From NCBI RefSeq assembly GCF_965363235.1, contig NC_134844.1, positions 19,574,646 to 19,638,645 on the forward strand: 64,000 bases of DNA, in the 5' to 3' direction. This document shows, one piece after another, positions 1-64,000 of the stretch. Positions within the stretch are counted from its first letter, which is position 1. Each line of letters begins with the position of its first letter. The notes under the pieces were generated by a model, which was given only the letters and a program-made list of their open reading frames with translations, was not told the origin of the DNA and did no database searches. The DNA is from Mytilus galloprovincialis. Its lineage: Eukaryota; Mollusca; Bivalvia; Mytilida; Mytilidae. A program made the translations under genes and the position numbers.

Positions 1-529
1 TGCAGTTAGTCAATCAGAATAAAACATACATCTAATGTAATTATTCAAGCATAACTTGTAAATGAAGAATATGTCTCCAAGTTTATACGATATTCCAGAG
101 CTTACATTTCCTATCAAGTTTCAAGCAGTTAAGTAAAAATCTTACTTTCACAAATTTTACGAACAACTTCATGAGTTGGTTGACAGTTATGGAATATCTG
201 TTTCTAAGATGACAACGAATATACTAGTATGTTCTAATTGTCTTAACCAAAATCTTGTCCTCTTTTTCTCAAATGTGACCTTTTGAATTAAGACGTATCA
301 TCAGGTTTGTACATACTTGAGCTTCATAACTGGTGCCGCATGTGAAGCAGGGTCCGCTGACGTTTTTTTTTTACTGTTGTTTAAAAGACATCAAAGAAAA
401 ACAAATCGCATGTTCGATGTTTGTAGTGGAGTGATAGAAAATCAATCCTTTTGGAACTCTATGATATATAAATACATATCAATTTGTATTGGTGTGACTT
501 GATATAAATCACGCATTGCATTTTATAAA

Positions 530-835
530 TAAGAAGATTTGGCATGAGTGCCAATGAGACAACTCTCCATCCAAGTCACAAGTATAATGAGTTAACAATT
601 ATAGGACTTCAAAACAGAGTCTTGGCTGAGCAAAGTTGGATTACACCGAACAACAAGCTATAAAGAGCCCTAGCATGACTAGTGTAAAACAATGCAAACC
701 GGCAAAACCAACGGTATAATATATATTTATATAAAACGAGAAACACCTTTTAACCGCATCATCAAATGACAGCCACTGAACACAGACTCCTGACTAAAAA
801 CAGCAGGTTTAAACATTTTAACCGACCTCAACCTT
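530..835 (+). repeat. Interspersed repeat family A (gccaatgagacaactctc), copy 1
   Basis: It contains the core GTGCCAATGAGACAACTCTC, followed by conserved blocks (TAGTGTAAAAC, AAAACCAACGGT, AAACGAGAAACACC, GACAGCCACTGAACA, CTCCTGAC). The same blocks recur in the same order near 23675, 25245, 34455 and 36205, and a short inverted piece lies near 53030. No coding capacity is visible. The family is dispersed and short, like a SINE or the end of a longer retroelement. Confidence 0.75.
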
Positions 836-1259
836 TAAATGAATTTGTCCATGATTGCCTGATCCGGTAAATGAAATGAATTTCTCTATGATGGCCTAAT
901 TCAGTTAATGCCATTTAAATTGATAGTATAACTGCAATAAATTGATATAACGGTCTTTTGAGGACACTAAAGACACCAAATACTTTCTGATTTTTGTTTT
1001 ACCAGTTACTTCACAAAGAATTTATAGTCAAAGTTAAACTGAAAATGTCATGGGGAAAATAAAAACAAAAACAACAGTTTACAAAAAACTCTTATTGCTC
1101 CGGAACAAGAGTACAAAGGTTTAAAATATCATTCCCCCTACCTTAGCAACAATATACCAACTTCACTTGCATATGAGATATGCATTTCTCAACTTATCCG
1201 GTATTCAAGAGCTTGCAGATACTACTCATACTTGGTAAAACGTCACCAGTGTCTAAGCA

Positions 1260-1920
1260 GAAAGTTGATTAACCAGGGATATGTGAAAGACCGTCTCATC
1301 CTTTTTCTTAAATAAAGAGGATCATCGGAAGGTACCATAACTTTGTTAATACATATTCTGTATCAACTTCACAAATAATACACGATGGTCTTGAAATATA
1401 GATTCTGAGTGCTGACGTTGTTTATCATCTTCATAACGTGCTATAGAATTCTTTTTAATGTTTCTTTGTGAATATTGCTTTTACTGTTTAGTCTATTGTG
1501 GGTGATATCCATTTGACGTGACATGGTTCTTATACATTCCGTTCTTGGGTTATTTTATGGCAAAAGCTTTGTATTTTTGTCTTTAATTTTTCTTTATGCC
1601 TTTTTGTATTTCTTTGTTGGCATATTTGTTTGTTTTTGTAGTGATTAAGAGTATAGCACATGTGGAATGCTGTACCTCTTTTCTACTTTGTTACCTATTG
1701 TGTCTTGTGTTCAAACATCGTTGTCTATAGTGTGAGGTTTAAGCTAGCTATAGAACCAAGTTTTAATCCATCATTATCTACATAAGATCATGTCTATACC
1801 AAGTCAGGGAATAACAGTTGTTATCCATTCGTTTGATGTGCTTGTGATTTTGATTTTACCGTATGATTAGGGACTTTTCCTTTATAACTTTCTTCGAAGT
1901 TCGGTATTTTATTTATTTTA
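1260..1920 (+). repeat. Dispersed repeat, inverted relative to 11220-11585
   Basis: Blocks such as AATAATACACGATGGTCTTGAAATATAGATTCTGA and the TGACGTTGTTTATCAT segment recur in reverse complement near 11360-11430. The two copies therefore flank the calcitonin-type gene in opposite orientation. The 1800-1920 end also resembles, inverted, the segment at 5480-5600 (CAAACGAATGGAAAACAACTG). It looks like the non-coding end of a retroelement, but no coding domain is visible. Confidence 0.55.
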
Positions 1921-4900
1921 CTTTTTTCAAATACTCTAAATAGATGAAAGCTTCCCAAGAAAACGTTGACTCAAATCTTTAAAGGTCGTCTTTAGTGTAG
2001 CTTCAGATGTATTTGGATATTATACATATCTGAGCTTAGTGATTATGTGTCATGGATCGATGCACTGTCCCTTTTAATCTATTCTCTTTTTCATGTCTAC
2101 GCGTTTATCCTTTTATGGATTAGCGTTTGAATGTAGACAAAACCTGCTACGTTTGCCTTGTATTATTACTGTATCTTAATAATACTTGACAGCTTATTAG
2201 ACAATAAAAATATTTCAGGGTCTTTTTCGTTAGATGTATCCAACTCATACAATCAAGGTTGACATTCGTCATTGCTACCTTTATTAATACTGAAATGTTA
2301 GCATCAACCGGACACTATCATACATTTATAGACTTAATTACTTTTCCATTAATGACTTACAGCAATGAAAGAGTTACTATTGTTGAAGGTATAACAATAT
2401 ATATTGAACGTTAGACAATAACGACACCAACGTGTAACCAATATAACAATTAAGACTACCTGTTCCAGCAGGGCTTTGTTTGTAGGATTAGAGGTGTGTA
2501 ATGCGTTTTATTCAACAGATCTTTTATGTCCATTATTTAGAACAATAAAAACAACATAGGGAAGAAATTTAAACAAATGAGGTTATTAGTATAACCTATC
2601 AGTGAAATGAGAATACTAAATTCTTTTGTCGGTTCTGAAAAATTGCTTTCCATATCCTTTGGACAAATTAAAGTTCTTAAAGGTATCTGAATAAGTATGC
2701 TTACAATCAAACGGCGTAGAGATTTGATAAAATATAATACTAGTATATAAACTTTGTAATCTGAAATTAATTTTGTTTGAATTTACTCAAACCAATTGTG
2801 AAGAGTTTTAAAACTGTATTTTTTTGTCTAAGTACACAATAAATATGAACTCATCAAACATGTATAGAACTTTTTCTGTATTTATTTGTTGTTTTTTTTT
2901 CGTTTCTTTTCATTTCATTGTCTTATTTCATTTTCGTGTTTGTATCCCTTTTAATTTACTGATATTCTATCTTTTATTTATATTGTTTGACGAATTGAAT
3001 TTCAAAACAGATTGTATCATAACGAAATTGACTTTGTATTCTAAGCATATGATATAATGGAAAAATGAAATATGAGGATTATATTCAAATCAAAATTATA
3101 CAGACATTGTCAAAAAAGAACAAATTATGTCAAATTATTGAGAAAAGTTTAAATGTGTTGGTAGATTTTTCAATTTGTCAAAGAGATCAAAAATGTACTC
3201 GAATAATATTTAATTCCAACTATTATAGAAGAATATATTTAAAGGCAATTTACCAGCTACAACCATTTTGTTGTTGTTTGCTGACTTTTTTTCTTAATCT
3301 CTAACAATATAAAACAAATCGTTTTAGACAAATTGATCACACTTTTTCGATTAGAATACATGACTTTGTTTTCAATTGACATTTGTTTTTATTTTTTGAG
3401 TAATGGCATCAACTCCATGATGCCAAATTAATGATTTCTATGTGTCAAAACTCGTTTTTGTGTGTCGGAAACCAGAAGGACGTCTTTATTTGAAAGTTAG
3501 CAGTTAAGATGGACTTCTGTTGAGATAACCTTTTGTAAATTAGCTCTTAGGAAGTATACAACTCAAAATCAATGGCTAACTCTTCATTTTCAAATCTTGA
3601 TTTAATATTCCAGGGAAAATTGATTCCAAATTTTAGTTAATAACCGAAACACTCCGTCTTGATAGAGATTTTTAAAAATTGATTATTTAAAATCGTATTA
3701 TGTTCTTTGTTTTAATTTCCCATTTGTATTTTCAAATAACAAAACGGCTATATCAAATTGATTTATGTTTATCAGTTGTTAAAGAAACAAGTAAATTGGA
3801 TAGGTTTAGAGTAACGTGCTGATTAATTTAGCCAAAGGAAAAGTCAACTATCCTCTTTCATAAATTGAACATATATATTGTGCTGAAATCTATATAAATC
3901 CAAATTCTTTCATAAATTCTGAAAACATAATTGAAACAATAAATATTGCCGAAGTAGTCAATTCATATAGATACAATTTCAAATCTCTAAAAGCTAACTT
4001 TCATTACGACAATAGCGTAAAATAAGTTTGTTTTTGTTTTTGTTTTTTTTTTGTTTTTTTTCGGTCCATATATGGCCTAAAGGTGAAAGAAGAACACGAA
4101 ATATAAATCAAATAACTTCAATTCTTATCAAATTTTAGAACTACGAGTTCAGGGACTTAAAATACTTTGTTTCTCCTTTTTGAAATTATTGAAGAGATAA
4201 ATGTTAATTAACGTTAAGGGTTCCTAAGTATAGCAATTTTGCTTCTCAGCTAATTACAAATCGAATAATACAATAAAAAGTCATCGGAATGATGACTTTG
4301 TCGATGTTAATTTGTAGTGTTAACGACTTACAATTGATAATACCAAACGTCAGAAGCTGACGAGAAGACAACACGGAACAATGTAAATTAGTTATAACTC
4401 TTTGTAAGGTTAGGGAAAGTGATTCGGCGGATCAAGGACTTCGATATAAAGGGATGGATGGATGTGTGGATAGATGACGTTTAGTTTAAATACATATTCA
4501 GCACGAGAACATGTTTGAAATACAATACAAATATATACCCTGATTTTTCTTACGATGCGGGGTAAAATATTTTGTCTCCAATATAAACTGTTATAACTTG
4601 CAAATGAGTGAATGCCTGTAATCGATACAAGTGGTATTCTATCAAACTATGGACAAGTAACTCTTATTTCCATATGTATGTTAAGAAAACTGTCTGGTTG
4701 AATCAAAAATAAATTCGGCATAGCTCAAAAATAAATGGGCTTAGTTAACTGGGAGCATGTAAATAGACCGCGTGATAATCAAATATACAAAGTTTTAGTT
4801 CAGCTTTGATATTGTCAATTAATAAGAATTGAACATGCATTTACACCATTACAAACCTAAATGTTTACACCATTACAAACCTTCCATTATAAACCTTAAT

Positions 4901-6326
4901 GTTCGCTTTTCTGTATAACAGATTGAACGTCTTGGTATATGTAAATAGACTGTCACTATATAGGTTTTCTAATTAGCATAAATTTAAGTCCTGATAAGAA
5001 ATTAATGTTTCTACCATGGCTTAATTAAAATAAAACTGGAATAACGAACAAATGGTGGTAAATGAAGAGAATATTCGCGAAGTTTCACGATCTAGGATCA
5101 TCTAGTCTATGGAAATTAGCTTTTAGCGTGACATTAACAAAGTGCGTATGTACCGCCATCTCTAAAAACTTTGGTCTATAGATTAATATCTATATTACCA
5201 TGCTTCAATGATTGCATTCACTTTTATGGCAAGGAATATATTTTGACAACAGACTTTTTTCTTCTCATTGTATGTGCAATTGTTTTAATTTTTCAACAAT
5301 CAGTTCTTTATAGTTTTGTGTAAAAACATCACTTTCCTTTACTGATTGAAAATCTAAATGATGCATAGACCTTATTTGCATACATGTAATTCATTTTCAA
5401 ATCTATATAGTGGATTGCTCATAGAAGCAAATATTTCATTTGGTAAACATGATGGTTAAAAGTAAAATAACAAAAATATCGAACTCAAAGGAAAGTTCAA
5501 ATCGGAAAGTCCCTTATTTTAAAAATATCAAAAACAAAAGCACAAACACTTCAAACGAATGGAAAACAACTGTCATATTTCCGACTTGGTACAGAAATGT
5601 TCTTGTGTAAAAAATGTTTTAAACTGGTTTAACATTGTTTTTTTATAATATAATATCTATTCTTTTTCCTGTACTATTATTGAAGCAAAAAATGTTATTA
5701 CATTTTTCATTGAAATGAACAACATCTTTCTAAAAAAAAACAAGTGCATTGCTCATTATGTATATGTAAACAAACAATACTTGGACACCAATTAGAATAT
5801 TTTACAGGTCGTATATTCCGTTGAATTGATGTTCAAAAGGAAGAATCTTTGAGGTTTCTATACCCAGAATCGGTGGCTCTTTCTATGTCAGGAGACTGCC
5901 CTCGCAAAAAAAAATTATACATTTTCTAGTTTTGGGATCGTATATATCAAAATATTTTCGTTTGAAAGACATCCAATTTGTTTTTGATGTATGACATACC
6001 ATGTTGGCATAACTATCACATGCTCTAGTTACTAGTTTTCTCGCTTAAACCCCATTTATGCAGATATCGATAGAAACTAAGCCACTTATTCATGTAGCGA
6101 TTAAGACAAAATTTTAGCGATACTAATTTACAAAAATCGCATCTCTTATCATATGATATATGATTATGAACTTTGGCTACGTGTAAATACGACGCCAAGT
6201 CCGGTCGGAAAAAGGACGTTCAACCCAATACCTTGTTTAGAGAATGGACAATGCTTGCAATGTGCCATTTAACGTTCATCAAACAATTAATCAATCAAAT
6301 GAAAAACCTTCCATTTTATTTTTCAG

Positions 6327-6410
6327 ACTTATACAGCAGCTAGATGACGTCCGCCATAACTTAAAATCAGTAACAGAGTCTTTAGAAAAACTTTCTGACG
6401 TCATTGAAGA
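6327..6410 (+). CDS. Calcitonin-type precursor, propeptide exon
   Basis: It follows a TTTTTCAG acceptor and is followed by GTAAGT. It encodes an acidic, leucine-rich stretch (LIQQLDDVRHNLKSV...) with no cleavage site. It begins with the third base of a codon and ends two bases into the next. Confidence 0.75.
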
Positions 6411-8695
6411 GTAAGTTAATATAACGTTATAATTTAATTTTTTGATGTAACGCGTCTTCTGATTGGCTGACAGTGTTTTGTCTATCAGCTCATAGACATA
6501 TGCTCGTCATGTGACCGTGACTTAAACGCTATTTAGTGTGCAACACATTTTAAAAGTTATGTCTTCATAGACAGAAAAAATATTAGTCATTCCTTAAACA
6601 AACCAATTATTTATGAGATCAAAATTTCTCCTGAATTTCATTTTTAGAACGAAAAGATCAGTTGAAATAAGTTTATTTCTATTTTTTTCTGTTCCCATTT
6701 ATACCAACATCAGAAATAAATATTATGTTTCATGCCTTATTTGCTTTAATTTCTTTTGTTCAATCAACTATGAGACGAGTTTTCCAACTATTTGTGTTAG
6801 AAAAGCATGTATAACAATTATTCATACAGTAACCTCATCACAACTTTCGATCAGTGTTTGTGCGATAGTCTGTGTGGTAGTAATATGACAAAGTGTTATG
6901 TACTATGTAAGAATTGTATCTTCTATATGCAAATGTGAACAAACACTACAGATGACTTTGTATAGTTCTTAAATACGATATGCAGGGGGTTCAAAACATA
7001 TTTTGACCTAAGTTTATATGCATCTACTAGATAATTTTTATGTGTTTTACTTTTGATTTATGTTTAGCGATGACATTGTAATAATTCAAACAATAAGTTT
7101 CCGTTGTGGATAGGTTCAATTGGTTAACCCTATCCTATAGTACGCAACTCCTTTACATATGCAAATCCATATCTGTAAACTGTTACAAATATCACACTTT
7201 AAACGTTCTAAGATGACATTACATACATAGCAGTTGACCAAGTAAATTTAATTTAAAACAGTCATTTGATATTTCACTTAGTTGAGAAAACTGCAACAAT
7301 ATTTCAAGTTTCTTCCAGAAGACTGCTGATATAACAATACATTCATTATTTCAGAGAATGTACTTGGGGAGGCGGAATGTCCGACGAAATGTGTTCAACA
7401 GTAGATATCGATGAAATTCAAAGGAGCTTTCAAGTAATACATGATAGAAATAGTCCAGGAAAAAGATCTGTACCAAGTATGGACCCTTCACTTCGACAGT
7501 AAGTATATAAACGGGAATATACATTGGAATATTGAAATGATTACTAATACTATGACTATGCCCTTGAAGTTGCTTTCAAGTTAACAATTAACAAAGCGAG
7601 ATCATCGCACTATCTTGAATAAAGATAACATCAAATATATTCACACTTGAGTCAAGAAATGAAGCATAAATATATAAAATTTTGTCATAGTTGTTTTTCT
7701 GACTTAAGTACTATAGTGTTTGAAAATCATGTTAAAATCGTTTCAAAAGGTATGTTGCCATCATGGATACTTTTTTTGTGAGCAAAAGAGTTGAACGAAA
7801 ATGACATATATCAAAACAAAATGTCTAATAGGTAAAAAAAAAAAGCCTTGAAAATTAAAAATACCATAGAAATGGTTACAGCGGTTCATGCCTATCTTGT
7901 TATCATCATGTCTTGTTCATTGTAGATTTCTACAAGATCTTTTAAGAAAGAAAGAGATGATTCAAAGACTAAAACATATCTTGACATATGCTGACAATGC
8001 AGTCCATGAAGAAAGGTAAATGTCTTCAAATGCTAGAATTAAACACTAATATGAGTACAACTTAATGGTGTTTAATATAATATATGATTTAGCTTTTAAA
8101 ATACTATTAGTTTACTTTGCTCTTACGCCTAAATTCTGCAAAATTAGCCGCGGAAAGGATAATACCAATAATGAAGTCATTGGTTTCATAAACGGCTTCA
8201 GATCGAAAATGTTTTGATCTTATTAGACCTCACAAAGTATAAAGGTCCATACATTATTATTGCTTCTCATGAAACTGGCTTTCAATCTTGATGTATATGT
8301 TTACTTGTAGAATGTCTGTCTGGTTGCATCATATATTGTCGCTTATACTTATTGCATATGATATCAAACAGTTATTGCGCTTTTGCGCTGATAAACAATA
8401 AGTGATAGAGACCAATGATCTGTTGATTTTAGGTCCTTGATCCAAAGAATAGAAAACTTCTTCTCTGAACAATTGTTTATTAATTTTTATTTAACTTTAC
8501 TTAAATGTTATGTAACGTGTAACATCTTCTATTTACAGGAAGAAGAGTTGTCAGTTAAATCTCGGGTTCCACTGCCAGACACAAGAGTACTCCGCCATTG
8601 CTGACATGTTTAACTTCCTAGGGAGTGGCAGAAGCCCAGGGAAGAGAAGACGACGATCTATTCAACAGATTCTGAAAACAAAAGAAACATTATAA
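6327..8695 (+). CDS. Calcitonin-type neuropeptide precursor (3' four coding exons; 5' end not found)
   Basis: The exons are 6327-6410, 7355-7498, 7926-8015 and 8539-8695, all with GT-AG borders. Joined, they give one frame of 157 residues ending in TAA at 8693. The chain holds two candidate hormones. The first has two Cys separated by ten residues and ends SP-GKR (exon 2). The second starts after RKK, has two Cys separated by seven residues and ends RSP-GKRRRR (exon 4). A Cys ring near the N-terminus plus a C-terminal Pro-amide (Pro followed by Gly and a basic site) is the hallmark of calcitonin-type peptides. Peptide 2 closely resembles molluscan calcitonins as I recall them. Processing would need a prohormone convertase and the amidating enzyme, and the target would be a class B GPCR. 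Exons 1 and 3 encode charged, helix-prone propeptide. The signal peptide is missing from this model. Confidence 0.85.
7355..7498 (+). CDS. Calcitonin-type precursor, exon for peptide 1
   Basis: It encodes a peptide with Cys, ten residues, Cys, then a segment ending RNSP-GKR: 33 residues from the first Cys to the Pro. The GKR gives amidation and cleavage. No dibasic site lies directly before the first Cys, so the mature N-terminus is uncertain. The exon is 144 bases, a multiple of three. Confidence 0.82.
7926..8015 (+). CDS. Calcitonin-type precursor, spacer exon
   Basis: It encodes 30 residues of basic, amphipathic linker (FLQDLLRKKEMIQRL...) that ends at the Arg opening the RKK cleavage site before peptide 2. 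It is 90 bases long and frame-neutral. The acceptor is TTGTAG and the donor GTAAAT. Confidence 0.78.
8539..8695 (+). CDS. Calcitonin-type precursor, exon for peptide 2 and C-terminus
   Basis: After RKK it encodes a 31-residue peptide, SCQLNLGFHC at its start and SGRSP at its end, followed by GKRRRR and a short tail ending KETL. The Cys residues are at peptide positions 2 and 10. This is the more canonical calcitonin of the pair. Confidence 0.87.
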
Positions 8696-9195
8696 GCACA
8701 TTGTGTATCAGCGATTTCAAATTTTCTTTTAATTAAACCACCGTACATTTATCTTGAATGCCAATAGTTTGATGCATGATACGGCAGGAAATTTCTCTTT
8801 AGGACAGAACAGAACGTTAAAAAAAATATTGTTGTTTTTTTTTTTTGTTAGAAGAACATTATGTTTTATGTAATGATAAAATGAGTACATACTTCTTTTA
8901 TACAGAGTTATATGTTTTCGAATTTATCCATCTCAATAGTACAAGTTTCAATAAATACAAAAAAACTGTTTTGTGGTATTTTGTCTAGATTAATCGTTTC
9001 GAACACTTAACAAGAACTTTCCAAATGTAAACTTGTATTCCATTCCATATCTTACGCTGTAACTTTTACTTCTGATTTGTTTGTTTGTAATATTGTGTTA
9101 TATTGTAGATTAATATTTTCTAGTATAATGCAATTTGTTATTTAATATTTATATTTGTATTTTGTGCAATATTCTTTGAAATTGTTCTCATTCGC

Positions 9196-9201
9196 AATAA
9201 A
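9196..9201 (+). promoter_or_regulatory. Probable polyadenylation signal of the calcitonin-type gene
   Basis: An AATAAA lies about 500 bases past the stop codon in an AT-rich 3' region. Another AATAAA near 8950 is an alternative. Confidence 0.45.
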
Positions 9202-9561
9202 GTTTTAAATTTTCACATTTATGCATAAACCATCTGTATCTGATCTAATTAAAAGAAAAGTACAATGCTGTTAAAGAGGACTTGTCTCAGAATCGACTAT
9301 TATTCTTCTTGTTTGGTTCCGAGATTGTCGTCTACGAAAATTGCAATGCATACTTAGATGGCTGCTCTTTGGTCGGGTTGTTGTCTCTTTGACACCATTC
9401 ACCATTCCCATTCTAAATTTACATCATAAAGGTGAGAAAATATAATGATATGTGTGTCATTTAGACGGCAACCAATAGATTTACATAAACGAAACATTTA
9501 AACATCTAGAGTTCAAAATACCACCAGACTGTAGAAAGGTTGTGAACACAAACAGAGTCTA

Positions 9562-9745
9562 TCGATCAATCATTCGTCACAACTCGGCCGATTCCGTACC
9601 TAATCTAACGGGATAGAAGGAGAGTAGAGGAGTCACCCGAGGATTGCCGATTGTCGATCAATCATTCGTCACAACTCGGCCGATTCCGTACCTAATCTAA
9701 CGGGATAGAAGGAGAGTAGAGGAGTCACCCGAGGATTGCCGAGTA
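9562..9745. repeat. Perfect tandem duplication, 2 x 92 bp
   Basis: The block starting TCGATCAATCATTCGTCACA occurs at 9562 and again at 9654, with only the last few bases differing. A third start (TCGATCAATC) follows at 9746. The unit is clearly more GC-rich than its surroundings. It contains ACTCGGC near its start, and the second copy ends in the inverse GCCGAGT. No gene is evident. Confidence 0.9.
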
Positions 9746-11219
9746 TCGATCAATCTGCCTTCAACGACAATAATTCTAAAGAGTTAACCGAAGTCAAACA
9801 CTGATAAGGGCATGCTTTATTAAAGGCAATAATTTAATATTGAATAGTCCTCAAAACAGTGTAAATTATCAATAATTTATTACAGAATCAAAGACTTGTA
9901 AAATCAATACTTTAAAATTAAAACCTGTCATAACTTTTAAAAAGAGACGGTACCCCTTCAGTTTGGAATCTCGGAGACTACAACCGAAAATATATACAGG
10001 ATGTATGTGTGAAGTCTTATAATACGTTCATAGTATTGAATAAGAAGATTTTTTTGGCGATATTTTTTTTAAAACATTGTCCTTCCCCAGTAACATATTG
10101 TTACATCATGTCTTTATTATAATCTACGCTGCCATTTTGGACTATGTTGACATTTATGTGGATTTCTTTAAAGTCGTGATCTTAGTTCTTTGACCAGTCT
10201 GAGGACATTTTATGTTGGTGAAAGTACATGCGTAACGACGTGTCAGAGTTGAATAAAATAAATAGGGGTGTCTTATATCACATGGTCTTCTACAAGGAGC
10301 ATGTAATTGTCATTATACGAAAGCTTCTAATGGTCAAATGTATAAGATTGTATCAAAATTACCAACAATCTGTTTAATGGCAAATTTCAAATTATCAAAC
10401 CAAAAGAAACAATTACAGGATAAAAAAAACATTATCTTAGACAAATACTTTAATGTTTTCAAACCTGGCTTCGAACAGACGCAATCAAATTCAGCGTACC
10501 TACTCGACAAGTTTGCACGCTTTACCCCTTCCCCTATTTGTATATATAAATTTCCGTGTCTAGCAATAAATGAAGATAATCCGAATTACAATATTGGTTT
10601 TTATTCTTAAAGATCAAGACTTCCGAGATAATTCTCTACAAATTAGAAAATAATGGCATAAAAGATGTTTCTTACAGTTCTATATGATCATTGCTGATTG
10701 TGATAGATAGCTGTATCTTCGATAGCAATAACATTAACAATTCTAAAGGTTGTGTCTGTAGTAGTCGAGCAAAAATTGACTAGAAATATTAGAAACTGAC
10801 AAACTATACAAATGTGTAAAATATACAAGAATAAATAAAAAGATAACTATACCTATTTACAATTTTGGATTTAGCTATTCTGTGTATGTCCCAACTTGGT
10901 CTTATAAAATCTGATTTTATAGCTATTTAAACCTTTCACTTGTTAGAAAGTCGCATACAATTCCTTTATATTAAAAAATGTCAAAAATAGGGCACAACAG
11001 TCAACATTGTGTTTTATTTTTAATCACTACAAAAACAAACAAATATGTAGCAAAGAAGCACAATTATGGGTATATAAATTAAGCACATTAGCAAAAATGA
11101 AAGACGAATACAAAATTTAACATAGTACAACAACACAATGACGGGATGTAGAAGTACCTCTGCCATGTCATATGTTAAAAAAAAAAGAAACACAAAAAGG
11201 CATACAGACAAAGCATATG

Positions 11220-11585
11220 AGCAAGAATACAAAAGTATTTACTGCAGAACAATAACACAATGACTGGATGTAGAAGTACAAAGCCACGTCAAATGGTTAT
11301 CACCAAAAACGGTAAAAATAAGATCCGTAAAGACAAATAAAAGAATACTATAACACGCTATTAAAATGATAAACAACGTCAGTAATCAGAATCTATACTT
11401 CAAGACCATCGTGTATTATTTGCGAAGTTTATATGGAATATGTATCAACAAGGTCTTGGTACCTTCCGATGAACTTTTTTAGAAAAAGGACGAAACGTTC
11501 TTCGACATACCCCTAATTCATCAACTTTCTGCTCAGACATTGGTGACGTTTTACAAAGTCTTTGTAGGAGCTGCAAGCTCTTGAA
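11220..11585 (-). repeat. Dispersed repeat, inverted partner of 1260-1920
   Basis: In reverse complement it matches the 1260-1500 region: the TGATAAACAACGTCA block, the ATACTTCAAGACCATCGTG block, and TATTTGCGAAGTT against AACTTCACAAATA. A related 100-bp segment at 11090-11180 repeats part of it (CACAATGACGGGATGTAGAA against CACAATGACTGGATGTAGAA). Confidence 0.55.
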
Positions 11586-12302
11586 TGCCGAACACGAAAC
11601 CAGATGTGTCGACGGCGTAAGCTTCTCTTGCTATACATGCATCACATGTAAACGAGTTAATTCACATAGGATCACATGGGACACAATCGGTGAATTTGCA
11701 GCTCCTACAACTATACTTCTATCCTAGATCAAGCACAACCCTGTTAATGAATATAAAAAAGAAGGTGTGCTTTGATTGTCAATGAGCTATAAACAGAAAA
11801 AAAAATAACAGATGGGCAAAGAAAGATCTCTTAAACTTTATTTTGACGACTTTTAAAAGCATTTCATTATAAAACAAAAAAAAATGATATATTTGATAGA
11901 TAAACCAAAGGATATACGGTATCCATGGAAATATAATCAGAACATGCACAACAACAAAAGAACTCAAACAAAAAGCAAAGCATTGTTATTGTGTTAACGT
12001 TTATCTCAAAGTCACAATTGAATGGAGCCTTCAAAACGGAGCAATATTTTAACTGTTTTTATACACACCTAAAGACCAATTCAATTTAGATATCATGTAA
12101 TACAATTAAATGGTGTCTATCAAATCATAACTTATAACCGATTTATATTTACTTTTTATCAAATTATGATTACTGAGATGAAATTCTGAAACAAAATGGT
12201 TCAATAAATACGGAGAAATTCTTTATTTTTTAAGGTAACAATATTACCATAAATAAGTTGAAATGCCCACTGACTAAATTCTATCTGGTTAATTCAGATA
12301 AT

Positions 12303-15300
12303 TAAGGTCTTTCCTTTTACTAAAGGGAAAGACCTTACTGTATTTCTTCTGTTTATTATTATTATTAAGGTCTTTCCTTTTACTAAAGGGAAAGACCTTA
12401 CTGTATTTCTTCTGATTATTATTATTATTATTATTATTCTTTTTGTTCCGCCAAACTTTGACGAAGTTAGCCTCCGTAACCGTAAGACGTGTCGCTTTCA
12501 TGTTCACACTTTGTATCGGTGTCATGAATACCTATCCGGAACTCACCCTGTGAGTCGAAATATTTTGTCGGTTGGGAGTAATCCCTCCGAAACCCAAAAA
12601 CCTTGTTATCGTTCCAACACCGTAACCGTAATAGGTAGAAAAAAAACAAAGGGTGAAATTTGTTCAGGACCAGACCCTGGTTCTTCGTTACATTTGGATC
12701 GAAAAGATTCAACGACTCATTGGTAGGGTTATGCCCCTATGAAAATTAACCGGTGTCGGTTGACCACCAAAACTCAGAAACCGTAAGTCGTAGACACCTA
12801 GGATCTTCACCAATCATCATCAATTTATGTATCTTTGAAAAATACCTCAAGGTCAAATTTGTATGTTGACCTTGACCTTTGACCTAACACCTTGTTATGG
12901 GATAATCTCAGAAACCATTATACTTACAGAAGTTTTAAATAGTGGAAAATGTTTGGGTCATTACGGCACAACTTTGTTATATTTTGACCGAAGAGATTTG
13001 ACCTTTTTTTAAGGGGCATAACACCTGTTTTAGGTTTCTGGAAAGACAAAATCATCTTTTACTATATAACCAAAGGTCCTAGACCCATGGGGTCTTCGGC
13101 AATGACATTGGGGACTAATGACCTTGACAAAGGTCAAAAGGTCAAAGGTCAAGGTCATGTCCCATATAGCGAATTTGGTGTTTTTAACCTTATTTAAAGG
13201 TTTTTCAGTGTGTTTTAAAGCTTTTCAATACATTCTACGTCTATTTGAACATGTATTTTACATTACAAAAGGAAAGACCTCTCAATTGTTCAAGAACAAT
13301 TGACAGTTTAATTAAGGTCTTTCCTTTTACTAAAGGGAAAGACCTTACTGTATTTCTTCTGTTTATTATTATTATTATTATTCTTTTTCCGCCAAACTTT
13401 GACAAATTTAGCCGCGTTAACCGTAAGACGTGTTGCTTTCATATTCACACTTTGTATCGGTGTCATGAATACCTATCCGGAACTCACCCTGTGAGTCGAA
13501 ATATTTTATCGGTTCGGAGTAATCCCTCCGAAACCCAAAAACCTTGTTATCGTTCCAACACCGTAACCGTAATAGGTAGAAAAAAAACAAAGGGTGAAAT
13601 TTGTTCAGGACCAGACCCCGGTTCTTCGTTACATTTGGATCGAAAAGATTCAACGACTCATTGGTAGGGTTATGCCCCTATGAAAATTAACCGGTGTCGG
13701 TTGGCCACCAAAACTCAGAAACCGTAAGTCGTAGACACCTAGGATCTTCACCAATCATCATCAATTCATGTATCTTTGAAAAAAACCTCAAGGTCAAATT
13801 TGTATTTTGACCTTGACTTTTGACCTAACACCTTGTTATGGGATAATCTCAGAAACCATTATACTTACAGAAGTTTTAAATAGTGGAAAATGTTTGGGTC
13901 ATTACGGCGCAACTTTGTTACATTTTGACCAAAGAGATTTGACCTTTTAATAAGGGGCATAACCCCTGTTTTAGGTTTCTGAAAAGACAAAATCAGCTTT
14001 TACTATATAACCAAAGGTCCTAGACCCATGGGGTCTTCAGCAATGACATTGGGGACTAATGACCTTGACAAAGGTCAAAAGGTCAAAGGTCAAGGTCATG
14101 TCCCAGATAGCGAATTTAGTGTTTTTAACCTCATATAATGGATTTTTAGTGTGTTTTCAAGCTTTGTACGGTTGACCTTGACCTTTTCAATACATTCTAC
14201 GTCTATTAGAACATGTATTTTACATTATAAAAGGAAAGACCTCTCAATTGTTCAAGAACAATTGACAGTTTAATTATTATTATTATTATTATTCTTCCGC
14301 CAAACTTTGACAAATTTATCCGCGTTAACCGTAAGACGTGTCGCTTTCATATTCACACTTTGTATCTGTGTCATGAATACCTATCCGGAACTCACCCTGT
14401 GAGTCGAAATATTTTGTCGGTTCGGAGTAATCCCTCCGAAACCCAAAAACCTTGTTATCGTTCCAACACCGTAACTGTAATAGGTAGAAAAAAAACGAAG
14501 GGTGAAATTTGTTCAGGACCAGACCCCGGTTCTTCGTTACATTTGGATCGAAAAGATTCAACGACTCATTGGTAGGGTTATGCCCCTCTGAAAATTAACC
14601 GGTGTCGGTTGGCCACCAAAACTCAGAAACCGTAAGTCGTAGACACCTAGGATCTTCACCATTCATCATCAATTCATGTATCTTTGAAAAATACCTCAAG
14701 GTCAAATTTGTATGTTGACCTTGACCTTTGACCTAACACCTTGTTATGGGATAATCTCAGAAACCATTATACTTACAGAAGTTTTAAATAGTGGAAAATG
14801 TTTGGGTCATTATGGCGCAACTTTGTTACATTTTGACCGAAGAGATTTGACCTTTCTGTAAGGGGCATAACCCCTGATTTAGGTTTCTGAAAAGACAAAA
14901 TCAGCTTTTACTATATAACCAAAGGTCCTAGACCCGTGGGGTCTTCACCAATGACATTGGGGACTAATGACCTTGACAAAGGTCACAAGGTCAAAGGTCA
15001 AGGTCATGTCCCAGATAGCGAATTATGTGTTTTTGACCTTATTTTAAGGATTTTTAGTGTGTTTTAAATGTTTTTAAGGTTGACCTTGACCTTTGACCTA
15101 TCAACTTTCTAGTCGATATCTCAAAAACGGTTAATCTTACAGAAATAGTAAACAGTGAAAAATGTTAAGGTGACTGAGGCACAACTTTTTTACATTTTGA
15201 CCGAAAGGATTTGACATATTCTTAAGGGGCATAACCGCCGTTAACGGTTTCTGAAAAGGTAAAATTAGCTTTAACTCTTGAACGAAAAGTCCTAGACCCA

Positions 15301-15527
15301 TGGGGCCTTTTACAATGATATTGTGGACCAATGACCTTCACAAAGTTCACAAGGTCAAAAGTCAAGGTCATGTCCAAATTATCGAATTTGTTGTTTTTGT
15401 AATTTTTTAACGGTTTTATGTGTGTTTGAGAGCTTTTCAATGCATTCTACGCCTATTGGAACATGTACTTTACGTTTCGAAAAGGAAAGACCTCTCAATT
15501 GTTCAAGAACAATTGACATTTTAATTT
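12303..15527. repeat. Tandem array of ~0.9-kb units with hairpin ends and AGGTCA clusters
   Basis: There are three near-identical units plus a diverged extra half-unit. The internal marker CCAAACTTTGAC recurs at about 12451, 13392 and 14300, so the units are about 941 and 908 bp. Units begin with a hairpin (AAGGTCTTTCC ... GGAAAGACCTT at 12304, 12366 and 13313) and end with AAAGGAAAGACCTC plus a second hairpin (CAATTGTTC AA GAACAATTG at about 13280, 14242 and 15497). ATT microsatellites lie between units. The 71-78-codon open frames repeated in each unit, on both strands, are carried along by the repeat and have no domain. It looks like an amplified non-autonomous element with short inverted ends. 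Confidence 0.85.
13119..13158 (+). promoter_or_regulatory. Cluster of four AGGTCA half-sites (potential nuclear-receptor element)
   Basis: AGGTCA occurs at 13131, 13139, 13146 and 13152, giving direct repeats with spacings of 2, 1 and 0, preceded by the inverse TGACCTTGA. DR1 and TCAAGGTCA are known binding sites for RXR/HNF4-type and ERR/SF1-type receptors respectively. Equivalent clusters sit near 14061-14100 and 14968-15008 and, diverged, at 15331-15371. Any function is inferred. Confidence 0.4.
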
Positions 15528-17457
15528 TGTCTGTTTTTACTTTTAGTATCTTTACATGAGTTGTAAGTGCACTGCGATGAACCTTGTCTATCATGTTTTA
15601 TTGGTGTCCTCGAGGAATCAGATTCAATGCAGTACAACATTGTACAAAACATATTGTTTCCAGGACAAATTGATTTCATGACGGTCGTTAAAAGTGCGTT
15701 TTCTATATATTTATCACGTGATCTATATGCTTTGAGATTTTCTATTGACATAGCTTTTCGGGTTACCCGCCATATTTGTCCATGTGTTTGCCTCTCCCAC
15801 AAGACAAGTATTTCAATGAAATCAAAACTTATGAGTTGTTGGTAGCAAGTGGAAAAGATAAAATGACCCATGTTAAAAATATGCGGAAATGCTTTTACGG
15901 ACAATCCTTGAAAAGATATCAATTCATAGGTGTATTTTAAAGGCTTGTTCGCATGATTTTAGCTAATATGTTTATGTTTCATATTTTTAACCATCCTGGT
16001 AAATATTTGATATTATTCTTAATCGAATTTTACCTTTTCCCTTAAAAAGGTCGATTCTTAGAGTTCAAACAATAACAATTGTAAAATACTCTTCAACACT
16101 ATTTGAAGAATAGTGTCGGGGGTATTGTAACAACTAGAGTCTAGAATAACTAAAAGTTAGTGTCAAGGGGGTTCATATCTTCCACCTTTTCAGTTGTATA
16201 CATGTAAGACTTTGATACATACTGTAGCTACATTTTGTTTTGTTGGGATTGCAGTAATCGATCAAGCATCCAACCTCCACACCTTCATTCTGTTCCGATG
16301 TTAATGTCTATGTGAGTAATATAGGTTAAAAATTTATTTTCGAGCGTCAAATTTGGTGATGATATGATTTTTTAATAATCAAAACAATTAACAGAAAAGA
16401 AAACGAATGATATATAAATTTATGAAAAGAGAGGCAAAACATACAAAAAGGACATTCCAACTCATACGTCAAAAAATAAACGAACAACGCCATGGCAAAA
16501 AAAAAAATATGCGGAAAATTAAAAAAAAGAAATGCTTTGATGATTTTATATGCAATCGCGGACGTGTTTTAATTGGTGTCAAAGAACCATATACGATTAA
16601 TGTGTTAAATTATGTCGGCCAGTAACACAAATTGGGACATATGTTCCTTTAAGTTATCCGATTTGTTTTGATCATAATTGATAATATGAGTAACTTTTCG
16701 TTTTCGGAATTTTTATCATAAGAAATAGGTTTCGTATAAATAGAACAGAAATATTATTTAAGAATTGAATGCTTCTTTTTGTAACTTCATTGGGGTGTAC
16801 AAGCGTTGACCGAAGTACATTTAGTTCCGCGCTTCATACTAAAAATGTGCGCACGGTCAACGCTTTTACAACCCTATGAAGTTACAAAAAGAAGCATTCA
16901 AAACTTATAATTACATTTTTTAGCTATGATCATGAAAACACGAATTTTATAATGGTTTTATTTAATTCACCTGTGCACTTTATTGTGGGACCACGTGTTA
17001 TCATGAATGAAAAGTTTTATTGAGTGATGCAATTACTCTAGGAATAACACGTGATTAGCAGTTAGCCATTCAGAATAAAGTATTATGATGAAACATGCAT
17101 CTAATGTAATAATATACAAAAATATCACTGGCAATTCCAAATGGTGCAGTATTGCGAGGATACTTCATATTTTTTCACGAGAGATTGTTTTATTGAGATC
17201 TGTTTTCTCAACTGTTTCGTGTTTATTTCAAAAACCTTTCTGTGGTTTAACTACTAAAATATATTAAGTTACTATTGAATTTGTCGAAGTTTTCTTCGAT
17301 GTATATAAATAAATGTAAAACATTGATAATATATCCGTAGCTATTATCCGTGTTTTTTTTTATATTCTCAGACATAAGACAGGGGTGAATATAAACCTTA
17401 AATAAAATTGCACAATATCAAATAAGCATCCATTTATAAAATTTTCCGGCTGTTTAG
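15528..17457. other. Non-coding stretch with foldback DNA
   Basis: No gene recognised. The overlapping open frames on both strands at 15521-15922 and the lysine-rich frame at 16407-16625 lack domains and splice context. A short perfect hairpin, CACTATTTGAAGAATAGTG, lies near 16097. The foldback element at 16765-16901 is listed separately. Confidence 0.55.
16765..16901. mobile_element. Foldback MITE, about 137 bp
   Basis: The left arm (TTGAATGCTTCTTTTTGTAA, through the TTCAT and GTGTACAAGCGTTGACCG blocks) is matched in reverse complement by the right arm (CGGTCAACGCTTTTACAACCC through GTTACAAAAAGAAGCATTCAA). The arms are about 50 bp with a short centre. No coding capacity. The target duplication is unclear. 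Confidence 0.8.
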
Positions 17458-17528
17458 ATGGCAGCTCTCGGTGTTGGGCCTACGTTTGACATAAGACAAG
17501 CTGATTCGCAGCGTTATGTAACGACCAA

Positions 17529-17590
17529 ATGGCATTGCCACTTTCCTGCACAGAGTTTAATGGCATTGCCACCTTCCTGCACAGAGTTTC
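17529..17590. repeat. Tandem duplication, 2 x ~31 bp
   Basis: TGGCATTGCCACTTTCCTGC ACAGAGTTT is followed directly by the same sequence with one change (CACCTTC). It lies just before the 33-bp minisatellite and inside the same short open frame. Confidence 0.8.
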
Positions 17591-17639
17591 AGATTTTAAT
17601 TCCCAATTCTGTATTGACTGAGGATTTTAAACATTCTGT

Positions 17640-17969
17640 AAAACCAAAGGTATCTGAATGTTTACCTAGAGTAAAACCAAAGGTATCTGAATGTTAACCT
17701 AGAGTAAAACCAAAGGTATCTGAATGTTAACCTAGAGTAAAACCAAAGGTATCTGAATGTTAACCTAGAGTAAAACCAAAGGTATCTGAATGTTAACCTA
17801 GAGTAAAACCAAAGGTATCTGAATGTTAACCTAGAGTAAAACCAAAGGTATCTGAATGTTAACCTAGAGTAAAACCAAAGGTATCTGAATGTTAACCTAT
17901 AGTAAAACCAAAGGTATCTGAATGTTTACCTAGAGTAAAACCAAAGATATCTGAATGTTAACCTAGAGT
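17640..17969. repeat. Minisatellite, 10 x 33 bp
   Basis: Ten head-to-tail copies of a 33-bp unit (AAAACCAAAGGTATCTGAAT then GTTAACCTAGAGT) start at 17640 and every 33 bases after that. The copies are nearly identical. Most read GTTAACC, while the first and ninth read GTTTACC. Thirty-three bases is eleven codons, so the open frame from 17458 reads through the first copy but stops at the TAA in the second. Confidence 0.95.
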
Positions 17970-18850
17970 TTTGTTCTTGCGGTGTAGACAATATTTTGAA
18001 TCCCACTCTCTCTTCATTTACATCCCGACGCTTGGATTTTTCGAGACCGGGTTATCGTAGTACTTACATGCACATTACATAAAACTAAAGGTGTTACGTC
18101 ATGTCTTAATTATAATAAAATGTATTTTCTCGCCGATAAAGCGATTGTTTAACTTACGTAAAACGAATAATTAGTCAATTGATTTCATGTATAGGAAAAG
18201 TTGCGAGGATTTTTTTTCTGTAGTAAATATGCAATTGATTTTGAAACTCCTTTAACTGTCTTGTGGTATAATCCAATAAAAGAAATTTATATTCACCCCT
18301 GCTTCTAATGTTTTAAAACATTGCGTGGGATTAATGTTTTGTTGCTTATTGTCACTAACTACGTAGGCGGAAATTCTGATAAAGTGATACATTCCCCATG
18401 TATCTGCCACTTTGAAAATTGTTTTAGATTGTAAAAATAAGACATCAAAGGTTTTTTCTCAAATAAATATTTAATTGAAACAACCAGTAATAAGTTAGAA
18501 AAAAATAAATACAGTAGTACAATAAATACATAATATATTACAATTAAATACTAATAATAGTTTTCAAATGCACTATTTCGTACAAGCAGTCAGTAATATC
18601 TTAAGTCATGGTTTAATCATTTGATTTGTGTGTTAATTCGTTGTAAAAAGTTCTGATTCCCATCTCTTTTTCTTCCGAGAGCATTTTGATTCGCAGTTGG
18701 GCGTTGCGCACTCTGTTACTGGGCAAACACTGGGCATGACTGGATTTAACGTTCTTCATATTGATGCGCCGACGCCTTGATCTGCCCCTGTACTTCTGGT
18801 CGTTTGTAAAACTTAATTCATTCACTTTAGATCACTTTAGATCTTGTTAT
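17970..18850. other. Non-coding stretch, including the probable 3' UTR of the minus-strand membrane protein gene
   Basis: The part next to 18850 is probably the 3' untranslated region of the gene at 18851-19924. A minus-strand open frame at 18613-18825 is highly basic (RGRSRRRR) but opens with GTG, is separated by stops from the upstream exon, and I do not call it a gene. The rest is AT-rich with no recognisable feature. Confidence 0.5.
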
Positions 18851-18985
18851 TCACAGCATTCCATTTTCTAAACCATATGAGATGACAGCTCCAAGTACGA
18901 CGAGAAGGAATATGGAGAAACCAAATATAAGACCAAGCCATACACTCTTCCTTGATGTCCTCTTTACTGTCTTCAGTGTAACAGT
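18851..18985 (-). CDS. Small membrane protein, exon for the membrane helix
   Basis: It encodes TVTLKTVKRTSRKSV, the hydrophobic helix and the C-terminal NGML, then TGA. The other open frame on this strand across the same bases (down to about 18837) is a shadow and has no hydrophobic segment. Confidence 0.6.
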   Translation of the reverse strand, partial: TVTLKTVKRTSRKSVWLGLIFGFSIFLLVVLGAVISYGLENGML

Positions 18986-19924
18986 CTGTAAAAATAAATA
19001 AAATGTTTACAACATACTCCATTTGTCTTGTTTATGTTAACACCATAATCCATTTATCTTTAATTGTAAGGTGTATATAAACTACACACAGTCATGCAAA
19101 TGACAGTGTGTTTGACATTGATTTGGTATTTAGATATTTAGGAAAGGTAATATAAATCAATCTTTATATCATCTATAATACAGAATCAGCAATAAAAATC
19201 AGTAGGAGAAATAGAGTTACAACTTTTTTTAATCTTGCGGTGTGTTTGTGTACGTTACTAACTAGGAATATATATATACATGTTTTCCCTTCCTTGTCCA
19301 TATGAAAGTCAGTTTCAGAAACAAACAAATGCGTAATATCTTATCTCAAGGCTAATTCCGCCTACTTTTTTTTATATTAACAAACGTCAAAGTTACGACT
19401 GTCACTTTTATTTAGACTGCATTACATGTATTTGTATTTAACTGACGATAGAAGCGAAATAATAAAAGTGAAGATCAGGCAAGAAAACTGCTTCAATGAG
19501 TTCCAATCTTGAATTTTATACAATTGGTCCTTTTCATATTTTTATAATTAAATAAGAAAATCTGATTTACCGTAGATTTGTAGACTGGAACATTTGCGTA
19601 GTGTCTGTGTGGGTCTACGACAGTGTAGGGAGGAAGATTCCACTGGTTCTGTGAACAACTGGTACACGATGAGCTGTCAGACATCAGATGAAACGGGAGA
19701 CTTTGTTCCGAAGATACTGTGGAGTAGGTATCCGATGGCCTCAGAATACGGCTCTGCGCACAGCTACCAGAAGTTGTAGAACAGTCGTCCATAAAAAGTG
19801 CCACCATGCCACTTCTATCCACCTTCATGTTATTCTTTCTAGGAGTACTGATAACTTGGACGCGGTCGTATACCATTTTGTTCATTTTCTTTTGTGGAAT
19901 CTTGTTAATTGTTGTATTGTACAT
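18851..19924 (-). CDS. Unrecognised small protein with a single C-terminal membrane helix (two exons)
   Basis: The coding exons are 19571-19924 and 18851-18985, joined in phase 0 (donor GTAAAT, acceptor TTTTTACAG), giving 162 residues. Residues 1-118 are hydrophilic and rich in Ser, Cys and Thr (DSSSCTSCSQNQ near residue 85). A basic stretch KTVKRTSRKS (about 123-132) precedes a strongly hydrophobic helix, about 134-155 (WLGLIFGFSIFLLVVLGAVI), then a short tail ending NGML. There is no signal peptide. By the positive-inside rule the long N-terminal part would face the cytosol, as in tail-anchored or type II proteins. The start chosen is the first ATG after an acceptor-like TTTTCAG at about 19937. 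Frame is open back to that acceptor, so an upstream coding exon is possible. I recognise no family. Confidence 0.55.
19571..19924 (-). CDS. Small membrane protein, exon for the soluble part
   Basis: It encodes 118 residues from MYNTTINK to PVYKST and ends at ACG|GTAAAT. Asn-, Ser- and Cys-rich, with no recognised domain. Two further in-frame Met codons (residues 14 and 17) are alternative starts. Confidence 0.55.
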
Positions 19925-19939
19925 CTTTATATTCTGAAA

Positions 19940-22429
19940 ACTGTAAAAATAAAATAATAATTATAATGATGGTAATATTGTTAGTATTAAGACCAAAACG
20001 TCTATTTACAAAGAGTTTTAAGAAAATAAATCATGTGTAAAATGCAGTGAAAGAAATAGTCAAATTTATATGCACTAGCAATATATAAAATGAAAACAGT
20101 GATTATTTTTAACAGAAATTCACAATTTTTTTTCTCTATTAAAACCCTTCAAAGTATCTTATCCCTCATTCAACTCTTACCTTTCGTTAAAACTTTCTTT
20201 AACATTCGGAAATTATTGAATGTTTTAATATCTGTTTGAAGTTCTATTATAAACGAAAGACAGTTGTGACTTAATTGGATTATCAGACTTTTGGACGACT
20301 TTATAGTTTTTGAGATATGTCTGTCTGCTCTATTAATACTTTGTTGTAACAGGTGATAAGTGAGAAGTATACTTAAGATGTTTTGATAACATTTGATATC
20401 TATAATTGAGTTCTTTTGTTGATACCTTGACTAATTATGTTGTAAACCTGTACTGATAATGATTAGATTAAAATTGGGTTAGTTTTGTTTCTTAATAAGA
20501 TTTGAATGTTTGTTTGCTTTACAATTAAAACTAGAGTAGAGTTTCATTTTCTTATAGACCTCCACTAGAATGGCAGGTTACCGAAAGAGTAAAATCTTCA
20601 ATTACATTTTACAAGGACATATATAAGAGTTATACGTCCTTGCTTTTTATAAAATGATTTAATGAATAATTTTAATACACTTTTTTAATGAAAACAAAGC
20701 TTTAATTGTGACAGAAATGATAAATTTCTGTTTTTTTAGGATCAATGTTCCAAAACTAATTTATCTTTTTTTTTTCAAATGTCTTCCCGTATTTATTGTT
20801 TACTGAATCAAACTTCCCAACGATTGATAAACGATAGATGTATTAATTTGGTACTCGTCTGGTATCTTTGATGAGTGTTTTTCTTTCTTTCTTATTTATT
20901 TACAATTAATTCTTTATTTTCAATGCAAATAGGTCTTTTCGATTTCATCATTTCATTTTATTTTAAATTTGAAATCTTTTTATTTGCAAATGTTGATATT
21001 ACAAATAAATTATTACAGAATACAGAATACAATCAAAGGTTCATTGACTAAAAGAAAGACAATTATGTTATTAATCCTTTCATGTAATATGGGGACGAAG
21101 TCCCCAATAACAGTAGAAAATTCAATAAAAAAAAAAAATTCGGGAAAATTTCCCGAATTTTTCATTGTACTAATGAACTCAAAATCGTTCAATTTTTTTT
21201 GTCATGTTTTGGAATCCCGGACCTGCGCAGAAATGTACAATATACTTCCTTTTTCCGGTCTCGTTTGTATGAAACTTTGAGTAAAATATATATTTATCAG
21301 TCTAGTATAAAATAGGAAGAAACGTGCAATACCAATTTCATTTTTAATAATTCCTTGATATGAAAAAACGTTACCTAATGATAGCGTTTCTTTGTTTACA
21401 TTGCATATGACGTCATAATTTAAATAACGTCACAACTAAAATCCCTAACAACAGAACCAAACTCGGAAACGTTACGGTATTTCCGTTTCTTTTTTTTTTT
21501 GACAAATAATTAAGTTACAAAAAAATAATTCATACAGACTTCGTCCCCATTTACAGGTAATGCCTGCCTCATATTATGGGGACGAAGTCCCCAATTACGG
21601 TAGAAAAATCAATAATAAAAAAAAAAATCGGGAAAATTTCCCGAATTTTTCATTCTACTAATGAACTCAAAATCGTTAACTTTTTTTTTCAGATCTAGTT
21701 CCTGTTCCGGTTTTCCCCGCATTTGCGCAGAAATCTGTCTTGTTTGCATGAGACTTTGAAAAGAAAATTATATGTATCAGTCTAGTAAAATATAAGATTG
21801 GAACTCAATACAATTTCATTTTTAATAATTGTTTGATTTGAAAAAAACGTTACCTGATCGAAGCGTTTCTTTTGTTTACATTGAATATGACGTCATAATT
21901 TAAACAACGTCACAGCTAAATCCCTAACCACAGAACCGAAATCGGGAACGTTACGGTATTTCCGTTTCCTTTATTAACATGTTTGAGGTTAGACAATAAT
22001 ACATACAGACTTCGTCCCCATTCACAGGTTATGCCTGCCTCATATTAATATTATGTTTTCATGTGGTATGAATGAAAGCGTAACAAGTTCGAATATATTG
22101 ACTATGTTTTAGATAACCCTATTTCCCGGAAACACCAAAACTAATTTTAGAATCTATTCCGGAATATCTCAATGTGCTTGTTGGAGAAATTTCTACAACT
22201 TTCTAAATTATATTTAAAATTACCTGAGTCATTTCTAGTCTATTAGAAAAGTATATAAGTAAATCATATCGATATATGTTCCGTGAACTTGCTTAGACTT
22301 GATTTATTTAACAGTAGTTCGAAATTTTGAGATTCATTCCTACTCAGGCGACTGTTATTTTTATATACATTTTTGTGTTTGTTTATTGGTGTATCTTACG
22401 TAAAAATTGTTGACAAAGAACTTTTGAAA
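19940..22429. other. Intergenic stretch between the membrane protein gene and HSPBP1
   Basis: These two genes are divergent, so both promoters should lie here, but no promoter motif stands out. The stretch contains AT-rich sequence and the tandem hairpin element at 21089-22045. The open frame at 20969-21280 runs through that element and is not a gene. Confidence 0.55.
21089..22045. mobile_element. Hairpin-rich MITE present as two tandem copies (period 487 bp)
   Basis: Copies begin at 21089 and 21576 with ATGGGGACGAAGTCCCC, which is itself a hairpin, and end with GACTTCGTCCCCAT, its inverse. Each is followed by a shared ACAGGTAATGCCTGCCTCAT-like tail. Inside each copy is a second hairpin (TTCGGGAAAATTTCCCGAA in the first) and the palindrome TGACGTCA. 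Copies differ by scattered substitutions. There is no coding capacity. Confidence 0.85.
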
Positions 22430-22555
22430 ATGGCTAGTGGAGATGGTAAGGACCAGAGGAATCCAAAAGATATGAAAGCATTGTTGAAATTCTGTTTGGA
22501 AGCAACTAAGGATGAGGATGCAAAATCAGAGGAATTTGCTCCTATGGATGAAGAG
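22430..22555 (+). CDS. HSPBP1: HSPBP1 exon 1
   Basis: It encodes residues 1-42, MASGDGKDQ... to FAPMDEE, and ends phase 0 at GAG|GTACTT. It contains the conserved NLQ/MKALL-type helix and the PM-EE motif that precedes the first repeat in this family. Confidence 0.88.
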
Positions 22556-25500
22556 GTACTTGTACTTATTTATATAAATACCTTAATATGGAGACAGGTA
22601 TAACACGGGAAAGAGGACACTATGGGCTATAAAGCAATAATCAATTACCTAAATCAAAATAACAGTAAAATGACACCATGATTATTTTGAATCTTTATTT
22701 TCAAAGTCCATCAATGATTGAAGACCTCCCTTATCAGGGGTTTCTCTAAGGATGTGTAGAATCTGTATGTTGTTATACATAACAATATCTTTTTTTATAC
22801 CATTAACTTGGTTTTATAAGAAATAAAGAATCTGTAATCTGTAAGGATTTTGAAAGCAAGATTATGTTTTGTCTTGGCGGGTTTCAACAGTGAATTTTAA
22901 TTTTATTCCTATATGTTTGTTTTTATTTCAGTCTCCATATCTAAATAGAGAAGTGAGATGATGTCAATTTTAGGTTACATGTATATTTAAACTTTTACTA
23001 TGAAAATGGTGATATTTGGGATCGGTTAATTATGTTGATTACATGATACAGTTAATTATGTTGATTACATGATACAGCATCTTTGGACTCACCAGTTTTG
23101 AATATGATGAGTCCAGACAGATTTTCAATAGGTTAGAACTCATGGACTCTGCATAGTTAGAACCCTGCAATAAATAATCCATATTACTAAATTGATAAAA
23201 AAAAATCCTGCCTATGATATTATGATTATACAAAAAATAGGTGGATTAAAAAATCAATGGAAAAGGTGGGGTGTACATATAGATACATTTTTGTGTACAT
23301 ACATGTACCTACATGTTCACAAAATTGATGAAATGTGGACAATACCTAAAGCAAAAACAACAGAAAGTCTCAGTAAAAAAAAATTAGCAACACTAACTCC
23401 AGCAAAACTAGCAAACCTGCAGGGTACTAGAAAATATTCATAATTCTTTATTCAGTACAAATCAAGACTAAATTATAATAACCAGGAGCATGTTTACATG
23501 TCGTTGAGGTTGAAGATGAAGTTTATTGATACATTTGTATTTAAATGAAACATTGCAATTGGCAATCCATCATCAATATTTGGATTTTAAAATTCAACAA
23601 AAAGTGTAATATTAAGAAAGACTGGCCTTTAAAACAAAACGGCAATCTAAATCTTTATTTTTTTATCCTAGAAAAATATAAAAAAGAAGATGTGGTATGA
23701 TTGCCAATGAGACAACTGTCCACAAGAGACTCCACTGCCTTCAACAATTAGCAAAGCCCATATTGCAAAGTTAGCTATAAAAGGCCCTGAAATGACAATG
23801 TACATGATGTAAAACAATTCAAACGAGAAAACTAACGGCCTTCCATTATTATAAAAAAAAAATGAACAAAAAACAAATATGTAACACATAAACAACGACA
23901 ACCACTGAATTACAGGCTCATGACTGAGAAAGTTTATTATTTGGATACTTTGAAAAATTTGGGAAGCCAGCAAGGAGCATACATGTAAGAAGAATTATAT
24001 ATTCCAATTATTCTGTGGTTCTGTTCTTTGATCATCAATTCTGTTTTATGCAGTGGTGGATTCAGGTGGGGGGGGGGGGGGGGGTAGTAGTATCAACAAT
24101 GTTTTAACTTTAACATGTTGTAATGATATTAGTGGTCTCATTGGTAATCACTTCACATCTTTTCAATGTTTTTTTTAACTGTATGTTCCAAAGTCTAATT
24201 CTGAATACTGTTATTTCATATTTTTATCATCACCATTCAAACAAAAACATAAGCCTGCTTATTTAATACTGCTGTTCATTTGTTCACCCCTAGAACATGT
24301 ACATGATGTATGTACAAAATTCAAATATATATGATAATATATAACTTAGGGAAGGACAATTTCACTTTGAAGAAGGGGGGGGTGGAAATGTCCTGATCCC
24401 AATTTGATGGAAAAACAATTCTGTTCAAGTACATGACAAAAAGAATTATTCTAATTCCAGATTTTCCCCATACCTCATAGTGTTAAATTTAAAAAAAAAA
24501 AATATTTGATTGGCAGCTTTGAAAAACTAAATAAAATTGTCATGATTGTGTACTAAATTTTTGTCTGACTCAGTCATAAAACCATACCCCTCCCCCTGAA
24601 GTGAAATGGTTGCTCCCTAATATTTTAACAAATTTTATTGAAAAAAGTGCTGCATGACCAGTGCTATTACAAGTCAAATATTTGAGACAAAAAGAAATGA
24701 AGTAAGGTTTATAATTGCAGGGCTGAAAGTATAAATTTTGTTTTATATTTTATAATCATGATAATTGAAATTTAAGATTTTCAAATACATGTATGTGCTA
24801 TAAATTTAACTGACACAGAGTATAATATTGACAGAGAAAAAAATGGTTAGAGCAGGCATTGGTTGGCATGTCTGTGAGTCCAGTACAAAGAATGAGGACA
24901 TGTATTGAATGTTTGAAGAACAACCAAAGCAGTGAAGAAGAAAGAAGTCAAGCTATGGAGGAACTGATCGAATGGGGGGAAAATATAGATTATGCCACAG
25001 GTAAACCTTATTCTTTAGTTTTCTATGTTGTGTATTGTGTACTATTGTTTGTCTGTTTGTCTTTTTCATTTTTAGCCATGGCATTGTCAGTTTGTATTCA
25101 ATCTATGAGTTTGACTGTCCCTCTGGTATCTTTCGCCCCTCTTTTATAGAAAGTCTTAGCACTACAATACCTTACAATTTTCTTCTGATTGGATGAAATT
25201 TGACTTAATTGCCTGCTACAAGTATGCAGTTTATTATTTAATATAGATATAGGAAGATGTGTGCCAATGAGACAACTCTCAATCCAAATAACAATTTATA
25301 AAAGTAAACTATTATAGGTCATGGTACAGCCTTCAACACGTAGGGCCCCAAAATTACTAGTGTAAAACCATTCAAACGGGAAAACCAACGGTCTAATCTA
25401 TATAAAAAAAAACAGAAACAAGTATAAATGACATAAACAAACGACAACTACTTTACATTTTGGAGGTACATGTATGTCCTTCTGTGTCAGAACTCTGTGA

Positions 25501-28500
25501 GTTCAAACAAAATAAAAAGTTTCTAAACATATTTCCAATAGTCTAGCAGTGCATAGTTTCCTTTATAAAGTACATGTCAAATTGTCAATCAATTATCTTT
25601 GAAGCCAAATACCAAGCAATTAGATCAAGTTTTGTCAAAATGTATGACAAAATTGCTTCTAAATGACATTATAAGAAGAGGTGGAGATTTGTTTTTTTTT
25701 TTTATCTATCATAGACAACCTAATTATATTTTATATTTCCATAAATATGGCAAATTAATAAATGAAGAAAACTTTACATATACATAAAATTGAGAATTGA
25801 AATAGGGAATGTGTCAAAGAGACAACAACCAGACCATAGAACAGACAACAGCAGAAGGTCACCAATAGGTCTTCAATGCAGGGAGAAATTCCCGCAACCT
25901 GAGGCGTCCTTCAGCTGGCCCCTAAATTAATATATATAATTTACTAGTTCAGTGATAATGAACACCATACTAAACTCCAAATTATTCACAAGAAACTAAA
26001 ATTAAAAATAATACAAGAATGTATATCATGCATATTGTTCAGTAAATCATTTAAACCAGCAAATACATGCAAATAATCAGAAGAAAGCTGTATGTATTTT
26101 TTACAAAAACATAGTTATCAATTTACAAATGGTTTACAGTTTATACATACATGTACATGTACATGTATGTAATTATAGTATATATAGAACATTTTCTTAG
26201 CGTTGGTCTTTACACATTTTTTCAGTTTAGCCAAGCTTTTGTTTTACACGGGGTTTTGTTTACACAGACTTCGAAATAGATTGTATATATTTACATGAAG
26301 TTTTAGCTCACCTGGCCCAAAGGACCAAGTGAACTTTTCTCATCACTTGGCGTCCATCGTATATTGTTGTCGTCGTTAACTTTAACAAAAATCTTCTCCT
26401 CTGAAACTACTGGGCGAAATTTAACCAAACTTGGCCACAATCATCATTTGGGTATCTTGTTTAAAAAAATGTGTCCGGTGACTTGGCCAACCTACCAAGA
26501 TGGCCACCATGGTTAAAAATAGAACAGAGGGGTAAAATGTAGATTTTGGCTTATAACTCTAAAACCAAAGCATTTAGAGCAAATCTGACATGGGTTAAAT
26601 TGTTTATCAAGTCAGGATCTATTTGCCCTGATATTTCCAGATGAGTCGGACAAGCGGTTGTTGAGCTGCTGCCCCTGAATTGGTAATTTTAAGAAAGTTT
26701 TGCAGTTTTCGTTTATTATCTTGAATATTATTATAGTTAAAGATAAACTATAAAAAGCAATAATGTTCAGCAAAGTAAGATCTACAAATAAGTCAACATG
26801 ACCAAAATGGTCAGTTGACCCCTTAAGGAGTTATTGCCCTTTATAGTCATTTTTAACCAATTTTTCGTAAATTTTTGTTATCTTTTACAAAAATCTTCTC
26901 CTCTGAAACTACTGGGCCAAATATAAGCAAACTTGGTCACAATTATTATTAGGGTATCTTGTTTTAAAAGTGTGTGTAGTGACCCGGCCAATCAACCAAG
27001 ATGGCTGCCATGGCTAAAAATAGAACATAGGGGTAAAATGTAGATTTATGGCTTATAACTCTGAAACCAAAGCATTTAGAGCAAATCTGACAAGAGGTTA
27101 AATTGTTTATCAAGTCAATATCTTTATGCTCTGAAATGTTTAGATGAATTGGACAACTGGTTGTTGGGTTGCTGCCCCCCCTCCCAAATTGATATTTTTT
27201 TAAGAAATTTTGTCGTTTTTGGTTATTATCTTGAGTACTATTATAGATAAAGATTAACTGTAAACAGAAATAATGTTCAGCAAAGTAAGATCTACAAATA
27301 AGTTAACATGACCAAAATGGTCAGTTGACCCCTGAAGGAATTATTGCCCTTTAAAATCAATTTCTAACAATTTTTATTAATTATGTAAATTTTTACAAAA
27401 TATTTTCATCTGTAACATGTGTAACTAAAGGGCCAAGTTTATTATAGATAGAGAAAATTGTAAGTAGCAAGAATGTTCAGTAAAGTAAGATCTACAAACA
27501 CATCACCATCACCAAAACAAAATTTGTCATGAATCCATCTGTGTCCTTTGTTTAATATGCACATAGACCAAGGTGAGCGACACAGGCTCTTTAGAGCCTC
27601 TAGTTTAATACCTAATTTGACTTACTTTTTAAATGACAATCATACAGTTTTAATGCTAAAAAAAAGGCATAATTATATGCAGAGTTAGTTTCATTCAACA
27701 TTTCGAAAGTCGCAACTTATATACACCAACCTGTTTAGTGACGACTTTTATGATATTTTGTTTTCATTATTAGATAAATTTTCTGAGCCAGAGATAGTTA
27801 TTATTTAAATAGTTTATGAATGTATTTATATGTTCATAGCATTTTTGAGGATATCAACTGTAATGATATCTCAATGTTCAAACATACATGCAAGGAATGA
27901 AATAATACATTTTAATTTTGTTAATGGATATACACATTCAATATTTTTTAAGCTGAAAGATCACAGGAATGAAATATCTGAAATAGATTTATAATGACTT
28001 TGAAATTAGTTAGACATTGATTTTGATAATTGATATCTTTTTTAAAACAAAGAAACCGTCAGATAAGAACACCATTCAAAATGCTAATTTTTCAGCTTTC
28101 ATTTTACAGTTTAATACTTTATCCATTCTCTGTTTTTTTGATTTTCAAATGATATTGATAAATTTTATTCAGATTTTCATAAGATTGGTGGTTTTGACCT
28201 TTTCCCAAGGTTATTATCAGACGAGGAACCAGAAATAAGATGGCAGACATTGGAACTGGTTGCCTGTTTGGTACAGAACAATCCATATTGTCAAAATGTA
28301 GTCTTACAGAATAAAATGTTACCAGTACTCCTTGAAATGTTAGATAAAGATGACAATTCTACAGTGAAAACTAAAGCATTATACGCTGTTTCATGTAAGT
28401 TTACTATAAAAATAATGTACTAAGTTCAATTCCATGGAAAGAAAGGTATATTCTTGTATGCAGAAGAATACTGATATTTGATTGGATCACCAGGTGTGCA

Positions 28501-31500
28501 AGTGTTTTAATATCCTCATTTAGGAGGAGGGGTATGCTGTTTTACCCCAGGGTCACCTGTCCCTCCTTAAGATTTAAGTCATATATTTTATTCTCAAGGT
28601 TTTGTTTACACAGGTTTTGAAGTATATATTTACACAAATTTTAATACCTATTGAATTCAAATGAGAGCTTCCTGGATTTTGGCTTTATCTGACCATGCAT
28701 ATATGTGATGCTGTTTGATGCGTATTTCGATTCATCAACTTCTTGTTGACTTAATACCTATATTTTCTAACACATACAGTAATTACCTTTTAAAAAAGTT
28801 TGCTGGTGAACTACAAATTAGAAGGTCCTCAAAATTGCTGAAAGGCTTCACATGAACATGCTATACTGTTGCATTTTCAGATTCAAAGCTAATCAATTTA
28901 CTATTTTCAGAATACTTACATATTCTAACACAATAGCCATGTATTAAAATTTTTGTTGCATTTTACTTTGAAACTCAAAATAAAGGCTACTTTATTTTCC
29001 AGCTTCATGTGGAATCCATTATCATATTCATCACTTACACAAAAAATATGTTACAACTTTCTGTTTACAGACTAACATATTTTCCAAAACATACTGGCCA
29101 TAGATAAAATTATTTTTTCGTTTTTGAACTTCAAATAAGAGCCCCCTGAAATTTCTTAAGTTTCAAGCATGTGAATATGTAATTCCATTTGGTGCATTTT
29201 TCAAATCCTTTGCTATTCAACTTCCTGTTACCAAATAAGAGAACAGAGGTGTCATTTGTGGGCAATAGCTTCAGTTAGTTCTACCGTTACTTGTTTGTTA
29301 TCATCTAAACAGGAATAAGAACATCATATAGATAGATAGCTACACAATATACAAGTCAATGAATCAAACAAGATTGATAAACAAAAGTGTTCGTAACCAT
29401 AAACTGCATTAATATTACTTGAAACAAAACATTGTTTTTTGATGTACATATCATCATAGGTGAATTGTGTAAAAGTACAAATATTGATAAAATTGAGAAA
29501 GGAAATTTATCGGGAATGTGTCAAAGCGGCAACAACCCGACCATAGAGCAGACAACAGCAGAAGGCCACCAATGGGTCTTCAATGTAGCGAGAAACTCCC
29601 GCACCCGTAGGCGTCCTTCAGCTGGCCCCTTAAAAAATATGTATACTAGTACAGTGATAATGGACGTCATACTTAACTCCAAATTATACACCAGAAACTA
29701 AAATTTAAAATCATTCAAGACTAACAAAGGCCAGAGACACCTGACTTTGGACAGGCGCAAAATTGTGGCGGGGTTAAACATGTTTATGAGATCTCAACCC
29801 TCCCCCTATACCTCTAGCCAATGTAGAAAAGTAAACGCATAACAATACGCACATTAAAATTCAATTCAAGAAAAGTCTGAGTCCGATGTCAGAAGATGTA
29901 AACAATAGAAAATAAATAAAATGACAATAATACATACATAACAACAGACTACTAGCAGTTAACTGACATGCCAGCTCCAGACCTCAATTAAACTGATTGA
30001 AAGATTAGCTTTGTCTTCATCATATGAATATCAGACACAATCCTTCCCGTTCGGGGTTTAGTATCATACTATCATAAAACATACTATGAGAAGAACAACA
30101 TGCCAATGACTGTTTTTTAAATAAATGAGTTTAGTTCCAATGCAAAGACCCTATAAGTGAATCAATATTAAAGCCAAAATATGCAATCTTAAATGACCTG
30201 ACAACAATAGCATAACTATATCCCTTTTTAACAAGTCTGTTTAAAGGGTTTGTAAGCGTTTGAGGTGAATACTGACATTTATGTGCTTTGTAAAGGATAT
30301 TACCATAAAAGATTGGATGTGAAATACCTGAACATATAAGATGTCTGCATGTTGAGTTATATTTACGAATTATTTCCTTATACCGATAATAAAATTTAGA
30401 AAATGTTTTGACTAGTTTGTGGTATCAAAAACCCTGGTGTAATAATTTTTCAGTAATACATAAATTTCTCTCGCTAAAATCTAATACGTTGTTACATACA
30501 CGAGCGAATCGTACAAGTTGAGATATATAAACACCATAAGATGGTGACAAGGGAACGTCACCATCTAAAAATGGATAATTAACGATAGGAAATGAAAAAT
30601 CATCTCTTTTATCATAAATTTTTGTACTAAGCTTCCCTTTAATGATATAGATATCAAGATCGAGGAAAGGGCAGTGGTCATTGTTAGTATTAGCTTTATT
30701 TAAAGTAAGTTCAACAGGATAAATTTCTTTAGTATACATACTGAAGTCGTCATTATTGAGAGCCAATATATCATCCAAATATCTAAAAGTATTGTTAAAT
30801 TTTTGTATCAAATGTTGTTTTGATGGGTCTTTGCTAATTTTAGTCATAAATTGTAACTCATAACAATACAAAAACAGGTCCGCTTTAAGTGGTGCACAGT
30901 TAGTCCCCATCGGAATTCCAATAACTTGACGATATGCGGAATCTCCAAAACGTACAAAGATTTTATCAAGTAAAAATTCAAGCGCAAATATAGTATCAAA
31001 GCATGTCCAATTGACAATGTTCTTTTGTTTATTGCTAATAAAAAATTACCTAAAAGAGTTTGAACATGTACTCGCATTCTGACTTTTTAAATGCCCAGTT
31101 AATCAGGGATGTGAATTTTTTCTTAATAAGAAAATGAGGCAAAGTGGTATAAAGGGTAGAAAAATCAAAACTTTGAACAGATTTACGTCAAACAATATTG
31201 ATATTATTAGCAGCTTTATCAGCCGGGACAAAAACAAATTCCTAGGCTAGTTCTTTTAGTTGATGTTTGATATGCGAAATAGGGTTTTTATGGTTGTTGT
31301 GAAGAGTAAAATGTTCTTTAAAATGTTGTATTCAAATATCAACTATCTTCATTACTGAATTAAAAAAAAGAGTCCAAAGATTTTGGTCAGGTTTTTCCCG
31401 TTTTACCTATTTCAAACAGTAGGTACAGAGTGAGTCGTGGATGATATTACGACACTCATTCCAATTAATTATTGACAGGGGACCATATTTAAGTCCTTTA

Positions 31501-34500
31501 CTGAGGAATAATTTTAACTCTCAACTGCGTACGATGTTAAGGTCTCCTGTTATGACATGGGAAATGGGGCCATAAGTGTATTGGGAATGACTGCAATTTC
31601 ATGACATAGGTGTATTTTCAATGATATTAACATCTTTACACAATGAGCTATAATTAAACACATATTTATGCGTAGATTTCTTGTAAATATAACAAATAAG
31701 AGGGAGTTCAGTATTATCAAAATATACAGGAATTCGGTTTTAATAAAATGTTTTTTATGATCTTCAGGGCGATCAATTTTGGGAAACAGTTTAGAATAAC
31801 AACATGCCATTATAATTTGAATGATTTCATACTTAGGACTGTAATATGAAATTGTGTTGCAATCCTCTAAAATTTCATTTAATTTATTTATAGGTAAGGG
31901 ACAGAGCTTGGTTAACAGATAATTCCTGCCTTTGTTTTTTTGAAATAGAAATTAGGTCTGAAATATTTGTATGGTTGATAAATGATACTTTTGAATTAAT
32001 TGGGTCTTTTAAAATGATACAGGTGTTCTTGGGTGCGTTTAGATAAATATCGTCCAGTTTCACCTACGTAATGAATACCCATTCCTGGTTTGTTTCATGT
32101 TAGTAAATAAATAATACTGTTTGTTTTTCAAGTAATATCAGTTTCAAAATTTAAAGAAAATGTGCGACAATTAAACGTGGACCTTACCGTATTGTTGGTG
32201 GAAAGACGGGGACATGTAAGTCATTTTTTGGCATGACACTTATAGATAGAAGGGTAACCATTTTATTGTTAAAAATGTAAGCGATGATAGTATTTTTAGA
32301 TAAGCGATTTTGAAGATTGAGACGTGTAGATACCCTTTGAACGAGTTTAGTATTTAATATTTTTCCATTTCTAAGCTTCATATTTGTTTTTTGGTATGTG
32401 GATTTATTAGAAAGGAGCAAAGACTGGCGTCCAGAATATGAACCAGTACACAGTAAATTGAATAATGTAAAAATGAGAAAACTGTTCGGCTAAAGACGTC
32501 AAACTCTTTTTGTCATAAATTACCCGACAAATTCAACAAAAGATATGGTATATCAAGGTAGCGACTGACGTCTGACTAAATAGATGAATGGGGCTGAATA
32601 TTAAAATACTACTTTTTGATAAATATTCCTAAAGTAATGAACATAGAGAAGTTCTCGCTCGGACACACACTCCATAATCTAGTATAATATAAGAGCATAA
32701 GCCTTAAGCATGGGGAGGCACTCTACTGTCTCCACATGGCACTAAAGACAAACTCTGTAAAAAATAAAATTTAGAAAGGAAATGGAGAATGTTTCTGTTA
32801 ATTGATTGTGCACTGTTATTGGCTGTCTAGTGCAGCAAGGTATTTGATTAATTATAAATGTGTTAAGTCATTGCACGCTAATTGGTTTTATTATTGTTTA
32901 TTCTTTAACAGGTTTAACAAGAGACTGTGAAGAAGCCCAGAAAGTGTTTACAGATAATGATGGTTTCTCCGTGCTGATGAGAGCTATGCAACAAGATGTA
33001 GAAAAATTGAAAATTAAAGCTGCTTTTATGTTATCAGCCCTCTGTAACAACACACCTGATTATAAAGGTACATCTCAATACATATTTCATATTTAAAAAA
33101 TACACAATTATTACGATTTATATTCCCAACTTTAGAAGTGCTGTAATCTTTTAATATGATCCAGAAAGTATTATGCATTTATTAAATATTGATATTATCA
33201 AAGGAATACTGTTAATGAGATATGTCTTGTTTATATCTTGTTTTCCTTGTGCTGTTGATTTAAAATACAAAGGATATTGGCTTTAGTACATATATGTCAT
33301 TAAATGTGCATGTAGGATAACAATTCAATGAAGATTTCTGTGCAGATCTCCAGCTTTAAGTATGATAACATCTTCATGGCTTTAAACATGTTTGTAATTT
33401 ACCCTATGGTTTTGGCCCCAGAATGTTTAAATATAAGCACAAAAGTAACAACACATTGTTTAAAGTACATTTTTCATATCATTTCTCTTTTTTTTCACAC
33501 CAGGAATACAAATTGGAATTTAATTTTAAATGCTGATTACTACAGTGGAGAATCAGATAATTGAAATTGAAATTTTAAATGATGATAGATAAGCTTATGG
33601 TTATTGCTGATTGTACATATGTACCAACTCGAAATAAGATTAACTTACTAAACTCATCATAGATACCAGGATTCAAAATTTGTTCACCAGGCGTAAATTT
33701 CTTTAACAAAAGACTTATCGGTCACGCTCAAAATAGAAAAAGGCCAAACAATGTACAAAGTCGAAGAGCATTGAGGACCCATAATTCCTAAACATGTACA
33801 AAATAAAGGTAAGGTAATCTTTTCCTGGAGTAAAAAATCCTAAGTATTTCGAAAAATTCAAAGTTTGTAAACAGTTAATTTAAGCTAAACTAAATTAGAA
33901 TATATATTAGTATATTACTGCTCATTATCAATTGTTTATTGCAATTTTGACAATAAAACAGCACAACCTTTGTACTTACTATCAATTTTTGCAAATTTAT
34001 TTTCAGATATTTTATGTGATATAGGTATGATAGATCAGTTAGTAGGACATCTAAATGAAGAACATAGTAACTTTCATGAACATGTGATGTCAGCCATGTT
34101 AGCTATTGTACGAAATCATCCGAGATCGGTCGAGGAATGTCAAAGATCAGAATTAGATTTACACAATGTGTTACAACAGAGAATAAAGTTCCTCACTGGC
34201 AACGAACAGTTCACAGTAGGTTTTATAGATATAATTCCAGTTTCATTTCAGCTGTTTACTAATTAACTGAGTGGTTTTATTTAATTTCTGATGTATAAAA
34301 AAAACACTTGATATCTCTTAAAAACAGATTAATGTCAATTACACTCCTTTACCTTCAACCCTAGATCTGTCCTTGTCATGTGGTATTTTGTGAATTTCAC
34401 ATGATTGCAAAACAAGGGAAATTTCCATATTTACAGTAACTGATAGTCTTTTGATATGAAAAAAAAAAGATGTGGTATGAGTGCATATGAGGCAACTCTC

Positions 34501-35051
34501 CATCCAAGTCACAATGTTTAAAAAGTTAACAATTCTCGGTCCAAGTATGGCATTCAACACCAAGCCTTGGCTCACACAGAACAGAAAGCTACAAACAAGC
34601 CTCAAAATGACTAATGTTAAACCATTCAAACAGGAAAACTAACAGTCTAATCGATATGAAAAACAAAAAACTAGAAACACCTATTAACCACACCAAGAAA
34701 CGACAACCACTGAACAGTCTCCTGACTTCGGACAGTGGCATAAACTGCAGGCGGTTTTAATATTTTTAACAGGCGTCAACCTTCATGCTAACCTAAGACC
34801 CTTGTGCAACAATACAACATAAAAAGATGCACTATAAAATATCAATTGAAAAAACTAACAAAAAGACATTTAAACAAAAATTATAAACCTATAAATCATC
34901 ATATTAGAAATAGTATTTTTTTGTACTCTAAAACTTATATTACTATTTGAGTTTTAAAAAATATATTAAATTTCAGGAGGAGAAATCTTATGCAGAAGAA
35001 ATACTACAGCTGATATCAAGTGAAGATAGTTTAGGAGAAGCTAACAGATGA
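22430..35051 (+). CDS. HSPBP1: Hsp70-binding protein 1 (HspBP1/Fes1 family nucleotide-exchange factor), complete
   Basis: The exons are 22430-22555, 24835-25000, 28173-28394, 32912-33067, 34007-34215 and 34977-35051: 954 bases, 317 residues, with all phases consistent (human HspBP1 is about 360 residues). The protein binds the Hsp70 nucleotide-binding domain and promotes ADP release in the cytosol. An N-terminal lead (NPKDMKALLKFCLEAT) is followed by armadillo-like helical repeats. Diagnostic matches to the family are ENIDYATDFHKIGG, EIRWQTLELVACLVQNNP, the DGFSVLMRAMQQ-V-KLK block and the EHSNFHEHVMSAM block. The start is the first ATG, giving MASGDGKD. The frame is open further upstream but has no other ATG. 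Introns 2 and 3 are enlarged by repeats, including an antisense retroelement in intron 3. The symbol rests on recalled similarity. Confidence 0.92.
23026..23080. repeat. Tandem duplication, 2 x 28 bp
   Basis: GTTAATTATGTTGATTACAT GATACA occurs twice in direct succession within HSPBP1 intron 1. No other feature. Confidence 0.85.
23675..23970 (+). repeat. Interspersed repeat family A, copy 2
   Basis: It carries AAGATGTGGTATGATTGCCA ATGAGACAACTGTCC, then the AGCTATAAAAGGCCC, ATGTAAAACAATTCAAACG and ACGACAACCACTGAA blocks, in HSPBP1 intron 1. The minus-strand open frame across it (23668-23973) is not a gene. Confidence 0.75.
24068..24084 (+). repeat. Homopolymer run of 17 G
   Basis: An uninterrupted G run in HSPBP1 intron 1, unusual in such AT-rich DNA. 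The length may be affected by sequencing error. Confidence 0.85.
24835..25000 (+). CDS. HSPBP1: HSPBP1 exon 2
   Basis: The acceptor is TTGACAG at 24834. An alternative AG at 24855 would lose RKKWLEQ, which corresponds to RRQWLQEAM in the human protein, so the earlier acceptor is chosen. It ends DYAT with one extra base before GTAAAC. Residues 43-97. Confidence 0.88.
25245..25470 (+). repeat. Interspersed repeat family A, copy 3
   Basis: It starts ATATAGATATAGGAAGATGT, then GTGCCAATGAGACAACTCTC, and keeps the TAGTGTAAAACCATTCAAAC and AACCAACGGTCTAATCTATA blocks. It lies in HSPBP1 intron 2. Confidence 0.8.
25800..26030 (-). mobile_element. Short retroelement-tail repeat (same module as 29516-29990)
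   Basis: GGGAATGTGTCAAAGAGACA ACAACCAGACC, ..GACAACAGCAGAAGG.., ..GGCGTCCTTCAGCTGGCCCC.. and ..CAAATTATTCACAAGAAACT.. closely match the sequence next to the Penelope-like element at 29516-29700. It has no coding part, as expected for a 5'-truncated retroelement copy. It lies in HSPBP1 intron 2. Confidence 0.6.
26307..27605 (+). repeat. Long interspersed repeat family B (AGCTCACCTGGCCC ... GAGCCTCTAG)
   Basis: It begins AGCTCACCTGGCCCAAAGGA and ends GGTGAGCGACACAGGCTCTT TAGAGCCTCTAG. Inside, a ~500-bp unit is repeated (AATCTTCTCCTCTGAAACTA at about 26390 and 26891; GGTCAGTTGACCCC twice). A longer copy lies inverted at 56518-58290. No coding potential. I recall this as a common bivalve intron repeat. 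It lies in HSPBP1 intron 2. Confidence 0.85.
28173..28394 (+). CDS. HSPBP1: HSPBP1 exon 3
   Basis: It encodes armadillo-like repeat material from DFHKIGGFDLFPRLLSDEEP to KTKALYAVS (residues 98-171). The acceptor is TTATTCAG and the donor GTAAGT. It carries the family's RW-x-x-x-EL and TVK-KALYA signatures. Confidence 0.92.
29516..32430 (-). mobile_element. Decayed Penelope-like retroelement with GIY-YIG upstream of the reverse transcriptase
   Basis: Read on the minus strand, the order is a lead segment with MKLRNGK (about 32184-32386); a GIY-YIG-like piece, GIHYVGETGRYLSKRTQEH, at about 32015-32082; the pre-RT block HVITGDLNIV (about 31545) and SKGLKYG; then reverse transcriptase 30425-30910, with MGTNCAPLKADLFL, the catalytic YLDD box and FLDLDIYI, KIYDKRDDF and YISQLVRFARVC. 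A C-terminal part (KEIIRKYNSTCRHLI, SHPIFYGNILYKAH) follows to about 30170. Stops and frameshifts break it, so it is inactive. The module at 29516-29990 is probably its 3' end, because it recurs alone elsewhere. It lies antisense in HSPBP1 intron 3. RT identity is secure. Assignment to the permuted (Naiad-type) Penelope-like group rests on domain order. Confidence 0.8.
30425..30910 (-). pseudogene. Reverse transcriptase fragment of the Penelope-like element
   Basis: A 161-residue open segment opens MGTNCAPLKADLFLYCYE and contains the RT catalytic motif FRYLDDI (residues about 42-48) followed by the DLDIYIIKGKL and YDKRDDF blocks. It ends FSERNLCITEKLLHQGF at a stop. Similar sequence continues upstream and downstream in other frames, so this is one piece of a broken gene. 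Confidence 0.85.
32912..33067 (+). CDS. HSPBP1: HSPBP1 exon 4
   Basis: Starting with the split Cys codon, it encodes CLTRDCEEAQKVF, DGFSVLMRAMQQ and ALCNNTPDYK (residues 172-223). The acceptor is CTTTAACAG and the donor GTACAT. Confidence 0.93.
34007..34215 (+). CDS. HSPBP1: HSPBP1 exon 5
   Basis: It encodes DILCDIGMIDQLVGHL through NEQFT (residues 224-293), including the NFHEHVMSAM block. The donor is GTAGGT, chosen because it joins in phase 0 to EEKSYAEE. Confidence 0.93.
34455..34870 (+). repeat. Interspersed repeat family A, copy 4
   Basis: AAAGATGTGGTATGAGTGCA with TGAGGCAACTCTCCATCCAA, then blocks through CGACAACCACTGAACAGTCT CCTGAC and GGACAGTGGCATAAACTGCA. It is the longest family A copy here and lies in HSPBP1 intron 5. 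Confidence 0.8.
34977..35051 (+). CDS. HSPBP1: HSPBP1 exon 6 (terminal)
   Basis: It encodes EEKSYAEEILQLISS... to EANR and TGA at 35049-35051. This corresponds to the EEL-FCEKLLQ end of the human protein. Confidence 0.9.
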   Translation, partial: EEKSYAEEILQLISSEDSLGEANR

Positions 35052-35212
35052 TTTTATAATAAAGTTTGATGTAAAAAAGTTGTTGGTCGAATCAAAAGTT
35101 TAGCAGAGGCATTGAGAATAGTTACACATGATCAGTTTGCTTCTTAAGATAGACCTGAAGATACAATATATAACTATGTACTGCTTCCTATATTTTGGTG
35201 CATCACTGTCAA

Positions 35213-35218
35213 AATAAA
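35213..35218 (+). promoter_or_regulatory. Probable HSPBP1 polyadenylation signal
   Basis: AATAAA lies 162 bases after the stop codon. Another, at about 35370, is possible. Confidence 0.5.
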
Positions 35219-35637
35219 TGTTGCTTATCAGGAACTTTAAACATGGCATTAATTTACATATGTGATGTTTATGACAAACTTAATACAAAGTTTAAATTGT
35301 TTTGCTGTATAATCTTTACAGATGTTTTGTTATAGCAGTCATAAATGTCATTTGATTAAGCATGATACTGAATAAATAATAAACTTCAAATATTTTAGCT
35401 TTGATAGAAGAAAGACAGCAATAGCTTTGGTTGCAGGAGATAGTGGCTCGATTGGAAGAGTTTTGTGTATTCATCTACTTTCTTGGGTATCAATTTTTAT
35501 GGCTTGAGAAAGTATTGTGCTTTCTTGATTGTGTGGTATTTACAATTTCTGCACACAGGGCTAGTTGAGTACAAAAAGATACATTCAAAATTGACTGCCC
35601 TGTGAATGACTATGAATCCACAGTAAATTACTGTATT

Positions 35638-36025
35638 TATACCCCTGCTTTATAATAGTGGGGTATACTATTTTACCTCTGTCGTCCGTCCGTCAAATGA
35701 ATACTTTTGTCTCATCTTTCTCAAGAACTACATTACAAGGATTTCTGAAATTTGTTTTCATGGTTTATATAAGTTGGTTATACCTTGTGATGAGTTTTAA
35801 ATTCATCACTAAACAACTTCCTTGTTTACCAAACACTGGTATCATTTTACATAATACAGCCAAGTTGAAAATTTTCATCACATTTTTTTTAGAAACGACA
35901 TTACAAGAATTTCTAAAATTTGGTTTCAGTTTTTATATAAGTCAGCTCTACCATGTGATGGGTTTTCAGATTCATCACTCAATTAGTTCCTGTTTACCGA
36001 AATATTTCATCAGTGAGCAGTAGCT
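35638..36025 (+). repeat. Interspersed repeat with internal ~170-bp duplication
   Basis: It opens ATACCCCTGCTTTATAATAG then TGGGGTATACTATTTTACC and the CGTCCGTCCGTC run. It then contains two diverged copies of a block (ACATTACAAGGATTTCTGAA and ACATTACAAGAATTTCTAAA; TTCATCACTAAACAACTTCC and TTCATCACTCAATTAGTTCC). The open frame across it comes from the repeat. Confidence 0.65.
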
Positions 36026-36204
36026 CACAGTTTCACTTGTTTTTCTGGATGTCAAATAGTTTGATATATCTAGAATTCTTTCGAGTAATAGGGAGATACA
36101 TGTACCACTGCAAATTCTCTGTTTTTAGTTTGCCTTGATGCAGTAGAAAAATTGAGACTTAGGCTTGCTATTGGCAGAGGCATCAAGAATGTGTTAGTTT
36201 GTGA

Positions 36205-36610
36205 TTATAGATATAGGAAGATGTGATGTGAGTGCCAATGAGACAACTCTCCATCCAAATAACAATTTAAAAAAAGTAAACCATTATAGGTCAATGTACG
36301 GCCTTCAACATGGAGCCTTGGCTCACACCAACAACAAGCTATAAAGGGCCCCAAAATTACTAGTGTAAAACCATTCAAACGGGAAAACCAACGGTCTAAT
36401 CTATATTAAATTAAAAAAAAACGAGAAACACGTATAAATTACATAAACAAACGACAACCACTGTACATCAGATTCCTGACTAAGGACAGGTACAAACATT
36501 TGCAGCGGGATTAAACGTTTTAATGGATCCAAACTTTCTCCGTTTTTCTGAAACAATAGCATAACATCACAACATAGAAAAACACGGTAAAATATCAATT
36601 GGCAGGCTTG
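36205..36610 (+). repeat. Interspersed repeat family A, copy 5
   Basis: GATATAGGAAGATGTGATGT then GAGTGCCAATGAGACAACTC and, in order, CAACAAGCTATAAAGGGCCC, TAGTGTAAAACCATTCAAAC, AACCAACGGTCTAATCTATA, ACGACAACCACTGTACATCA and GATTAAACGTTTTAATGGAT. It looks the most complete copy of the family. Confidence 0.85.
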
Positions 36611-38644
36611 TGGGGAACCTCTAAGTTCAATAGTGGTAGGTCAATGATAATTGGTATGCAGTTGTATTAGATTTAGCACATCTCATTTCAATAGAGATCA
36701 TTTGGCCTCACTCCCCCAGATGTGGTCTATTGACTTTGAAACTTTTGTCAAGTACTCATGTATAAGTTTGTGCTAAGGTCACTTTAAGGGAAATCAATAG
36801 TAGCAAGTCAATGAAATTTGGTATGCAGATGTATTAGCATTGGAACATCTCATTTCCATGGATAATATTTGGCTATGCCCCCTCAGTCATTGTCTTTTGG
36901 CTTGAATTTGTTTGCATAGATTGCATATTTAGTTTTATGATTACTAGATCTTTTTTTTCATAAACCAATTATAGCCTTCCAATTGCGAACTTGTATCAAC
37001 CTTCCAGCAGTGTCTGCATTAAAAAAAAAAATATTTTCAAGAGCTTGCATTTTCTTACATGATTTTATTGATTGATAGTTATTAGGAAGCTATTGAACCA
37101 ATGGTAACTAGTGGTACAGTTGAAGTCATCCCATTGAAATTTATACAAAATATCATCATGATTTGGTTGACAGTTAAAGAATATTTGTCACAGATGACCA
37201 CAGATATGTTCTAATATATTGTCATAGCCAAAATCCAGTTTCCTAGTTTGTAATTACCATGAGCAACATCAGTGCTGCAAATGATGAGGGCAAGATCTGA
37301 ATACTTTATCAAAAGTTCAAAACACCCAAGATCATCCCCTTCTGTATTCCTGTACATCATGGGGATTTATTTCTTTACGAGAGTCCTAGGACAATCCCAA
37401 TTCATGTATTTTTTCTTTTGCTTCATTTATACCGACTCGAAGTTTTGTTGTCTAACCATATTGTATGAATTTGACATGTACCCCTTGCTTCTATCATTAA
37501 CCGGATTTGGTCTTTCCTGAATTAACAAACCTTATCTTTGCACACAAATAAATCTGTTAAAACACAGAGGATTTGTTGTTGATTTGCTGTCTAAATGACC
37601 TATACCTCACATCTCTTTCTTTTTACAACATGCCACATTACCCATGCACTTTTATTTGCCTTTTATAGAGGTGTTTCGTTTCTACTTCGAACAACTAAGT
37701 TTTTAATGACCTTGACTGGCTATACAGCCCTTTCAAGGTCGGTTTCTACTTAAGCACATACAATACCTTCTATACCAGCTGACAATACAATCTGAGAAGA
37801 TTTTTCCTGATGCAAGAAAACAAGTCTCCCAATGATCATGGTGTTTGTGCTGCATTTGTGCACTGAATAATTTTAGGTTGTTTGCTTGTTAGGGAACATG
37901 TTTCATCCCACCACATTCTTTATGTGCCTGTCTGAACTAGGGAGCCTGTAATTCAATGGTTGTTGTAGATTGCTGTCTTCCACATTTGTTTTTATTCACT
38001 AGTGTTGTTTTTAGCATAAATAGTATAAGGTAACATGCCCAGAAGGAATGCTCAGAAAAAGACACCCGATCTGCCTTTAATAAATTCACAATTGTAGTGC
38101 TGAAGTTTACTAAATGGTTTATGTTTTTGCACATTATTGAAGGTTGAGCAGTCACCTATAGATATTGACATCAATGTCATTTGGCCTCTGGAGGATAGCG
38201 GTTTCATTGGCAATCACTCCTTTTAGGAGTATCCAAATGTGTTAATTGTTTGTTTCAATTTAATGCAAATAATCTATAATTCACACTGTTTAAATCCTGT
38301 TACTAAAACAAAAAAAAACAAAAAAGTTCATGTTCTTTTTTTTTTGGAATGTTTAAAATAGTTCATAAATCTCTTTAAATGTTTGTAGCACAATATTTGT
38401 ATTTAGCACAAAAGTGCACAAATTAACATTCTTACAAACTGCACTGGTAAAACTTAAAACATGTGAAACATATAATACTGTCATATTAAAGACATAGATC
38501 ATTTGTCACCTGTGTTAAGGTTCTGACTTTAATATATATGTGTGATACATGTACAGATAATCATATCTGTCGTACAGATGATGCACATGTAAGCAACATT
38601 TATTATATGAAAATTTACAAACTTGTGTAGTGTATCTAACACAA

Positions 38645-38765
38645 ATATATCATTTAAATTCAAACCATATCTTTCCTTTAAGTATATATATATCATTTAA
38701 ATTCAAACCATATCTTTTCTTTAAGTATATATATTATTTAAATTCAAACCATATCTTTTTCTTTA
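38645..38765. repeat. Tandem repeat, 3 copies of ~40-45 bp
   Basis: ATCATTTAAATTCAAACCAT ATCTTT occurs three times with AAGTATATATA links. AT-rich, with no other feature. Confidence 0.85.
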
Positions 38766-40842
38766 ACAAAAAAAAGTTGAACTGTGAGGTGTTGCTCACA
38801 AATTTTACCCAAACTATAAGTATTAAGTTAATTTGATGATTGACAGATGTGAAAAAATACCTCATGGTATAGCAAGCTCACAAAAAGCTTGATATGAAAT
38901 TTCATAAAAATTTATGTCTTGTAGTTTCTAAGAAATGTGCATTGATTGGAATATACTAAGTGATTGGTATAAACAGAAAGTTGATTAGTGATGAAGGTAG
39001 AAATGCATCATAAGGTATAGTATGCTCATATAAACATTGATACCAAATTTCAGAAATTTTTTAACTGTAGTTCCTGAGAAAAATGCAAATAAAAGGATGA
39101 TGTGGCCACAATGTGTAATAATTTATAAGTATTTGGTCAACTAGAAATTGATAAGCAATGAATGTTAAAATGCACGTCACAGTATAGCATGCTTACATGA
39201 AAATTGAAACCATTGCAACAAAAATTCATTAGACAGACATAAAGCAGTTTATCAGAAATTAAATTTTTTACCTTTGATCTTTATGTCTACAATTTTTGAA
39301 TTATAGACAGGAATTGATACTTGAAAATATTAGGCAATGACATTGTGTGTTCATGTCCACCCACGTTAATTTAGTAATGAAATGCCTGTGAGTTCATTCA
39401 TACAACTGAACAACTGGCTGTTGTTTTGTACACATAAAATGGTTATACTAACTGTTTGTTTTATTTTATATTCTCAACCCCACAACATTTCATTAAGACA
39501 AATTACTGATAAAAAGAATAGTGGCATTTTTATTTATTTTATTGGCTTCATCAGCTCAAATAACAGCACACCCTAGTGGGCTGGCTACATAATTTTGCTT
39601 GTAAAGTAAGTATTAAAATAAAAAATGTCATTAATCTATATATATTCTCATCCTTTTGGAAAGGGGAGATAAAAAAAACACAAATTTTACAGCACATTTG
39701 CTTGATTTTACCTATAAATAGATATTTACTTTTAGAACTAACAGTTAGTATAAAAAACAAATATACAATACCCCTCCATGTTTCCATGATTATAAAATGA
39801 TATCAATTGAACATAATAATAATAACTACAGTCATCATAATTATACTATCTACAATTATATCCCGCCATTCATTTAATCATACCACAATCATCCTTAAAT
39901 TAAATTCATCATTCACCACACATTATGATAATGATGATACATATAAACAGTATGCCCCATAATGATATACATAAAATACCCACTATCAAAACAATGTACA
40001 TGATTTGTTTCCATTTTTACTGGCAATGAGATGAGATGAAAAAAAGGCTATAATATGGTTAAAAACATCAATAAAAAAAATATTGAAATTAATTTAACAT
40101 TTTTTAGTACTTTAAAATGCAATATTTTTGTAACACAATCATGCCATAGTATTTAACATTTATTTCAAGTCATAAATCAGCATTTTATTATTTCCTAAAA
40201 AGTTGTACACAATAAAAAAATCAACACAGTACAAAAGGGGAAATTCAGGACTTCCTGGAGGTTGAGCAGTTACGGATAAAAAAAAAAACACTTAATTTTT
40301 TTTACATCATGGTCTACCACCAAAAATGGAAACAACTCTCACAACTATAATGCTTAAAAAAATGAGTTATATTGCAATTCCAACCTGAATTACTCTGACC
40401 AAAGCCCACTTTACATGAAAAAATGATGAATGTTGACCAGTAAGTTGTTCTGATAAAAATAATTCATTTGAAACAATACATAATAAATAAATAACAAATG
40501 CTCTGGATACTTAAATCTGACATCATAAATATTACAATCTCTTATCATTATAACAGGTAGCTTTCTGTATAAAGTAAAAAAACAACAAAAAAAAAACTCT
40601 TGTATACAACAGCAATGGTAAATAACAACTTGGAAGACATGTTTTTTGTATACTTTGTACACTATAAAAAAAAGATATGTATAGAAAACATTGCATATAT
40701 AATAAAATATAACAATTTTATTTAAGGAATATTAGCTTTTTTTTTAAATTTAAAGCACAAGAAAGGTCAAACTCAATATCTCTATAGTTAAACACTATAA
40801 CAGATAGTTTAGTGTACTTAAATGTAATTAAATCAACCCTTC

Positions 40843-40848
40843 TTTATT
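40843..40848 (-). promoter_or_regulatory. Possible GNPTAB polyadenylation signal
   Basis: AATAAA on the minus strand, about 180 bases past the GNPTAB stop codon. AT-richness makes chance matches likely. Confidence 0.35.
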
Positions 40849-41027
40849 TATCCAAATTTATTTTTATAACAGTTTATATTTTTTAAAGGCAGCAATTCAA
40901 AAATTATAGCCGGAAATAAAAATTAACTGTTACTGTATTCATATGCCATAAGAGAGATGATTATAAATAGGAGTATTATTAGAACTATCATTAAGATGTC
41001 AGGTGTAACTATCCAGAGCAGTAACCG

Positions 41028-41099
41028 TCATACGGTCATCAATTTTCCTTCATCAGACGAGGGTCTTTGTCGTCTGAATTTTTTCTGTAAAGCTTCAAT
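41028..41099 (-). CDS. GNPTAB: GNPTAB exon (visible 20, terminal): cytosolic tail
   Basis: [23 protein letters not shown] then TGA. Short basic tail with KKFRRQR after the membrane helix. Confidence 0.88.
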   Translation of the reverse strand: MEALQKKFRRQRPSSDEGKLMTV

Positions 41100-44000
41100 C
41101 TGAAAATATAAATACAAAATTGTAATGGCTGAATATTTCCTTTGTCATAATTTAATCATCAGTTTTACTTGAAGTTTTATTTTTCAATTTCTATGATTGT
41201 ATTCATTAGCAAGACATCATCCTTACCAAACTTACAATCAACATGACATTGAACATTACAGGCTTTTCAACAATTAACTCCGCTGAAACTGTATCAACTC
41301 CTATTAATTTGTGTTTAATCTGCATTTTGTTCCCATGATTATATCTTCATAACATTATATTTAGTGGTAAGGGCATCTTTGATTTGTATGTCAATGCTAT
41401 TTTTAACATGTAATTGTGTAATAATGTATTGCCATTAAAAATTAGTGAAGATAAGATGTCTCATAATTTTAAAATGCCTTCTTAAAATTCTAACCAAATC
41501 TGAAATATCAATTTTCACACAGTAAGGATTACAAAGACTGCAGGTACAGGGCGTTTCTTTGGAAACAATTACAATGTGTGTCTGAATGATGATTTTGTAC
41601 TGAACCTATATTATACGTTTGATATTATACTGAATTTTTATCAATTTCCATATATCTTACCTTATCACCAAAATATGATGCAATGGTAAACAAGACAAGT
41701 ATCACTAAAGCGATATGTGTAAAAAACTTCAACCAGTCTCTTAATCTTTTCCTACAAAATAAAGAAAAAACATTTGTTAAAAGGCTAATTAACTTCATAT
41801 AAGAGCTATTTTATTTTGTTACTTTTTCTCAAACACATGAGTTCTTGTGGATAAATCCTCATACTATCCTATCTTTTTAAAGCCCAAAATTAAGTGAGAT
41901 ACAAACAGGAATCCTTTTTCGTTCAAGTGCTAGTTTATCAAAGGGAATATTTCCTGCATGCAGGAAAGCAGCATCAATTTATTTGGTGTTCTGTTTGACA
42001 TACATGAAATGTGAATGCAGGTCACCAACAGTTAATGTTTTGAGTAAATTGAGAGCTTAAAATATGATGTTTTGTTCTAATTCTGACAAATTATAAAGCT
42101 GAAACTTACATACTGGTAAGTACAGGATTGAAAATATAGGGCTACATTACCCATATTAAGATATTTAATGCAGACCACATGTTAATGAACACAACATGCC
42201 AGACTCGACAGGTGTGTAATATACTGGTAAGATCGAATCTAGAGAAAACAGTCTTGGAAGTGCCATATTGTCATGGATTCCATATAGTCAATCAATTCTA
42301 CAGGTTTTATTTATTTGTTATATGCAAAGGCCAAAATCAATAATAAAAGAACCATGATAATTGAAATCTGTGAACAGATGCATGTATTACCATTGTCTTA
42401 AATCATCCACATGTAAAAATCTGTTTCTGTATTCTCTAGGTAACTCAAACTGAGACTGTATAGGCAATACTGACTCATAATAATCTTGTAATATGGCTTT
42501 GACCTGAAGACAGAAACAAAGAAATATCAATATAAACAAGTGAATCTATAAGCTACTGCTTACTAATGATACCCCCATCCACTAATAATATAAGCTAAAC
42601 AGGAAGCTATCGAGAGATGAATCTGAAAACGCATCACATGGTATAGCTGACTCGTATATATAGATTTATCATATACTTAGACTAAATAACATATGATTTT
42701 TACCGTATGATAATAGCATTAAATTAAAGTATTTTCCATATTTTTCGAATTGGTGCTTAGCGGGCTGATATGAAAAGTTTATCACATGCTTCGATTGTTA
42801 TCACATGCCTTTCCGTAACGTTATCACATGGCATTCCGGTGATACTCGGCAAATTCCGGAAAATACACCTCAATGCTACGTTTTCAGTGAAAAACATTAC
42901 AAAGTAGTGTACAAAACAATTATATGAATACTGGAAAGTATATTGTGTAGAATAATTTAATTTAATTTTAAAACAAAAACAAAATATTAAATAAATGCAT
43001 TTTTTAAGTTTTTCTGAAACATAATTTAGAAAGTTACTTTAAAAAAGTTGACTTTTCCAAACAATGTTCATTATGTATATTAATTGTTGAATTATTTTTT
43101 TTGTCGATTCGTCTATATTAAAATCTGGGTTTTTTTTCTCTGTTGAGGCATATGATGGAAAGATTTCATATTGAATGTATCAAATTTTGGGTCCGACGTC
43201 CGTGAACTTTTTACTCTTTCAACTTCTTTTCGGGAACCACGTAGAAGGATCAATATATGAATCTGTTATTTTTCTCTACTGTTGAAGCATATGATAAAAA
43301 GAACATAACATGTCATTTTTCATATCGCATGTATTATCAGCCCTCGGTCAATATCAGCCTCGAGCCATGCGGCTCTTGGGCTGATATTGAACCTAGGGCT
43401 GATAATACATGCGATATGAAAAATGCCATGTAATAATCTGATATTATCATTTTATGTCTTCAAGGTGTTACTGATAAGACAGAAAGACACATTTTATGTG
43501 TGATAAACCTTGTAGCTGGCAATATTAATTTTGTTGTCTTCACAATTTTCTTTGCTGTCTGGTATTTCAACTTCTTGGTTCAATATCATCTTAAAATGCT
43601 ATCTTATGATAAATATAAAATAAGAGAGGCTGAGAGCAGATTTGGAGGGGGGATACAACAAACAACTAAAAAAATAATGTTGTAAGATTTTTTGATTTTT
43701 TTTTAAAGTATGTTCAATATATTATTATATCACCTAAAAGTTTTTCTAAAATCATTTGTATCTTTCATGTTGTGTTGCAACCTCTTGTAATACATACTGT
43801 TTGTTTCCCTCTATATATATTCAAGTAAAGTAAATATACATACTGTTTGTGCATCTGGTTTATTGTGTTCTATGTTGTCATTTAAACATATAAACTTCCT
43901 GAAATTACAAAAATAATTCATAGCTGTTTGTTTGATAAATGAAAAAATTTCAAGTTCCTAATGTAAATCATAAACCTTCAAGAATTAATTGTCAACTTAT

Positions 44001-47000
44001 TCACAAAGCATTTAATTGATAGCACTGTATAATTTTTGAAAATGATAAAAAAAGATGAGTTTTCTGGGAATGTTGAAAAGTACCAAAACTACTAAACTAC
44101 CTGGGCATTTGTACACAAATTTAATGTTCACTCTTATAAAGATCTGATCAAGCTCTGTTCTACTTTTTGCTCTGGTTACTATTATATCAGCCAATGAAAT
44201 TGGGGCCTTTAAATGCTGATACAATGTACATGATAAGTATTTTAATCAGATTGGTCCTCTTTCAAATCATACAAAAAATTTAAAACGATATCCTTAATTA
44301 AAGTAAAATTAGAATGATAAGATTTGCTTTTGTTCAATCAGTTGCAAAGAAGTCTCGATAAATCAAAATCATAATTTAAAGGCTATTCATATTTCAGACC
44401 AAAAATCCAGTTTTTGTATTTTTTTCATATTACTAGTAAGTACCAATATGTAATGACCATCAATTAAGGTATGATTTTTATTTTGTAAATACTATTATTG
44501 CCTGTTATAAAAAAAAACTTATACATCTCTTCTTAGTCTGGAATCGTGATGCTATCTCAATAAATCTACAGAATATGATATTTAATTCAGAATTGAAATC
44601 ATTGATAATTTATAAAGATTCATTAAGATTTAATTCTTACAATCTTGTCTAGGCACTTATGCAAAGTTTGATAGCTGGGTAACTTTTATTTGTCAACTTT
44701 TGAATTCTTTTTGGATAAATGTGTTATTCATGATTAAACACATACAAAGGTTTTATTTTAAAGATAAGGTGTAAAGATTGACACCATTTCGTAATATAAA
44801 AGAACATACTTAGGATTTTTACGTAGATCATCAAGTTGTCCAACAACAGTAGATATGTTACTCTTTATCATTTTAAATGCTATCTCATGATCCTCCAATG
44901 TTACAAATCTGTAATATAAAATTTAGTTCTCATTAATCTATATGAACATCCTTCTTAAATGAAAATGTAACTGAATCACTTTATCAAATTTATCCAAGCT
45001 ACTTATGATTTTTTTTCAATTGTTCAGAGTAAATACAAATATCTTAATAGTTACCACTTTGTACATATATATTTCAAATGGATCAGATACAATTTCTTCA
45101 CTTACGAATTGTCATCCTCTGTAAAACGGTCCTCTTTATTACATTAAGGTAGCACAATACAAAGATTTTTCATCCCCAATCAGACATCTTTAAACTGATG
45201 TTATTCCACTCATATTTCTTATAATTTTATAAATGAGGTACCAAAAGAAAGAAGAAGGATTAATCTTTCAAATTGTGATAATTTCATTATGACATAATTA
45301 TTACATCATTAATTGTTATGTAATTAGTTGCCATATTGTGATGTCTATACTTGAATGAATTTAGCTTCTTTGTTATTCATAGCATCCCAAAATATTTTAT
45401 AGATTCTTGCACAACACAGTTTGACCTCCAAAACTGTGTCTCAGATTTTTCCTATTGTATTTCATTCTCTCATAAATCTTCAATGAAGTTTGCAACATCA
45501 ATTCATAAGAGACCACTAAATTCAATTGGGTATAAAATTTGTTCTATTAATGTTTTTGGAAATCTGAGACACAGTTTTGGAGGTCAAGCTGTGTTGTACA
45601 AGAATATATAAAATATTTTGGGATGCTATGAAGAACAAAGAAGCTAAATTCATTCAAGTGTGGACATCACAATATAGCAACTATTTACATAACAATTTAA
45701 TTATGTAATAATTATGTCATAATGAAATTATCACAATTTGAAAGATTAATCTTTCTTCTTTCTTTTGGTACCTCATTTATAAAATATAAAGAAGGATGAA
45801 ATGAATTACATCAGTTTAAAGTTGTCTGATTGGGAGTGACAAAATCTTTGTATTGTGCTACCTTAAGACATTTATTTATTTAGATAACCAACTGATATGT
45901 GTCTGTGCTACCTTAAGACATTTATTTATTTAGATAACCAACTGATATGTGTCCAGAATCATTTTTTCGGTATTATAAGAAACAGAGTTGTCGACATTTG
46001 CAAAGGATTGGTATTTTGTAATAGAAGTAATAGTGAGAACCAGCAGTTTTTCTTCAAGGACCACCAGATATTAAAAGATTTTGAGAACTCTGAAGAAATA
46101 AGATGTTATAATACATACTTATGTTTTTGTCTTGATTTGAACTTTGATTGGATTAATTCCACCATTTCATCACAGTTGAGGAATAAAGTTCTTGTAGCTT
46201 GTGGCTAAAATACAATTAAAAAGTACTTAAAATCATAGTCTATAACAAAGTACATGTCTATGATAAAGTACATTGTCTATGATAAAATACATTGTCTTTG
46301 ATAAAGAACATTGTCTTTAAAAAAGAACATTGTCTACGATAAAGTACATTGTCTATGATAAAGTACATTGTCTATGATAAAATACATTGTCTATGATAAA
46401 GTACATTGTCTATGATAAAGTACATTGTCTATGATAAAATACATTGTCTTTGATAAAGAACATTGTCTTTAAAAAAAAGAACATTGTCTATGATAAAGTA
46501 CATTGTCTATGATAAAGAACATTGTCTATGATAAAATACATTGTCTTTGATAAAGAACATTGCCATTAAAAAAGAACATTGTCTATGATAAATTATATAG
46601 TTTTTGATAGAGTACATTGTGTTTGATAAAAGTACATTGCCTATGATAAATATTAATAATAGTGCAAAGTTTATGCTCTTATTTTAGATAAAACATATTA
46701 CTCTAGAAAAAGATAGAAACGAAATAAAGAAAAACTAACCATATCTTTGTCATAATATGTTTCTACATCAGTAGGAGGTGGTCTTTCAATCTTTTTATCA
46801 TCTGGTAGGTATTCAGAACAATTCTTTAATATATTTTCTAATCCACTCAATGTCTGCAAGTAAAGCAAACGTTATTACACCATGTATATCAATAAAAAAT
46901 AAAATCTACTGGCAGGATATGTAAGGGTCTTAAAGAATTATTTAAGACCTCAGTAAAACATAGGTTAGTATTGGTCATTTTAAGAGAAATGAATTTATGT

Positions 47001-50000
47001 TCTCTGTAAATTAAGCTTTTGTTTTCAGGTGTAATGAATTTTCAATAAGTTTTGAAGTCTATCTCATTGGATGTTGTAAACTAGGAATATTTATCACTTT
47101 TTCTGTTTATGTCTTTTCTGTATAAAATTTAATAGTACAATGCAAATCTTAAATAAGTAAATAATGCAAAATACCCAGAGTCAAAGAATCATTACTGAAG
47201 GAAAAAGGCTAAACAATTTCTTATCATGAGTGGTTCCCCTTTAACTGGCATAATCACAAACTTTAACATGTAAAAACAAGGCAAAAGTTTCAAAGTCAGA
47301 AGACAATAGCTTCAGAGACAGAACGATCTAAATAATAGTTCTACAGTTGTATTAAAATGAAATGTTGTGAAAAGAATGTAAACTTACTTTTAAATCCAAT
47401 GGTAAATCATAAAGTGATGCTGCTAATGTCCTTATCTCTCTATCTGATAAAGATCTGGAAATAGAAAATGTTAACAAAATATCAATCATTTCAAAAACTT
47501 ATTCATTTCTAACAGTTTTAAGAAAATATTTATTGGTATTTTAAAGTTATCAATTGTTACCATAAGAAAATTCTGGAAAAAAGAACTGTCATGGCCAGAC
47601 TTGCGAACAGGATGGGCAAATGCTCATTTTTATCTGTGCTGATGCAGAATACAAAATATTCTGATGTACATACATAAGGGTGCTCTTCAAAAGTAGCAAT
47701 ACAGCATATACACATACAATCTATAACAAAAAATAAACCAGATGCTCCGCAAGGCATAGCTTTATACGACCACAGAGGTCGAACCCTGAACAGTTGGGGC
47801 AAGTATGGACACAACATTCAAGCTTGATACAACTCTGAATTTGGATTGTGATTAAAAAGTTGACACAACATAGGTTTCTGACACAGAATGAATGTGGTCT
47901 AAGAACTTTAACTTAAAAACTTAATTTTTTTAAATTGGACATTTACCTATTATGGTCCAATATCCAAAATCTAAATATATGGTTAGATTCAGCTTATCAA
48001 AGAACCCCAAGAATTCAATTTTTGATGAAATCAAATAATGTACAATTTTTGACCCTTTAGACCTCAATGTGGACCAATTTGATAACCAGGCCCAAATATT
48101 AAAAATCCAAATACACGGTTAGATTTGGAATATCAAAGAACCCCAATAATTCAATTTTTGATGAAATCAAACAAAGTTTAATTTTGGACCCTTTTGGCCC
48201 CTAATTCCTAAACAGTTGGGACCAAAACTCCCAAAATCAATCCCAACCTTCCTTTTGTGGTCATAGACCTTGTGTTTAAATTTCATAGATTTCTATTTAC
48301 TTATACTAAAGTTATTGTGCAAAAACCAAGAAAAATGCTTATTTGGGCCTTAATTCCTCAATTGTTGGGACCAAAACTCCCAAAATCAATCCCAACCTTC
48401 CTTTTGTGGTCATAAACCTTGTGTTAAAACTGCATAGATTTCTATTTACTTATACTAAAGTTATTGTGCGAAAACCAAGAAAAATGCTTATTTGTGCCCT
48501 TTTGGCCCCTAATTCCTAAACTGTTGGGACCAAAACTCCCAAAATCAATCCCAACCTTCCTTTTGTGGTCATAAACCTTGTGTTTAAATTTCATAGATTT
48601 TTATTTTCTTATACTAAAGTTATAGTGCGAAAACCAAATGTCTTAGGACGACGAGATGCCGCCAATGTCATACCAATATACAACCAAAATTTTTTAAATT
48701 TTTGCGGTCGTATAAAAATATAGTTGTTACTGTACATTAAGTTTTTGTCATTTATTTTATCCTACACAGAAATGATTTGTTTAAAGTGTGAAATTAAATT
48801 TTATTGGAAACATTAAACTTCCTAAATTGCATTTTTACATATGGGTGAAGTAAATGAACATTGTAGGTAAAAGTAAACTAAGAAAAGTTTTTTTTAATGT
48901 TTACCGTGACTTATCTGTATCCATCTCATCAAAGATTTCTTCTGCTGTCACATTACGTTTTACTCCCATCAAATAATAAAAATACGAGAAAGCAAACTGC
49001 ATGTCGTCGGAACTACGAACTTTATGTGAAGATGTGATATCCCACTCTTCTGGAAACTTTTCATGAAGTTCATACATAACAGACCTATCAACAAAGTGTG
49101 GCATATGTCCAGGGACTTTTCTAGCAGTAAATCCAAACTCTCTGTTGTAGATTTTATTGACATGACGTAGTGAATCACCAAATGTATCTAAAAGTCTCCT
49201 TCTAGGAATGTAAACATCCTCTGTATATTGTTTCTGAAGAGCCTCTTTTCTCCTTATCTGAAAACAAAAAAAATACTGAAAAGTTAAATACAGTTAATTA
49301 AAGGGTAAAGGAGTAGGTCCAGTAAGACCCCTTTTTGGCCCCAAAATATAACAGTTTTACAAAATTGTTAAAATGTAAACTTTTAGTTATTTATTGGACA
49401 GTTGAATGCTTCTGTCACATAAATATGGGCTGTTTTTGACAATACAATGCACATATATCGGGTTGTAGCGCCATTAAGTCATGCTAAATTACTGAAATCT
49501 TCAAAATTCTAGCATTTTAGTTAAGTTTTAGACGGTTTCCGTGTAAAACGAAAGTGGCCGCATTCGTGTTCATCCTTAATATTGAAATGTAAGTTGTATT
49601 TTATGATAATACATAACATATATAAAGGTTGTGGATGAACACGGATGCGGCCACTTTCATTTTTGACAAAAACCATCTGTAAAGTGACATTTTTCAGCAT
49701 ATTTGGTAGATTTTTCATATTTGAGCTGGAATCGGATCGTTTTTAATGACTAAATCAGTTAAAATCTTTCACATAAACTAATTGAATCAAGTGAAATAGA
49801 ACACTTAAGTGTTTAAAAAGTGGTCAAAATCTTTCGTCAGATGAAACTGAAATTTGAGGCCAAAATGAGTCCTTACCGGACCTTCTCCTTTGCCATTATC
49901 AATTTTTTTTTTTAATTTTCATTTCTCTGTGGTGTCAAAATATCTCAAATTATGGTACACTGAAATGTTGCCTATGAACTTATAAAACATAAGCATATCA

Positions 50001-53000
50001 TCATTTGTCATATCATAGCAGCCTTGTTTTTGTATTAATTGATTAATTGTTGGTTTGTTTAGAGGTAGTTGGAATATTTCATGACAATCTAGGACAATGT
50101 GATATTACTTATAGACATTTATCATACAAATAACTACAACTAAAATCCTACCTTTTCAAATTTCCCAAATACATTTTTCTCTTCCCATGGGAAATGTCCT
50201 TCATCTGTATATTGTCTTCCTGATTTTAGCATGTCTTCTAACGTCTTGTACGAATAATCATTTTGCCTATAAACTGGTACCTTATCTTCCTGATTCATTT
50301 GAAGAATAGGAACCTCTACAAAGCTAAGTAATTTTCTGACAACTGGTTTAGTGAATGAGGTATCATTCTTTGGAGGGTACCTCAAATATTCCTGATATTT
50401 CAGCCACAGTGTCATCTGTTCAATCCTAAAACCTTTCTCTGTTATATCACCTATTAAAACACATAAGTCAAATTGTAGCAGGGTTTTCATTTTGTCTTGT
50501 GCAGTCAACCTGTACCTTTTTTCAATTGCACAACTTCAGTTCCAGTGTAACTATAGATTGAAAAATTTTGAAACTTTGCACTGGAATTAAAATTAACTTT
50601 AAAAGAAACAAACATGTTTTAATTCATTTAAACAATATGCTTCAGCTGAAATAGTGCTTTTCTCTATTGATGTAAAATATGTATGAGTCTATAATAGCTA
50701 TAAATCAACATATCTTATTAAGTTGATCATAGCTCTTATTGAATAATGCACAAACAAATATTAACCCTCATTTTTCTCTTTTACCAGAGCTTCATACTGT
50801 ATCTTGATGAATTCTGGTAGATCTATGTTTGTGAGGTTAACATGTTCTGGCAACGCCTTTTGATCTACTGGTTTGGGTTTTACTTGTCTGAAATAAAAAT
50901 TAAACAAACATACTTAATATAAACAATATATACACAATATATAGCAGCGATTCATAAATCCTTCTTGAAATAAATAAAGTTATTATGATATACCTACTTA
51001 CTTTTGTACGTAATGGTACCTTCTTTCACAACAAACTTTCTTTATACCCATTTGAACACAAGTACTTTCTACAAAAAGGCCACATACTTTAAATAGTCAA
51101 TAACTAGTTATCTGTATTATATACCTTGCACATTTTTGGCTTTATAAAATAACTCTGGAAAAATTTAGCTACTGATTTTGGTGTTTTTTTTTTCTTTTAC
51201 CTTAAAAAATACAATAGTTTAGGGGATATACTTTTATTTAAATATGCCTTTCTGCTGTCATGTTTAAAGACAGATGGTTAAAAAAAATGCTACTGTCCTG
51301 AATATGCGTGTAATAATTGCTAGAGAAAATTAGACAGTCCTCAATCAATCTATCACACATCATTCGTAGCTCAATTTATACTCTTTGCACTGCCTGTCCT
51401 AAATAATAAATAATAAACCATCACCTCATCAAGTCAATAAAACCTCAACATCAGCTGCTCCGAAATGGGATACAAAAGTATACTCCCCCACTCACAAAAC
51501 AACTTGCTAGTCCAATTACTGTAAATTTGGAAATTATTGCATGCATTTATTATTGCCATTGTTGGACGTTCTACACATTGATTGATTGTTGGTTGGTTGC
51601 ATCATGTCTAGTGGCAGATATTTCTACGTTCAACACAAATGCAAGTTTTTTTATTATTAAAATGTGATTTTTTACTATTGCAATACATATCTAGTTGCAA
51701 GTTTTGCTTTAGTAAAATCTTCCAACAATGTTCAGAATTTACTTTACCAATAACACTTACATAAGTTCCTCTGCTACTTCATACACCACTGGTAGTTCAA
51801 TCTCTTTCTCCACAGTTACATTTGCTGTTTTATTAACTTTATCTACAGTCTGTAACACTTCCAAGGTTTTATTTTCTTGTGTAGTATCTACCATCACAGT
51901 AAAATTATACTGGAATGAATAAGGTATAATCTACTTTAAATGCATGATAAACAATATTCTCTAATAAGGACTAACAGTTTGTTTTGTTGCACTGATAAAT
52001 CATAATTGTTAATGCATGATATAAATTAATGTTTACCAATAATGAGTTACAATTTGTTCTTATGTTGAGCTGCTACACCATTATCCCAAGTTAAAGGGGA
52101 GTTTGAGTGCTCAAAAACATGTTTGAAACCACTACTTTCTTTATGTGTCTGTTTCAAGTCAGAAGCCTGTAATGCAGTGGTAGCCATTTAATGCTGTTTG
52201 CAAAATTTGTTTTTTATTTATTGGTTTGTAATAAATCAAGCTGCTGGTTGTTTCTCATTTGATTTTGTTTTCACATTTTGTCATGTCAGGGTCTTTTACA
52301 GCTGACTAAAGGGTATTCAGTTTCCTCATTGTTAAAAACCTATAGTTTCTTAAATCAAAGTCTTAAGGTCTATTGTTGATAGTTGTCCCACTGGCAGTCC
52401 TATCATATTTCCGTATTCTTTATATAATGTAAGTTCTTTTGGCGACCAGATGGTTCAGTAAGAAAGCTTCTTAGAACTATTCCCTTCAGGACTGTAACTG
52501 TTTGTAATCTGGAAGCTGAGACTGTCTAATATCATTTAAAAGGATGAAAGTTGATCAATTCTATTTCAAATATACATGTACTTAATTTACCTGGAATTTC
52601 TGTGTAACATTTGCATAATGTCCTTTTAGATGAATGTGGAGTTTGGTGGCATTGTGACCTTTATTGAACACCATGGTGATGACCTTGAACTTGTTAGCTA
52701 CAGCTATTGCCTTGACAACAGATGACTTCTCATATTCTGCTGATTCTACACTTCCTTTGTCTGTCATCAGGGTTGTCATGTTAAAGTACACAATTACCTC
52801 ACCTAAAATCAATAATATTGGTTACAAACTAAATTCATATGCATAATTCAACTGAGGCATCAAGTTTTAAATCATTGTAAAAATCTAAAAAATTTTAGGA
52901 AAATGATGCAAAATTATGGTAAAAGTTCTCATACTGTAAATTTTGGAAATAGTTGTGTTCATGTATATTTGCAATTGTTGAACAATGGGTGAAAAGTGCA

Positions 53001-56000
53001 AGACTGTGACCTATAATTGTTAATTTCTGTGTCATTTTGGTCTCTTGTGGAGAGTTGTCTCATTGGCAATCATACCACATCTTCTTTTTTATAAGATCAA
53101 CTTTTTACAATTTCAGGAATGCTGATTACAATGTTACAAAATTTTATTAATAAAGTGTTGCAAAACCTTTCTCGTTGTAATTTCAGAATATAAAAACCTC
53201 AAAGAAAATTTCAGAATTTATAGCATTTGATGCTTATATATGAAGTAAACGTCCCCCTTAATCTACCATCAGAAAAATTTATAAAAGTGAAGACCATTAT
53301 ATGACGAACAAGCATTTTTAACAATGACTTGTATGGCTCTCCATGCAAGCTAACCTAATCAAATCTTATCCAAATTAAGAAGAATAACCAACCCATACAT
53401 AAAAGAATTACAATGTACTACATGTCACATAAGTTGTAAATTGATTTTAAAGTATACCCTACCTTTTGGTACTATAATTGACATACCTGCCAACTTTCAC
53501 GATTTAGGCGTGTATTACACGATTTTGACCCTTTGTCACGATTGCACGATCGTGATCGTGAAAAACCCTCTAAAACACGATTTTGTGAAAATCTACACGA
53601 AAAATATGATGGTTCCCGATTTTGAACTGTGTCCAAGGAAGACATTCGTGTTCAGCCAATCAAATTCTATGTTTCTCATGATCAAATTAATCAGCCAATC
53701 AAAAACGTTTTCTCTCAAGATAATTCTAACATCCTAGATTTTGAACTTGTGTTGATTTCCTCTGTTTTTTAAAATCGTAAACATGGCAAATGGTTTTTCA
53801 CCTGCAAGGAGGTTCTTACACAGAATAAGAATAAAAGCATGGTTGATTGACAAACTTCAATGATGCAGTACTACCATAAAGATAATAAATAGTAGTTTAT
53901 TCACTAATTTATTGATATTTCACTTGCTGTAACAAATGATATGTAAATGTATTCAATTAAAATACCAAATCATTTAATGTACTATTCTTTATTTTTCACA
54001 TGGACAAAACAAAAAAACCCACATGAGGAATCCCTTAAATGAGGCACTTCCCTTAGTCAAGGGGTCATTTTACTTCTGTGAAAAATAAAAATGAAAAAAT
54101 GTAGATTTTTATTTAACTTAAAAATGGGAAATTCTGACATTATATTTAGAACTACTTTTCTAAATGTGGGGTCCAATTATTTTGAAAAATAAAGAAGATA
54201 TACATGATATATTAGGCCATGAACATATCATAATACTTGGACATGTGTTGACCATATTATACCAGATAGATCATAAGATGTATAATTCTTTGGGAAAAGT
54301 TACTTCTAATAATATGAATATCACTCAGAAAATGTGTTCAGTTTTACTTAAAAAGTGGTTTTTAATGTCCTTACATTGAGGGGATACCCCTAGGTGTTGT
54401 TCTCAACCTGATAAAGGTCTTTCTTTGTGCATAATTTTAAATTGGAAAAGTCAACAATTATTTAATATCCTTACACATGAAATTAATTCCTGGTCTTGCA
54501 GCTAAATGTTCATCTTTTCTACTGATATATAATAACTAGAATCATGCAAATAAACTTTAGAAAAAGGCATGTAAGCTATCTTACAAATATGACACTTTTT
54601 CTAGACCACAAAACAGCACATGCAAAATAGTCGTCGCAAAGAATTGTAACCTTTGAAATAAATTGTTGTCGCGCACTAAAACCCCCATGGGCACTTTCAA
54701 AACTTGGCAGGTATGAATTGATTTTATTAAAAGTATACCCTACCTGTTGGTACTATAATTGATTTTATTAAAAGTATACCCTACCTTTTGGTACTATAAT
54801 TGAATTTTTAAAGTGAATCCTACCTTTTGGTACTATAATTGATTTTATTAAAAGTATACCCTACCTGTTGGTACTATAATTGATTTTATTAAAAGTATAC
54901 CCTACCTGTTGGTACTATAATTGATTTTATTAAAAGTATACCCTACCTGTTGGTACTATAATTGATTTTATTAAAAGTATACCCTACCTTTTGGTACTAT
55001 AATTGATTTTATTAAAAGTATACCCTACCTGTTGGTACTATAATTGAATTTTTAAAGTGAATCCTACCTTTTGGTACTATAATTGATTTTATTAAAAGTA
55101 TACCCTACCTGTTGGTACTATAATTGATTTTATTAAAAGTATACCCTACCTGTTGGTACTATAATTGATTTTATTAAAAGTATACCCTACCTTTTGGTAC
55201 TATAATTGAATTTTTAAAGTGAATCCTACCTTTTGGTACTATAATTGATTTTATTAAAAGTATACCCTACCTGTTGGTACTATAATTGATTTTATTAAAA
55301 GTATACCCTACCTGTTGGTACTATAATTGATTTTATTAAAAGTATACCCTACCTGTTGGTACTATAATTGATTTTATTAAAAGTATACCCTACCTGTTGG
55401 TACTATAATTGATTTTATTAAAAGTATACCCTACCTGTTGGTACTATAATTGATTTTATTAAAAGTATACCCTACCTTTTGGTACTATAATTGAATTTTT
55501 AAAGTGAATCCTACCTTTTGGTACTATAATTGATTTTATTAAAAGTATACCCTACCTTTTGGTACTATAATTGATTTTATTAAAAGTATACCCTACCTGT
55601 TGGTACTATAATTGATTTTATTAAAAGTATACCCTACCTATTGGTACTATAATTGATTTTATTAAAAGTATACCCTACCTTTTGGTACTATAATTGAATT
55701 TTTAAAGCGAATCCTACCTTTTGGTACTATATACTCTGTAACACTTGTTTCCAGTTTATAGCCTATAAGTTGATCATATTTAGATGTACCACAATCTCCA
55801 ACATCAAAACCACACGGCTTTACATTACATGTCTGAAAAATCAAAAACTTTTTTTTAAATAATGATCATAATTTACCTATCCAATGTTGACAAATTAAGT
55901 TAGAGATAACAAATAAAGACACCCGCATAGGAGCTGGAATGGGCAAAAATGCTCACACCTTACAAATAATAACTGGACATATGTTAAACTGGACCCCTGT

Positions 56001-59000
56001 TGTGTTCACTTATCACTACACTGACAACAGGTATGGCCTAAATCCCATGGTCAGAATTCTGACCACGGGATTTAATAATTCGACGAGACTAGTACATGAT
56101 GGGCTATGTTTAATTATGTATTATACTGATAGCAAATCAAAAAAAATTAGCACATTTATTACCCTACTGAGTTCTTAAGGGAACAAAAGATACCGGCTCA
56201 GTTTGTCAAGAACATGTTAACACACTCGTTGGTCATTTATCTGCCCTACTACCATGGGGTTAATTAACAGATACTTGTTTATTTTGCGGCATCGCAGTAT
56301 TAACATTTGAGGTCAATTTCCTATCACTTTAATTGGCCAATTTTATTAGTGAATCGTTGAATTTGTAAGACTCGTCCAATTAATGCCAATGTGACAATAG
56401 CTCCAACCCGTTCCTTCGGTGCGAAGCTATAGATAGAAAAGCGGACCAGTTTAGACATATGAGTGACAATTTTTTTTTTAATTCATTGAAAATAATGAAA
56501 ATTCACAGAGAAAAACTAGAGGCTCTAAAGAGCCTGTGTCGCTCACCTTGGTATATGTGAATATTAAACAAAAGAAGCAGATAGATTCATGACAAAATTG
56601 TGTTTTGGTGATGGTGATGTGTTCGTACATCTTACTTTACTGAACATTCTTGCTGCTTACAATTATCTCCATCTATAATGAACTTGGCCCAGTAGTTTCA
56701 GTGGAAAATGTTAGTAAAATTTTAAAAATTTTATGAAAATTGTTAAAAATTGCCTATAAAGGACAATAACTCCTTAGGGGGTCAATTGACCATTTCAGTC
56801 ATGTTGACTTATTTGTAAATCTTACTTTTCTGAACATCACTGCTGTTTACAGGTTTCTCTATCTATAATAGTATTCAAGATAATAACCAAAAACAGCAAA
56901 ATTTCCTTAAAATTTCCAATTTAGGGGCAGCAACCCAACAACGGGTTGTCCGATTCATTTGAAAATTTAAGGGCAGATAGATCTAGAGCTGGTAAACAAT
57001 TTTACCCCTGTCAGATTTGCTCTAAATGCTTTGGTTTTTGAGTTATAAGCCAAAAACTGCATTTTACCCCTATGTTCTATTTTTAGCCGTGGCGGCTATC
57101 TTGGTTGGATGGCTGGATCAACGGACACATTTTTTAAATTAAATACCCCAAAAATGATTGTGGCCAAGTTTGGATTAATTTGGCCCAATAGTTTCAGAGG
57201 AGAAGATTTTTTGTAAAAGATAACTAAGATTTACAAAAAAATGGTTAAAAATTGACTATAAAGGGCAATAACTCCTTAAGGGGTCAGCTGACCATTTCGG
57301 TCATGTTGACTTATTTGTAAATCTTACTTTGCTGAACATTATTGCTGTTTACAGTTTATCTCTATCTATAATAATATTCAAGATAATAACCCAAAACAGT
57401 AAAATTTCCATAAAATTACCAATTCAGGGGCAGCAACCCAACAACTGGTTGTCCAATATATCTGAAAATTAAAGGGCAGATAGATCTTGACCTGATGAAC
57501 AATTTTTCCCCCGTTAGATTTGCTCTAAATGCTTTGGTTTTTGAGTTATAAGCCAAAAACTGCATATTACCCCTATGTTCTAATTTTAGCCGTGGCGGCC
57601 ATCTTGGTTGGTTGACCGGGTCAACGGACACATTTTTTAAACTAGATACCCAAATGATGATTGTGGCCAAGTTTGGGTTAATTTGGCCAAGTAGTTTCAG
57701 AGGAGAAGATTATTGTAAAAGATTACTAAGATTTATGAAAAATGGTTAAAAATTGACTGTAAAGGGCAATAACTCCTAAAGGGGTCAATTGACCATTTCA
57801 GTCATGTTGACTTATTTGTAAATCTTACTTTGCTGAACATTATTGCTGTTTACAGCATATCTCTATCTATAATAATATTCAAGATAATAAACAAAAACAG
57901 TAAAATTTCCATAAAATTACCAATTCAGGGGCAGCAACCCAACAACAGGTTGTCCGATTCATCTGAAAATTTCAGGGCAGATAGATCTTGACCTGATGAA
58001 CAATTTAACCTCTGTCAGATTTGCCCTTATTGCTTTGGTTTTTGAGTTATAAGCCAAAAACCGCATTTTACCCCTATGTTCTATTTTTAGCCATGGCGGC
58101 CATCTTGGTTGGTTGGCCGGGTCACCAGACACATTTTTTAAACTAAATACCCCAATGATGATTTTGGCCAAGTTTGGTTAAATTTGGCTTAGTAGTTTCA
58201 GAGGAGAAGATTTTTGTAAAAGCTAACGACGGACGACGGACGCCAAGTGATGAGAAAAGCTCACTTGGCCCTATGGGCCAGGTGAGCTAAAAATGTGCTA
58301 CTATTGTTACAACTCATCATTGTCAAGCTTCTGGTCATTCTGTTTAATTGTTCTTGCAAATAGAGTGACAGAAATATGCATTGAATAAATGGACAGACAG
58401 ACAAGGTGCTTACAACATAGCCTCCACTCCTTGAATGAGGTACAAATATTTATTCTAAGTCTACTGATACTTTTTCATCAGAGTTTGAAGCCAGTCAAGT
58501 AATACAGGAAATCCATGTACTTACAGTATCACAATATCTATCTGCCAGCCAGGAATCAGCACATCCTTTGTTACAATGTTCTACAAACAAAAGAAAAACA
58601 AATAATAAATAATCTCACTCTCTTCCCAAAATTCACTTTATTTCCTGTTCAAATAATCAATCCAAATCTTCCAATCAGTTGTTTCTCAAATATGGATATA
58701 AACTAAAGATGCTGATGAATAGGTTCTACACACAAGGAATGTTCCACTTCCACAAGTTTGATAACTTGGTATATCATGTCATGCCCTTTTCTTGAACAAA
58801 AACCGTAGCATATATATTAGTTAATATTTCGCTCACAGAGTGTGAAAAAGAATATAATTGATTGATTGACAGGATTTAATTGGGAAAACAAGCCAATGAT
58901 TAGGGAATTAACTGGAGTTTATTTGTATCAGTTTTTGATACTATTGTATGATACATTACCTTTCTGATCATTATACCAGCCAACACCACCACTCCAATGT

Positions 59001-62000
59001 CCTGCTCCTGCCTGTACATTACTACCTGTATAATAGTAATATATCATTAAATCAATGCACAGCTCACATCATCAAGAGATATCTAAATCTAATGCCAAAT
59101 TATTCAAACTTTGTGTCATACTGTGTAAACATGTGATTCTTTTTAAAATGAAACTTTAAGATGTACTTTGGATTCATTATTAATTGTCTGATACTAATTT
59201 TCTTGGATTTCTTGGGTACAGGGAAACCACGAATTGAAAGGTTCAACTTATTACAAATTTTCTTAATGAATGTATGCTGACTTTTTTCAAAACCACAAAA
59301 TTAAATATCCACCAATAGGCAAGTTCTCTCAAACCACGAAAATTGGTACCCACGAAAATAAATGAATCCACAGTATTCGGCAACAAATAACTTATTAGTC
59401 TCCTTGTCAACTATAACTTTAAATCTTGATAACAAAAATATGCTTGTGTTGAGTTGTTCAGTGGACCGTGAAATTGGCGTAAACAATCTAATTTGGCATT
59501 TTAATTAGAAAGATCATATCATAGGGAACATGTGTACTAAGTTTCAACTTGATTTGACTTCAACTTTATTAAAAACTACCTTGACCAAAAACTTTAACCT
59601 GAAGCAGGACAGACAGACGAATGGACGGATGAATGAAATGAATGAATAGACCAACAAATGAACAGACAGACAGACAGACAAACGCAGGCACAGACCAGAA
59701 AACATAATGCCCCTCTACTATGGTAGGTGGGGCATATATCTTAGGTCGGGCATATAAACACCTTTATCCAACATATTACATGTGTAAAAAAAACTTTAAA
59801 ATGTGGCTTAAATTGTCTACCTACAGTGCATCATAAATTAACTACAAGCCATTTAATAGAACAACTGACCATGACAATCTCCGCCATCCCATTCACATTC
59901 AGTGTTGTTACAGGCCTTATCACAGTAGCCATCTTTAATCCACGACGATGGACATCCCTCATTACAGTTAGGTACTGGCCATGTTAAATATACCTTAAAT
60001 GTAAATTAATAAATATAGATGTGTCATCTAACATAGATCTGTGAAGATGGTCATCCTCAGTAAGTTACTTATCATATATATCACTAACACAAAATACTGA
60101 CACATAAAACAGCTAAAATAGTCAAAACACAGTCAAATCATGCCTATCATCACCTCCATACAATACCGAGGTACAGTGTCTTAATGTCAACTATAGGATA
60201 ATTTGGAGTTGAGTATGATGTCCATTATCACTGTACTTGTATACATATTTTTTAAGGGGCCAGCTGAAGGACACCTACGGTGCGGGAGTTTCTCGCTACA
60301 TTGAAGACACATTGGTGGCCTTCGGCTGTTGTCTGCTCTATGGTTGGGTTGTTGTCGCTTTGACATATTCCCCATTTCCTTTCTCAATTTTATAGTATTA
60401 TCCTATGACCAACCTTTTAACTCATCTAAGATTGAATCTTATCCTTAACTATTTTTTTTATTGAAGGTCATGATTTTCTCTGGGCACTCTGACTTCCTCT
60501 GCCTATAAAGACTGACTGCCATGAGACAGAATAATAGTGCTGAACCCTTAATAATCCAGATAACTTTAAAAGAGGATTGCAGAATAACATCTACCTTTTT
60601 AAAACCATGATCTTCTGGTTCTCTACTTTTCAGCACTTGATTTGTGATTTTCACTTTGTGAACCTTTTAAAACTTCAAAAATAGTACAACTTTCAAACCA
60701 TACCTTATATCCGTCGCTGTAGGTGTAAAAATCATCAGGCCATACATCCTTACCAAACATAACATCATCATTCATGTAAATAAACTTCTGTGATAGACCA
60801 GGTATTTTGTGGATGTTGGCCTCTATGGCAGGAGAACTAAATGTTGGTAGATGTGTTGTGTTTGTGAATATCTCCTGCAAACAGATGTGGAAGTATTTTA
60901 TGATGGGCACTTTATAGATTAGCAATGGTGATTGAAAAAAGAGGTAGTTTCGTTATAATTTGTACAATGCATTTCATTTTACACTAAAATGTTAAAATGT
61001 TTGTGTAGAATAAATTTTGTAATTAGATGTTTACCACAAAATAAAAGATATTTAGAATCAGATTCCCCTTTACCCTCACAGCTCGAGGGGGCTCCAATAT
61101 ATGGTGGAATCTCCAAGTACATACAACAATACATTTTTCAAATTTTCCCCAATACTGTGTATTCATTAATTTTTCGTGGGTACTAATTTTGGTGGATTGA
61201 GGAATCTTTGTATTTTCGTGGCTATTTGATTTCGTGGTTTTTCTTAAGGTCTACATACAAGCATAGGAAAAGTACTTTGTTGAACATTTAAATTTGTGGT
61301 TCACCTGTAACAACAAATTAACGAAAATTGGTTTCCTACGAATAATAATGAATCGACAGTATACAATATTAATCTGACCTGATGTGTAACAATAGTAAGT
61401 CTAGAGCTCTCCATGTTTAACCAGTATGGTATTTGACCATTGGTGATGATGTAAACATGTCTGACCCATGGAGCAAACCTCTCTAGAGATCGTAAGGAAT
61501 ACCGCAATTCTTCATTATCCTCAAATCTACTAGCTGATATATCAGAATCTTTTCTGAACTGAAATTCAAATCATAACATTGTGTTTATGTTTAACATTGA
61601 TTTTTTTTAAATTTAATCTTCAGATAAATGTTGCACTATTGGTAGATAACGTCTACTTTAGAAAGAGTGAAGTGGCATTTTCTTTGCATAAACACTAAAT
61701 AAATCAAGTAACAATCTTTTAAATAGTCCCTAATTTTCAAATAAAAAAAGTTGTCTAAGTGTTTTCAGAAGCATTAAATTATGGGGAAAGAAATATTGAG
61801 TAATTTGTCATTTTATTCAAAATCACGGGCGAATTTTTCATGCATTTTCAGAACAGAAAATTAAACAAAGGTGCTTGTTAGGACATGAATTATTTTGTGA
61901 TATTTGCACTAGTCTCTGTTCTATAAACATGGAGCATAATTCAATTTTTTTGCTGATAATCATTGTCTAAGAATTTAGTAAGTGTAAACAACTATTGATA

Positions 62001-62124
62001 TTTAAAGGTATTCAAACAGATGAATAAATGAAGGAAGTTTAGAGTTACTCACATCTCTCAAGTCCCATACTAAGTTAGCAGCACTAAATGTTGGTTTCTT
62101 TCCTTCAAGTGTGAAATTCTCAAT
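41028..62124 (-). CDS. GNPTAB: N-acetylglucosamine-1-phosphotransferase alpha/beta precursor (C-terminal 871 residues, 20 exons; 5' end outside window)
   Basis: The enzyme transfers GlcNAc-1-phosphate from UDP-GlcNAc to mannoses on lysosomal hydrolases in the cis-Golgi, the first step of the mannose-6-phosphate mark. Twenty exons join to 2616 bases in a single frame with TGA at 41028. The order matches vertebrate GNPTAB: Stealth CR2 (residues about 40-130, [37 protein letters not shown]), two Notch/LNR modules (about 149-183 and 206-238), a DMAP1-interaction-like region (about 420-522), the site-1-protease cut (RRLL|D, 545/546), Stealth CR3 (about 560-625), an EF-hand-like loop ([15 protein letters not shown]), Stealth CR4 (LNDNIEHN to QSQFELP) and a C-terminal membrane helix (about 826-846). 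About 370 N-terminal residues, with the first membrane helix and CR1, should lie beyond 64000. The symbol rests on strong recalled similarity. Confidence 0.95.
41661..41751 (-). CDS. GNPTAB: GNPTAB exon (visible 19): C-terminal membrane helix
   Basis: [11 protein letters not shown], then a hydrophobic helix [19 protein letters not shown] and GDK. This is the second membrane anchor of the type III precursor. Phase 2 in, 0 out. Confidence 0.92.
42391..42503 (-). CDS. GNPTAB: GNPTAB exon (visible 18): Stealth CR4
   Basis: [37 protein letters not shown], matching [20 protein letters not shown]. Phase 0 in, 2 out. Confidence 0.95.
43304..43437. mobile_element. Foldback MITE, about 130 bp
   Basis: The left arm TAACATGTCATTTTTCATAT CGCATGTATTATCAGCCCT is matched in reverse complement by the right arm AGGGCTGATAATACATGCGA TATGAAAAATGCCATGTAA. 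The inner part (TCAATATCAGCC, GGCTGATATTGA) also pairs. It lies in the GNPTAB intron between visible exons 17 and 18. Confidence 0.85.
43844..43898 (-). CDS. GNPTAB: GNPTAB exon (visible 17): start of Stealth CR4
   Basis: [18 protein letters not shown], with the conserved CLNDNI motif. Phase 2 in, 0 out. Confidence 0.94.
44810..44908 (-). CDS. GNPTAB: GNPTAB exon (visible 16)
   Basis: [33 protein letters not shown], nearly the same as the human EEEIAFKMIRTNVSHVV stretch. Phase 2 in, 2 out. Confidence 0.95.
45148..45862. mobile_element. 715-bp foldback element flanked by TTAA
   Basis: The arms are about 300 bp each and nearly perfect inverses. They start GGTAGCACAATACAAAGATT and end AATCTTTGTATTGTGCTACC, with a ~110-bp centre. 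TTAA lies immediately outside both ends (45144-45147 and 45863-45866), the target duplication typical of piggyBac- and Kolobok-type transposons. The open frame at 45351-45611 is within the arms and loop and is not a gene. It sits between GNPTAB visible exons 15 and 16. Confidence 0.9.
45854..45953. repeat. 50-bp tandem duplication at the right end of the foldback element
   Basis: TGTGCTACCTTAAGACATTT ATTTATTTAGATAACCAACT GATATGTGTC is present twice in succession (period 50). The duplicated block includes the last bases of the transposon and its TTAA, so it arose after insertion. Confidence 0.85.
46119..46204 (-). CDS. GNPTAB: GNPTAB exon (visible 15)
   Basis: [28 protein letters not shown] plus two bases, matching the TKSLVTNCKPV region. 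The plus-strand open frame at 45897-46208 overlapping it is a shadow. Confidence 0.85.
46240..46650. repeat. 19-bp satellite (ACATTGTCTATGATAAAGT), about 20 copies
   Basis: ACATTGTCTATGATAAAGT repeats head to tail with variants (AAAAT, TTTGATAAAGA, AAAAAGA). It sits in the GNPTAB intron between visible exons 14 and 15. Confidence 0.9.
46740..46853 (-). CDS. GNPTAB: GNPTAB exon (visible 14)
   Basis: [20 protein letters not shown] to [10 protein letters not shown], matching DLTGLEHMLINCSKMLP of the human beta subunit. Phase 0/0, donor GTTAGT. Confidence 0.9.
47388..47454 (-). CDS. GNPTAB: GNPTAB exon (visible 13): end of EF-hand-like segment
   Basis: [23 protein letters not shown]. It completes the EF-hand-like loop begun in the preceding exon. 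Phase 2 in, 0 out. Confidence 0.9.
47750..48717 (-). repeat. Interspersed repeat family C with internal tandem units
   Basis: One end reads GCATAGCTTTATACGACCAC and the other TTTGCGGTCGTATAAAAATA, so the ends share an inverted GGTCGTATAAA. Inside, a ~165-bp unit is repeated about three times (ACTCCCAAAATCAATCCCAA CCTTCCTTTTGTGGTCATA). It lies in the GNPTAB intron between visible exons 12 and 13. The minus-strand frame at 47557-47817 is not a gene. Confidence 0.75.
48905..49257 (-). CDS. GNPTAB: GNPTAB exon (visible 12): alpha/beta cleavage site, Stealth CR3, start of EF-hand
   Basis: 117 codons plus two bases. [19 protein letters not shown] fits site-1-protease preference, with the cut before the Asp codon at 49186-49188. 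CR3 follows: [39 protein letters not shown]. It ends in the acidic loop DEMDTDKS. Confidence 0.96.
49305..49892. mobile_element. MITE-like element with nested inverted repeats (copy 1)
   Basis: The left end AAAGGAGTAGGTCCAGTAAG is mirrored at the right by CTTACCGGACCTTCTCCTTT. Inside, CGGTTTCCGTG, AAAGTGGCCGCATTCGTGTT and CATCC are mirrored by GGATGAACACGGATGCGGCC, ACTTTC and ACCATCTG. A related copy is at 62206-62770. It lies in the GNPTAB intron between visible exons 11 and 12. The minus-strand frame at 49521-49718 belongs to it. Confidence 0.8.
50152..50450 (-). CDS. GNPTAB: GNPTAB exon (visible 11): DMAP1-interaction-like region
   Basis: About 100 residues, [20 protein letters not shown] to [20 protein letters not shown] and the [13 protein letters not shown] stretch match the human DMAP-type region and the segment shortly before the alpha/beta cut. 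The open frame extends further 5' but splicing phase favours the TTTTAATAG acceptor. Confidence 0.88.
50766..50887 (-). CDS. GNPTAB: GNPTAB exon (visible 10)
   Basis: [20 protein letters not shown] to [10 protein letters not shown] plus one base. The donor GTTAAT at 50765 is chosen over GTAAAA at 50784 because only it keeps frame with the next exon and gives the NEGDIT junction seen in the family. Confidence 0.75.
51761..51909 (-). CDS. GNPTAB: GNPTAB exon (visible 9)
   Basis: [20 protein letters not shown] to VAEELI, with three further sequons. It is poorly conserved, as is this part of alpha subunits. Phase 0 in, 2 out. Confidence 0.8.
52591..52802 (-). CDS. GNPTAB: GNPTAB exon (visible 8)
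   Basis: [20 protein letters not shown] to [10 protein letters not shown], matching the human segment around GMNATTIHFNLTF. N-glycosylation sequons (NMT, NAT, NVT) are present, as expected for a lumenal domain. Phase 1 in, 0 out. Confidence 0.9.
53030..53095 (-). repeat. Interspersed repeat family A, short inverted fragment
   Basis: GTCTCTTGTGGAGAGTTGTC then TCATTGGCAATCATACCACA TCTTC is the reverse complement of the family's start. It lies in the GNPTAB intron between visible exons 7 and 8. Confidence 0.8.
53440..53481 (-). repeat. Outlying unit of the exon-end satellite
   Basis: One unit (TTTTAAAGTATACCCTACCT TTTGGTACTATAATTGA) precedes the inserted transposon. The array resumes on its far side, so this is the array's left end, cut off by the insertion. 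Confidence 0.85.
53482..54715. mobile_element. 1234-bp DNA transposon-like insertion with terminal inverted repeats
   Basis: The left end CATACCTGCCAACTTTC is mirrored at the right by AAAACTTGGCAGGTATG, about 15 matching bases. AATTGA lies directly outside both ends (53476-53481 and 54716-54721), a probable 6-bp target duplication. The interior has a palindrome-rich segment (CACGATCGTGATCGTG at about 53546). The 71-codon frame at 54164-54379 shows no domain. No transposase is recognisable, so it is probably non-autonomous. The superfamily is not assigned. Confidence 0.85.
54716..55735 (-). repeat. Satellite of ~25 units built from the GNPTAB exon 7 / intron boundary
   Basis: The main unit is 41 bp. 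On the minus strand it reads TATAGTACCAACAGGTAGGG TATACTTTTAATAAAATCAA T. A 39-bp variant with GGTAGGATTCACTTTAAAAA TTC recurs at five places (starting about 54802, 55043, 55206, 55489 and 55694). The rightmost unit is the real exon end, where TATAGTACCAAAAG encodes ..IVPK and GTAGGATTC is the true donor. I counted 25 occurrences of TTGGTACTAT on the plus strand in this span. Units thus carry a potential 5' splice site, AG|GTAGG, in GNPTAB orientation. Confidence 0.93.
55718..55832 (-). CDS. GNPTAB: GNPTAB exon (visible 7): second LNR module, second half; its donor seeds a satellite
   Basis: [20 protein letters not shown] to TEYIVPK plus the first base of Gly, ending TATAGTACCAAAAG|GTAGGA. 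The exon end and donor are the first member of the tandem array that runs leftward to 54716, so the real splice site sits at the edge of about 24 near-copies. Confidence 0.93.
55836..56517. other. Intron stretch between visible GNPTAB exons 7 and 6
   Basis: No gene. It contains an inverted repeat near 56040-56074 (AATCCCATGGTCAGAATTCT GACCACGGGATT). The open frame at 55939-56178 crosses that hairpin and has no domain. Confidence 0.55.
56518..58290 (-). repeat. Long interspersed repeat family B, inverted copy
   Basis: Reverse complement of the family at 26307-27605: it begins CTAGAGGCTCTAAAGAGCCT GTGTCGCTCACC and ends AAGCTCACTTGGCCCTATGG GCCAGGTGAGCT. The internal ~500-bp unit is present about three times (GTCATGTTGACTTATTTGTA near 56796, 57301 and 57801), one more than in the other copy. 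The minus-strand open frames at 57416-57670 and 57959-58171 are duplicates inside the units, not genes. Confidence 0.88.
58525..58580 (-). CDS. GNPTAB: GNPTAB exon (visible 6): second LNR module, first half
   Basis: [19 protein letters not shown], matching the CNQGCANSWLADKFCD stretch. The donor is GTAAGT. The following intron is over 2.6 kb and holds the inverted family B repeat. Confidence 0.92.
58960..59025 (-). CDS. GNPTAB: GNPTAB exon (visible 5): Gly-rich linker between LNR modules
   Basis: 22 residues, [22 protein letters not shown], corresponding to the Gly-rich linker of the human protein. Phases 1 to 1 fit both neighbours. Confidence 0.85.
59870..59993 (-). CDS. GNPTAB: GNPTAB exon (visible 4): first Notch/LNR module
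   Basis: [20 protein letters not shown] followed by [20 protein letters not shown]. Six Cys in LNR spacing plus the acidic calcium-binding residues. LNR modules help recognise substrates in this enzyme. It ends phase 1. Confidence 0.95.
60195..60390 (+). mobile_element. Short retroelement-tail repeat, opposite orientation
   Basis: It is the reverse complement of the 25800-26030 and 29516-29700 module: TTTGGAGTTGAGTATGATGT CC, GGGGCCAGCTGAAGGACACC, TTGTCTGCTCTATGGTTGGG and TTGTTGTCGCTTTGACATAT TCCCC. It lies between GNPTAB visible exons 3 and 4. A further fragment, GGTCGGGTTGTTGTCTCTTT GACACC, is at 9371-9396. Confidence 0.75.
60704..60874 (-). CDS. GNPTAB: GNPTAB exon (visible 3): Stealth CR2, second part
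   Basis: 57 codons, from [20 protein letters not shown] through [20 protein letters not shown] to SDGYK. It contains the acidic NDDVMFG motif conserved in Stealth proteins. Phase 0/0. Confidence 0.96.
61379..61558 (-). CDS. GNPTAB: GNPTAB exon (visible 2): Stealth CR2, first part
   Basis: 60 codons, [20 protein letters not shown] to [21 protein letters not shown]. This is the highly conserved catalytic-core stretch. Phase 0/0. Confidence 0.96.
62053..62124 (-). CDS. GNPTAB: GNPTAB exon (visible 1): IENFTLEG...LVWDLRD
   Basis: 24 codons, phase 0 at both ends (acceptor TTTCAG, donor GTGAGT). It matches the LTISPAYLLWDL region just before Stealth CR2. It is the first exon visible. Upstream lie a repeat, a transposase-like frame and the window edge. 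Confidence 0.85.
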
Positions 62125-62205
62125 CTGAAATGAAATAGCTAACAGTGATCTAGTGGAAACAATGCTTAAATCACAAAAGAAGATTGCATGTTTTGAGGCT
62201 TTTAT

Positions 62206-62770
62206 AAAGGATTAGTTCAGGTAAGGGCCGATTTTGGCCTCAAATTTCAGGTTCATCTGATGAAAGATTTTGGACACTTTGAAACACTTATGTGTCTATT
62301 TCAGTTGATTCAATCAGTTTATGTGAAAGATTTTAACTGATTTACTGATAAAAATTGCTCTGATTCAAGCTTAAATATGAAAAATCTATCAAATATGCCC
62401 AAAAATGTCTTTTTTCAGATGGTTTTCGTCAATAATGAAAGTGGCCCAATCCGTGTTCATCCTCAACCTTTATATATGTTGTGTATTATCATCAAATATA
62501 ACTTTCATTTCAATATCAAGAATGAACACAAATGCGGCCACTTTTATTTAATACGGAAACCGTCTAAAATTTAACTAAAATGCTAAAATTGTGAAGATTT
62601 CAGTAATTTAGCATGACTTAATGATGCTAGTACCCGATATATGTGCATTGTATTTTCAAAAACAGCCCTTATTTATGTAGCAGAAGCATTCTACTTTCCA
62701 ATAAATAACAAAAGTTTACATTTTAACAATTTTATAAAACTGCTATATTTTGGGGCCAAAACTTTACTTT
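62206..62770. mobile_element. MITE-like element with nested inverted repeats (copy 2)
   Basis: It is related, in inverted orientation, to 49305-49892: GCCTCAAATTTCAGGTTCAT CTGATGAAAGATTTT, GAAAGTGGCCCAATCCGTGT TCATCC, AATGCGGCCACTTTT and TATATTTTGGGGCCAAAAC. It lies upstream of the first visible GNPTAB exon, presumably in an intron. The frame at 62377-62574 is part of it. Confidence 0.8.
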
Positions 62771-63094
62771 TTTCAAATTACTCATACCATTATTTATAAC
62801 ATTCTTTTTAAACCAGCAACATCCGATCAGCCTGATCGGTAAGACATGCGCAATTAAGACTTGACTGATAAGGTGATGTAGGAGGTACAAGATGTATATA
62901 AACAGCAGCTGATAAATGTAAACAAAACAAATGCACATGCTTGGGGAATTTGTAGCAGACGATTTAATTATCTTATCCACTGTGGTCAAAATAGTTATGG
63001 TTTGTAGTAGATATTATTACAAAAATAAAAGAAAACAAATATTTACTTACAATTATGTTTTAATGATTTGACTTAAAAAATATGAGATCAAATA

Positions 63095-64000
63095 TCATAA
63101 ATCCAAGTAAATTTGAACTAACTGATCCCAGATTTCAGACCACATGTTATAAGATTTCCTTTTCAAAACTTTTACTTTTACTTGTCTTCGTGGGTTTTTT
63201 GCATCTTGCACAGTATTTAATGATGTGGTTTGCCTATTTACATGTTCATTCCAATCCAATACAGCTAGATTTGTCCGAAGAATATAAACTTGTTTGGAGA
63301 AGTTAATTCTCTTGTCGTGATATTGAAGAATGGCATTATTGAAACTTTCCACATAATAATTGTCCATACAATGAACATAATCAGTTGGCGATTTATATAC
63401 CTGGGTGTTCATTAGAGCCCGACCTAATAACATCTCTGCTTTGGGATCCTTGATTAAATATTTAGTTGGTTCATAATTTGAATCAGTTTTACACCTTGAT
63501 AATTCACTGCAGTGTTCGTGATTGTTCTTATAATGTTCAACTATATTCAATAGACTTAGTTTAAGTTTCACTGGATCCTTATTACAATTTTTCATTGCCC
63601 AATACAGATGAGTTTTTATACTTGCTGCTTTGTCCGATAACTCAGGGTGCCACGTTTGTCCTTCCTTGTATCTTGGTCCAGAACAAATGGTCTTGATTTC
63701 TTTGGCTATGTTTTTGGTGGCATGCCAGGTATCATTTGTTGATTCTGTGTCAATTCCATTAATACGGATAAATTTGTTAACACTGGTATTTCTGTCATGA
63801 CAGTGAACACGAATTTTCACCTCGTACTCATCTCTGAGATTTTTAAAATATTCGTAAATCCTCTCTGTTCCTATAAGTTCATGTTTTTGTGCACTTGTAC
63901 AATCCACTTTTGAAATTGTTTCAACACGTAAAACTTTGTGTGTTCTGGCACCAAGGCAAACGACGTCTGTGTACATAGAGTTTTTTCTGGTACCATGTCT
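63095..64000 (-). CDS. Transposase-like protein, DDE/RNase-H-type family (5' end cut by the window)
   Basis: The frame is open from the window edge (RHGTRKNSMYTDVV...) to a stop at 63095, about 301 residues with no internal stop. It has DVVCLGARTHKVLRVET, TSAQKHELIGTERIYEY, HCHDRNTSVNKFI, NDTWHATKNIAKEIKTI, KTHLYWAMKNC, NHEHCSELSRCK and NYYVESFNNAILQYHDKRI. The spacing of the D in HDRN, the WHATK block, the HLYW block, the H/C-rich segment and the ESFN block resembles a transposase-derived family common in fish and mollusc genomes, which I recall only as uncharacterised. The C-terminus is basic (KVKVLKRKSY). It probably lies in a GNPTAB intron, on the same strand. Intactness suggests recent insertion or selection. 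The family name is uncertain. Confidence 0.6.
   Translation of the reverse strand, partial: RHGTRKNSMYTDVVCLGARTHKVLRVETISKVDCTSAQKHELIGTERIYEYFKNLRDEYEVKIRVHCHDRNTSVNKFIRINGIDTESTNDTWHATKNIAKEIKTICSGPRYKEGQTWHPELSDKAASIKTHLYWAMKNCNKDPVKLKLSLLNIVEHYKNNHEHCSELSRCKTDSNYEPTKYLIKDPKAEMLLGRALMNTQVYKSPTDYVHCMDNYYVESFNNAILQYHDKRINFSKQVYILRTNLAVLDWNEHVNRQTTSLNTVQDAKNPRRQVKVKVLKRKSYNMWSEIWDQLVQIYLDL

Follow-up and report, generated by a model that had tools for sequence, protein, structure and literature searches.

The GNPTAB locus and its intronic array

The window, that is, the whole stretch of 64,000 nucleotides of Mytilus galloprovincialis DNA analysed here, carries on its minus strand two GNPTAB exons separated by an intron that opens with a tandem array of 5' splice site (donor) units. 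The features of this region are listed below in window coordinates, a slash marking an exon boundary and "decoy" denoting any copy of the donor other than the true one.

55718-55832, minus strand: GNPTAB exon of 115 nt, with acceptor TTTTTCAG directly upstream; it ends with TEYIVPKG and its last 14 nt seed the array
55712-55720, minus strand: inferred true 5' splice site AAG/GTAGGA, last exon base 55718; joining here gives a gap-free alignment with solved GNPTAB
54716-55731, minus strand: contiguous array of 25 head-to-tail units (five of 39 bp and 20 of 41 bp), each with AG/GTAGG; its first 14 nt are exonic
55672-55680, minus strand: decoy donor 1, AAG/GTAGGG, which if used would lengthen the exon by 39 nt (13 codons)
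55662-55664, minus strand: in-frame TAA in the next unit, reached on read-through past decoy 1
53482-54715, no strand assigned: 1.23-kb (1,234 bp) terminal-inverted-repeat element between units 25 and 26 (counting from 1), with the 6-bp target duplication AATTGA
53440-53476, minus strand: 26th and terminal unit (37 bp) beyond the mobile element, with decoy donor AAG/GTAGGG
52591-52802, minus strand: next GNPTAB exon, ending with TQKFQ, which joins in frame

An initial annotation of this DNA had described a tandem array of about 25 units amplified from an exon end together with its 5' splice site, and the 25 contiguous units found on the minus strand between 54716 and 55731 confirm it. TRF called the array with a period of 41, 25.0 copies and 93% matches, and additionally reported periods of 203 and 244 bp, which would fit blocks of five or six units having been re-amplified. 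The units fall into an A type of 39 bp (indices 0, 5, 12, 16 and 22, counting from 0) and a B type of 41 bp (the other 20), in the order A BBBB A BBBBBB A BBB A BBBBB A BB from the exon side. Unit 0 is made of the last 14 exon nucleotides (55731-55718) and the first 25 of the intron, after which the array is wholly intronic; a single base in 39 sets unit 0 apart from each of the remaining four A units. Only five sequence types (13, 6, 4, 1 and 1 copies) occur among the 25 units, which fits recent, repeated amplification. Every one of them contains TATAGTACCAANAG/GTAGG with A or G as the next base; the unit pattern of the annotation, written with M (A/C), fits 24 of the 25, the other having T. 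There are 25 decoys in total, since the 24 or so that had been annotated next to the true donor are joined by one beyond the mobile element, which was overlooked, as were the split by this element, the two unit types and the recurrence of such arrays at other exon ends. The AG/GTAGG motif is intact in all 26 units, with no decay among the decoys.

The element interrupting the array is bounded by 16-bp terminal inverted repeats (94% complementarity) and belongs to a family with at least 47 other genomic matches (among 1,897 candidates, 40 scored), at least 31 of which cover at least about 1,070 of the 1,234 bases at 90-97% identity. Compared with 22 other copies, the one found here has 6 private substitutions per 1,209 columns. 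As the series of units resumes behind the element and private substitutions are few, the array had reached its present far end before this fairly young element inserted. The intron past the 26th unit is unrelated to the array. No evident transposase was seen in the element family.

Elsewhere in the window lie two further minisatellites (33 bp x 10 at 17638-17969 and 19 bp x 22 at 46234-46650), a roughly 1-kb repeated segment on the plus strand (12274-14575) with three open frames whose C-terminal parts (RKTCRFHIHTLYRCHEYLSG...DSTTHW) are nearly identical, and, on the minus strand (30425-31045), a 206-codon open frame that by eye resembles a piece of reverse transcriptase (GIPMGTNCAPL...FRYLDDIL).

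Origin of the array

The exons on both sides of the array are intact and in frame. Once joined, they align with the solved alpha/beta subunit of GlcNAc-1-phosphotransferase (7s05_B, E 7e-17), without gaps across the junction, where YIVPKG/EVIVYF in the mussel corresponds to YIIPKG/ECLPYF, indicating that the exon end is old coding sequence from which the array was derived. The 19-base core of the unit, TATAGTACCAANAGGTAGG, was searched in the whole genome (a single assembly of 1.385 Gb, with 98.8% carried by 14 large contigs) and gave 26 matches, every one at the GNPTAB locus; the reversed pattern gave 0, which excludes chance. A DNA search of the genome further showed that the array-bearing exon is single-copy. 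A core private to the locus, together with a single-copy exon, points to the exon as the source of the array. The proposal of the initial annotation that the exon-intron junction itself gave rise to the satellite is thus supported, at the level of sequence, by the conserved exon end, the private core and the overlap of unit 0 with the exon. As read from the units, the history was a tandem duplication of 14 exon nucleotides and about 25 intron nucleotides, then divergence into A and B types, re-amplification in blocks starting with an A unit, and later the insertion of the element.

The array was seen in one assembly only, and one may ask whether it was produced by misassembly, or whether an unrelated intronic satellite resembles the exon end by chance. 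We give this almost no credence: the unit core is private to the locus, the exon end is conserved in GNPTAB, the array is interrupted by an element with a target duplication behind which the series continues, and comparable arrays exist at other exons. An introner or dispersed repeat was likewise ruled out, with 26 of the 26 matches to the 19-base core at the GNPTAB locus. A later exon of the same gene (50140-50170 of the window) ends with AAAAG/GTAGGATT and has the same donor 9-mer as the source exon of the array, without an array.

Donor arrays at other exon ends

The genome was searched with a pattern of three MAGGTRAGT words spaced 29-59 bp, the reversed pattern being the control. It gave 558 overlapping matches versus 185 for the control; on contig C1, counted by hand over 132.58 of its 133.12 Mb, these represent at least nine distinct arrays versus two for the control. 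Triples of the word CAGGTAAGT form at least 25 distinct arrays (counted by hand at 100 of 108 places). We inspected the upstream flanks of 32 arrays, nine on C1 and 23 others with CAGGTAAGT, all having a consensus donor in every unit. By eye, 18 of the 32 start flush at an open frame resembling an exon end, nine do not lie at exon ends (L076, L081, L090, L092, L095, L096, L099, L101 and L103, the last left out of the exon-end count with its 64-codon open frame), two are ambiguous (L080 and L082) and three were left without assignment (L094, unclear; L083 and L107, whose flank is still array). Homology supports ten of the 18 exon-end arrays, mostly reaching the donor, and the other eight are recognised by their open frame alone.

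C1 and C2-C12: 18 exon-end arrays, L072-L074, L079, L089, L091, L093, L097, L098, L100, L102, L104-L106 and L108-L111
L079: mucolipin/TRPML (PDB, 4e-11)
L089: UBR4 (Pfam, 9e-10)
L093: TSP_1 (Pfam, 5e-13)
L098: CAMKK2 (PDB, 4e-7)
L102: SID-1, in a SID-1-like gene (Pfam, 5e-10)
L104: ion channel (Pfam, 3e-6), TRP-gamma/TRPC (PDB, 1e-17)
L106: SNF2 (Pfam, 7e-6), Mot1-type helicase-like protein (PDB, 4e-18), a helicase of Mot1/BTAF1 type
L108, G000:C9:94372230-94372830: SMG1 (PDB, 1e-12)
L110: Ig (1e-5), under the Pfam cut-off
L111: PAN (6.5e-4), under the Pfam cut-off

No Pfam match was found for L091, L100, L105, L109, L072 and L074, none above the cut-off for L097 and L073, and no PDB match for L074 and L097. 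The array in SMG1, the gene for the NMD kinase, has a 57-bp unit, and its first extension is in frame and stop-free. The ambiguous L082 (G000:C1:118398480-118399500) is a 36-bp, stop-free, serine-rich repeat of coding type with a donor-like CAG/GTAAGT or CAG/GTATGT in nearly every unit; its copy number in the protein could depend on splicing.

To assess an excess of donor arrays, the words CAGGTAAGT and AAGGTAAGT were compared with their reverses, a thin control given that it consists of a single reversed word per donor word. The genome contains 10,610 CAGGTAAGT versus 10,824 reversed words, and 14,800 AAGGTAAGT versus 32,597, these counts being inflated by long-period tandem families. Distinct arrays counted by hand on C1-C7 numbered 16 for CAGGTAAGT and 17 for AAGGTAAGT, with 5 for the reverse of each, which gives, per word, a 3.3-fold (p 0.016) and a 7.5-fold (p 1e-5) ratio, or 5.6-fold together (33 distinct arrays per 25,410 donor words versus 10 per 43,421 reversed words). 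For CAGGTAAGT the excess appears only in distinct arrays, a hand count in which the third word of some triples was incomplete, whereas the raw overlapping triples are balanced (108 versus 103). Among the 16 CAGGTAAGT arrays on C1-C7, the 6 judged to lie outside exon ends are close to the control's 5, so that exon-end arrays supply much of the excess. An acceptor-like triple, TTTTNCAGG, gave 505 raw matches versus 254 when reversed, with six distinct arrays on C1, and this comparison speaks partly against donor-specificity; at least one of its arrays (C1:13352504) reads TTTTACAG/GTAAAT and may be a donor itself.

A rough Markov estimate, calibrated against the reversed word, places the share of real donors among lone CAGGTAAGT words at 20-33%. 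The probability of finding 14 exon-end arrays among 23 is 4e-4 at a base rate of 0.26, 0.006 at 0.33, 0.03 at 0.40 and 0.2 at 0.5; for the nine homology-backed arrays of the 23 it is 0.05 at 0.22 and 0.12 at 0.26, ranging from 0.05 to 0.34 over base rates of 0.22-0.33. The exon-end excess drawn from this test is suggestive at best. On a broader reading, minisatellites in this genome would preferentially arise or survive at real 5' splice sites, segments made of an exon end and its donor having been amplified at dozens of genes, perhaps through a process linked to transcription or splicing, with a spliceosome that reliably ignores long strings of downstream donors of equal or greater strength. 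We find this conceivable and lean against it.

Consequences of decoy use

The initial annotation expected the first decoy to bring an early in-frame stop. Translation contradicts this: the extension from decoy 1 is in frame and free of stops and leaves the next exon in frame, and only decoys 2-25, all of which meet the TAA at 55664-55662, are truncating. The U1 genes of this genome begin with AUACUUACCUG (taken from the reverse complement), and the predicted U1 pairing, a calculation that ignores pseudouridines and proteins, is -9.2 kcal/mol for the true donor; the 25 decoys range from -9.2 to -11.2, four equalling the true donor and 21 being stronger. With a human donor matrix, 20 decoys score higher than the true site, four equal and one lower. 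The true donor is thus not singled out by predicted U1 pairing alone, and the earlier suggestion that the decoys could compete for U1 holds in principle. The U1 snRNA genes themselves form tandem arrays with a spacing of about 1.3 kb (G000:C8:46088275-46125869 and C134; at least 42 matches).

Such competition might tune GNPTAB output, decoy 1 giving a 13-codon insertion, decoys 2-25 giving stop-containing mRNAs, and copy number acting as a rheostat. Predicted U1 pairing, at least as good in all 25 decoys as in the true site, is in its favour, and a human precedent is offered by the 31-bp VNTR of CBS, which the title of a cited study ties to reduced CBS activity (PMC2630376). Against it, the frame reached from decoys is not kept across the class: of 19 junction arrays, GNPTAB among them, 6 have a unit length divisible by three, the share expected by chance, and 13 do not (seven of the 19 periods come from repeat listings, their flanks being too short). 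There is accordingly no sign of repeats kept in frame for coding, routine coding use of decoys is not favoured by these unit lengths, and tuning by copy number seems to us rather unlikely.

We also considered whether the decoys of B units silence themselves. An A-to-G change at +6 turns GUAGGAU into GUAGGGU and would place an hnRNP A1 site, UAGGGU, over the unit's own U1 site. This motif is present in 20 of the 25 units but not at the true donor or in the remaining four A units; on the same strand, TAGGGT is found 20 times within the 1,002 bp of the array and 9 times in the 63 kb outside it. As far as the consulted parts of the literature go, UAGGGA/U is a SELEX or high-affinity hnRNP A1 site, and A1 bound close to a donor reduces U1 binding or exon use (PMC3794818, PMC1379639, PMC4932749). 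However, one substitution inherited by all B units is not 20 independent events, the UAGG core described from iCLIP is found in the true donor too, and the scheme is not general, other arrays having donors of GTAAGT type; we consider it very unlikely. An even more doubtful proposal is that AATAAA beside the U1 site of each B unit constitutes a potential premature 3'-end switch held off by U1. Of the 25 units, 20 contain AATAAA, whose density is 20.0 per kb within the array and 1.9 per kb beyond it, but the sequence is AT-rich and every copy was inherited from one event, and we regard this guarded polyadenylation as extremely improbable. Recursive (ratchet) splice sites were ruled out, as the TTTTAATAAAATCAATTATAGTACCAACAG that precedes AG/GT in B units is not pyrimidine-rich.

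A probable junction-seeded minisatellite

Taken together, these results lead us to favour, with some reserve, a minisatellite seeded by the exon-intron junction and largely tolerated by splicing. Most splicing would go to the donor lying furthest 5', decoys would seldom be used, and the array would be nearly neutral. The array would have grown through replication slippage or unequal exchange and would be transcribed within the intron. The authentic donor, made first and paired with the upstream 3' splice site, would win through exon definition or first-come commitment. Comparable arrays at other exon ends suggest that the splicing system tolerates strings of donors. Three observations weigh against this reading. 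First, each of the 25 decoys is predicted to pair with U1 at least as well as the true GNPTAB site does. Second, AG/GTAGG is retained in 26 of 26 units. Third, distinct donor arrays are commoner per word than reversed ones, which a purely random birth of arrays would not predict, except where real junctions or genic DNA have some special property.

It has long been asked how a spliceosome settles on one of several equal 5' splice sites, and the usual approach has been to study two or three artificial copies. Natural strings of donors, spread across many genes, unit lengths and frames, provide a test of splice-site choice. Invariable use of the first donor would speak strongly for exon definition or first-come commitment, whereas leaky decoys would make array length a heritable control on gene output. 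Arrays also seem to be in excess at real exon ends, and this would point to a link between gene expression and the birth of minisatellites.

Comparison with known systems

In the literature consulted, mostly titles and the beginnings of abstracts, we recognised no genome-wide description of donor arrays; within that scope, the junction-spanning type of repeat is already known, and it is its recurrence within one genome for which we found no description. The closest case is the human CBS 31-bp VNTR, c.1444_1467+7(16_21), which by its name comprises 24 exon and 7 intron nucleotides in 16-21 copies (PMC2630376). Each copy would thus repeat the exon end with its donor; the GNPTAB unit likewise spans the exon end and the 5' splice site, unit 0 being the copy that overlaps the exon. 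The mussel array differs in gene and phylum, in its composition (14 exon and 25-27 intron nucleotides, two unit types, 26 copies) and in having one unit cut off by a mobile element. Human genes within segmental duplications carry internal tandem repeats at their exon-intron boundaries, which can alter splicing (De Grassi and Ciccarelli 2009, PMC2812944); those lie in recent paralogues and are transcript-supported, whereas the mussel arrays lie in single genes, hold many donors each and are known from DNA alone. Finally, in intron gain of the Rogers type, as outlined in the accessible text, an AGGT-bearing exon segment is duplicated in tandem (PMC4974935). The GNPTAB array resembles it in that the tandemly duplicated segment carries AG/GT; in the mussel, however, the segment already spans the donor and lengthens an intron, and no new intron is inferred.
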